36,024 nucleotides of DNA from a virus: IMG/VR virus record IMGVR_UViG_3300023202_000381, positions 1 through 36,024 of that record; one strand, written 5' to 3'. The stretch's first letter is position 1. Each line of letters begins with the position of its first letter. The translations under genes were made by a program, and so were the position numbers. The notes under the pieces were generated by a model. The model did not search any database. It saw only the letters and a program-made list of their open reading frames with translations, and was not told where the DNA came from. Below are positions 1 to 36,024 of the stretch, piece after piece.

Positions 1-306
1 ATGAGTAACGCTGAGTTCGAGTCGGCCTGCCGCGAGCACATCGATCGCTTCTTTGCCGCTCATCCCGATGAGGCGGTGCAGAAACGGGCGCATAAGGCGT
101 TGCGCCTTCTTCGAACGATTGAGCCGCCACCAAAGGGGAAGCCCGAGGGGTGGGCCGCCGGAATCATCTACGCTGTGTTCAACGACGGCAAGATTCCCGT
201 AGGTGTACCAGGCCTGCTCAACAGCGAGTTCGAACAAATGATGGACGTCACAATGTCCACGGTTCGCAAGCGGGCGGCGCGGGTCAGGGATTTGTTCACC
301 TTTTGA
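1..306 (+). CDS. DUF6398-like small protein
   Basis: The 101-residue product has a charged helical N-terminus, a hydrophobic segment with the motif WAAGIIYAV at about residues 51-59, and a C-terminal helix-turn-helix-like stretch (about 75-99, with DVTMSTVRKRA). This arrangement resembles the DUF6398 family, whose members often accompany mobile elements and look like DNA-binding proteins. No catalytic residues are visible. It is read rightward, convergent with the long leftward structural block, and may lie just outside the phage. The ATG is the first base of the window, so an upstream start cannot be excluded. Family call is moderate; function unknown. Confidence 0.6.
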   Translation: MSNAEFESACREHIDRFFAAHPDEAVQKRAHKALRLLRTIEPPPKGKPEGWAAGIIYAVFNDGKIPVGVPGLLNSEFEQMMDVTMSTVRKRAARVRDLFTF

Positions 307-317
307 GCCCGCGCATC

Positions 318-350
318 AAAACGCCCGGCCGACCTGAGTCGAACCGGGCG
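318..350 (-). terminator. Rho-independent terminator of the leftward late block
   Basis: A perfect 7-bp stem (CGCCCGG at 322-328 with CCGGGCG at 344-350) contains an inner CGAC/GTCG stem. On the minus strand it is followed by TTTT (318-321). It lies about 75 bases beyond the stop codon of the last structural-block gene, which is where the leftward transcript should end. No T run follows on the + strand, so it is read as minus-strand only. Confidence 0.75.
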
Positions 351-373
351 CTTCCGGGGGCTGATTGATTACT

Positions 374-456
374 TCAGATCGTATCCGGCGGGAAACCCGC
401 GTTGATCATGCTGTTGGGAATGTTCTCAGGCCGCCACGGGTGTTTCAGTGCGCACA
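374..456 (-). CDS. Possible 27-codon leftover ORF
   Basis: A very short reading frame starts with ATG inside the end of the GT25-sulfotransferase gene and ends 52 bases beyond that gene's stop; its C-terminal half reads NIPNSMINAGFPPDTI. It has no convincing ribosome binding site. It could be a real tiny protein translated by coupling, or chance. It is listed because nothing else explains the 75 bases between the last large gene and the terminator. Confidence 0.2.
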
Positions 457-1754
457 TGACCGACGGCGTTGGCGATCTGCGCGTCGGTCGGTTCGATGCC
501 GAGGTGGACAACGATCCGTTCGATCTGCCCGGCCGGGTCGGTGCGCAGATCGTCGAACTCGATGGTCAGGTGATCGGTCTCAGCGAGGAACGCGGCCTTA
601 CAGCCCCACAGCCAGCGCTGGACGGCTTCGGCCTGGTCATCGGTGACGTGCAGCCAGCCAGTCTCCGTGGCGGATCGCTTCTTCAGTGACCGGATCGATT
701 CCGCAAGCGGCCGGTCGATGTGGATCACCCGAAGGGCGTCGCCGCAGACTTCGCGCAGTTCCTCGCCCATGGCGCAGAGGTGCGGGTACTTGCCGCCGGC
801 GATCGTGTTCTTGAAGAACGCCTCGCGCCGCTTCTCGTCGATGAACGATCGCAGCTCATTGACGAGTTGCTCGCGCGGCACGGCCAGCTCGGTCGAAGGG
901 AACGGATACGCCCGTTCGCAGAGGTGTGCCAAGGCGATCGCCTCGAACCCACCGCGGGGCTCGTAGCCGCCGAGCTGGTTGCCCATGTGGACGCCGAGCT
1001 TGTGCAGCACGCCCGCCAGGCAGCTTGAACCGGATCGGTGCAGGCCAATGACGGCGACGAACGGGGGCAGCTCATCGGGCTGCTTCTGCTGCCACGGGCC
1101 GTCCGACCAGAAGCGCAGGCTGAAGTTGTTCCCCGCGATGTCGCTGCGACCGCTGTCCTGCCCGATCAGCCAAGGCGATGGGGCGTAGACCTTGTACTGG
1201 CCGCTCTCGTGCAACATCCCCAACCGGTGATCGACGTGGAAACGCGGCCGGTGGGCGTGGTTGGGATAGTCGCACAGGTGCCGGTACGCATCCTTAATAT
1301 AGTTGCCGCGCAGGGCATGGGCGTGCGTGCGGTTGCCATTGCGGACCTTCACGATGCCGTTGTCGACGATGTCGGGCGGGCGCAGGTGCTGGCCACCGAG
1401 CATGATGCCGGCCCAGTCGTCGGCCCCCGGAAGCTTGGCCAGGAATTCCTCGACGACTTCGGGGAAGCGCTGGGGCAGCACGGCGTCGTCCTCGAGAATC
1501 AGCACCGACTCCGCGCCTTCCTGAATCGCCTGCTGCAGGATGCGGACGTGGGATTGATGGCAGCCCCACGCACCGCCGCCGGCGCGCCACCAACCCGGGG
1601 CCGGCACGTGGTGTCCGTCCACGGCGGTGAATCGCTCGATCTCGCGGAACGGCCAACCGGCGCTGGCGACGTTCTCCTGAAACCGCTGCCAACGGTCGGC
1701 GCGGCGGTCGAGGTTGATGCAGACGACCTTGTCGAAGTAGTCCTTCAGGTTCAT
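426..1754 (-). CDS. GT25 glycosyltransferase-sulfotransferase fusion
   Basis: The 442-residue protein has two enzymatic halves. Residues 1 to about 215 match glycosyltransferase family 25 (LPS-type): INLDRR at 13-18, a conserved CHQSHV at 65-70 and the acidic LEDDA at 87-91 for metal and nucleotide-sugar binding. Residues about 230-430 look like a sulfotransferase: GLHRSGSS at 237-244 is the usual 5'-phosphosulfate loop of PAPS-dependent enzymes, and RVIHIDRPLAESIRSLKKR at about 342-360 fits the 3'-phosphate loop. There is no signal peptide, so it should act in the cytoplasm. The start overlaps the stop of the serine-rich mini-gene by four bases (ATGA), implying coupled translation. The fusion suggests that a sugar is added and then sulfated. 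Each domain call is good; the substrate is inferred from neighbours. Confidence 0.8.
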   Translation of the reverse strand: MNLKDYFDKVVCINLDRRADRWQRFQENVASAGWPFREIERFTAVDGHHVPAPGWWRAGGGAWGCHQSHVRILQQAIQEGAESVLILEDDAVLPQRFPEVVEEFLAKLPGADDWAGIMLGGQHLRPPDIVDNGIVKVRNGNRTHAHALRGNYIKDAYRHLCDYPNHAHRPRFHVDHRLGMLHESGQYKVYAPSPWLIGQDSGRSDIAGNNFSLRFWSDGPWQQKQPDELPPFVAVIGLHRSGSSCLAGVLHKLGVHMGNQLGGYEPRGGFEAIALAHLCERAYPFPSTELAVPREQLVNELRSFIDEKRREAFFKNTIAGGKYPHLCAMGEELREVCGDALRVIHIDRPLAESIRSLKKRSATETGWLHVTDDQAEAVQRWLWGCKAAFLAETDHLTIEFDDLRTDPAGQIERIVVHLGIEPTDAQIANAVGHVRTETPVAA

Positions 1755-1948
1755 GATGACGATCCAGATGAAGACGCGGACGAAGAGCCGGACGAATCGC
1801 TGCTGCCAACGTCGCTCGAACCGCTCGGCGTGCTGTCAGTGCCGGCTGACGAGCCGGATGATGCCGGCCCGCTACCGCTGCTGGACGAGTGGCTGCTCTC
1901 CGACTCGCTGACAGACGATGAGGATTTCGCGCTGCCGTGGTCATACAT
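1751..1948 (-). CDS. Small serine-rich protein
   Basis: From an ATG at 1948 this frame gives 65 residues, almost all Ser, Gly, Asp, Thr, Ala and Pro after a short MYDHGSAK head. The composition matches the serine-rich linker of the preceding virion protein. A GGAG lies 11 bases before the ATG. The start overlaps the stop of the virion protein by eight bases, and its stop overlaps the GT25-sulfotransferase start by four, so it is embedded in a translationally coupled run. It could be a free serine-rich acceptor peptide, or the remains of a longer serine-rich tail split from the virion protein. Function unknown. Confidence 0.45.
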   Translation of the reverse strand: MYDHGSAKSSSSVSESESSHSSSSGSGPASSGSSAGTDSTPSGSSDVGSSDSSGSSSASSSGSSS

Positions 1949-3548
1949 GGGGATAGGCACTCCGGATGAACCGCTCGTTGGCCTCGAATTGGCGGCGCGT
2001 GCGGTCGGGGAATCGCAGGCCGGCAAAGCCCTTGCGGATGCCGGTCAGGCTGATCACAAGGCGCACCCCCGGAACCCCCGGTAGTGGTCCATCGTTACTT
2101 CCGAGACTGAACCGGATCACCACCTCATCGCCCTCGACACGCGCCCCGACGAGGACCGGCGCATCCGGCTGACATCCGCACACCTCGACGCTGCCCGGCT
2201 CGCACACGTCGAGGAATCGCGGGTCGATCTTCACGCGCGTGTCGCCGGTCACCTCGGCGATCATCACGTCGTTGAATCGCACCTCCGGCGACTCTTTGAC
2301 GAACAGCGCGGTGTAGCCCGTCTGCGACCAGCTCGCTGGAACGATCGCGGTCGACTTGTCCGAGCCGGACCCGCTGAACGAAGACGGCTCGGAACTGCTC
2401 GAATCGTCGGACCCTCTGGCGCTGCTGCTTGAACTACCGCTTGAGCTGCCGAAACTGCTGGAGCCCGACGGGCTGCCTGAACCGCTTGGCGAGCCGTCCG
2501 ACGACTCGAAGCTCGATCCCGACGATGAGCCGCTGGACGAACTGCCGCAGCGCACCGTGTACGTCGGGCCGTCTTCGAGTTTCACGCCGGGCGGATAGCA
2601 CACCTTCGACGTGTGGTACTTGAGCGTGAAGTCGCAGCAATCGTCCGAAGTGTCATGACCCGGTGTGCCGCCGCTCGACCCACTACCTTCATCGCACGTG
2701 ATGCCGGTGACGACGTACTGCTGGGCGCGGGGCGTCGGTTCCTCGAACGCCTCCTCCAGCTGCACAGCGATCTTCGGTTTGCCGTCGACCTCCTTGACGG
2801 TCCAGTAAGCCGTGCCGCGCGTGGCGGCGATCATCTGAGTCTTCTTCGGGCGGATGTCGGACTCAATCGGCCCCTGCGGCTCGTTTTCCTCGTTGAGCTT
2901 TTCGCCGGTGTGGATATCAAAGATGTCGTAGGTGAACGTGCAGTCTTCCTCGCAATTTTCGCCTGCCTCTCCGTACTTCTGCTCGAGTTTTACGTCGAAC
3001 GTGATCGCCAATGGCTCGGCAATGCCGACCTTGAGCAATGCCCACTTGAGCCCCTTGCCGCCTTCTTTCCAGAGGATCTCCGCGCCGCCGTGGTGACCGG
3101 TCAGCAGAATCGTCTCCTCGTGCTCGATGTCGGCGCGCAGGTGCGTCTCTTCCTCGACGTTGATCCGGCAGGGAATGACGCCGCTGACACAGGCCGGGGC
3201 GATCTTGCCGTCCTTGACCGGCTCGAGGTACACCGCGAAGCGCCCGCGATGGACGGGCACGACTGGCTTGACGCCGATGGCGGTGGCGCGGTTCTTGAAC
3301 TCATCCTCGTTGTCGTTGGGACCGATGATCGGCGAGCTGATGCCCACGGCGCTGAACCGGTCCAAGTCGCCGCCCGTATCATTGCGCACGGGGATGATGT
3401 CGAGTTGGGGGGACACCGCCTGACTGTTACGAGCCAGACCGCGCTGACGGCGACGAAAATCGAACGCCGCGTCAACAAACGCGTTGAACGTCTGCGCCGG
3501 GATGCGCAGCGGATCGCCGGATTGGACTTTTTTCAGGCTATCACCCAT
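1941..3548 (-). CDS. Virion (tail) protein with serine-rich linker
   Basis: The 535-residue protein has a folded N-terminal part (about 1-335), a low-complexity Ser/Gly linker (about 336-399) and a second folded part (about 400-535) with a Cys-rich patch (CEPGSVEVCGC). The start at 3548 is chosen because GAGGAA precedes it by nine bases; an upstream in-frame start lacks a site. It follows the tape measure and another tail gene, so it is probably a tail-tip or tail-surface protein. The linker resembles a flexible stalk exposed on the particle. Its neighbours on both sides are glycosyltransferases, so the serines are plausible O-glycosylation targets. Exact family not recognised. Confidence 0.65.
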   Translation of the reverse strand: MGDSLKKVQSGDPLRIPAQTFNAFVDAAFDFRRRQRGLARNSQAVSPQLDIIPVRNDTGGDLDRFSAVGISSPIIGPNDNEDEFKNRATAIGVKPVVPVHRGRFAVYLEPVKDGKIAPACVSGVIPCRINVEEETHLRADIEHEETILLTGHHGGAEILWKEGGKGLKWALLKVGIAEPLAITFDVKLEQKYGEAGENCEEDCTFTYDIFDIHTGEKLNEENEPQGPIESDIRPKKTQMIAATRGTAYWTVKEVDGKPKIAVQLEEAFEEPTPRAQQYVVTGITCDEGSGSSGGTPGHDTSDDCCDFTLKYHTSKVCYPPGVKLEDGPTYTVRCGSSSSGSSSGSSFESSDGSPSGSGSPSGSSSFGSSSGSSSSSARGSDDSSSSEPSSFSGSGSDKSTAIVPASWSQTGYTALFVKESPEVRFNDVMIAEVTGDTRVKIDPRFLDVCEPGSVEVCGCQPDAPVLVGARVEGDEVVIRFSLGSNDGPLPGVPGVRLVISLTGIRKGFAGLRFPDRTRRQFEANERFIRSAYPHV

Positions 3549-3591
3549 CGACAACGATTCCTCGCGCGGCAACGGCCGCAACATCCATCCC

Positions 3592-4437
3592 TTACATCAC
3601 GGAGTCGGGATAGGGCCGGGCGAAGCACGATGAAAGATCGCCGTGCTTCTGGTAGTGATCCAGCACCCGCTGCGATTGCCGCCACCAGTCGTATCCGAGC
3701 CTGCGATATGTCCGAACCCTTTGCTGGAGTTTCGCCAGCGCGCCCTCGTGCCACTTAAAATGCTCGACCCGGATCGGCATCGCCGCCCGTGCCGCCAGGT
3801 CATAGATGTTGAACAATCGATGGTTCAGCTCCCGGCCGGCGTGGTACGCAGCCTTTTTGACGTATTCGTCGTCGACCCGATGGAATCCGTCGTTGGGCCG
3901 CAGGTAACCTCGATATGCGGCAAGTTTGACCGTGCCGCTTCTGACGCGGGCCAGACCGATCATGACATCGGCGCGCCGTGGGAACTGATCATGGATCGAT
4001 CCGTACGGCCCGCCCGGCGGCTGCACCGGCTCCAACTTGCCCGAGGTGGCCAATCGATCGATGTAAGGAGCCTGGATCGCGTTGAATGGCACGTCATCCG
4101 CGAGCACCTTGCGCAATTCATCGGGATACACGTGAAAATCATCGGCGTCGGCTTGCATCACCCAGTCTTCATCACGCGCGTACTCGTCGAGCAGCGCGTG
4201 CCATATCGGCTTGACCTTGCGCGAAGTGAATTCGTCGACCCATCGAATGATGCGAGATACACCTGCCTGCTCCAGCATCCGCTCAGCTTCGCGCATCTGA
4301 TCGCTGGGCGTTTCATCATTGAGGATCACGATAACGTCCGCAGGCCGGACGCCCAGTGACGTGTAGTGCTCGATCCAATGCGGCAGCAGCGGCAAGTCGT
4401 ACCGCACGCCGATATTCGTCAGCAGTTTGATCGTCAC
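3592..4437 (-). CDS. GT2/GT92-like glycosyltransferase
   Basis: The protein is about 281 residues and has an early VIVILNDETPSD strand, then DWVMQADADDFHVYP with the acidic DADD near residues 97-100, which fits a DxD metal site. A later VEHFKWHEG and a Tyr/Arg-rich helix are typical of GT-A enzymes that act on an acceptor backbone. No membrane segment or signal is seen. GGAGG lies upstream: a TTG at 4443 would be only three bases from it, while a GTG at 4437 has nine bases of spacing and is preferred. It sits directly before the serine-rich virion gene, and the operon ends with a second glycosyltransferase. Donor and acceptor are unknown. Confidence 0.7.
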   Translation of the reverse strand: MTIKLLTNIGVRYDLPLLPHWIEHYTSLGVRPADVIVILNDETPSDQMREAERMLEQAGVSRIIRWVDEFTSRKVKPIWHALLDEYARDEDWVMQADADDFHVYPDELRKVLADDVPFNAIQAPYIDRLATSGKLEPVQPPGGPYGSIHDQFPRRADVMIGLARVRSGTVKLAAYRGYLRPNDGFHRVDDEYVKKAAYHAGRELNHRLFNIYDLAARAAMPIRVEHFKWHEGALAKLQQRVRTYRRLGYDWWRQSQRVLDHYQKHGDLSSCFARPYPDSVM

Positions 4438-4457
4438 GAACAATCACCTCCGCTTGG

Positions 4458-5252
4458 TCAGGTCCCGATCCCCAGTGCCCCGAAGTTGCCTTCGTCGTAG
4501 ACCTTCTCCACGTAGGCCGCGATAGGCTTTTTGATCAGCATCTTGGCGTTGTCGTCCTCGGCGTCCTGGTATCGCACCCACAGGTACTCCCAGCCTTTCT
4601 TCGAGATTCCGCCGATGTCGCCGACGGTCAGGCCCGTCTTGTTCGGGCTGCCGGCGAAACGGAACGTGATCTCCCAGTCGTCTTCGCCGCGTTTCGAGCC
4701 CGATGCGCCGAGGAACAGGCATTCACCGGCAGCCAGTCCCCTGAACGAGGAACTGTTGACCTTGCCAGTGAGATTGAACAGCGCTCCCTTGTAGGCGTTG
4801 GTCACTTGGCTGGCCGGCACGTAGTGCGTCTCGGCGAAGCTGTAGACGGGCACCGTGATGTCAACGCCTTCGACGTTGTCCTGCGTGACGCCGATCGCGC
4901 CCCGGAAGTCTGGGGCGTTCTCTCCCGGGGCGGCGAATGCACCCACGGTCTGAAGCGACTGTGTGATGTGCTGCGTCCCGCCGGACGTATCGAACGAGAA
5001 CGACGATTCACCCGTCTCCGGCTCCTGCTTTTCCAGCGGCACGTAACGCACGGTGCCGAGATAAGCGTCGAGTCCCTCCAGTTCCTCGACTTCGGCGTCG
5101 TCGCGCACAAGGCCGTCGTGTACGAGCGGGGAATTATTGATCAGTTCCAGGCGCGCAGCGCTGTCGTCGGACGTGCCGCGGATCAGATATCCCAGCTCGG
5201 CGCTCTGGTCGTTGAGTCTTCGGCCGTATCGTTCCTGGACGGTGATTGCCAT
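4458..5252 (-). CDS. Putative tail structural protein
   Basis: The 264-residue protein lies immediately after the tape measure gene, where siphovirus distal tail or tail-tip proteins are encoded. It is predicted mostly beta-strand, with no signal peptide or membrane helix. Recurrent features are an acidic EVEELEGLDAYLG stretch and a FSFDTSGGTQHITQS loop. I recognise it as a phage-type structural protein from context but cannot name the family. Upstream spacing to the tape measure stop is 15 bases, consistent with one transcript. Confidence 0.55.
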   Translation of the reverse strand: MAITVQERYGRRLNDQSAELGYLIRGTSDDSAARLELINNSPLVHDGLVRDDAEVEELEGLDAYLGTVRYVPLEKQEPETGESSFSFDTSGGTQHITQSLQTVGAFAAPGENAPDFRGAIGVTQDNVEGVDITVPVYSFAETHYVPASQVTNAYKGALFNLTGKVNSSSFRGLAAGECLFLGASGSKRGEDDWEITFRFAGSPNKTGLTVGDIGGISKKGWEYLWVRYQDAEDDNAKMLIKKPIAAYVEKVYDEGNFGALGIGT

Positions 5253-5267
5253 ATGAATCCGTGCCCT

Positions 5268-7286
5268 CTACGCGAACGCGATTGCGTGATCGTTAATCGC
5301 CCGTTCAATGCGCTTGGTGTTGCGCGCCGTGTCCTCGACACCTTTGGCAATGCGCTCTTCGGTCTTACCCGATTGCAATGCCTGAATCGCAGCTGCATTG
5401 AACGTGCCGCGCACGCCGATCTTCTCGGCCTCCTGCTCGACCACGTCGTCGAGTCCGTCCAGCGCGCGGCGTGCCTTTTCGATGATGTCATCCGGAGAGC
5501 CGGGACCTTCCAATCGCTCCGGGTCGTCAACTGACTCGGCAGCTTCGCGCTTTCGCCGCGCTTCGTCGACCGCTTGCTGGAACTCCCTTCTCGCCTGATT
5601 CAGCGCGTCCTGGGTTGTTTTGCGTTTGGATTCGGCCTCGGCGTCGAGGGCCTTGAGCCGCGCATCGGCTTCCTTGCCGATTTGCGCCAATGTGGCGTCG
5701 TGTAGTTGCTTGGATTGCTTTCGCTGCTGTGAGCGCTGTTGTTCGCGGGCGGCCAGCGCCGCGTCGCGTTGACGGTCGATGCGCCGGTTGTCCGCGTCGT
5801 TCTGCTGGTCGGCCAGCCGCTTGGCCTGATCCACGTCGAATGTGTCGTCGAAGAGTCCCTGCAGTTCGAGCAGTCGCTTGGCGGTCCAGTTCACCGCGCT
5901 GCCCCACGCTTTCTGGAACCCTGCGGTGAACTTCGTCCAGATTTTACTGAGGAATGCCGTCGTCTCGATCCACGCCACTTCGAGCGCATGCGTGGCGATC
6001 TGCAACGCTGCGACCGCGCCGAAGAACGCCTCGCTGGCGATCTTGAGGAACCCGGTCTTGAACGCCAGCCATAGGCGGTTGAGTTGGTCGATGCCCGTCT
6101 GCCACGCGAGCTTGAGCGTCAGCCACAGAATCTTCGCCGCCAGGCCGATGTCGCCGGCGGCGAGCGCATCTCCGATGCCGCGCCACGCCGCAAGCGCGGT
6201 GTCCTTCAGCGCGTTGAAACGCTTGCCAAGCCAATCGAGCGCCTTGCCGCCCGCGCCGGTCGCTTGAATGATGAATGCGCCCAGCGCCGCGAATGCGGCG
6301 ATGACCAGGCCAATCGGAGAGACGAGAAACGTGATCGCCGCCGCCAGCAGTTTGAGGACGGCGACAATAGTCGTGACGACGGTGATCAATAGGCCAATCG
6401 CCGAACCAAGACTGGAGATGATCGTGCCCAGCACGACCAGAGCCGCGCCGGCGGCCAGCACGATCGCGGCGACTTTGAGCACCGTGACGATGACCTGGCG
6501 GTTCTGCTTGATCCACTCACCGGCCTTGGTCGCGACCGTTGTGAACCTTTCTGCGACCGTCTGCAGTATCGGAGCCAGAGCCGCGCCAATGTTGAATACA
6601 CCCTGCTTGATCACTTTCCACAGCGAATCGAGCGCGTCGGTGAACTGCTCGGCGGATTCGGCGTCCTCCTTGCTCATGGTCAGGCCCAGCCGCCGGGCTT
6701 CGGCCTGAAGCGCCTCGATACCCTTGGCCCCGGCGGCGAACATCGGCAGCAGATTCGTGCCGGTGCGGCCGAACAGGCTCATCGCGATCGCCGCGCGCTT
6801 GGTCGGGTCCTCGACCTTGCCGATGCGGTCGGCCAGCAGCTTGAACTGCTGCTCCGGCGACAGGCCGTCGAGGTCTTCGAACTTCAAACCCAGTTCATCC
6901 AGCGCGTCGGTCTGCGTCGACAGCCCACGTCCGGCGTCGAAGATCGATCGCTGCATCTTGCGGAACGCCATCTCCAGCGACTCGAACTCGGTGCCGGTCT
7001 GTGACGCGACGAACCGCAACTCGCTGAGCGTCTCGACGCTCAGGCCGGTGCGCTTAGCCATCTTGGCGACTTGGTCGCCGTATCCGCTGAACAGCTTCGC
7101 CGACGCCGCAAGCGGCGCGAGGATCGCCGCGCCGAGGCCCACGACCTTCAGGCCAAGGTTGCGGATACCCTGGCCGAAGGCCTTGAGCTTCTTCTCGGCG
7201 GCGCGGAGTCCTCGCACCAGCTTGCTGTCGTCAGCAAACAGCTCGACGAACGCGCGGCCTGCTCGAATGCCTTGGGTCGACGCCAT
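5268..7286 (-). CDS. Tail tape measure protein
   Basis: The 672-residue product has the usual tape-measure layout: an N-terminal helical region (FVELFADDSKLVRGLRAAEKK at 13-33), a conserved block around 90-200 ending in SLFGRTGTNLLPMF, a long hydrophobic Ala/Val/Ile-rich segment (about 265-345) and a C-terminal Gln/Arg/Lys-rich coiled coil (about 490-600). Tape measure proteins set tail length and help DNA cross the cell envelope. GGGAGAGGT lies five bases before the ATG. At 672 residues it implies a rather short siphovirus tail, near 100 nm by the usual proportion. The gene is separated from the tail chaperone by about 1.8 kb of unexpected genes. Confidence 0.9.
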   Translation of the reverse strand: MASTQGIRAGRAFVELFADDSKLVRGLRAAEKKLKAFGQGIRNLGLKVVGLGAAILAPLAASAKLFSGYGDQVAKMAKRTGLSVETLSELRFVASQTGTEFESLEMAFRKMQRSIFDAGRGLSTQTDALDELGLKFEDLDGLSPEQQFKLLADRIGKVEDPTKRAAIAMSLFGRTGTNLLPMFAAGAKGIEALQAEARRLGLTMSKEDAESAEQFTDALDSLWKVIKQGVFNIGAALAPILQTVAERFTTVATKAGEWIKQNRQVIVTVLKVAAIVLAAGAALVVLGTIISSLGSAIGLLITVVTTIVAVLKLLAAAITFLVSPIGLVIAAFAALGAFIIQATGAGGKALDWLGKRFNALKDTALAAWRGIGDALAAGDIGLAAKILWLTLKLAWQTGIDQLNRLWLAFKTGFLKIASEAFFGAVAALQIATHALEVAWIETTAFLSKIWTKFTAGFQKAWGSAVNWTAKRLLELQGLFDDTFDVDQAKRLADQQNDADNRRIDRQRDAALAAREQQRSQQRKQSKQLHDATLAQIGKEADARLKALDAEAESKRKTTQDALNQARREFQQAVDEARRKREAAESVDDPERLEGPGSPDDIIEKARRALDGLDDVVEQEAEKIGVRGTFNAAAIQALQSGKTEERIAKGVEDTARNTKRIERAINDHAIAFA

Positions 7287-7345
7287 TAGATACCTCTCCC
7301 AGTGTCTCGCCGATTCGTATTCATCCGGGTAGCATCTACATTGAC

Positions 7346-8056
7346 ATGAGCACGCAGGCAGTCATCGTGAAGCGTCGAAACGGACGGAAGACCACAGATG
7401 AAACTGTGGAGATTCCGGATGACGCGACCCTCGTCGCAGCCGCAATCGAATTGCGCGAACTGGGGGGCGCGCAATTGCCAGCGGCAGGCCGATACGGCAA
7501 TTGCATTGGGCTTTACATCCCGCCCCGGGATTACTTCGTCGGCAACGTTGATCCTTTTACCGGTGAACGCGGTCCAACTCGTAAGGGCGGAACCATTCCT
7601 CCAGTCTGTGCCTTCTGGCTTGGTACGGACGCTCGTATCGCGGAAGCTCGATACGAGCGTAACCCCATCGACATCTACTATTACTGCAAGAGAACCGACG
7701 GCATTCAGCGTGAGCTGTTCCACGATGAGCCGCAGGACATCACTGAAGGCGCGGTTCGGATCGTCGAGCAGACCGAGTATGAGCGAAATCCACATCTGCG
7801 TGAGCTTGCATTGCGGCATCACGGTCGCACCTGCGTTGTGTGCGGATTTGATTTCGCCAAGGTTTACGGTGACTGCGCAGATGGCTTCATCCACGTCCAT
7901 CACTTGACGCCTTTGTCGAGTGTCGGCGCTGCTCACACAGTCAACGTAGAGACAGACCTGATTCCCGTTTGCCCAAATTGCCATGCGGTCATACATCTCA
8001 ACGACCCACCCTATTCCCCCGCCGAAATGCGGGAGATGATTTCAAAGCACCGCTGA
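7346..8056 (+). CDS. HNH endonuclease, inserted on the opposite strand
   Basis: The 236-residue protein has an N-terminal domain of unknown type and a C-terminal McrA-like HNH fold. CxxC at 163/166 and CPNCHAVIH at 209-217 form the zinc knuckle, and HVHHLTPL at 183-190 supplies the catalytic histidines. Such enzymes cut DNA as restriction, homing or cargo nucleases. It is read opposite to every neighbour and uses visibly more A/T-rich codons. No strong ribosome binding site precedes its ATG. It splits the tail operon between the small 68-residue gene and the tape measure, so it looks like an acquired gene. The restriction-versus-homing role is unresolved. Confidence 0.85.
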   Translation: MSTQAVIVKRRNGRKTTDETVEIPDDATLVAAAIELRELGGAQLPAAGRYGNCIGLYIPPRDYFVGNVDPFTGERGPTRKGGTIPPVCAFWLGTDARIAEARYERNPIDIYYYCKRTDGIQRELFHDEPQDITEGAVRIVEQTEYERNPHLRELALRHHGRTCVVCGFDFAKVYGDCADGFIHVHHLTPLSSVGAAHTVNVETDLIPVCPNCHAVIHLNDPPYSPAEMREMISKHR

Positions 8057-8073
8057 TCGACGCTTCACGTTCC

Positions 8074-8280
8074 TCAGTTGATGGTCTGACCAAGGCGCTG
8101 ACGCGCGGCGGCGACGACGGCGTCCACCTGGTCGTCGGTGATGTCGGCTGCGGCGAGGATCGCCGCCTTCTGCTCGTCGGTGAGCCGGCCTTCCTGCTCG
8201 GCGAGGCGGTATTGGGTGATGCCCAGTTCGAGAAGCGACCGGGCGGCTTGGACGAGGGCGAGGATTTCAACGGGTGTCAT
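8074..8280 (-). CDS. Small helical protein
   Basis: From the ATG at 8280, with GGAGG ten bases upstream, this encodes 68 residues forming two or three helices: an Ile/Leu-rich first helix (VEILALVQAARSLLELGI) and a later stretch TDDQVDAVVAAARQRL. A longer frame exists but lacks a ribosome binding site. It overlaps the end of the lipoprotein gene by 14 bases, implying coupled translation. There are no membrane segments and no catalytic motif. Function unknown; it could be a small virion or lysis-associated protein. Confidence 0.55.
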   Translation of the reverse strand: MTPVEILALVQAARSLLELGITQYRLAEQEGRLTDEQKAAILAAADITDDQVDAVVAAARQRLGQTIN

Positions 8281-8665
8281 CGGGTGTGTCCTCCGTGTGA
8301 GGGGGGTGGGGTGGTTGAACCGGTGCGTCATGTCCGGGAACGCTGGTACTTTCAGCGGCTTCGAGCGCCGCGACGCGGGCGAGAATCGATTCGACGACGT
8401 TCAGTGTCGTGTCGAACGTGGACCCGCCGTGGGGCAGTTGGGCCTTGGCCTTGTCCAGTTCCGCTCGGGCCGCACGCAGCAGTTCGCCGTAGTGAACGAC
8501 CTGCTCGTCGTTCATGACCGGCACGTGGGCCAGGTAGATGCGGTTGGCGGTGTTGAGCGCATCACGCTGCTGGAACCAGCGGTCCTGCGGTGTGGCGGCG
8601 CATCCGGCAGCGGCGGTGAGCGCCAGGACAATGGCGATGAACAGCAGTGAACGGGTGGTCGTCAT
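8267..8665 (-). CDS. Lipoprotein
   Basis: The 132-residue product begins with a signal peptide (TTTRSLLFIAIVLALTAAAG) and a lipobox-like AAAGC, so it should be exported and lipid-anchored at the cysteine. After the anchor comes a helical, coiled-coil-like segment (about 45-110) and a Pro-rich, acidic tail. GGAAGGA lies eight bases before the ATG at 8665. It follows a holin-like gene, so an outer-membrane spanin-like role in lysis is possible. That is inference, because spanins cannot be recognised from sequence alone. It could equally be a superinfection-exclusion lipoprotein. Confidence 0.6.
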   Translation of the reverse strand: MTTTRSLLFIAIVLALTAAAGCAATPQDRWFQQRDALNTANRIYLAHVPVMNDEQVVHYGELLRAARAELDKAKAQLPHGGSTFDTTLNVVESILARVAALEAAESTSVPGHDAPVQPPHPPHTEDTPDDTR

Positions 8666-8687
8666 GCGTGGGGTCCTTCCCATGGGG

Positions 8688-9065
8688 TTAGGGTTTGCGG
8701 GCGCTGAGACCGCCGAAGCGGTCGAGGTCGGCGTGCTTGATCTGGATGCCCTGCTTGATCTGCTCGACGAGCGAGGCCGGCGGCTGCTTGCCGTTGTTCG
8801 CGTCGGCGTAGGCCTTGAGCACGAACCGCAGCGCCGCGTCCAGCTTGGCCAGCCCGGCGTTGGGCGTGTTGTCGGGAATCTGCTTCTCGGCCAGCTTGAT
8901 GCCGGTGATGATCGAGCCTTCCCACCGCTTCCACTTCTCTTCGAAGGGGTTGAAGGCGCTCGACAGCCAGAAGAACAGACCGACCAGCAGCGCCCAGATC
9001 AGGGCGAAGCCTAAGCCGGAGTTGAACAGGTCGGAAAGCGATTCGATGAAGGCGGCGATGTCCAT
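8688..9065 (-). CDS. Holin LLH-like membrane protein
   Basis: The 125-residue protein has one strong membrane helix (about 18-36, FALIWALLVGLFFWLSSAF). It is followed by an amphipathic region with KWKRWEGSIITGIKLAEKQ and GLAKLDAALRFVLKAYAD, the pattern seen after the helix in phage holins of the LLH superfamily. Holins form the membrane lesions that time lysis. No endolysin is visible beside it. It lies between the tail chaperone and the tape measure, which is an unusual position. The membrane helix is clear; the holin call is moderate. Confidence 0.55.
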   Translation of the reverse strand: MDIAAFIESLSDLFNSGLGFALIWALLVGLFFWLSSAFNPFEEKWKRWEGSIITGIKLAEKQIPDNTPNAGLAKLDAALRFVLKAYADANNGKQPPASLVEQIKQGIQIKHADLDRFGGLSARKP

Positions 9066-9067
9066 GG

Positions 9068-9301
9068 TCAGGTGCCTTTCGGTTGAGGGGTCTTCCTGGG
9101 GCGGGCTTCGAGTGCCTCGCGGAGCAGAGCCAGGTCTTGCTTGTCGGCCACCATCCGTGATGACCGATCTCGGCGTGCATATGGGTCGAAGTCAGACGGC
9201 GTGAACGGCCGGCGCTTCTTCGGGTCGCGGTGGGCGTTGGCGATCAGCGTGCAGATCAGCGATGTGTGCGCCCACCGCTCGCGCCCGAGGCCCTCGGCCA
9301 T
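9068..9301 (-). CDS. Tail assembly chaperone, T domain
   Basis: The conserved segment ERWAHTSLICTLIANAHRDP and the following PFTPSDFDPY are typical of the downstream T part of siphovirus tail chaperones. An ATG at 9301 would give 77 residues. The same frame continues upstream past the stop of the G gene, reading DVWRIAGSLGLGP and GLTLRQLLW, which look like the missing start of the domain. The T frame is -1 relative to G, so the natural product is probably a G-T fusion made by ribosomal frameshifting. Chaperones of this kind coat the tape measure during tail assembly. The independent ATG may be only a scanner artefact. Confidence 0.65.
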   Translation of the reverse strand: MAEGLGRERWAHTSLICTLIANAHRDPKKRRPFTPSDFDPYARRDRSSRMVADKQDLALLREALEARPRKTPQPKGT

Positions 9302-9321
9302 CCACAGCAGTTGTCGCAGGG

Positions 9322-9819
9322 TCAGTCCGCCGACTCCGGAATCGCCGGGGCCGAGTCCGAGGCTTCCGGCGATTCGCCAGACATCACCCCAGCGATCGTC
9401 TTGTCGATGTCGATCCCGTCGATGCGCGTCTCGATCGCTTCGATCGCCGCGTCGATCATGGCCATCTGCTTGGCGACCGCCTTGGCCCGATCGTTGCGGC
9501 CGCGTGAGCGGAAAAAATCGATCATCTCCTCGTAGAACGCCTTCTGCGCTGCCAGCAACGTCTGACCGTCGAACGACGCCTGCACGTCCTCGGCGGTGAC
9601 GTTGTGCTTCTCGAACTGCGTCTCGAGCATGGCGCAGAGCACCTCGCCCAGCAGCATCTCGTCGGTGCCGAGTCGTGTCAGCAGCGGCGGCCCCCCGGAT
9701 TCGTCGCCCGCTTCGGGCTGGAGCAGGTCGATACCGAGCTTGGCCTTAACGTGCATGGCGGTGCCGAGCGTCAGCGTGATCGTCCAGGTGCGCCCGCCCG
9801 CGTCGGTGAATGTCTTCAT
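9322..9819 (-). CDS. Tail assembly chaperone, G domain
   Basis: The 165-residue protein begins MKTFTDAGGRTWTITLTLGT, a familiar start of small tail chaperones, and continues as an alpha-helical protein with a conserved EEMIDFFRSRGR stretch near 115-126. Its C-terminus is a Ser/Ala/Pro/Glu-rich linker, as in the G part of G/GT pairs. AAGGA lies eight bases before the ATG. It lies right after the tail tube gene, the normal position. The end overlaps the -1 reading frame of the T domain. Some product probably continues into that frame. Confidence 0.75.
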   Translation of the reverse strand: MKTFTDAGGRTWTITLTLGTAMHVKAKLGIDLLQPEAGDESGGPPLLTRLGTDEMLLGEVLCAMLETQFEKHNVTAEDVQASFDGQTLLAAQKAFYEEMIDFFRSRGRNDRAKAVAKQMAMIDAAIEAIETRIDGIDIDKTIAGVMSGESPEASDSAPAIPESAD

Positions 9820-9868
9820 GTGATGAGTCCTTCTTATTAAGGATGCGTTGGTGAGACGATGACCGAGG

Positions 9869-9893
9869 GCTTCCGGGGCTTCCGGGGGGGGGG
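9869..9893. repeat. Paired TTCCGGGG units with a 10-G run
   Basis: The 75-base gap between the tail tube and chaperone genes contains two CTTCCGGGG units back to back, the second extended to ten consecutive G. It belongs to a repeat family found at about a dozen places in the window. The poly-G/C run lies directly beyond the tail tube stop codon. No terminator stem is evident here. Confidence 0.7.
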
Positions 9894-9894
9894 C

Positions 9895-10332
9895 TTACGC
9901 GACCTCGACCCACTCCTCGAACTCGGCGAGCTTGGCGGTGACGCTGACCATCACCGCTTCCTCGAGCGGCTCGTTGCGGCTGAAGTTGGTGATCGAGAAG
10001 TCGCCAAGCGGCCCCTCGGTCCCGCTTGTGGCGCTTTCGCCGGTGAGCACCGCGAGGCGCAGCGGCGTGGAACTGAGGAACGCCGTTTTGATCGCCTCGA
10101 AGCCGGCGTCGCCGGGTTTCCAGAGCATCTCGAACTCGGCGGAGCATTCGCGCAGCGTCGGCGCGGTTGCCCGCCAGCCCTGGTTCGCGCGGGTGCTCAC
10201 GTCCGCCTCGCCGGCCTCGAGCGTCAGCGACACGTCCTTGACGTTGTCCATCTCGGTCAGCGAACCGAGCGCGGTGCCCGCCGGGCCCTGGTAAATCTTG
10301 GCGTTCATGCCAAGGAGAAATGTCTGCGGCAT
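9895..10332 (-). CDS. Major tail tube protein
   Basis: The 145-residue protein begins with NAKIYQGPAGTALGSLTEMDNVKDVSLTLE and carries DVSTRANQGWRATAPTL, followed by a C-terminal FSRNEPLEEAVMVSVTAK strand pair. This beta-rich pattern is typical of siphovirus tail tube proteins of the TP901-1/lambda V type. It polymerises around the tape measure to form the tail. AAGGAGG lies eight bases before the ATG. It is followed by the chaperone pair and preceded by tail completion genes, the canonical order. Confidence 0.85.
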   Translation of the reverse strand: MPQTFLLGMNAKIYQGPAGTALGSLTEMDNVKDVSLTLEAGEADVSTRANQGWRATAPTLRECSAEFEMLWKPGDAGFEAIKTAFLSSTPLRLAVLTGESATSGTEGPLGDFSITNFSRNEPLEEAVMVSVTAKLAEFEEWVEVA

Positions 10333-10347
10333 TGTCGGGCCTCCTTG

Positions 10348-10764
10348 CTATTTCACGCTGTCGCGCCACATGGCGGGCAGCTTCGGTTGTTCCTTCTCGA
10401 ACGCGGGGACCATAAAAGGTCGCGGTCTGTACCGCACGCGTTTCCTGCCGACCTTGCTCGTTCCGCCGTGTTCAAGCAGAGCGGGCGCTTCACCGCGTCC
10501 CTTCTGACTCAGCCGCACCGGCCCGATGACCACCGATTCCTTCCGGGGGTCGTAGCCGAAGAAGATGAACTTCTTCAGCAGGCCGATGTGGCTGCTCGGC
10601 GGCTTGCCGGGCGGCGCGGGCTTCTTGCGCTTGCGAATGCTCTGTCGCGCCGTGCGCCGCACGAACGCCCCGAATCGGCTGAGCACACGTCGCGTCGCGC
10701 GGTCGGTCCTGCTCGTGACCGCCTTCTTGTCGAAGAACAGCTTGGTGATCTCGAAGCCGAACAT
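10348..10764 (-). CDS. HK97 gp10-like tail completion protein
   Basis: The product of about 138 residues is highly basic. It has an N-terminal helix with ATRRVLSRFGAFVRRTARQS, a GKPPSSHIGLLK loop and a C-terminal EHGGTSKVGRKRVRYRPRPF and MVPAFEKE block. These are marks of the HK97 gp10-like neck/tail completion family, which joins head and tail. A GTG nine bases earlier is also in frame; neither start has a strong ribosome binding site, and the ATG matches the family N-terminus (MFGFEITKLFFD). Confidence 0.75.
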   Translation of the reverse strand: MFGFEITKLFFDKKAVTSRTDRATRRVLSRFGAFVRRTARQSIRKRKKPAPPGKPPSSHIGLLKKFIFFGYDPRKESVVIGPVRLSQKGRGEAPALLEHGGTSKVGRKRVRYRPRPFMVPAFEKEQPKLPAMWRDSVK

Positions 10765-10785
10765 GCTGTTCACATCCGCACGGGT

Positions 10786-11223
10786 TCATTTCAACGCTCG
10801 GTAGGTCACGGTCAGGACGCTGGTGAACACACGTTGCTCGGCCAGGTGCTCGCGGGCGTAGACCGGCTCGTTGTCGATCGACACCCACGCCGCCCCCGGA
10901 ATTTCCTGAAGCGTCCGCCGGCGCAAGTAGTCAGTGATCTCGTCCACCAGCGTGCTCAGCGCCTCCACGTCGTCGTCCACCTGTTTGCCGACGCGATTCT
11001 GCACGCCGACGTCGATGGCGATCTCGTACTGACTGGCGGCGCGCGTGCTGCCGGTGATCTGCACCGACCGTGGCACGACGGTCACCTTCAGTTCCGCCAG
11101 GTCGGCCAACTCGAAGATGGGCAGCACCTGGCGCTCGGCGGTGAACGCCTGGCTGAACGTGCCCGGCGCTGCCGTGTTCAGTTCGGCGGCGACCGCGTCC
11201 GCGATATCAATGACCAAGCTCAT
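10786..11223 (-). CDS. Tail terminator-like minor tail protein
   Basis: The 145-residue protein starts MSLVIDIADAVAAELN and has alternating strands such as LKVTVVPRSVQITGSTR and QYEIAIDVGVQ, plus a late helical VEALSTLVDEITDYL. Size, fold pattern and position between the head-tail joining genes and the tail completion gene fit a tail terminator (lambda gpU-like). GGAGG lies seven bases before the ATG. The name rests mainly on gene order. Confidence 0.65.
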   Translation of the reverse strand: MSLVIDIADAVAAELNTAAPGTFSQAFTAERQVLPIFELADLAELKVTVVPRSVQITGSTRAASQYEIAIDVGVQNRVGKQVDDDVEALSTLVDEITDYLRRRTLQEIPGAAWVSIDNEPVYAREHLAEQRVFTSVLTVTYRALK

Positions 11224-11226
11224 GCC

Positions 11227-11463
11227 TCACCCTCCGATCCAGACGACGAGGGCCGACGACAGTCCGGTGAGCAGCGCGCCGACGATCAGCCAGATCAGCT
11301 TGCTCTGGCGCTTGGCGTCCTGTTCCAATCGATCGAGGCGGATCAGGATGCCGGGCTTGCTGCCGTTTACGGGGGTCCCACGGATCGCTTCGTCGAGGCG
11401 ATCGAGCTTGCGATTGATCGCTTCGAGTTGCTTCTGCGTGCTGTCATTCGTCGCATCACTCAC
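11227..11463 (-). CDS. XhlA-like small coiled-coil membrane protein
   Basis: From a GTG at 11463, with GGAG seven bases upstream overlapping the previous stop, this encodes 78 residues. The first two thirds form a coiled coil (TQKQLEAINRKLDRLDEAI, then ILIRLDRLEQDAKRQ), and the C-terminus is one membrane helix (LIWLIVGALLTGLSSALVVW). That order matches the XhlA haemolysin/holin-accessory family. A longer frame lacks a start signal. It may take part in lysis or membrane docking; its position among head-tail genes is not typical for lysis. Confidence 0.6.
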   Translation of the reverse strand: MSDATNDSTQKQLEAINRKLDRLDEAIRGTPVNGSKPGILIRLDRLEQDAKRQSKLIWLIVGALLTGLSSALVVWIGG

Positions 11464-11467
11464 GCGG

Positions 11468-11836
11468 TTACTCCGGGGGCGCTCCGATGTCCTTGGTGTG
11501 AATCCGATACGTCTGGCGGAATGGATCACTCCATCGCCAGCCCTTGATGTCGTCGCCGAGCGCCATCACCTCATACTGCCGCCCGTTGGCTACGATCACG
11601 TCACCTGGTTCCGGCTCGCCGCCGGTCAGTTCCTCGGCCAAGATCAGGAAGTCCCACACGTGCGACGCGATCGTGGTGCCCCCTTCATCCGCGAGTTCGA
11701 TCTCCGTTCGACCGAACGTCGCGTTGACGGTCACCGGTTCGATCACCGGCGGCCTGCGGTACTCGACGGGACTGGACATGTGCGCGGTGCGCATGCGTTC
11801 GAGCCAGTCCGATCCTTGTTTGAGCAGGTCCGTCAC
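11468..11836 (-). CDS. Head-tail joining (head closure) protein
   Basis: The protein has about 122 residues, with a helical start (TDLLKQGSDWLERMRTAHMS) and a beta-rich body ending in YEVMALGDDIKGWRWSDP and RQTYRIHTKDIG. Small proteins of this size and form encoded between the capsid and tail genes are head closure or joining proteins. An ATG at 11842 directly abuts AGGAG and is too close; the GTG at 11836 has six bases of spacing and is preferred. Confidence 0.65.
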   Translation of the reverse strand: MTDLLKQGSDWLERMRTAHMSSPVEYRRPPVIEPVTVNATFGRTEIELADEGGTTIASHVWDFLILAEELTGGEPEPGDVIVANGRQYEVMALGDDIKGWRWSDPFRQTYRIHTKDIGAPPE

Positions 11837-11845
11837 GGTCATCTC

Positions 11846-12178
11846 CTACTGGGTCAGGCGCACGCGGACGAAAGCGTCGTTGTCGCCGGCGGCGGCAACG
11901 GTCTTGCCCAGTGGTTTGTTGGTCCCGGTGGTTGTGGTCACGACCTTGTTGGTTGCGTCCCAGTTCACCTTCTTCCCGAACGCGATCGCCTTGCCGCTGC
12001 CAGTCGCCTTGGGGAAGTCGAACACGCCGGTCACGTGCAGCGCGCCGAGCGTGTCGGCCGGGATGTCGCGTTTGGCGACACCGACCAAGTCCTCCTGGAC
12101 CACCACGTCGCCGGCAGTGACATCCGCGCCTGGGGTGTAATCGATCGCGTCGCCGTCATGAATGAATCGTGCCGTCAT
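11846..12178 (-). CDS. DUF2190 capsid decoration protein
   Basis: The 110-residue protein contains IDYTPGADVTAGDVVVQEDLVGVA, IPADTLGALHVTGVFDFPK and a C-terminal GDNDAFVRVRLTQ. This pattern is typical of DUF2190 proteins found directly after capsid genes, which act as capsid decoration or fibre proteins. AAGGAG lies nine bases before the ATG. It is the next gene after the capsid fusion. Confidence 0.8.
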   Translation of the reverse strand: MTARFIHDGDAIDYTPGADVTAGDVVVQEDLVGVAKRDIPADTLGALHVTGVFDFPKATGSGKAIAFGKKVNWDATNKVVTTTTGTNKPLGKTVAAAGDNDAFVRVRLTQ

Positions 12179-12238
12179 GAGTCGTTGCTCCTTGAGTGCT
12201 TGAGTGGATCAGGTGCGACAAAGACGCGAGGCGTTGGT

Positions 12239-14308
12239 TTACGCCTCGCCCTTCATCTTCAAAGCCCCGCGGTGGTCCTGCTCGCGGACACCGAAGTCGA
12301 TGTACCCACGGAACTGCACGCCCAGCGTGTTGAAGTCCGCGTCGGTCTTCTCGACGGTGGGGCGATCGACGCCGTTGAGGAAGGCGATCTCGATCGCCGG
12401 CAGGCGGTTGGGGTCGGCCAGCAGATACCACGCCTTGCTCGAGGCACCCGTGAAACTGGCGTTGGACAGGTACACGCTGGAGACGACATCGAACTTGCCC
12501 ACGTGCGGGTTGTTCACCGGCTTGGGTTTGTTGGCCGTGGTCGTCTCGTTCAGCTGCATCGAGTTCATCAGCTGCGCCGCCGGCACCTTCAGCGCCGTGG
12601 GCACCAGCAGGATGCTGGCCGGGATGCCCAGCGGCCGGCCGTTGGGCTTGGTCTGCTCGCCGAAGAGCACTTCGGCATCGGTCAGACCATCAACGCTCAG
12701 GGCCGTGTCCGCGCCGTCGGCGAAGTTGCCGTGGTCGGCGTGGAAGAACGTCTTGCCATCGGACTGCACGGGGTTCTTGAGCCACAGTCCCCACACCGCA
12801 TCGGCGATCGACTCGGCAGCGCCCATGCCGATCTGGCGCGGGATGTCGGTAAACGCGCCCATGTCATCGTTGATGATCATCTGGCGCGTCAGCGCGAACA
12901 TGATCCCGTGGGTGTCGGCCTTCTGCCCGAACTTCTGCTCGTCGAGTTTTCCGTGCTTGAGCTCGCCGTCAGCGCTGACCTGCTCGAACTTGAACGCGCC
13001 GGTCATGCGGTATCGGCTGTGCTCCTTGAAGTCGTTGACGCTGGCGATTCTGGCGACCCGACGCCACGCGTCTTCGATGTAGTTGTACCCCTCCAGAAGC
13101 ATCTTGTTGGCGATGTTGGACAGGATGCCCGGCAGCGACGCGGTGCTGAACGCCGCCTGCAGCCAACCGGTCGCATCGCGTCGGAAGCGCGGCAGCTGCT
13201 GGCCGCACGCCAGCTCACAGAACTCCTGGATGCCCACGCCGCGCAGCTTGTCGGCCGCTTCGAGCACCGGCTCGTCGTACAGCGCCTCGATGCGCGAGTT
13301 GGGCAGGCCCGACGCCATCAGCGCCACGGCCTCGAACATCTGCGGGCTCGTGTTGCGCGGACGCGATGACGCGGCAGCGGGCACCTGCGGACGCGAGGCG
13401 CGCAGGATGTGCAATTCGGTCTTGGCCACGTCCCATCCCTCCTCGATGGCCTTGGCCTCAAGGTCGGGGTGCTTGCCTGCGCAAAGTTTCTGGATCGCTT
13501 CGACGCGGCGGGTCTCGGCCGCGATCCGTTGACGCATCTGCGCCACGGGATCGTCGCCGGCGTCCGCCGTCGACGCGGCGAGCGTAGTCGGAGTCGCATT
13601 CGACTTCGGAGCGTTCTTCACCGGTGCTTTCGGCTCGGTCGAAGCGGAGGTGCCGTCGGGCGCATCGGCATCGTCCGGAACCGTGGTGGCGGTCGTGGTC
13701 TGGACGTCCTTGTCCTTCGTGGCGATGTCGGGGGCGGTGTCTTCCATGGACTGTTGCTCCTTGCTGGTGGCGGCGATGCGTGCGCTGGTGTTCGTGTCTG
13801 CTCCGCTGTCGACGAATGAGATTTCCTTGAGGATGGCTCGGCGCACCACGTGCAGCGGGCCGTTGAACGTTCTGCCGTTGACGGTCACCTGCTGGCCGTT
13901 GGGTACGAACTCGGCGTCGATGACCGCAGCGCCGATGCTCGCCTGCCAGGGAAAGCCGTTGGTCGCCGACTTGGCCACATCGCGCGCCCAAGAGGTGTCA
14001 CGGCTGATCAGGCCCTCGGCGACGACGGTTCCGTTCTCGATCGCGACGCGCTGCGTATGCCCAACTCCCTGACGCGGGTTGTGGTCCAGGCGAACCGGGA
14101 TGTCCTGACGATCGATGGCCAAGCCTTCGAGATCGACTACGACCGGGTGCGGGAAGCCGGTGATCCGCATCACGCCGCCGGTATAAGCGACCATGTGGAA
14201 GACAGGATTCTTCTTCTCGGCTTCGCCCGCCGCCTCGATGGTCAGCGGGCACCGGAAGGTCAGATAGTCAGGCTGCTTGTCGTGCTGTGGATTCGGTTCC
14301 GGGGGCAT
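12239..14308 (-). CDS. Prohead protease-major capsid protein fusion
   Basis: The 689-residue protein joins two head proteins. Residues 1 to about 180 look like a serine prohead protease: LDHNP with His76, PWQASIG with Ser124, and RAILKEISFVDSGAD near 158-171. A Lys/Thr/Ala-rich linker of about 115 residues, which may act as scaffold, leads to the capsid domain (about 305-689), with MLLEGYNYIEDAWRRVARIA and the C-terminal RGYIDFGVREQDHRGAL. The ATG at 14308 has GAGGAG ten bases upstream and overlaps the portal end. An internal ATG at 13747 has AAGGAG nine bases upstream and would make a 502-residue scaffold-capsid product. HK97-type maturation is expected. Confidence 0.85.
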   Translation of the reverse strand: MPPEPNPQHDKQPDYLTFRCPLTIEAAGEAEKKNPVFHMVAYTGGVMRITGFPHPVVVDLEGLAIDRQDIPVRLDHNPRQGVGHTQRVAIENGTVVAEGLISRDTSWARDVAKSATNGFPWQASIGAAVIDAEFVPNGQQVTVNGRTFNGPLHVVRRAILKEISFVDSGADTNTSARIAATSKEQQSMEDTAPDIATKDKDVQTTTATTVPDDADAPDGTSASTEPKAPVKNAPKSNATPTTLAASTADAGDDPVAQMRQRIAAETRRVEAIQKLCAGKHPDLEAKAIEEGWDVAKTELHILRASRPQVPAAASSRPRNTSPQMFEAVALMASGLPNSRIEALYDEPVLEAADKLRGVGIQEFCELACGQQLPRFRRDATGWLQAAFSTASLPGILSNIANKMLLEGYNYIEDAWRRVARIASVNDFKEHSRYRMTGAFKFEQVSADGELKHGKLDEQKFGQKADTHGIMFALTRQMIINDDMGAFTDIPRQIGMGAAESIADAVWGLWLKNPVQSDGKTFFHADHGNFADGADTALSVDGLTDAEVLFGEQTKPNGRPLGIPASILLVPTALKVPAAQLMNSMQLNETTTANKPKPVNNPHVGKFDVVSSVYLSNASFTGASSKAWYLLADPNRLPAIEIAFLNGVDRPTVEKTDADFNTLGVQFRGYIDFGVREQDHRGALKMKGEA

Positions 14309-15776
14309 CCGTGTCGGACTCCTCATCGTCGTCGGGTGAAGCGGGTGTGTCGGCGGCGTCGAGGCCGAGCTGGCGCATCAGCTGCCGTTCCTTGGCGCGC
14401 TGGCGCAGTTCAACCTCCCAGTCCTTGCCCTGGCGGGCGTACTCGGCAGCGAGCGTGGTCGTGTTGCTCATCAGGCGCGTCGATTGGGCGTTGGCTTCCT
14501 TGGCCGGATCGACGTGCTCGGTCCCATCGAAGAACCACTGCCCCCGGATGTGCGAGACGAGGTCGCCAGCGCTGCGCAGGAATGCGAATTCCGGGAGGAG
14601 CATCGCCTCCTCAAGCCACGCCGCGAAGATGCGGTCGAGCACGGCCTCAGCCAGGTGCGCCTGCTCGACGCGGATCGATTTGAAGTAGGTCTGGTGATCC
14701 AGGCGGCCGGAGGCGTAGTTGTAGCCAGCGCTGTTGCCGGCCGCGACGTTGAACGGCAGGTTCAGGCAGCGTGCGATCTCGTTGAGAATCTCGCGCTTGA
14801 ACTCGCCGTAACCGGTCGCCGGCTGCTGGGCTTCGATCTGGCCGAGCTTCCAACCGTCGGGCAGCACTGTGGCCATGCGCTTCTCAAGCTCGACGATGTC
14901 CATCGGCTCGAGTGCCTGTGCTTCGCCGTTGGCCGGCGCGTCGGTGAAGAGCACCGCAGCGAAGTCGGCCGCCGTCTCCGCCGCCGCGATCACCGCCAGT
15001 GTGTAACGGCGCAATTGGGCGAACAGCGGCAGCGCCGGCGTGATCTCCGGCACGCCCCGGTGCTGGTCAGGGCGATCGACTCGGAACCAGTGGATCACCG
15101 AGTCGGCAGGCACCACATCGAACTGGTTACGCCATGCACTGAGGTCACCCGGATGCTGGCGTAGGATCGTGTACGACAGCGGGTTGCCGATTGGGTCGAG
15201 GCTGATCCCGTCCACCTCATTGACGCTCGGAAGTAGCGATGCGACCGGTGACGCCACGCGATCGGCTTCGACGAGTTGCACATCCAACATCACCGGCGAG
15301 TCGAGCCGAGGATTCCGGGGGTTCCGGGGGCGGGGGTTCAAGGTGAGGACCGCAAAGACCTCGCCGTCGGTCGTCTTGGCCATGCGCATCGCACGGAGCT
15401 TCTCGGCGAGGTTGATGGCCTTGGCCCAACGTGCAAACGCGGACTCGACGCGGTTGTTGATCGTGGTGTCCGCCGTCAACAGTTGCAGCCTCGGCCCGGT
15501 GCCGATGCAGTCGTTGGCCAGCGTCAGCACGATCCCCTTGGCGTAGCTGTTGTTGGCGACCTCGTAACGGGCTCGCTCACGCAGCTTCTTGCGAACGTCT
15601 GTTGACGCGGCACTGTCCGCCGACAGCGCATCGGCCATCGCCCAGTGCCGGGCGTTCTCGGCAGTGGTCTGAGCCGCGTCGTACCGCGCCCGAACCACCC
15701 CCGGAACCACCGGAAATGCCGGGAGGGACCGGTTCCGGGGGTGGGTCTTCCTTGACCTGCTGCGGAACGGCCACAT
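14268..15776 (-). CDS. Portal protein, lambda gpB family
   Basis: The 502-residue protein carries the family signature TAENARHWAMADAL, then VRKKLRERARYEVANNSYAKG and CIGTGPRLQL early on, and the later LNLPFNVAAGNSAGYNYASG and RLDHQTYFKSI. These fit the lambda-type portal (phage_portal_2), the dodecameric ring through which DNA enters and leaves. The C-terminus is acidic. ATG at 15776 overlaps the previous stop by one base (TGATG), with GGGAGG nine bases upstream. Two insertions look like translated TTCCGGGGG repeats: NPRPRNPRNPR near residues 115-125 and FPVVPGVVRA near 22-31. Confidence 0.9.
   Translation of the reverse strand: MWPFRSRSRKTHPRNRSLPAFPVVPGVVRARYDAAQTTAENARHWAMADALSADSAASTDVRKKLRERARYEVANNSYAKGIVLTLANDCIGTGPRLQLLTADTTINNRVESAFARWAKAINLAEKLRAMRMAKTTDGEVFAVLTLNPRPRNPRNPRLDSPVMLDVQLVEADRVASPVASLLPSVNEVDGISLDPIGNPLSYTILRQHPGDLSAWRNQFDVVPADSVIHWFRVDRPDQHRGVPEITPALPLFAQLRRYTLAVIAAAETAADFAAVLFTDAPANGEAQALEPMDIVELEKRMATVLPDGWKLGQIEAQQPATGYGEFKREILNEIARCLNLPFNVAAGNSAGYNYASGRLDHQTYFKSIRVEQAHLAEAVLDRIFAAWLEEAMLLPEFAFLRSAGDLVSHIRGQWFFDGTEHVDPAKEANAQSTRLMSNTTTLAAEYARQGKDWEVELRQRAKERQLMRQLGLDAADTPASPDDDEESDTDAPGTESTARQAA
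15695..15744. repeat. 14-base inverted repeat inside the portal gene
   Basis: CCACCCCCGGAACC (15695-15708) is exactly reversed and complemented as GGTTCCGGGGGTGG (15731-15744), with a 22-base loop. Both arms contain the dispersed TTCCGGGGG unit. It lies within the first 30 codons of the portal and would make a strong hairpin in the mRNA. Confidence 0.85.
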
Positions 15777-15982
15777 CAAACGGTCCCTCCCGGCGAGATC
15801 TTGGCCAGCTTGATCCCGAGTCCCTTCGCGCGGCTGGCCTTCTTCGACTCCAAGTACTTGTCGGCTTCGATCTGGTCCTGCAGGTCGTGCTGCTCAACAG
15901 CGCCGCTGTCCCCGCTGGCCTTCTTGGGCCCGGCCGCGTTCTCGCGGATGTCGGTGTCGAGCTTGTCAGGGGACTCGGCCAA
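15776..15982 (-). CDS. Small head protein upstream of portal
   Basis: This 68-residue, highly charged protein has a conserved-looking QHDLQDQIEADKYLESKKAS followed by RAKGLGIKLAKISPGG. It sits in the place where gpW-like head-completion proteins occur, between terminase and portal. The start is a TTG at 15982, with AGGAG six bases upstream and no ATG in a plausible place. Its stop overlaps the portal start by one base. Family not firmly recognised. Confidence 0.6.
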   Translation of the reverse strand: MAESPDKLDTDIRENAAGPKKASGDSGAVEQHDLQDQIEADKYLESKKASRAKGLGIKLAKISPGGTV

Positions 15983-16010
15983 ATTGCTCTCCTACTGCCG
16001 ACCAAATGTG

Positions 16011-16054
16011 GTGGGCAATAATCAATTACCCGGCCCAGACGAAAACGGGCGGGA
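16011..16054 (-). promoter_or_regulatory. 44-base element, copy A
   Basis: This segment matches a second copy at 32464-32507 in about 37 of 44 positions, including CAATTACCCGGC and GAAAACGGGCGGGA. It lies 28 bases upstream of the TTG start of the small head gene on the minus strand. A conserved, non-coding sequence at the head of two leftward gene runs suggests a promoter or operator used by a phage regulator. Confidence 0.5.
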
Positions 16055-16060
16055 GATGAT

Positions 16061-16085
16061 TGCGGAAGGCGGAGAATGTTCCGCA
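16061..16085. promoter_or_regulatory. Inverted repeat in the 16055-16111 gap
   Basis: TGCGGAA (16061-16067) and TTCCGCA (16079-16085) form a perfect 7-base inverted repeat with an 11-base spacer, directly beside element A. No T run follows on either strand, so it is more like a protein binding site than a terminator. Together the two account for most of the non-coding stretch between the zinc-ribbon and small head genes. Confidence 0.4.
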
Positions 16086-16111
16086 TGTAGAACTTGAGGT
16101 GTGACTCGTGG

Positions 16112-16303
16112 CTACGAAGTTGTCGCGGCGCACGTCTCATACGTCGTGATGCGCCGCCCGCAGTAGCGGCATTCGCGCCGACGCAGCAATCGACCGCCCA
16201 ACGCGCGGCGTGTGTAGAGCACGCGGAAGTGGGCGCAGCCGCACGTGGGGCATTCGAGCCCGCGCTTCTGCTGGCGCGAGGAGTTGTCGGTTGCCTGAGC
16301 CAT
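16112..16303 (-). CDS. NrdR-like zinc-ribbon protein
   Basis: The 63-residue protein is a single zinc ribbon: CPTCGCAHFRVLYTRR and then RRRECRYCGRRITTYE. The paired CxxC motifs and the basic RRREC stretch closely resemble the N-terminal zinc ribbon of NrdR and of small phage transcription factors. It likely binds nucleic acid; a role in late gene control is possible. It begins immediately after the terminase stop with AAGGGG upstream, so it is co-translated with the terminase. Confidence 0.7.
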   Translation of the reverse strand: MAQATDNSSRQQKRGLECPTCGCAHFRVLYTRRALGGRLLRRRECRYCGRRITTYETCAATTS

Positions 16304-18568
16304 CTACCGTCTGGCCCCTTGAAGCTCCGACAGCCGAAGCCGTTGCCGTGAAGGAGCGGATTTGGCTTCGGTGCCGGGCAACACCGCGCCCTGAATGGAC
16401 GCCGCCGTCGCGCAGCCGACCAGGCAGTCGAACCAGTGGTTGTCCGGGCCGCCCGCTCGCAGCTTCCATTCATCCACCACTCGGCCCCGGGCTTCGGTCC
16501 GCACGCGGTACTCGGCGGTGAGGTGCTCGGCGATGAGCTGATGTTCGGCGGGCTTGCGGCCGAACAGCGACAAACAGCCCGGATCACCCATCGCCACCGA
16601 CAGCCGGGCGTGAATGAAGCTTTTCCAGTAGTTGGTGTCGATCAACACGTGGCGCACCTGGCGGCGTCCCTGCACATTCGGGATGCGCCAGTGGTGGCCG
16701 ACGCGCTCGCCACGCTTTCGCTTGTATTCGCTGAACGGGATGCTCGAAGCGCCGACATAGCGACCATGACTGGGCATGACCAGGCTGGCGTGGGCGCTCT
16801 GGCGGCAGAACTGATAGACCACGTCGGTAGACTGGCCCCAGTTGGCATCAATCAGGCAGCGTTCGATCCGCAGCTCGGCCCCGTCGTCACGCCGCCAGCT
16901 TCGAGACAGGTAGTCGCCGGTGAGTTTCTCCAGCCCGGCGTAGATCGAGCCTTCCAACCCCGCGCCCGGAGCGGCCCGAGCGAGGGTTTTCTGCGCCTCG
17001 CGCAAAGTGAAGTAGCCTCGTTGCTGATCGGGATAGGTTCCATAATCGAGCACGTAGCCGGTGAAGTCCGCTTCCCACGCGATGACCGTGTGAAACAGCA
17101 TCTTGCCTTGCACGTCGATGAACATCGTCAGGTGGCTGGCCCCGATGGGGACGCTGCCGCGCGGGTGGCCATTGGTCTTGGCGGCGATGGTCTCGGCGGA
17201 GAGTTGATCGCCGTCGCCTTCATCCTCGGGCAGCGGTTCGTTTTGGTATTCGGCCCAGAACGCCCGTTCGTCCTGCAATCGCAGGTTCATCGCGTGCTGG
17301 ATCGCCGACAGTTCATCCTCGTTGTGGCGCTGCGGCCAGGCGATCACCGAGCCCGCGTCCATTTCACTGCGATGCTTGCGGTAGAACTCGGTGGCCTCGT
17401 GGCCGTCGCCGTCGTTGCGGAAGCTGTCAGCGCGAATCTGGGCGTAGGTCTCCCAGAGCTTCTCGTTGTCGGGGAAGGCGTAGACGAGCTTCGTGCGCTG
17501 GCCTTGCCAGGCCGGGTGCTTGTCGCGGTCGAGAATCTGATCCGCCATGTCGCCGGGGCGGATTACGGTGCAGGGCATGATGCCGCTGATCTTCTGCCCA
17601 GGACCGGCCAGGTTTAGGATCGCGCCGTTGAGCGTTTCCATCCGGGAGCGTACCTGCTGATCGCTGCGCGCCGACTCGTCGGTCTGCGGGTCGTCGAGCA
17701 CCACCAGCGACGGACGCAGAGCGCGCCCGTCGGCCCGCTTGTACTTCATGCCGCGAATGCGGCTCTCGATGCCCGCCACACGAATGATTGCGCCCGATCC
17801 CTCGCTGTCGGGGATTGTCGGCAGGACGATCTCGTCGGCCGTCCAGACGATCCGCGTGTGCTTGCCGTTGCAGAGCTGACCTTTGGCGCGGTTGTGAATG
17901 CGCTCCAGTGCATGAATCGGGTAAACCGCCTCGGGGTAGTCCTCCAACAAGTGCTCGTTGGTCTCGAACTCGACCTTGATGCTCTCGAGCATGTTGCGGG
18001 CGTGCCCCGCGTCCGAGCCGATCAGGCAGACGAACTCGCGCGCGCCGGTGAGCATCGCCCAGATGCAAGCCGACTCGGCCAGCGTGGTCTTGCCGCTGCC
18101 GCGCGGCATGGCCATGGCGAACAGCCCGCCGCGCAGCACAGCGGTCTCGATCTTGGCGATGACCTTCAGGTGGTCGTCCGACCACGGGAGGCAGAAGGTT
18201 TCGGGGAAGTAGGTCTCGCAGAAGAACCGAAAGTCCTCGCGCGCCCGCGCCTTGCGCTTCAGATCGACCACCTCGGGGATGTCGCCGATGTCCCGGCCGA
18301 TGGCTGACAGCTCCGCGTTGCGGGCGCGGGCCGCCTCCTTCAACGCCTCGTAATCGGCGGGCTGCTTCTCTGGTTCCGGGTTGTGGCGCAGCCACACCAA
18401 CCACGCCGCATAGCGCAGCAGGTCGACGTGCTTTTCGTCGCCGATGCGGTAGCCCGCCCGGTTGCGATGACGGCGCAGTTGGCGCTCGCTGATCACCTCG
18501 CCCAACGGCGTGGAATTGAGCATGCGCGTCAGGACTGAGGGACGTAGCTTCCGCGGGTCAATCGCCAT
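16304..18568 (-). CDS. terL: Terminase large subunit
   Basis: The 754-residue motor-nuclease carries a Walker A AMPRGSGKTTLAES at about 153-166 and a Walker B SLVVLDDPQTDE at about 287-298. Acidic nuclease residues are likely at FIDVQGK, CLIDANWGQS and NHWFDCLVG in the C-terminal half, which resembles GpA-like terminases. It cuts concatemers and pumps DNA into the prohead. Residues 10-60 resemble the small protein encoded just upstream, sharing an RYAAWLV/HYAAWLV helix. ATG at 18568 has GGGAGG six bases upstream; a longer frame reaching 18640 has no support. Confidence 0.9.
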   Translation of the reverse strand: MAIDPRKLRPSVLTRMLNSTPLGEVISERQLRRHRNRAGYRIGDEKHVDLLRYAAWLVWLRHNPEPEKQPADYEALKEAARARNAELSAIGRDIGDIPEVVDLKRKARAREDFRFFCETYFPETFCLPWSDDHLKVIAKIETAVLRGGLFAMAMPRGSGKTTLAESACIWAMLTGAREFVCLIGSDAGHARNMLESIKVEFETNEHLLEDYPEAVYPIHALERIHNRAKGQLCNGKHTRIVWTADEIVLPTIPDSEGSGAIIRVAGIESRIRGMKYKRADGRALRPSLVVLDDPQTDESARSDQQVRSRMETLNGAILNLAGPGQKISGIMPCTVIRPGDMADQILDRDKHPAWQGQRTKLVYAFPDNEKLWETYAQIRADSFRNDGDGHEATEFYRKHRSEMDAGSVIAWPQRHNEDELSAIQHAMNLRLQDERAFWAEYQNEPLPEDEGDGDQLSAETIAAKTNGHPRGSVPIGASHLTMFIDVQGKMLFHTVIAWEADFTGYVLDYGTYPDQQRGYFTLREAQKTLARAAPGAGLEGSIYAGLEKLTGDYLSRSWRRDDGAELRIERCLIDANWGQSTDVVYQFCRQSAHASLVMPSHGRYVGASSIPFSEYKRKRGERVGHHWRIPNVQGRRQVRHVLIDTNYWKSFIHARLSVAMGDPGCLSLFGRKPAEHQLIAEHLTAEYRVRTEARGRVVDEWKLRAGGPDNHWFDCLVGCATAASIQGAVLPGTEAKSAPSRQRLRLSELQGARR

Positions 18569-18758
18569 GTGTCGCCTCCCGCACCAGCCAGGCGGCGTAA
18601 TGCACCAGGTTGACCGTGCCGTCGGCGTTGGTCGGGGCACCGGCGTCGATGTCGGTGCGGACCATCGCCTCGGTAATGCGGCGACTACCTGCGGTGGCGA
18701 GGATTTTCGCCGCCTGGGCGGGCGTCAGGGCCGTGATTTTCGGCGTTTCGGTGGCCAT
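18558..18758 (-). CDS. Small HTH-like protein, possible small terminase
   Basis: This 66-residue protein reads TPAQAAKILATAGSRRITEAMVRTDIDAGAPTN and then VNLVHYAAWLVREA. The first part looks like a helix-turn-helix, and the closing helix matches one in the terminase N-terminus. It is the first gene of the leftward packaging block and overlaps the terminase start by 11 bases. Position and DNA-binding look fit a small terminase subunit, but it is short for one. The ribosome binding site is weak. Confidence 0.55.
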   Translation of the reverse strand: MATETPKITALTPAQAAKILATAGSRRITEAMVRTDIDAGAPTNADGTVNLVHYAAWLVREATHGD

Positions 18759-18888
18759 ATCTCTAGCCCCACGGCATGCTTGCGAGAATCTGTAAGTTCT
18801 TTTGGGACAGGCGGTTAATTGCCTTGATGTTCACGCGGAATGCTGGCTCAATGTGTGTGTAACGCAAGCCGCAACAAGGAGATACGCC
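18759..18888. promoter_or_regulatory. Divergent promoter region
   Basis: These 130 bases separate the leftward packaging block from the rightward small-gene block, so both must start transcription here or be entered from outside. They are more A/T-rich than the surroundings (for example GTTAATTGCCTTGATG). I cannot pick a convincing -35/-10 pair on either strand. The + side ends in AAGGAG, seven bases before the ATG at 18889. Confidence 0.45.
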
Positions 18889-19158
18889 ATGCGAATCACG
18901 CGAATCGACATCGAAGGCCACGCCCCCGGAGGCAGCCGCTACGCCACGATCACCCGCCGCCGGGGCAGCGGGTGGATCGAGGTCACGGTCCTCACGCCGC
19001 AGAAGCCCGACGGCAAGGAGCACCGCATCGCCGCCGACGCCGACGAGCAGGAACTGTGGAACCAGGCCCGCAACCTGCACTTGGCCGTCGAAGGCCGCCA
19101 CGGCACCAACAGCGACATCCACGACTACCTCCGCGAGCTCCAGCGCTTCGCGGACTGA
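18889..19158 (+). CDS. Small protein of unknown function, first of rightward block
   Basis: The 89-residue protein begins MRITRIDIEGHAPGGSRYAT and has a beta-rich first half (YATITRRRGSGWIEVTVL) and a helical second half ending in DYLRELQRF. Similar short proteins seem to occur in Planctomycetota genomes and phages, but I know no function. AAGGAG lies seven bases before the ATG, a much better start than the in-frame upstream one. Genes 18889 to 20562 all run the same way with short gaps, so they look like one operon. Confidence 0.65.
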   Translation: MRITRIDIEGHAPGGSRYATITRRRGSGWIEVTVLTPQKPDGKEHRIAADADEQELWNQARNLHLAVEGRHGTNSDIHDYLRELQRFAD

Positions 19159-19176
19159 AACAGAAAGGACCAAACC

Positions 19177-19374
19177 ATGACGACCGCCAAGACCACCGAC
19201 GACAACGCGAAGACCACGATGCTCCTGATGCTTCGCGCCTTCCAGACCGCCGACAGCCACATCCCCGACGGCGAGTGCCGCGAGAAGTTCGAAGCGATGC
19301 TCGAAGCCCAGGGCATCGACGACATCGACACGCTGATCGGTGACTTCATCGAGCTGATGAACGCCGCCCGCTAA
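19177..19374 (+). CDS. Small helical protein
   Basis: This 65-residue protein is predicted all-helical (KTTMLLMLRAFQTADSH, then REKFEAMLEAQG and DTLIGDFIELMN). GAAAGGA lies before its ATG, in a sequence nearly identical to that before the next gene. It is acidic with no membrane segment. Function unknown; possibly an early inhibitor-type phage protein. Confidence 0.55.
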   Translation: MTTAKTTDDNAKTTMLLMLRAFQTADSHIPDGECREKFEAMLEAQGIDDIDTLIGDFIELMNAAR

Positions 19375-19392
19375 CCACGAAAGGACCACACC

Positions 19393-19632
19393 ATGGCCAC
19401 GAAACAAACCGCCCGCGAACTCTATGACGAACGACGCCAAGACATCGCCCGCGTGATGGACTGGATCGAGCTCGAACTCGACAAGCACAAGATCAATGCG
19501 AAGGGTAGCCCGACCGACTGGGGCTACCCCGGCGACCTCGGCCACGTCCGAGAGAAGCTCATCGAAACGCTCGCATTCCTGTCGAACGGCGAGCCGCAAG
19601 AGATCGAAGACCTGCTCAGCGAATGTCGCTGA
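19393..19632 (+). CDS. Small charged protein
   Basis: The 79-residue product is mostly helical and highly charged (ELYDERRQDIARVMDWIELE near 9-28, with a Trp in GSPTDWGYPGD). GAAAGGACCA precedes the ATG, echoing the preceding gene's leader. No catalytic motif is visible. Function unknown. Confidence 0.6.
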   Translation: MATKQTARELYDERRQDIARVMDWIELELDKHKINAKGSPTDWGYPGDLGHVREKLIETLAFLSNGEPQEIEDLLSECR

Positions 19633-19668
19633 GCTTCCTTCTTTCACCCTCCAACAAGGAGACCCGCA

Positions 19669-20214
19669 ATGAAGAAGTCCGACGTACAGATTGGCGCGAC
19701 CTACCTCGTGAAGGTCGCAAGCAACCTCGTGCCGGTGAAGATCACCGCAGAGCACGCATCCGGGGGCGGTGGATGGGAAGGCACCAGCGTCAAGACCGGC
19801 AAGACCATCCGCATCAAGAGCGCCCAGCGCCTGCGTAAGCGTCTGGGCGACGTTCCCGACACGGCGACCGAGCCCGCCAGAGCGACCAAGGACGCCAAGG
19901 GCGGAAAGAAACGCGACACGGGCGAACGTCGGGCCAAGGGTGGTAAACGTGACGGTTCCGAGGCCAAGCCGCTGAGCCTCCTCAACGCGGCGGCGCAGGT
20001 CCTGGCCGAATCGACCGAGCCGCTCAACACGCGCGAGATGGTCGCCCAGGCCACCGAGCGTGGACTGTGGACGCCGCGCGCGGGCAAGACACCGGCCAGC
20101 ACGCTGTACGCCTCCATTTTGCGTGAGATGAAAACCAAGGGCGACGAAGCGCGCTTCACCAAGGTCGAGCGCGGCAAGTTCACGCTCAGCACCACCGGGA
20201 AGAAGGGAGCGTGA
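19669..20214 (+). CDS. HARE-HTH domain protein
   Basis: The 181-residue protein has an SH3-like start (VQIGATYLVKVASNLVPVKI), a Lys/Arg-rich linker (about 65-98) and a C-terminal HARE-HTH domain (about 99-175): SLLNAAAQVLAESTEPLN, then GKTPASTLYASILREMKTKG and FTKVERGKFTLS. HARE-HTH is the winged helix of the RNA polymerase delta subunit, ASXL proteins and some restriction enzymes, and is thought to sense DNA or chromatin state. A role as phage transcription modulator is plausible. AAGGAG lies eight bases before the ATG. Confidence 0.8.
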   Translation: MKKSDVQIGATYLVKVASNLVPVKITAEHASGGGGWEGTSVKTGKTIRIKSAQRLRKRLGDVPDTATEPARATKDAKGGKKRDTGERRAKGGKRDGSEAKPLSLLNAAAQVLAESTEPLNTREMVAQATERGLWTPRAGKTPASTLYASILREMKTKGDEARFTKVERGKFTLSTTGKKGA

Positions 20215-20217
20215 ACC

Positions 20218-20562
20218 ATGCCGACGCGGCACCGCGAACGCAACGTGATCTTCGACGTGGTCGACGGCGTCCTCGAACGCAGGGTGATCTTCCCCGACGG
20301 CCGGACGTACACGCACCGCTGCACGCGCGATGTGTACGAGGAGGTCGCCCACGCGATCGAGGAGCGCGGCGCGCAAGGCGTCACGCTCGACCCACTGGCC
20401 AAGGCGCTCGACCTGCCGTTCACGCAGGTGAACGTCGCGCTCGAGTTCATGAAAGAGCGAGGGTGTGTTGTGACGCGCGGGCGGCGCAACTACCCCGCCT
20501 CGAACTGCCTTTTCGAGGACGCCATGGTGGAGTTCACGTTCCTGGCTGAACTGCCTTACTGA
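20218..20562 (+). CDS. Winged-helix-like small protein
   Basis: This 114-residue protein starts three bases after the HARE-HTH stop, with GGGAG upstream. The centre (EERGAQGVTLDPLAKALDLP, then TQVNVALEFMKERGCV) reads as a winged-helix recognition unit, and the first third is beta-rich (VIFDVVDGVLERRVIF). It is probably a DNA-binding partner of the HARE-HTH protein. Family not recognised. Confidence 0.6.
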   Translation: MPTRHRERNVIFDVVDGVLERRVIFPDGRTYTHRCTRDVYEEVAHAIEERGAQGVTLDPLAKALDLPFTQVNVALEFMKERGCVVTRGRRNYPASNCLFEDAMVEFTFLAELPY

Positions 20563-20587
20563 GATCATCAATCCATCACCTCTTCCA

Positions 20588-20612
20588 CCTCGGTCTCGTC
20601 GGCCGAGGTTTG
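20588..20612 (+). terminator. Possible terminator after the small-gene block
   Basis: CCTCGG (20588-20593) and CCGAGG (20603-20608) form a 6-base stem with a nine-base loop, followed by TTTG. The T run is short, so termination may be weak. It lies about 25 bases after the last small gene and before the Fic gene's own upstream region. Confidence 0.45.
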
Positions 20613-20644
20613 TCCGGCCCAAGCGGGGAGCGGCAACCGGCAAA

Positions 20645-20688
20645 GAAACGATCCTTTTTCAGCCGGCTGGACTGAGAAACGATCGTTT
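20645..20688 (+). promoter_or_regulatory. Operator-like repeats before the Fic gene
   Basis: GAAACGATC occurs at 20645-20653 and 20676-20684, a spacing of 31 bases (about three helical turns), and the second copy is part of the perfect palindrome AAACGATCGTTT (20677-20688). This is the layout of a repressor binding site. It lies 40 to 80 bases before the Fic start. Autoregulation by the Fic protein, whose C-terminus has a winged helix, is one possibility. Confidence 0.55.
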
Positions 20689-20726
20689 GCTAGAGTTCGG
20701 CACTCGGAAAGGAACGCTTCCTCGCC

Positions 20727-21884
20727 ATGCCGCGCCAAACAGGGACATATCGCACCAGCACGACGACCGGCGAGGCCGTCCAGGCCTTCGTGCCCCATCC
20801 GCTCCCGCCCGCCGAGCCGCCGCTCGACCTTTCGGGAAGCCTCGGGGCCAAATGCTCCGACGCCCTGATGGCCCTGGCCCGCCTTGAAGTCGCCGCTCAT
20901 CTCGTCCCGAGCGCGAGCTGGTTTCTGTACGGCTTCGTGCGGAAGGAAGCCGTTCTGACCTCGCAGATCGAAGGCACGCAAGCCACACTGCGCGACGTTT
21001 TGGAGTTTGAAGCGACCGACCAGGCCGATCATCCCGAGGATGTCGAGGAGGTCTGCAACTACGTCGATGCATTGACCTACGCACGCCGGGAGATGGCCAA
21101 GCCCAAGGGCCTGCCCTTGAGCACTCGACTGCTCTGCGAAGCCCACAAGCGCCTCATGAAAGGCGTGCGCGGCAGCAACAAACAACCCGGCACAATCCGC
21201 AAGAGCCAGAACTGGATCGGCGGCACGCGCCCCGGCACCGCCCGCTTTGTCCCGCCGCCTCCGGAGGACGTGCCGGATGCGCTGGCGTCGCTGGAACGAT
21301 GGATTCACGGCGATGACCCGTTGCCGCCGCTGGTCAAAACGGGGCTTGCGCACGTTCAGTTCGAGACGATCCACCCATTCCTCGACGGCAACGGCCGCAT
21401 CGGCAGACTGCTGATTGCGCTGCTGCTGGAGCACTGGGGCATCCTGAAGTCGCCGCTGCTTTACTTGAGCCTGGCGTTCAAGCGACAGCAGCGTGAGTAC
21501 TACGACCGCCTCTCCACTGTCCGCACCGATGGCGATTGGGAAGGATGGACCGACTTTTATCTCGCCTGTGTTACGGAGGCCGCCGAACATGGCGTCGATG
21601 TCGCGCAACGGCTGTTCGCGCTGCTCGGAAAGGATCGAAGGAAACTGACGGGAAGCGGCAGAGCCACTGTCGCCGCCATCCAATTGCTGGACATGCTTCC
21701 GGACCACCCGATGGTCACGGTGCCGCGAGCAAGCCGGATGCTCAAGAACACCGCGCCCACCGCGCGCAAAGCCGTTGGCATCCTTGTGGATGTGGGCGTT
21801 CTGCGTGAAACAACCGGCAAGCAGCGTGATCGTGTATTCGCGTACCATAAGTATCTCCAGGTGCTCACCAGCGACGAGTCGTGA
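20727..21884 (+). CDS. fic: Fic family AMP transferase
   Basis: The 385-residue protein has the Fic core motif HPFLDGNGRIGR at 216-227, with catalytic His216, and the upstream inhibitory motif TSQIEG at 78-83 of class II Fic proteins, which self-block until relieved. The C-terminus (about 320-380) looks like a winged helix (GRATVAAIQLLDMLPDHPM, then APTARKAVGILVDVG). Fic enzymes transfer AMP from ATP to protein hydroxyls. This domain order is common in chromosomal Fic proteins, often autoregulated. Here it is a self-contained rightward unit ending six bases before the convergent methyltransferase. It may be cargo or a defence/toxin gene. Confidence 0.9.
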   Translation: MPRQTGTYRTSTTTGEAVQAFVPHPLPPAEPPLDLSGSLGAKCSDALMALARLEVAAHLVPSASWFLYGFVRKEAVLTSQIEGTQATLRDVLEFEATDQADHPEDVEEVCNYVDALTYARREMAKPKGLPLSTRLLCEAHKRLMKGVRGSNKQPGTIRKSQNWIGGTRPGTARFVPPPPEDVPDALASLERWIHGDDPLPPLVKTGLAHVQFETIHPFLDGNGRIGRLLIALLLEHWGILKSPLLYLSLAFKRQQREYYDRLSTVRTDGDWEGWTDFYLACVTEAAEHGVDVAQRLFALLGKDRRKLTGSGRATVAAIQLLDMLPDHPMVTVPRASRMLKNTAPTARKAVGILVDVGVLRETTGKQRDRVFAYHKYLQVLTSDES

Positions 21885-21890
21885 ATCGAT

Positions 21891-23258
21891 TCACTGTGTA
21901 TCGCCGGCAGGCGACACTCCAGCGGCGCGTTCCGCCTTTCGCCCGGTGAACTTCTCCCACCGCTCAATAATCACATCGCAGTAGGCTTGGTCGAGTTCCA
22001 TCAGGAACGCCCGCCGTCCGGTCTGCTCGCAGCCGATCAGCGTCGAACCGCTGCCGCCGAACAGGTCCAGCACGTTCTGGCCCGGCAGCGAGGAATACTG
22101 AATCGAACGCACCGCAAGTTCGACCGGCTTCTCGGTCAAGTGGACCATCGCCTGCGGGTTGACCTTCTTGACGTGCCACAGGTCGGTCGCATTGTTCGGC
22201 CCGTAGAAGTGGTGGCCCGCGCCTTCCTTCCAGCCGTAGAAGCAGATCTCAAACGCGCCCATGAAATCCTTGCGCGTCAGCACCGGGTGTTGCTTGTCCC
22301 AGACGATGCCCTGCGAGAAGTACAGGCCTGCGGCCTTGAGCGGCGCGGGGTAGTTGCCGAGGTTGGCGTACCCGCCCCAGATATAGAACGAGCCGCCCGG
22401 CTTGAGCACCCGCGATGCGTTACCGAACCACGCCAGGAGCATCTCGTCGAACGCCTCGGCCGTGACGAAGTCGTTCTCCAGCGGCCGGTCCTTGGCCCGC
22501 ATCTTCTTCCGCGCCTTCGCCGGGTCGCCAACGCCGCGTCCGACATCGAAGCCCTGGTGGTGCAGCTGTGCCTTCTTGTTGTTGAACGAGCTGAGGCCGG
22601 CCGCGATGGCCGTGTTGCTGCGCGGTTCCACGCGGACGTTATATGGGGGGTCCATCGAAACCAGGTCGATGGTCGGACCGCCCGCGGAATCGAGCAGTCG
22701 ATCCAGATCCGCCACGCTGCCGCTGTCGCCGCACAAGAGGCGGTGATCACCCAGCACCCAGATGTCGCCGCGTTGCGTGATCGGATCGTCCGGCGGCTCG
22801 GGCACCGAATCCGGGTCGGTCAGCCCTTCGGCTACGTCGCCGTCGAGCATCTTGGCCAGTTCGGTCTCGTCGAAGCCAAGCAGGCCCAGGTCGTACTCGG
22901 CCTGCTGCAGGTCCTTCAACTCGATGGGCAGAAGGTCCATGTCCCACTCGGCCAGTGTCGCGGTCTGGTTATCCGCGATGCGATACGCCTTGACCTTCTC
23001 CGGCGGCAGGTCGGTGGCGACGTGGACCGGCACCTTGGCCAGCCCCAACTTCTTGGCCGCCTTCCAGCGCGTGTGGCCGACGATGATGACGCCATCGGCG
23101 TCGATCACGATCGGTTGGCGGAACCCGAACTCGGTCAGGCTGGCCGCCACGGCGTCCACCGCGTCGTCGTTGATGCGAGGGTTGGCCTCGTAGGGCTTGA
23201 TGGCGTCGATGGGCCGCAGTTCTACGTCAAACGTCTTGGTCGCATTTCCCGGGGTCAT
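21891..23258 (-). CDS. ParB-like domain/DNA methyltransferase fusion
   Basis: The 455-residue protein opens with a ParB/sulfiredoxin-type domain (about 10-105, with IKPYEANPRIN and GHTRWKAAKKLG), followed by an N6/N4 DNA methyltransferase. Catalytic motif IV is DPPYN at 203-207 and the SAM-binding motif I is DLFGGSGST at 398-406, the beta-class order. TEKPVEL at 375-381 is also typical. Such fusions are frequent in phages and probably modify phage DNA against restriction. GGAGGT lies six bases before the ATG at 23258. No cognate nuclease lies beside it. Confidence 0.9.
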   Translation of the reverse strand: MTPGNATKTFDVELRPIDAIKPYEANPRINDDAVDAVAASLTEFGFRQPIVIDADGVIIVGHTRWKAAKKLGLAKVPVHVATDLPPEKVKAYRIADNQTATLAEWDMDLLPIELKDLQQAEYDLGLLGFDETELAKMLDGDVAEGLTDPDSVPEPPDDPITQRGDIWVLGDHRLLCGDSGSVADLDRLLDSAGGPTIDLVSMDPPYNVRVEPRSNTAIAAGLSSFNNKKAQLHHQGFDVGRGVGDPAKARKKMRAKDRPLENDFVTAEAFDEMLLAWFGNASRVLKPGGSFYIWGGYANLGNYPAPLKAAGLYFSQGIVWDKQHPVLTRKDFMGAFEICFYGWKEGAGHHFYGPNNATDLWHVKKVNPQAMVHLTEKPVELAVRSIQYSSLPGQNVLDLFGGSGSTLIGCEQTGRRAFLMELDQAYCDVIIERWEKFTGRKAERAAGVSPAGDTQ

Positions 23259-23389
23259 GGTTGCACCTCCCTGTGCTGGGGTTCGTGTGGAAAACCGGAC
23301 ACGCAAAACAAACTCTGCCTATGCTGGCGACTGTTCCCGCCGCGGTCTCCTGCGCCCAGGCCCGGGAAGGAACCATGCCATGCACTTCT

Positions 23390-23650
23390 TTCTTCTTTCA
23401 CCCACCCCTTCACATACACACGCATACACACGCATACACACGCGTGCGGGCGTCGCGCGAGGGGGCGGGGGTGAAATGGAGAAAGAAGGAGAGAGAGATG
23501 TTGTTTTTCCCTATATTTAAGCCGTTTCCTCGGTCAACTTCTTTCACCTTCACGGGGTGAAAGACGGGTGAAACCTGGTGAACCATCGGCAGGCGCATAG
23601 CGATCATGTTTCACCTCCCGGCGTCGTTTCACCCCCATGCTTCACCCCTC
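23390..23650. other. Candidate replication origin
   Basis: Between the primase and methyltransferase genes lies a stretch unlike the rest of the window. TTTCACC occurs at 23396, 23542, 23609 and 23627, and its complement GGTGAAA at 23470, 23556 and 23567. One pair makes a perfect hairpin (CTTTCACC at 23541-23548 with GGTGAAAG at 23556-23563). A 10-bp tandem unit (CGCATACACA) runs from 23411 to 23440. An A/T-rich patch, TTGTTTTTCCCTATATTTAA, is at 23501-23520, with a pyrimidine-to-purine strand switch near 23460. Iteron-like repeats, an unwinding region and the adjacent primase point to an origin; the initiator is not identified. The last repeats overlap the 3' end of the primase gene. I see nothing notable in 23259-23389. 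Confidence 0.55.
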
Positions 23651-25924
23651 CCTGCATGCGATACATCCGGCTCGGGCGTCCTGCGGTCGACCCCGTGACG
23701 ATCTCGATATCGCCTTGTTGGATGAGCGTCTCGACGAGCACGCTGAACGTCTTGGCGTCCATCTTCATCCGCTTGAGCAGCACGCTGTGCGGCAGTTCTG
23801 TTCCGGGCGCGTCGCGCAGCTTCTCCAGCAGCTTGAGGCACTCGGCGTGGAACGGGTTGTCCGCCACGTGCGACGCGGCCATGAACAACATGCGCCGGGT
23901 CTGGTGCATGACGAACCGCGACGCCCACTGCACGGCGGCCAGGTTGATGCGTGGCGACTGGTGGTTCTCGCTGATGGCGTACAGCAGCGCCAGCTTGCGC
24001 GTCTGCTCACTGACTCGGCCCCAGACGGTGGTGCCAACCGAGTCGCTTCTGGACTCGGCCTTGGCGTACTCCGCCTCGGCTTCTTCACGCGATTCGATCA
24101 ACAACTGCCGGGCGTCATCGGTGTGGTCCACGATGGCGGGCACGGGATGGACTTCGATCAAATTGTCGCGGTGCTCGCCGGGATGGAATTGCGACCACCA
24201 CGCCGCCGTTTCAACCACACGCTCGGGCAGCTCGCGGATGCTTGGTTCCTGGCCCGAACTTCGCGGGCCGGCCTCAAGGATGATCATGCGGGCGAAGAAG
24301 CCGTTGGTGAGCATCCGCTCGCTGAGCGCCTCGTAGTAGTGATTCGGGATCGCCGTGCCGAAGATCACCAGGCACGGCTGGTCGATCACGCCCGGCGGTG
24401 ACTTTCCGGTGGTGCTCGCCTTGCGACGCATGGGATAGACGCTGTTGGACGAAGAGTACATCGTCAGCAGCGTGCTCATGATCGCTTCGTGCCGGGCGTC
24501 CTTGGCCTTGTTGATCGACTGCAGCATGCCGTCGATTTCGTCGGTCTGGAACAGCATCGTCGGCTTCTGGAACAGCGCGTCCTGGATACCCTCGCCGGAC
24601 GCGAATCGCTCGCCCAAGGCGTCGGCCAGGCCGATCTGATGGAGGACGCGCGTGTTGATCTTGCGCGGCCAATCCTTGCCGGACGCCGAGTGGGCCAGGC
24701 CCAGCAGGTAGATGTTGGTGCGGTTATCGCCGTTGTCACGGACCTTGCGCCCGGCGAGAAAGGCCAGCAGCGATAGCGCCCCGGCGAACGCCATCATCTG
24801 GTTCGGGTACGGCGCGGTCGCCAGGCAGTGGTCCATGACCTCGCTGACGAAACCCGGTACACGCAACATCTCAGCGGGCATCGGCCCCGGGTCGGCGATG
24901 TCTGGCAGCGCGTCGCCGTTGCGATCGTCATTGCGGGCCGGTGACATGGCCACGATGCCGGAGATGTCGACGCCGGGTTGCGTCTCAACCACATCATCGC
25001 TGCCGTACCCCTCGAGGCGCAGCGCCCGGGCTGCCTGTTCGAAATCTCCGCCGTGCTCGAGCAATGCGTACACCGCGAACGGCGAGTAGGCGCGGTTGGG
25101 CTCGAACGGGGCGGCGTTCGATGAGAAGACGTAGAACACGCCATCCCTCAGCGTGGCGGAGGTGCCCGAATCTTTGCCGGGTCGTCGCCAATACTCGTTC
25201 CCGCCGCTTCCGGGGGCGGCGGCCTTGATCCGCACCCAGCCGTGTTCGGCCAGTAGTTCGCCCACGTCGCCACGTGCGTTGAAGTCGTCGCCAGGCCGAT
25301 CGGCTACGCCACCGGCAACCGGTCGCGACACGCGGCCACGTGTTGGCCCCATTGCCGTTGACGGACCATCGATCACCGGCGGCACATATTCGTTCAACTC
25401 CCACGCTGCCTGGAGCAGCGCGTCACGCTCGGCCTCGCTCAGCAGGGGCAGATCGGTCAGGTCGCCGTGCGCCAGCAGGTAGCCGGCCGTCGGCGCGCAG
25501 AGAAAGAGACCGCCTTCGCCACGTGTCTCGATGAGCGTGACGAGCTGGTCGTCAGTCTTTCGCTGCGCCAGCTTCATGTTGCCGCTGACCGCCGTCTCGC
25601 ATCGGTAGATGACGTGGTAACCGCCGGATGGCGTGATCTCGACGACGAGGCGCTCGCGCAAATCGGCCGGCACGCGGTCCCACCACGTTGCGAACAGCTC
25701 GCCGCCGGCGTCGAAGTCAATGATCTCGACGTTCCCCGACACCGTACCGCAGAGGATGCACACGGCGTCGGGGTTGTTTGCCATCCACGCCGACAGCTCC
25801 GCCTCGGAGGGAAGCCGCTTCTGATACCGCTTCCACGTACCGACAGCCGGGCGCTTTTCGGCGCGCTTCGCCGGCAGGACGCAGAGGCCCGCGCTTCGAT
25901 ACGACATGGCGGCGTCAGCCAGCA

Positions 25925-25925
<1 letters not shown>
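23604..25925 (-). CDS. Primase-polymerase with C-terminal ATPase
   Basis: The 773-residue protein has an N-terminal prim-pol domain: NVEIIDFDAGGE at about 65-76 holds the catalytic acids, PSGGYHVIYR at 99-108 and ETRGEGGLFLCAP at 133-145. The C-terminal half is a DUF3987-like helicase/ATPase with LGLAHSASGKDWPRK (408-422) as its nucleotide-binding loop and TMLFQTDEIDGML near 456-468. It would prime and unwind phage DNA. It starts in a one-base overlap with the helicase stop. Its 3' end holds part of the candidate origin repeats, so its C-terminus (KHGGETTPGGET) is low complexity. Confidence 0.85.
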
Positions 25926-27654
<1,729 letters not shown>

Positions 27655-27658
<4 letters not shown>

Positions 27659-28440
27659 GCCGCCACCTCCGTGCCGTCGGGCAGGATGCAGCGGTCGTTC
27701 ATGATCGGGATGGTGTAGAGCGTGTCGCTGCGCCGGCCGAGGTATCCGAGGATGAAGCCGTTGACCCACTCGACGGGCCGGCCCGTGCCGTAGAGCGGGA
27801 TCGGCTTGCACAGACAACCACCTGATCGCGCCTGAATGACCTGCCCGGGCGACCAGATGTTCTGGATGATGCTCGAGTCGGCCCGGTGCGTGTGACCGTG
27901 GATGACGCTCTTGCCCTGGCTGATCTGCAGGTGGTTCTTGGTTGCGTGCCGCGCGTGCGACCAACCATGCACGGCGATGATGCGCGAATTGATGACATGG
28001 TGCGGGTAGCGGCTGTCCGCCGAGCCGTAACGCACGTACTTGAAGCCGGTGCGCCCTCGACTCAGTTGGATGCGGGGTGCCAGCATCGAATACGCGCCGC
28101 GGCCTTCGGTGGTCTGCGCCGCCCAACGGTCGATCCGATACTCGTGATTGCCTTCGACCATGACCAGCCGGTCGCAACACGCCTGCACACGATCGAGCAG
28201 CGCGTTGGCTGTCATCAGGTCCGTCTGGTAGTCGCTTTCGGCCACGCCATACGTCGGCGGGTGGCTGGAGAACTGCCCGCAGTCGAGCAGGTCGCCGAGG
28301 CACACAATCAAGTCGGGCTTGATGCGCTCGGCGGCGCGACAAAACACCTCGACCGCCCGCGCGTTCTGGTGCGGGATATGCACGTCGCCGAAGGCGAGCA
28401 TCGTCTTGGCTTTGATTGGCTTGCCGCTGCGTTTAGCCAT
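27655..28440 (-). CDS. Calcineurin-like metallophosphoesterase
   Basis: The 261-residue protein has the full metallophosphatase set: FGDVHIPH (17-24), GDLLD (49-53), GNHE (near 97) and VIHGHTHR (near 180). These bind two metals and hydrolyse phosphoesters, including nucleic acids. It sits in the replication operon, where related enzymes act in DNA processing. Two adjacent ATG codons (28443 and 28440) follow GGGGGAGGA; the second has better spacing. Confidence 0.8.
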
Positions 28441-29093
28441 CATTCCTCCCCCGCGATCATGGCAGCCGTGCGCGCATAGCCGGCAACGTCGACCAGGTTG
28501 TCGCGCTTGTGGCGATGGGCCTGTCGCGCCAGCTTCACCGCGATCATGCACAACGGCACATCCATCGCCGTGATCTCACAGCGGGGCCGAAGCTTCTCGG
28601 CAAGGATGCCCGTCCACATCTGAGCGGTGCGGGCGAAGTCGTCGCGTGGGTGGCCGTAATCGCTGTGGCGCGTGCCGGCGGTCAGGCGAGCGGCTTCATT
28701 GAGGATGCCCTCGCGCGAGCCGGCTGGCCGGACCTTGGCCACGCTGCCGACGATGACCGAGGCGATTGGTAACTCGGCGATCGGCTCGCTGGTCGTGGCG
28801 TCGAAGATCGGCAGCTCGAGTTCGCGGGCAAGCAGGTACTCGAGCCGCGCTCCGACTGAATCCTCCCAACTCGGCAGCAGCGCCAACGCATCGCACTGAA
28901 GCAGCAACGCCATATCAATGCGGAGGTAGCTGGCGCGCGGCAGGCTGGTCAGGCCGCCAAAATTGTCAGCCGGGTTCACGACCTCCCATCCGTCCTTCTC
29001 CAGCCGGCGTGCCGCCGCGTCGAATGCCGGGAAGTTGTGTTCGGGCAGCCCGGTCATCGGGCCTGCGATGTAGATGCGTCCTTGCCTGGTCAT
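28440..29093 (-). CDS. DUF4406-DUF6378 fusion
   Basis: The 217-residue protein starts RIYIAGPMTGLPEHNFPAFD with DMALLLQCDALALLPSWEDS, the mark of DUF4406, a nucleoside 2-deoxyribosyltransferase-like fold. The C-terminal half (SDYGHPRDDFARTAQMWTGI, then VPLCMIAVKLARQAH) matches DUF6378, which is common in phages. The pair suggests a nucleotide-metabolism role in the replication operon, but the reaction is not known. Confidence 0.75.
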   Translation of the reverse strand: MTRQGRIYIAGPMTGLPEHNFPAFDAAARRLEKDGWEVVNPADNFGGLTSLPRASYLRIDMALLLQCDALALLPSWEDSVGARLEYLLARELELPIFDATTSEPIAELPIASVIVGSVAKVRPAGSREGILNEAARLTAGTRHSDYGHPRDDFARTAQMWTGILAEKLRPRCEITAMDVPLCMIAVKLARQAHRHKRDNLVDVAGYARTAAMIAGEE

Positions 29094-29096
29094 CGG

Positions 29097-29504
29097 TCAG
29101 TTGTTCTCCGGATTAATCGCGCCGCCGCAGAGCGGGCAGCGCCGCAGCGGCATGTCGTGAACGCCCACCTCGATACGGCCGCCTGGCGTGACGTCGCAGC
29201 GCCGCGTGAGCAACAGGTCGATCTGACTGTCGTCCTCGTAGACGCCAGCATGCTCGAGCGAATCGAGCACGGCCTTCTGGATGTTGTCCAGATCGCGCCG
29301 GCGTCGGTCGGGAGGGAACGCATCCATGTCCAGCGCGATGCGCCCGCCAGACGGCGGCTTGCGCGGGCCGTGACCAGCGCCATGGGCCAGGAGGGCGCAG
29401 ACGCTCGCACGAAACGCCCGGCCCTCCCGGCTGGTCACCGTCCGGCCCCGGTAGTGCCGCCAGTAGTGATTGACGCTGGGCGGATAGGGAAGCGTCAGTG
29501 TCAT
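29097..29504 (-). CDS. rusA: RusA-like Holliday junction resolvase
   Basis: The 135-residue protein has the RusA layout: LPYPPSVNHYWRHYRGRTV at the start and DRRRRDLDNIQKAVLDSLEH, then GVYEDDSQI, carrying the catalytic aspartates. RusA dimers cut four-way DNA junctions formed by recombination or replication. A C-terminal CPLCGG hints at a half zinc knuckle. ATG at 29504, with GGGAGG four bases upstream, overlaps the previous stop by four bases. Confidence 0.85.
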   Translation of the reverse strand: MTLTLPYPPSVNHYWRHYRGRTVTSREGRAFRASVCALLAHGAGHGPRKPPSGGRIALDMDAFPPDRRRRDLDNIQKAVLDSLEHAGVYEDDSQIDLLLTRRCDVTPGGRIEVGVHDMPLRRCPLCGGAINPENN

Positions 29505-29791
29505 GCCGCCTCCCGATCCCATGGAATCTCGGCTAGCAGGTCGTCACCGGCTTCCTGCTCGCGCCGCCATTCCAGAAGGCTCTCCAGTTCCACCTCGGCA
29601 GCGGCGCGACTGGCGAACTCCTGCCTGCATCTGACATCCTTCGTCCAGATCAGGCCGTCGAACGGTTCGCGGCTCATCCAGTGCCCGAAGTCGAGATCGT
29701 GGATGCAGTAGAAGGTGCGAGACACTGAGCCGTCGCAAGTCTCGACGATCTTCACGACGCGCTCATTGAAGGTCTTGTCGTCGTTGTTCAT
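29501..29791 (-). CDS. Small protein of unknown function
   Basis: This 96-residue protein is acidic with a mixed fold (FYCIHDLDFGHWMSREPFDG, then EVELESLLEWRREQEA). AAGGAGG lies eight bases before its ATG, and its stop overlaps the RusA start. It has no recognised domain. Its place in the recombination run suggests an accessory role only by association. Confidence 0.6.
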   Translation of the reverse strand: MNNDDKTFNERVVKIVETCDGSVSRTFYCIHDLDFGHWMSREPFDGLIWTKDVRCRQEFASRAAAEVELESLLEWRREQEAGDDLLAEIPWDREAA

Positions 29792-29804
29792 TATGCTCGC
29801 CTCC

Positions 29805-30269
29805 TTATCGCTTCCACGGCGGGGTGTTGTCGGCCACCGGCGCTTGGGGCTGCTGGCCGTTGGCGCTGGCAGCGTCCTTGCGGGCGTAGCCTTTGATCTC
29901 GTTGGTCAGTTCCCCGGTGTCCTCGCGTTTCTTGAGCTTGACGGTGATCACGATCGGCAGGTTGTGCAGGTCCACGCTGTCGCGCGGCTGCATGACGCCG
30001 ACGGCGTGGCAGATGGCCGACAGTTCGCTGCGCGAGATCTTCACCGCCGTGGCGTTGGGGTTGTTGAGGTTCAGCCGCGCCCAGAGGATGCGGTTCTTGT
30101 ACTCACCCTCCAGGATTGTGAACGTCAGCTCGAGGTAGCTGCCGTTGCCTGACTTGACGGGCTTCATTTCCGAGGCGGTGATGGCGGCGAGGTACTTGCC
30201 CGCCGGAAGCGGCTCGAAACTGGTGGTCGGTTCGACTTCGGTCGCGTTGAATCCGTTGAGATTCGCCAT
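29805..30269 (-). CDS. DUF669 single-strand DNA-binding-like protein
   Basis: The 154-residue protein opens with FEPLPAGKYLAAITASEMKP and GSYLELTFTILEGEYKNRIL, the marks of DUF669, a phage family related to ssDNA-binding proteins. The tail is disordered and ends in DNTPPWKR. It lies between the Sak4-like ATPase and the other recombination genes, as such proteins usually do. Confidence 0.75.
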   Translation of the reverse strand: MANLNGFNATEVEPTTSFEPLPAGKYLAAITASEMKPVKSGNGSYLELTFTILEGEYKNRILWARLNLNNPNATAVKISRSELSAICHAVGVMQPRDSVDLHNLPIVITVKLKKREDTGELTNEIKGYARKDAASANGQQPQAPVADNTPPWKR

Positions 30270-30272
30270 GGG

Positions 30273-31073
30273 TCAGTTCTCCGTGTTGTGGGTGGTGGTG
30301 TCGGAATCGGTGTCGCCGACCAGGCGCAGGCCCGGCCCGGGCGACTGGTCGCGGGAGGTGTTCATCGCCTCCATCAGCGCCGGCCACGACAGCGGCAGTT
30401 GCGGCGGCAGGCCGTAGCGGTTCTTTGCGAGAATGACGTTGGTGCCCTCGGTCAGCAGCGTGCGCTGGTTGCCGTCGCGCGAGGCGTATAACACCGCGTC
30501 GGCCCATTCGATGAACGGCGGCGCGATCCACTGCGGCAGATCGGGCGCGGCCAGTCGCAGGTCGAAGCCTTCCGGCGCGGTCATGCGGGTGTTGGCGGCG
30601 TGGGCCAACAGGATGATGGCAAGCCCAGAGTCGGCGACGGCGTTGAGCATCGGCAGCAGGTCGCGGTAGACGATGTTCTGCACGATCTCGCGGGCTTTGA
30701 AATACCCGCCGTGAGCGGTGCCCAGCGTGTTGGTAATGTCGCCCTGGGCTTTGCCATCGAGGTCCAGCACGACGTGCTCGACGATGCGCTGCACCATCCA
30801 GTCGATGGTGTCGATGGCCAGCGCCGAAACGTCATCGCCCGGGGGCGGCGGCGACGAGGCCAGTTCGACCAGCCACTGGCGCATCTGCGGCCAGGACTGC
30901 AGGTACGGCGTGCGCTTCAGCCCGCGCACCGCCCCGGCACCGTTCTCGCAATCGATCAGGATCGCGTCGGCCGATGCGGCGAAGGTGGTCTTGCCGACGC
31001 CCGGCTGGCCGTAGACGATCATCTTCGGCGGCGAGGGCGTGGTCGTGTTGATCAGTGAATCCATCAGTGGCAT
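30273..31073 (-). CDS. Sak4-like RecA-family ATPase
   Basis: The 266-residue protein has a Walker A YGQPGVGKTTF at 21-31, then DTIDW as a likely Walker B near 97-101, and LAIILLAHAANTRM as the sensor strand. This matches AAA_24/Sak4 single-strand annealing proteins. It would catalyse strand pairing with the exonuclease and the DUF669 protein. ATG at 31073 has GGAG seven bases upstream and lies within the end of the previous gene. Confidence 0.85.
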   Translation of the reverse strand: MPLMDSLINTTTPSPPKMIVYGQPGVGKTTFAASADAILIDCENGAGAVRGLKRTPYLQSWPQMRQWLVELASSPPPPGDDVSALAIDTIDWMVQRIVEHVVLDLDGKAQGDITNTLGTAHGGYFKAREIVQNIVYRDLLPMLNAVADSGLAIILLAHAANTRMTAPEGFDLRLAAPDLPQWIAPPFIEWADAVLYASRDGNQRTLLTEGTNVILAKNRYGLPPQLPLSWPALMEAMNTSRDQSPGPGLRLVGDTDSDTTTHNTEN

Positions 31074-31378
31074 TGCAGTTCTCCGTTGTTCGGGGTTGCG
31101 CCGCAGATGTGGGCGTACCAGGTGATCGCTCGCCGTCCGCTGACGCGGCAGGTGCGTGCCGGGCCGTTGCAGACCAGGCCATCAGCCCGCAATCCCGGCA
31201 GGCGCTTGTGGGCCTTGATGTCGATGCAGTCTTCGATCTCGCGGGCGGTTGCGCCGGGCATCTTCATGAGCGCCGCCAGGCACATGGCGCGCTGCTGTTT
31301 CGCAGCGCCGCCGATCTCCATTTCTCGCCCGGCCAGCGCCGAGGTCGGCGGGTCGCTGTTGCGGTAGTTGCGAATCAT
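31064..31378 (-). CDS. Small winged-helix-like protein
   Basis: The 104-residue protein begins MIRNYRNSDPPTSALAGREM. The central section (AMCLAALMKMPGATAREIED, then HKRLPGLRADGLV) reads as a winged helix and the C-terminus has several cysteines. GGAG lies seven bases before the ATG at 31378. A much longer in-frame extension reaching 31750 runs through non-coding structure and is rejected. It is probably a DNA-binding accessory of the recombination set. Confidence 0.6.
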   Translation of the reverse strand: MIRNYRNSDPPTSALAGREMEIGGAAKQQRAMCLAALMKMPGATAREIEDCIDIKAHKRLPGLRADGLVCNGPARTCRVSGRRAITWYAHICGATPNNGELQCH

Positions 31379-31451
31379 GTCGGTACTCCTGACTGTCTTG
31401 CGGTCATGGTTCATGTCCTCAGTCGCTGGCCAGCACCCAGGAAGTTGGGAA

Positions 31452-31527
31452 TGGCAGGTGCGGGAGTCGAACCCGCCCCCAGAAGTTCTCTTGTGCGAGA
31501 CTTCCGAGGCCCATTCCGGGGGCTGCC
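31452..31527 (-). ncRNA. tRNA-like structured element
   Basis: On the minus strand, a 76-base segment ends with a textbook T-arm (GCGGG, loop TTCGACT, CCCGC) followed by seven bases and a terminal A, as in the 3' half of a tRNA. GGCAG at the 5' end pairs with CTGCC at the 3' end, but the inner acceptor bases do not pair, and no 7-base anticodon loop is found; instead GAAGT pairs with ACTTC around a long loop. An alternative 7-bp closing stem is GGAATGG with CCATTCC. The adjacent 31533-31587 segment has a perfect 9-base inverted repeat. It could be a degenerate tRNA, an attachment-site remnant, or a new RNA. Confidence 0.4.
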
Positions 31528-31532
31528 GAAGT

Positions 31533-31587
31533 GCGCCCGTGGGGTGGCCGTCGCGTTTGGTGGACTCGCCACAAGCCGCACGGGCGC
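31533..31587. repeat. 9-base inverted repeat beside the tRNA-like element
   Basis: GCGCCCGTG (31533-31541) and CACGGGCGC (31579-31587) are exact complements with a 37-base interior that itself contains GTGG/CCAC pairing. With the tRNA-like element it fills most of the 236-base gap between the exonuclease and the winged-helix gene. Confidence 0.6.
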
Positions 31588-31614
31588 GGGAGATGTGTCC
31601 GGGAAATTCCGGGG

Positions 31615-32421
31615 TCAGGCCACATCGAGCACGCGCACCTCCTCGTATCCCGTGGGCCAGTGGTCGCGCTGGTGGCAGACCTGAAGCCACCGGATGGCGG
31701 CTTCGTTTTCGCGTTGGGCGATGGCCAGCGTGTCGTCGCTGACCAACCACACGCCGCAGCGGAAGGGTTGCTTCTTCTCGACGGCGACCAGATGCACCGG
31801 CACGTACTGGTCGATCACCTGAGCGAGAACGGCCCGGTAGAACGCCATCTGGCGGTGGTAGCCGTAGCGGCGCGCGTCGGACTCAAACCAGCACAAGTCA
31901 TCGCAGGTCTTGAAGTCAACGATGCCGCGATGCGGATGCGTCCAATCGATACGAATCTGACATGGCGTGCCGCAGTACTTGGCCCGCAGAACGCCCTCGG
32001 ACCGGCCATACAACAGCAAGTCCACGGCCTTGTTGTTGCTGGCGACACCGGTGGCCATCTGTTCGATCAGGTCCACCTGGTCGTGACTGAGCACCGGCTT
32101 GCCTTGGGCCTCGGCCCATGCGGCGAAGGCCTTCGTGTTCGACCCAAACGGCTTGTTGGTCTTGGGATTGATCGGCCCGCCAAGCGCGAACTGCGTCTCG
32201 TAGACATCGCGGCCCTCGAGAATGCGGACGTGCGCGGCTCGGCCGAGCAGGTAGGCGGGCGAGTCCTTGTCTTTGATCAGCCCGATCGCCTTACGGCGAT
32301 GCAGCAGCGGGCATTTCACGAAGTCCCGCAACTGATGGGATGACAGATACTCGCTCGCCTTGGCGTGATACTGCTGCGCCGGTTCGACTTCCAAGATGTT
32401 CAGGTCAATGTTCAAATCCAT
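31615..32421 (-). CDS. PD-(D/E)XK exonuclease
   Basis: The 268-residue protein has a GRAAHVRILEG helix at 60-70, an IRIDW strand at 156-160, then GIVDFKT at 166-172 with the D169/K171 pair of the PD-(D/E)XK core, and a YHRQMAFYRAV helix at 188-198. These match phage RecE/lambda-Exo-like nucleases (PDDEXK_1). It would resect DNA ends for the Sak4-like annealing ATPase downstream. ATG at 32421 has only a weak upstream site. Confidence 0.85.
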   Translation of the reverse strand: MDLNIDLNILEVEPAQQYHAKASEYLSSHQLRDFVKCPLLHRRKAIGLIKDKDSPAYLLGRAAHVRILEGRDVYETQFALGGPINPKTNKPFGSNTKAFAAWAEAQGKPVLSHDQVDLIEQMATGVASNNKAVDLLLYGRSEGVLRAKYCGTPCQIRIDWTHPHRGIVDFKTCDDLCWFESDARRYGYHRQMAFYRAVLAQVIDQYVPVHLVAVEKKQPFRCGVWLVSDDTLAIAQRENEAAIRWLQVCHQRDHWPTGYEEVRVLDVA

Positions 32422-32450
32422 GGTCTCACTCGCATCGGTGTGTCCCGGGG

Positions 32451-32507
32451 CCGTTTTCCCCTGGGGGGCATAAGTCAATTACCCGGCGCAGGGGAAAACG
32501 GGCGGGA
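32451..32507 (-). promoter_or_regulatory. 44-base element copy B with a 13-base inverted repeat
   Basis: Copy B (32464-32507) matches the element at 16011-16054 in about 37 of 44 positions. It additionally forms half of a perfect 13-base inverted repeat: CCGTTTTCCCCTG at 32451-32463 and CAGGGGAAAACGG at 32489-32501. No T run follows, so termination is unlikely. It lies 42 bases upstream of the exonuclease start and 6 bases beyond the sigma-like factor's stop, a fitting place for a promoter or operator of the recombination run. Confidence 0.55.
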
Positions 32508-32513
32508 CAAACA

Positions 32514-33110
32514 TCACGACAGGTACTGATCGAGGCCCTTGGCTTTGAAAAACTCGCGCAGCTGGGCCAGGTGCTTCTCGCGGAAGGTGCTGCGAGGAAT
32601 GCCCATCTCCCGCGCCGCCTGCGTGACCGACATGCACTGCAACAACTCCACAGCCCGACGCAGCTCCGGCGACAGATCCTCAAGCACCGACGCGATGTCG
32701 ATGCGGAGGTGGTTGCGCTCCTCCGCCGGACGGCGGTACTTGCCGCTGCGAATGTCGGGATCGTCCTGGTCGATGAGGCTGTACCGCGGGACCGGATCCG
32801 AATCGATCCCGATGTTGATCTCGTCGTTGAGCGAGCAGACTTCACGACGGTGGTCGCGCTTCTCCATCTGGCGATGCCGGATCAGATTGCGGCCTTTGCG
32901 GTCGATGACGCATGTGACGAACAACTTGAAGTTCGACTTGCTCGGGTCGTACTTCGCCAGCCGTTCCAGCAGGTCCAGAATCATCTCCTGCTTGATGTCA
33001 TCGATGTCGTCAAGGGTGAAGCCCGCCTTGCCGACGAGCTGCGTTGCCTTGATGTTGACCATGTCCAGTGCGAAATCGTCGAAATCATGAAGTCGATTGT
33101 TGGTGTCCAC
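32514..33110 (-). CDS. Sigma-70-like factor
   Basis: The 198-residue protein has a region-2-like helical block (FTLDDIDDIKQEMILDLLER, then YDPSKSNFKLFVTCVIDRKG) with an IRHRQ end, an acidic middle, and a region-4-like HTH near 150-185 (SPELRRAVELLQCMSVTQAA, then MGIPRSTFREKHLAQL). It should direct RNA polymerase to phage promoters. The start is a GTG at 33110 with GGGAGGT five bases upstream; that site is paired in a hairpin. It follows a 186-base leader rich in structure. Confidence 0.75.
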   Translation of the reverse strand: MDTNNRLHDFDDFALDMVNIKATQLVGKAGFTLDDIDDIKQEMILDLLERLAKYDPSKSNFKLFVTCVIDRKGRNLIRHRQMEKRDHRREVCSLNDEINIGIDSDPVPRYSLIDQDDPDIRSGKYRRPAEERNHLRIDIASVLEDLSPELRRAVELLQCMSVTQAAREMGIPRSTFREKHLAQLREFFKAKGLDQYLS

Positions 33111-33115
33111 TTGGG

Positions 33116-33222
33116 ACCTCCCGTTGGCCGGGAGGCGTCGTGTGGATGCCGACAGAGGCTGCGACCACAAACAATGGAGGCGTTGCAGGATTGCCGCTTC
33201 TGCGGCACCCACAACGCCTCCA
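33116..33222 (-). promoter_or_regulatory. Candidate RNA switch in the sigma-factor leader
   Basis: Four segments lie in order on the minus strand. Segment 1 is TGGAGGCGTTG (33222-33212), 2 is its exact complement CAACGCCTCCA (33185-33175), 3 is ACGCCTCCCG (33138-33129) and 4 is CGGGAGGT (33123-33116), which contains the ribosome binding site. 1 pairs with 2 (11 bp) and 3 pairs with 4 (7 bp), hiding the site. Alternatively 1 pairs with 3 (10 bp with one G-U), freeing it. This is an attenuator-like layout; a 6-bp inner hairpin lies between 1 and 2. Confidence 0.55.
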
Positions 33223-33270
33223 CTTCGTGGCCGGTTAGTTGTGCTGTGTCTTCAAGTCGTGAATTACGTT

Positions 33271-33295
33271 CGATCAGGGGAGCCGAACCCCATCG
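33271..33295. repeat. Hairpin after the unknown phage gene
   Basis: GGGG (33277-33280) pairs with CCCC (33288-33291), and CGAT (33271) with ATCG (33295), around an AGCCGAA loop. It lies just beyond the stop of the 33297-33659 gene. No T run follows, so it is a weak terminator at best or part of the sigma-factor leader. Confidence 0.4.
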
Positions 33296-33296
33296 C

Positions 33297-33659
33297 TCAG
33301 GCGTACACCTCCTCGACGGTCATGCGGAAAGGCAGACCGCGTTGAATCTCGATGCATGGGATCACGCCGTCGCCCAGCGCCTCCAGTTGGGCGAACAGAT
33401 CGCGGACTTGGGCTTTGAGTGTGAAGTCAGACTTGGCGGCTTCTGGACGCGGCCCGTTGTCCCCGCCGAACTTGATCTCGCGGATGATGCGCGGCGGCGG
33501 GTCCATGACCGGCTCGCCGCGCCGAACGTTGAGCCGTTCGATGCGCCCGAAATTGATCCGCTGCATCAGCTCAACGAGGCGACCCTTCGGCGCGGTCAAA
33601 GTCGATTTTGTGAGGGTGTCTCGGGGTGGGTCGGTGACGATCTTGTGGCTTGAGGCCAT
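33297..33659 (-). CDS. Protein of unknown function
   Basis: The 120-residue protein has a conserved-looking LVELMQRINFGRIERLNVRR, then MDPPPRIIREIKFGGDNGPR and a C-terminal VIPCIEIQRGLPFRMTVEE. Proteins of this type seem to recur in Planctomycetota elements; no function is known. GAGGA lies before its ATG. It is the first gene after the intergenic region with the terminator at 33826-33851. Confidence 0.6.
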   Translation of the reverse strand: MASSHKIVTDPPRDTLTKSTLTAPKGRLVELMQRINFGRIERLNVRRGEPVMDPPPRIIREIKFGGDNGPRPEAAKSDFTLKAQVRDLFAQLEALGDGVIPCIEIQRGLPFRMTVEEVYA

Positions 33660-33767
33660 GGTGTCCTCAAGGCCGGTCGAATTGCTCCCGAATCAGCCGT
33701 CTCGCGCACGGTCGAAGGTCTGTGCCGCGGCAACTCACCGCGAGGACTCACAGGTGCGGTCGGGGCT

Positions 33768-33786
33768 GATCGGTTTCGAGCCGATC
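33768..33786. promoter_or_regulatory. Inverted repeat upstream of the 33297-33659 gene
   Basis: GATCGG (33768-33773) and CCGATC (33781-33786) form a 6-base palindrome with a 7-base spacer, 109 bases from the gene start. In the otherwise featureless 33660-33825 stretch it is the only clear candidate operator. Confidence 0.35.
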
Positions 33787-33825
33787 CGGCCTCGCCCGTA
33801 GCCCGAGGTGTCGCGGTTGGCGCAT

Positions 33826-33851
33826 GAAAAAGGCGGACGCGAAGTCCGCCT
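33826..33851 (-). terminator. Rho-independent terminator of the two-gene unit
   Basis: AGGCGGAC (33831-33838) pairs perfectly with GTCCGCCT (33844-33851) around a 5-base loop, and TTTTT follows on the minus strand (33827-33831). It lies 31 bases past the stop of the 323-residue gene and separates that unit from the rest of the leftward block. Confidence 0.85.
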
Positions 33852-33881
33852 ATCGTGATGTATGTGCTTGCGAATACGGCA

Positions 33882-34853
33882 TTAGCGCCGTTGGAGAACT
33901 TTTTTCTGTCTGTCGCGGCGTTGCGACGCGACAGTTCGGGCGACAGACGGCGAGTCCGAGTCGGCCATGATCTCCGCAAGGCCGCCACGCCGCTCGACGG
34001 CGCGCTGAATCTTGTCTTTGCTGATCGGTTCCCCCGTCTGCTGCGTCAACGCACTGGCTGCCTTGCGGTACGAGCCGTGCTGTTTGTAAGCCGCGATGAG
34101 GATGTCGTCCCACTCTTTGGACTGCATCTCGGCGGCAACCTGACGCCGTACGGTTTGCTTCTTCACCTCGGGGTCAACCGGCAACGCTGATCGCGCCTCG
34201 GCCAAGGTGTCGGCGTCGGTGACGATTTCGCTGATCGCCGCCACATCGAGTTGGATGCCGTGCGGCGTGAGTGTCGCGACCCGCGACAGTGCGACAACTG
34301 CCGGCACATGGCCGGGCCAGATGCGCTCGTCCGGCGCGTCGCGCGGCACGAACACGATCGCGCGACCCCCAGGACCGAGATGAGCGGCGACGGCCGCTGC
34401 ATCGGTTTCGTGCAGCCGGGTTACCATCACCACCTCGCGCGTCGACTGTTTCCACGGCGTCCGTCCCAGCCGCCAGAGCCGGCCGGGAACCATCGCCTTC
34501 GGTTTGGACTTCAGGTCCAGGGCGTCGGACAAAGCCTTTGCCAGGCCGTCGCAGTCGACCTGCCACCCGACGCACATCTCGGCGGTCACTTCGACCCGCA
34601 TCGACTCCGGGCAGCGGATGAAGTAGCGCGGCGTTGATTCGGGCGTCCGCCGGATCGTCACCGGTTCGATGTGCGCTTCATCACAGTTGGGGCATGGAGC
34701 GTGCAGGCCGCCGGCAGTCTGACGCACCAACCCGAGTTCCTTCAAATCCTCCAACTCACCTGGCGGCCAGCAGGAGGTTTCACTGTGGTCGAAGACTCGA
34801 CCCACGTCGTCAACCGCGTCCAGCAGCACGTGGAATAGATCACTGCTCGTCAT
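33882..34853 (-). CDS. Zinc-finger/HTH protein of unknown function
   Basis: The 323-residue protein has an N-terminal helical region, a zinc-binding stretch (APCPNCDEAH at 52-61 with Cys81 and Cys94 beyond it), a middle domain with RLWRLGRTPWKQSTREVVMV and RAIVFVPRDAPDERIWPG, and a C-terminal HTH (about 255-290, YKQHGSYRKAASALTQQTGE, then SKDKIQRAVERRGG). It overlaps the preceding gene by 14 bases and ends before its own terminator. A DNA-linked regulatory or defence role is possible but not shown. Confidence 0.6.
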   Translation of the reverse strand: MTSSDLFHVLLDAVDDVGRVFDHSETSCWPPGELEDLKELGLVRQTAGGLHAPCPNCDEAHIEPVTIRRTPESTPRYFIRCPESMRVEVTAEMCVGWQVDCDGLAKALSDALDLKSKPKAMVPGRLWRLGRTPWKQSTREVVMVTRLHETDAAAVAAHLGPGGRAIVFVPRDAPDERIWPGHVPAVVALSRVATLTPHGIQLDVAAISEIVTDADTLAEARSALPVDPEVKKQTVRRQVAAEMQSKEWDDILIAAYKQHGSYRKAASALTQQTGEPISKDKIQRAVERRGGLAEIMADSDSPSVARTVASQRRDRQKKVLQRR

Positions 34854-36024
34854 CGGTCACCACCTTCGACAGCTTCAGGCACCGCTCGCCCACTTCGCGC
34901 TGCTCATCGGGCTTGCTCTTGAGGTTACTGGAGTTGGAAGCCACATCGAACGACATAGTCGGCTGGCGACCGTGTCCGTTGCACTGGAACTTCAACTGGA
35001 AGGAGGCCTTGAGGACACGCGCTCCTGCGACAGCGACGCCAGCCTTGAGCCATTGCTCGATCTTGTGGTAAATGTCGTTGCGATGCCCTTTGGGATCAGC
35101 CTTGATCTCGATGTATCCGCCGCTGCCGCGCGGGGCGATGCGGAGCAGCGTGATGCGTGCTTCCTCCACACCATCCGCCGGATCGGTGAGAAGTGGGAAG
35201 TCAGGTGTGAGCAGATGATCGAGTTGGTACGCCGGTCGCATGGGATCAGCGGGGTCGATCTCCTCATCCAATACCGCCTGACAGAACGCACTTTGCAGCG
35301 GCTCCCATACCTTCTTGCCGCCTTGGGCAAACAGCTCCATCGACCCGTCGTCGGCGTTGTAGACGAATACGTTTTCGAACGCGTAGCGGTCCGCGCGCAC
35401 GACGGGCTGATCGCTGTCGCCGTCGAAGACCAGGTGCTTGTCGGGGTAGTCGTCGAGGTACGCGAAGAAGTAGTCACCACCACCCGAGCGACGGTAATGC
35501 ACGATGTGGCAATGCCGGCCGCGCATCTGTGTCGGGCCGTAGAACGAAGTGAGCGACTGTGCCAGTCGATCGCACAGGTGCTGGTCCACCACCAGGGCCT
35601 TTTTCGGCAGGCTGTTTCGGCGGTTCCAGTATCGGCCAGCCGCAAGGGCGTCGGCGCGGGCGAACATCGCCGCCTCGTCGAATGCTTCGGGCACGTTCAG
35701 GTAGACCCACATCGCGTTGTCCGCCTTACTCGCCTGCGCCTCGAAGTCGGCGGCGCGTTCGGGACAGCGCCAGAGGATTTCTTCGGCGAGGACCGCACGA
35801 CCGCGATGATCGGCCAGCTCGCAGACGTCACGGAGGATGACCTGAACCTCGAGCTTCTTCGGCTCGTCCATCGCCTGCCACGCCTCGAAGATGGCGTCGA
35901 TCTTGTGCTCGGTCAGGTCGTCCCACGGCACATCGTCGAGTTCGCCGCGCCGGCGAAAGAACTCGCGAAGAAGCGGGTTGGAGATTTGTTTCAGGATTTT
36001 GCGAGGCTCGAATGGCTTGGCCAT
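34840..36024 (-). CDS. Large protein of unknown function, partner of the zinc-finger/HTH gene
   Basis: The 394-residue protein starts at the last base of the window, so its upstream signals are not visible. It has an N-terminal helical region (KIDAIFEAWQAMDEPKKLEV, then VQVILRDVCEL near 60-70), a His-rich segment (TQMRGRHCHIVHYRRSGGGD near 165-184), and acidic strands (DYFFAYLDDYPDKHLVFDGD). No family is recognised and no catalytic motif is firm. The 14-base overlap with the next gene and the shared terminator indicate that the two proteins are made together. Confidence 0.55.
   Translation of the reverse strand: MAKPFEPRKILKQISNPLLREFFRRRGELDDVPWDDLTEHKIDAIFEAWQAMDEPKKLEVQVILRDVCELADHRGRAVLAEEILWRCPERAADFEAQASKADNAMWVYLNVPEAFDEAAMFARADALAAGRYWNRRNSLPKKALVVDQHLCDRLAQSLTSFYGPTQMRGRHCHIVHYRRSGGGDYFFAYLDDYPDKHLVFDGDSDQPVVRADRYAFENVFVYNADDGSMELFAQGGKKVWEPLQSAFCQAVLDEEIDPADPMRPAYQLDHLLTPDFPLLTDPADGVEEARITLLRIAPRGSGGYIEIKADPKGHRNDIYHKIEQWLKAGVAVAGARVLKASFQLKFQCNGHGRQPTMSFDVASNSSNLKSKPDEQREVGERCLKLSKVVTDDEQ

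Follow-up and report, generated by a model that had tools for sequence, protein, structure and literature searches.

The locus described here raises the question of what a GT25 glycosyltransferase fused to a sulfotransferase acts upon when it is encoded by a phage, immediately beside genes for serine-rich proteins. The window, that is, the whole stretch of DNA analysed, is a 36,024-base virus record with tailed-phage genes for a terminase, a portal, a protease-capsid fusion and a tape measure protein. Its closest relatives are two prophage-like loci, L014 and L015, in one Phycisphaera MAG, along with IMG/VR contigs; the putative virion protein of the cluster, termed Vir, is 72-85% identical between the window and these two loci. 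The virus is presumably one of Planctomycetota bacteria, the hosts of the metagenomic contigs being inferred.

A leftward run at 426-7286 comprises the genes for the tape measure protein (TMP), a conserved protein (the post-TMP gene), a GT2-type glycosyltransferase, Vir, a serine-rich protein (SerP) and the fusion enzyme (GT25-ST). The cluster is assigned to the tail module because of the position of the tape measure gene. The features, in order of coordinates, are as follows.

426..1754, minus strand: GT25-ST, the GT25-sulfotransferase fusion, 442 aa (Pfam, 29-homologue alignment, AlphaFold2 model, Foldseek)
426-1079, minus strand: sulfotransferase half, residues 226-442
1080-1754, minus strand: GT25 half, residues 1-225
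1751..1948, minus strand: SerP, serine-rich protein, 65 aa (homologues in L002, L009, L010, L014, L019, L020 and L022)
1941..3584, minus strand: Vir, 547-aa putative virion appendage protein (follows the tape measure gene; homologues in 21 loci)
1944-2354, minus strand: Vir C-domain
2355..2549, minus strand: Vir Ser/Gly linker, residues 346-410, 65 residues, the candidate acceptor region
2550-3584, minus strand: Vir N-domain
3592..4437, minus strand: GT2-type glycosyltransferase, in a variable slot (PF13704)
4458..5252, minus strand: conserved protein, 264 aa, after the tape measure gene (served to sample related tail modules)
5268..7286, minus strand: tail length tape measure protein (phrog_8462, E=1.9e-46)

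The initial annotation had placed four leftward genes at 426-4437, the last three linked by start/stop overlaps, and both the order and the coupling held: the Vir stop overlaps the SerP start by 8 nt (ATGTATGA) and the SerP stop overlaps the GT25-ST start by 4 nt (ATGA). The 65-residue serine-rich protein and the linker of roughly 64 residues, measured here as 65, also held, as did the GT25-sulfotransferase fusion (PF01755 and PF13469) and, for the enzyme described as GT2/GT92-like, the GT2-type assignment (PF13704). The description of the linker carrier as a tail protein was not confirmed; gene order supports it and no profile names Vir. A PHROGs search returned no match for Vir, SerP or the post-TMP gene.

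Each half of GT25-ST is recognised by Pfam, the first by PF01755 (E=8e-10, 39.3 bits against a cut-off of 24) and the second by PF13469 Sulfotransfer_3 (E=3.5e-8, 34.4 bits against a cut-off of 27). In an alignment of 29 homologues, E88-D89-D90 of the GT25 half is invariant and aligns with the EDD of COLGALT1. Likewise invariant in the sulfotransferase half are G237, R240, G242 and S244, and R348 and S356, which are PAPS-site residues (5'-phosphosulfate loop, 3'-phosphate binding). The AlphaFold2 model is confident, with a pLDDT of 90.5. Profile matches were obtained to procollagen galactosyltransferase 1 (3e-14) and mimivirus R655 (1e-10); the human enzyme and R655 are also the nearest solved structures to the GT25 half, and tyrosylprotein sulfotransferases and STF1 are those nearest to the sulfotransferase half. 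The latter matches TPST2 only weakly in sequence (E=2e-3), and its fold matches PAP-bound TPST2 and STF1. Foldseek agrees with the profile matches, returning COLGALT1 and TPST2/STF1. The model and the motif conservation predict that both halves are intact, sugar and sulfate transfer being inferred. Not one homologue, even among those of only 38-42% identity, has the two halves as separate proteins; this suggests that they carry out consecutive reactions on a single substrate.

Family membership does not reveal the acceptor, because LPS, polysaccharides and small molecules are also among the substrates of GT25 enzymes and sulfotransferases. Several of the solved relatives modify proteins and the same folds serve other acceptors, so that a protein acceptor gains support and remains a possibility without proof. 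A supply of PAPS is expected in the host, since the host MAGs encode APS kinase, a PAPS source. The fusion was also considered as a host housekeeping gene and this was rejected: only 6 of 392 sampled Planctomycetota genomes match at E<=1e-30, two of them genomes already known to carry the fusion and the rest with GT25-only or split matches.

The acceptor question was approached by asking whether the fusion keeps company with serine tracts. Viral contigs were searched with an alignment of five fusions, giving 183 relatives of which the best 80 were kept; removal of copies more than 90% identical left 31 fusions with enough flanking sequence to judge. A serine tract was defined as at least 30 residues, half or more of them serine, within 5.5 kb and on the same strand, and gene calls in relatives followed a simple ORF rule. 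Such a tract lies near 29 of the 31 non-redundant fusions, almost always upstream and within 2.6 kb, compared with 3 of 27 GT25 genes lacking the sulfotransferase (p=7e-11). Since tail modules of this type might carry serine tracts anyway, a control sample was picked by the post-TMP gene alone. Of its 39 loci without GT25 and with 3 kb or more of downstream sequence, 14 have a tract (p=4e-7 against the fusions). The Fisher tests count loci below 90% identity as independent, and significance is therefore somewhat overstated.

The two exceptional fusions also have hydroxyl-residue repeats nearby. In L061 (34% GC), the serine tract is replaced by (TPSITPSIS)n and ETPTPTPT repeats in a 569-aa protein, and in L048 a gene at the same place encodes short SSSSGSGSGS-type linkers. 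A host MAG contig (L201) has a divergent fusion with an ORF nearby whose first 200 or so residues are (PSPSVN)n repeats. Thus the fusion is almost always accompanied by a hydroxyl-residue tract, and a tract can occur without the fusion. Homologues of the enzymes standing always without serine-rich neighbours would have refuted the initial proposal, and this was not observed.

The proteins bearing the tracts belong to at least two unrelated families, with the Ser/Thr-rich tract as the common element. By hhalign, the Vir N-domain does not match carrier families c9 and c21 (probability 0.6% or less), while c9 matches c21 at 99.8%; single carriers in L061, L062, L066 and L073 match no carrier family, although single-sequence profiles are weak. 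The pairing recurs in dozens of other phages. A search for the gene order elsewhere had been set beforehand as a check: the four-gene order including GT2 was found in the window only, the three-gene core of Vir, SerP and GT25-ST recurs in L014 and L019, and a pair of fused Vir-Ser protein and GT25-ST occurs in L004, L015/L203, L202, L025 and L031.

Codon usage bears on the origin of the tracts. The 73 serine codons of the window tracts are AGC (24), TCG (20), TCC (10), TCA (10), TCT (5) and AGT (4), with no identical-codon run longer than three and 12 switches between AGY and TCN in 37 adjacent pairs, against 17 expected at random. Across 20 loci of 34 to 70% GC, identical-codon runs are 2 to 6 long, alternation is near the random rate in most, and both codon groups with nearly all six codons are used. 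No single base change interconverts AGY and TCN. The mixing of the two groups indicates that serine is selected at the protein level and does not arise by DNA-repeat slippage. Simple-sequence DNA or an out-of-frame artefact is ruled out by the mixed codons and conserved homologues, and GC-rich chance by fusion-adjacent tracts in contigs of 34% GC (L066, and the Thr/Ser/Pro tract of L061).

The tracts are dominated by serine (57% Ser, 11% Gly and 1.2% Tyr over 118 distinct tracts). They range from the 65-aa linker and 65-aa SerP of the window to more than 400 residues in L053 and L060. SerP is almost pure tract. Its homologues, of 106 aa in L014 and at least 100 aa in L002, have the common N-terminus M-DYGSAKSSSSV-ESESS, and the signature GS(S/A)KSxxSVSES or a close variant is kept by SerP homologues of phages and hosts that have otherwise diverged.

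In most loci GT25-ST overlaps or abuts the upstream ORF, and a stop/start overlap with the Ser-rich ORF is seen in seven (the window, L004, L203, L202, L019, L025 and L031). A small protein family, c5, accompanies 18 of 31 fusions and is missing from all 27 GT25-only and all 79 tail-gene loci. Its gene is mostly found with the Ser-rich gene on one side and GT25-ST on the other; in L010 and L019, c5 is fused to the Ser-rich protein as a C-terminal extension. Other sugar-modifying genes come and go around this core. The GT2 gene of the window (PF13704 Glyco_tranf_2_4, E=3e-10, 40.8 bits against a cut-off of 27.5) has no relative in the viral contigs or phages searched, and its slot is occupied in L015 by a polysaccharide pyruvyl transferase gene together with a GT32-like one. 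Glycan-enzyme genes make up at least 15 of 50 sampled neighbours of fusions, compared with 2 of 65 in Ser-negative tail loci (p=8e-5), the 15 being an approximate sum over Pfam families expected not to overlap. They include GT2, GT32-like, GT61, pyruvyl transferase and sugar epimerase genes, with methyltransferases besides. In relatives, an integrase gene on the opposite strand (cluster c8) often follows the cluster.

Tracts without the fusion are common in the tail-gene sample, where 14 of the 17 Ser-positive loci are GT25-negative, which rules out the idea that every serine tract needs GT25-ST. The genes directly downstream of the Ser proteins in Ser-positive, GT25-negative loci are mostly restriction, helicase and recombinase genes rather than genes for glycan enzymes. 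An exception is L136, which has GT1-type and radical SAM/GT-like genes. An MptE/Maf-like enzyme in such loci, considered as a flagellin-type Ser/Thr transferase, scored below the cut-off in the match checked (21 against 34.6 bits) and is a lead only.

What kind of protein Vir is can be only partly inferred. A search of annotated phages gave no relative, no profile names it as a tail protein, and its structural role is an inference. The whole model is mostly of low confidence (mean pLDDT 47.9), apart from a beta-rich segment at residues 60-186 with pLDDT mostly 70-86. This segment resembles the capsid decoration proteins of phages T1, FCWL1 and Pam3, as well as DUF2190-type proteins and cyanophage tail-fibre-like proteins. 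Barrels of this type form the base of surface appendages, and the decoration/fibre-base match, which relies on a predicted model, may be a useful lead but nothing firmer. Gene order places Vir in the tail module, yet its fold likeness is to a capsid decoration protein or fibre base, and the choice between head and tail is undecided.

The reading we favour, as likely with a probability of roughly 0.66, is that the phage cassette is dedicated to O-glycosylation and sulfation of a serine brush on the virion, with chemistry, virion location and purpose all inferred. Vir would sit on the virion surface, and its Ser/Gly linker and the translationally coupled SerP would jointly make up a disordered serine brush. 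The GT25 half would add a sugar to serine hydroxyls, or onto a sugar set there earlier by another transferase; the role of initiator is favoured over that of extender because GT25-ST is constant across loci whereas the other transferases vary. The sulfotransferase half would then transfer sulfate from host-made PAPS onto the glycan, and the appendage would end up with a dense coat of negative charge, similar to a proteoglycan. Differences in glycan structure from phage to phage may come from GT2 and, in relatives, from the pyruvyl transferase, GT32 and methyltransferase genes found in its stead.

Computation shows which genes are present, their coupling, the conserved enzyme motifs, the selection for serine and the almost strict association of the fusion with Ser/Thr tracts, whose carriers are unrelated. 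The tract's role as acceptor is an inference from that association, the coupling and the class of enzyme; equally inferred are the reaction order, the incorporation of Vir and SerP into the particle and any contribution to adsorption or shielding. The earlier proposal that the phage glycosylates, and perhaps sulfates, a surface-exposed protein is thus supported by the pairing, while no evidence was found for the purposes suggested with it (stability, attachment or immune evasion). Against the favoured reading, many related phages carry tracts without any GT25, so that a tract does not require GT25-ST. The reading rests on computation alone, with no biochemistry or proteomics, and the glycan, the sulfate and the particle composition are unmeasured.

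The main rival is lysogenic conversion. On this view GT25-ST and GT2 would be morons whose products remodel the host envelope, either LPS or capsule, and keep other phages out, and their place at the tail-module end would reflect the attachment site next to it. GT25 is a classic LPS family, the PHROGs class of the matches is 'moron, auxiliary metabolic gene and host takeover', and an opposite-strand integrase gene often follows the cluster in relatives; the enzyme family and the map position are therefore accounted for. This explanation is nevertheless judged unlikely. The genes lie on the late-gene strand, with a stop/start overlap with a structural-type ORF, and GT2 sits between two tail-module genes. 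The near-absolute pairing, which follows Ser/Thr tracts onto unrelated carriers and is absent for GT25-only genes, also speaks against it, and the switch to Thr/Ser/Pro repeats in L061 is left unexplained.

It could also be argued that the Ser/Gly tracts are plain flexible spacers that separate folded modules and that the enzymes act elsewhere, for example on another virion protein. Ser/Gly linkers are common spacers, and the 14 of 39 related tail loci that have tracts without GT25 favour this view. We consider it improbable, as the tracts are dominated by serine rather than glycine and reach more than 400 residues, SerP is almost all tract, and spacers have no need to track GT25-ST so closely. 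Least likely of all is that the sulfotransferase works without regard to the GT25 half, either directly on protein, by O-sulfation of Ser or Tyr, or on a metabolite of the host. Tyrosylprotein sulfotransferases and STF1 are indeed among its nearest solved relatives, but the tracts are nearly free of Tyr and the two halves are never separated among the homologues.

The favoured reading, glycosylation and sulfation of a serine brush, matters in that few systems of virion glycosylation by phages are known and these are rarely predictable from sequence. Here the serine tract is a visible candidate acceptor, and an enzyme that tracks it across unrelated carriers provides a sequence rule for finding glycosylated phage proteins. 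If confirmed, the coat would be a phage-made sulfated glycan, none of which is described in the literature searched. There would also be practical use for an enzyme able to glycosylate and sulfate plain Ser/Gly repeats. Sulfatase matches number 111, 85 and 37 in three host MAGs, and the glycan may matter for adsorption because the hosts are rich in sulfatases. A bolder reading, offered only as a possibility, is that across a wide class of Planctomycetota phages the particle carries a sulfated glycoprotein coat, encoded by the virus and mimicking the sulfated glycans eaten by sulfatase-rich hosts, so that the glycan-binding surface of the host captures the particle. Its parts would be a serine brush of 30 to more than 400 residues, the dedicated GT25-ST, the frequent partner c5 and exchangeable tailoring enzymes.

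No description of the GT25-ST fusion, or of its pairing with Ser tracts, was found in the literature searched, which leaves out many subscription papers, and within the same incomplete coverage no phage sulfotransferases acting on virions and no planctomycete phages of this kind were found. Three known systems invite comparison. The serine-rich repeat glycoproteins (SRRPs) of Streptococcus and Lactobacillus have dedicated and variable accessory glycosyltransferases beside a long Ser-rich region. The likeness to such adhesins drawn in the initial annotation is met in the long Ser-rich region next to its own transferases, with variable accessory ones, and is not met in the GtfA/GtfB initiators. 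The only transferases among the main ORFs at 426-7286 are PF01755/PF13469 and PF13704 by Pfam, and the cluster is no SRRP locus because the GtfA/GtfB pair is lacking. No SecA2/SecY2 was found among the ORFs scanned, which are only part of those in the window. The Vir C-terminus (...RFIRSAYPHV) has no LPXTG-type cell-wall anchor, the context is a phage tail module, and a sulfotransferase is present.

Closer in kind are mycobacteriophages Che8, Corndog and Myrna, in which phage glycosyltransferases decorate capsid and tail tube proteins (Freeman et al. 2023, as cited in PMC12363180). The likeness lies in phage-encoded glycosyltransferases that act on the phage's own structural proteins, and the window fits this pattern in that its structural module encodes a transferase together with a candidate acceptor of structural type. 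The candidate acceptor here is a Ser-rich tract rather than a capsid or tail tube protein, GT25 is fused to a sulfotransferase, and the hosts are Planctomycetota. Mimivirus L230 is a glycosyltransferase-lysyl hydroxylase fusion that acts on viral collagen-like proteins (PMC9614988). It is likewise a two-domain viral enzyme, with a glycosyltransferase half related to human GLT25D1/COLGALT1 and low-complexity viral repeats as substrates. The two differ in that the second half is a lysyl hydroxylase in L230 and a sulfotransferase in the window, and that Gly-X-Y collagen is the substrate of the former whereas a Ser-rich tract is the candidate for the latter.

A family of small proteins, labelled c5, is present in 18 of the 31 loci that carry the GT25-sulfotransferase fusion, and was found in none of the 27 loci having a GT25 gene without the sulfotransferase half and in none of the 79 loci sampled by the post-tape-measure gene. 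The family shows the pattern PGSELKKML...C.C...RA..M...C..N..TI..WL.EEA..RGLP...LV..AI, and in L010 and L019 it is joined to the Ser-rich protein as a C-terminal fusion. Conceivably, c5 serves as an adaptor or chaperone for the modification.

L046:2758-3294, c5
L042:6604-7014, c5
L056:6454-7005, c5

The heptapeptide [KS]SSGSS[FLM] was seen repeatedly in the otherwise variable Ser-rich tracts of distinct phages (L025, L026, L027, L131, L140, L145, L147, L164, L173, L176 and L177), and the Ser/Gly linker of the window contains SSSGSSFESS. The heptapeptide may be a recognition site.

Several other genes of the window were assigned:

1-306, +, DUF6398 protein (PF19935)
7346-8056, +, HNH endonuclease (PF01844, E=2e-5)
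12239-14326, -, capsid protein and its maturation protease in a single fusion (phrog_4523, 'major head and protease protein')
21891-23306, -, ParB-like domain fused to a DNA methyltransferase (phrog_498, E=3e-125)

The HNH endonuclease gene adjoins the tape measure gene on the opposite strand. A protein similar to the DUF6398 protein lies past the fusion in L203, also on the opposite strand; its occurrence in both loci therefore indicates a conserved flank of such prophages.

The contig names of L046 (2936165592), L050 (2687453341), L059 (2894042756) and L060 (2824432718) resemble IMG isolate-genome identifiers rather than metagenomes. Cultured strains carrying the cassette, usable for experiments, therefore probably exist, as inferred from the identifier format.

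In L201, a contig from a Phycisphaera MAG, a divergent fusion is located within an 882-residue ORF; close to it lies another ORF whose first 200 or so residues consist of (PSPSVN)n. This region possibly encodes a host surface protein instead of a phage one.

L201:5909-12001, divergent fusion and nearby repeat ORF

At Ser-positive loci lacking GT25, the slot preceding the Ser-rich gene is occupied by a conserved cassette comprising an unknown protein of ~337 residues, a methyltransferase-type gene and a ~300-residue protein with weak MptE/CST-I (sialyltransferase-like) matches. It might represent an alternative glycosylation cassette.

L145:5354-7776, GT25-negative cassette
L173:5780-8222, GT25-negative cassette
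L176:8811-11209, GT25-negative cassette
L177:6324-8757, GT25-negative cassette
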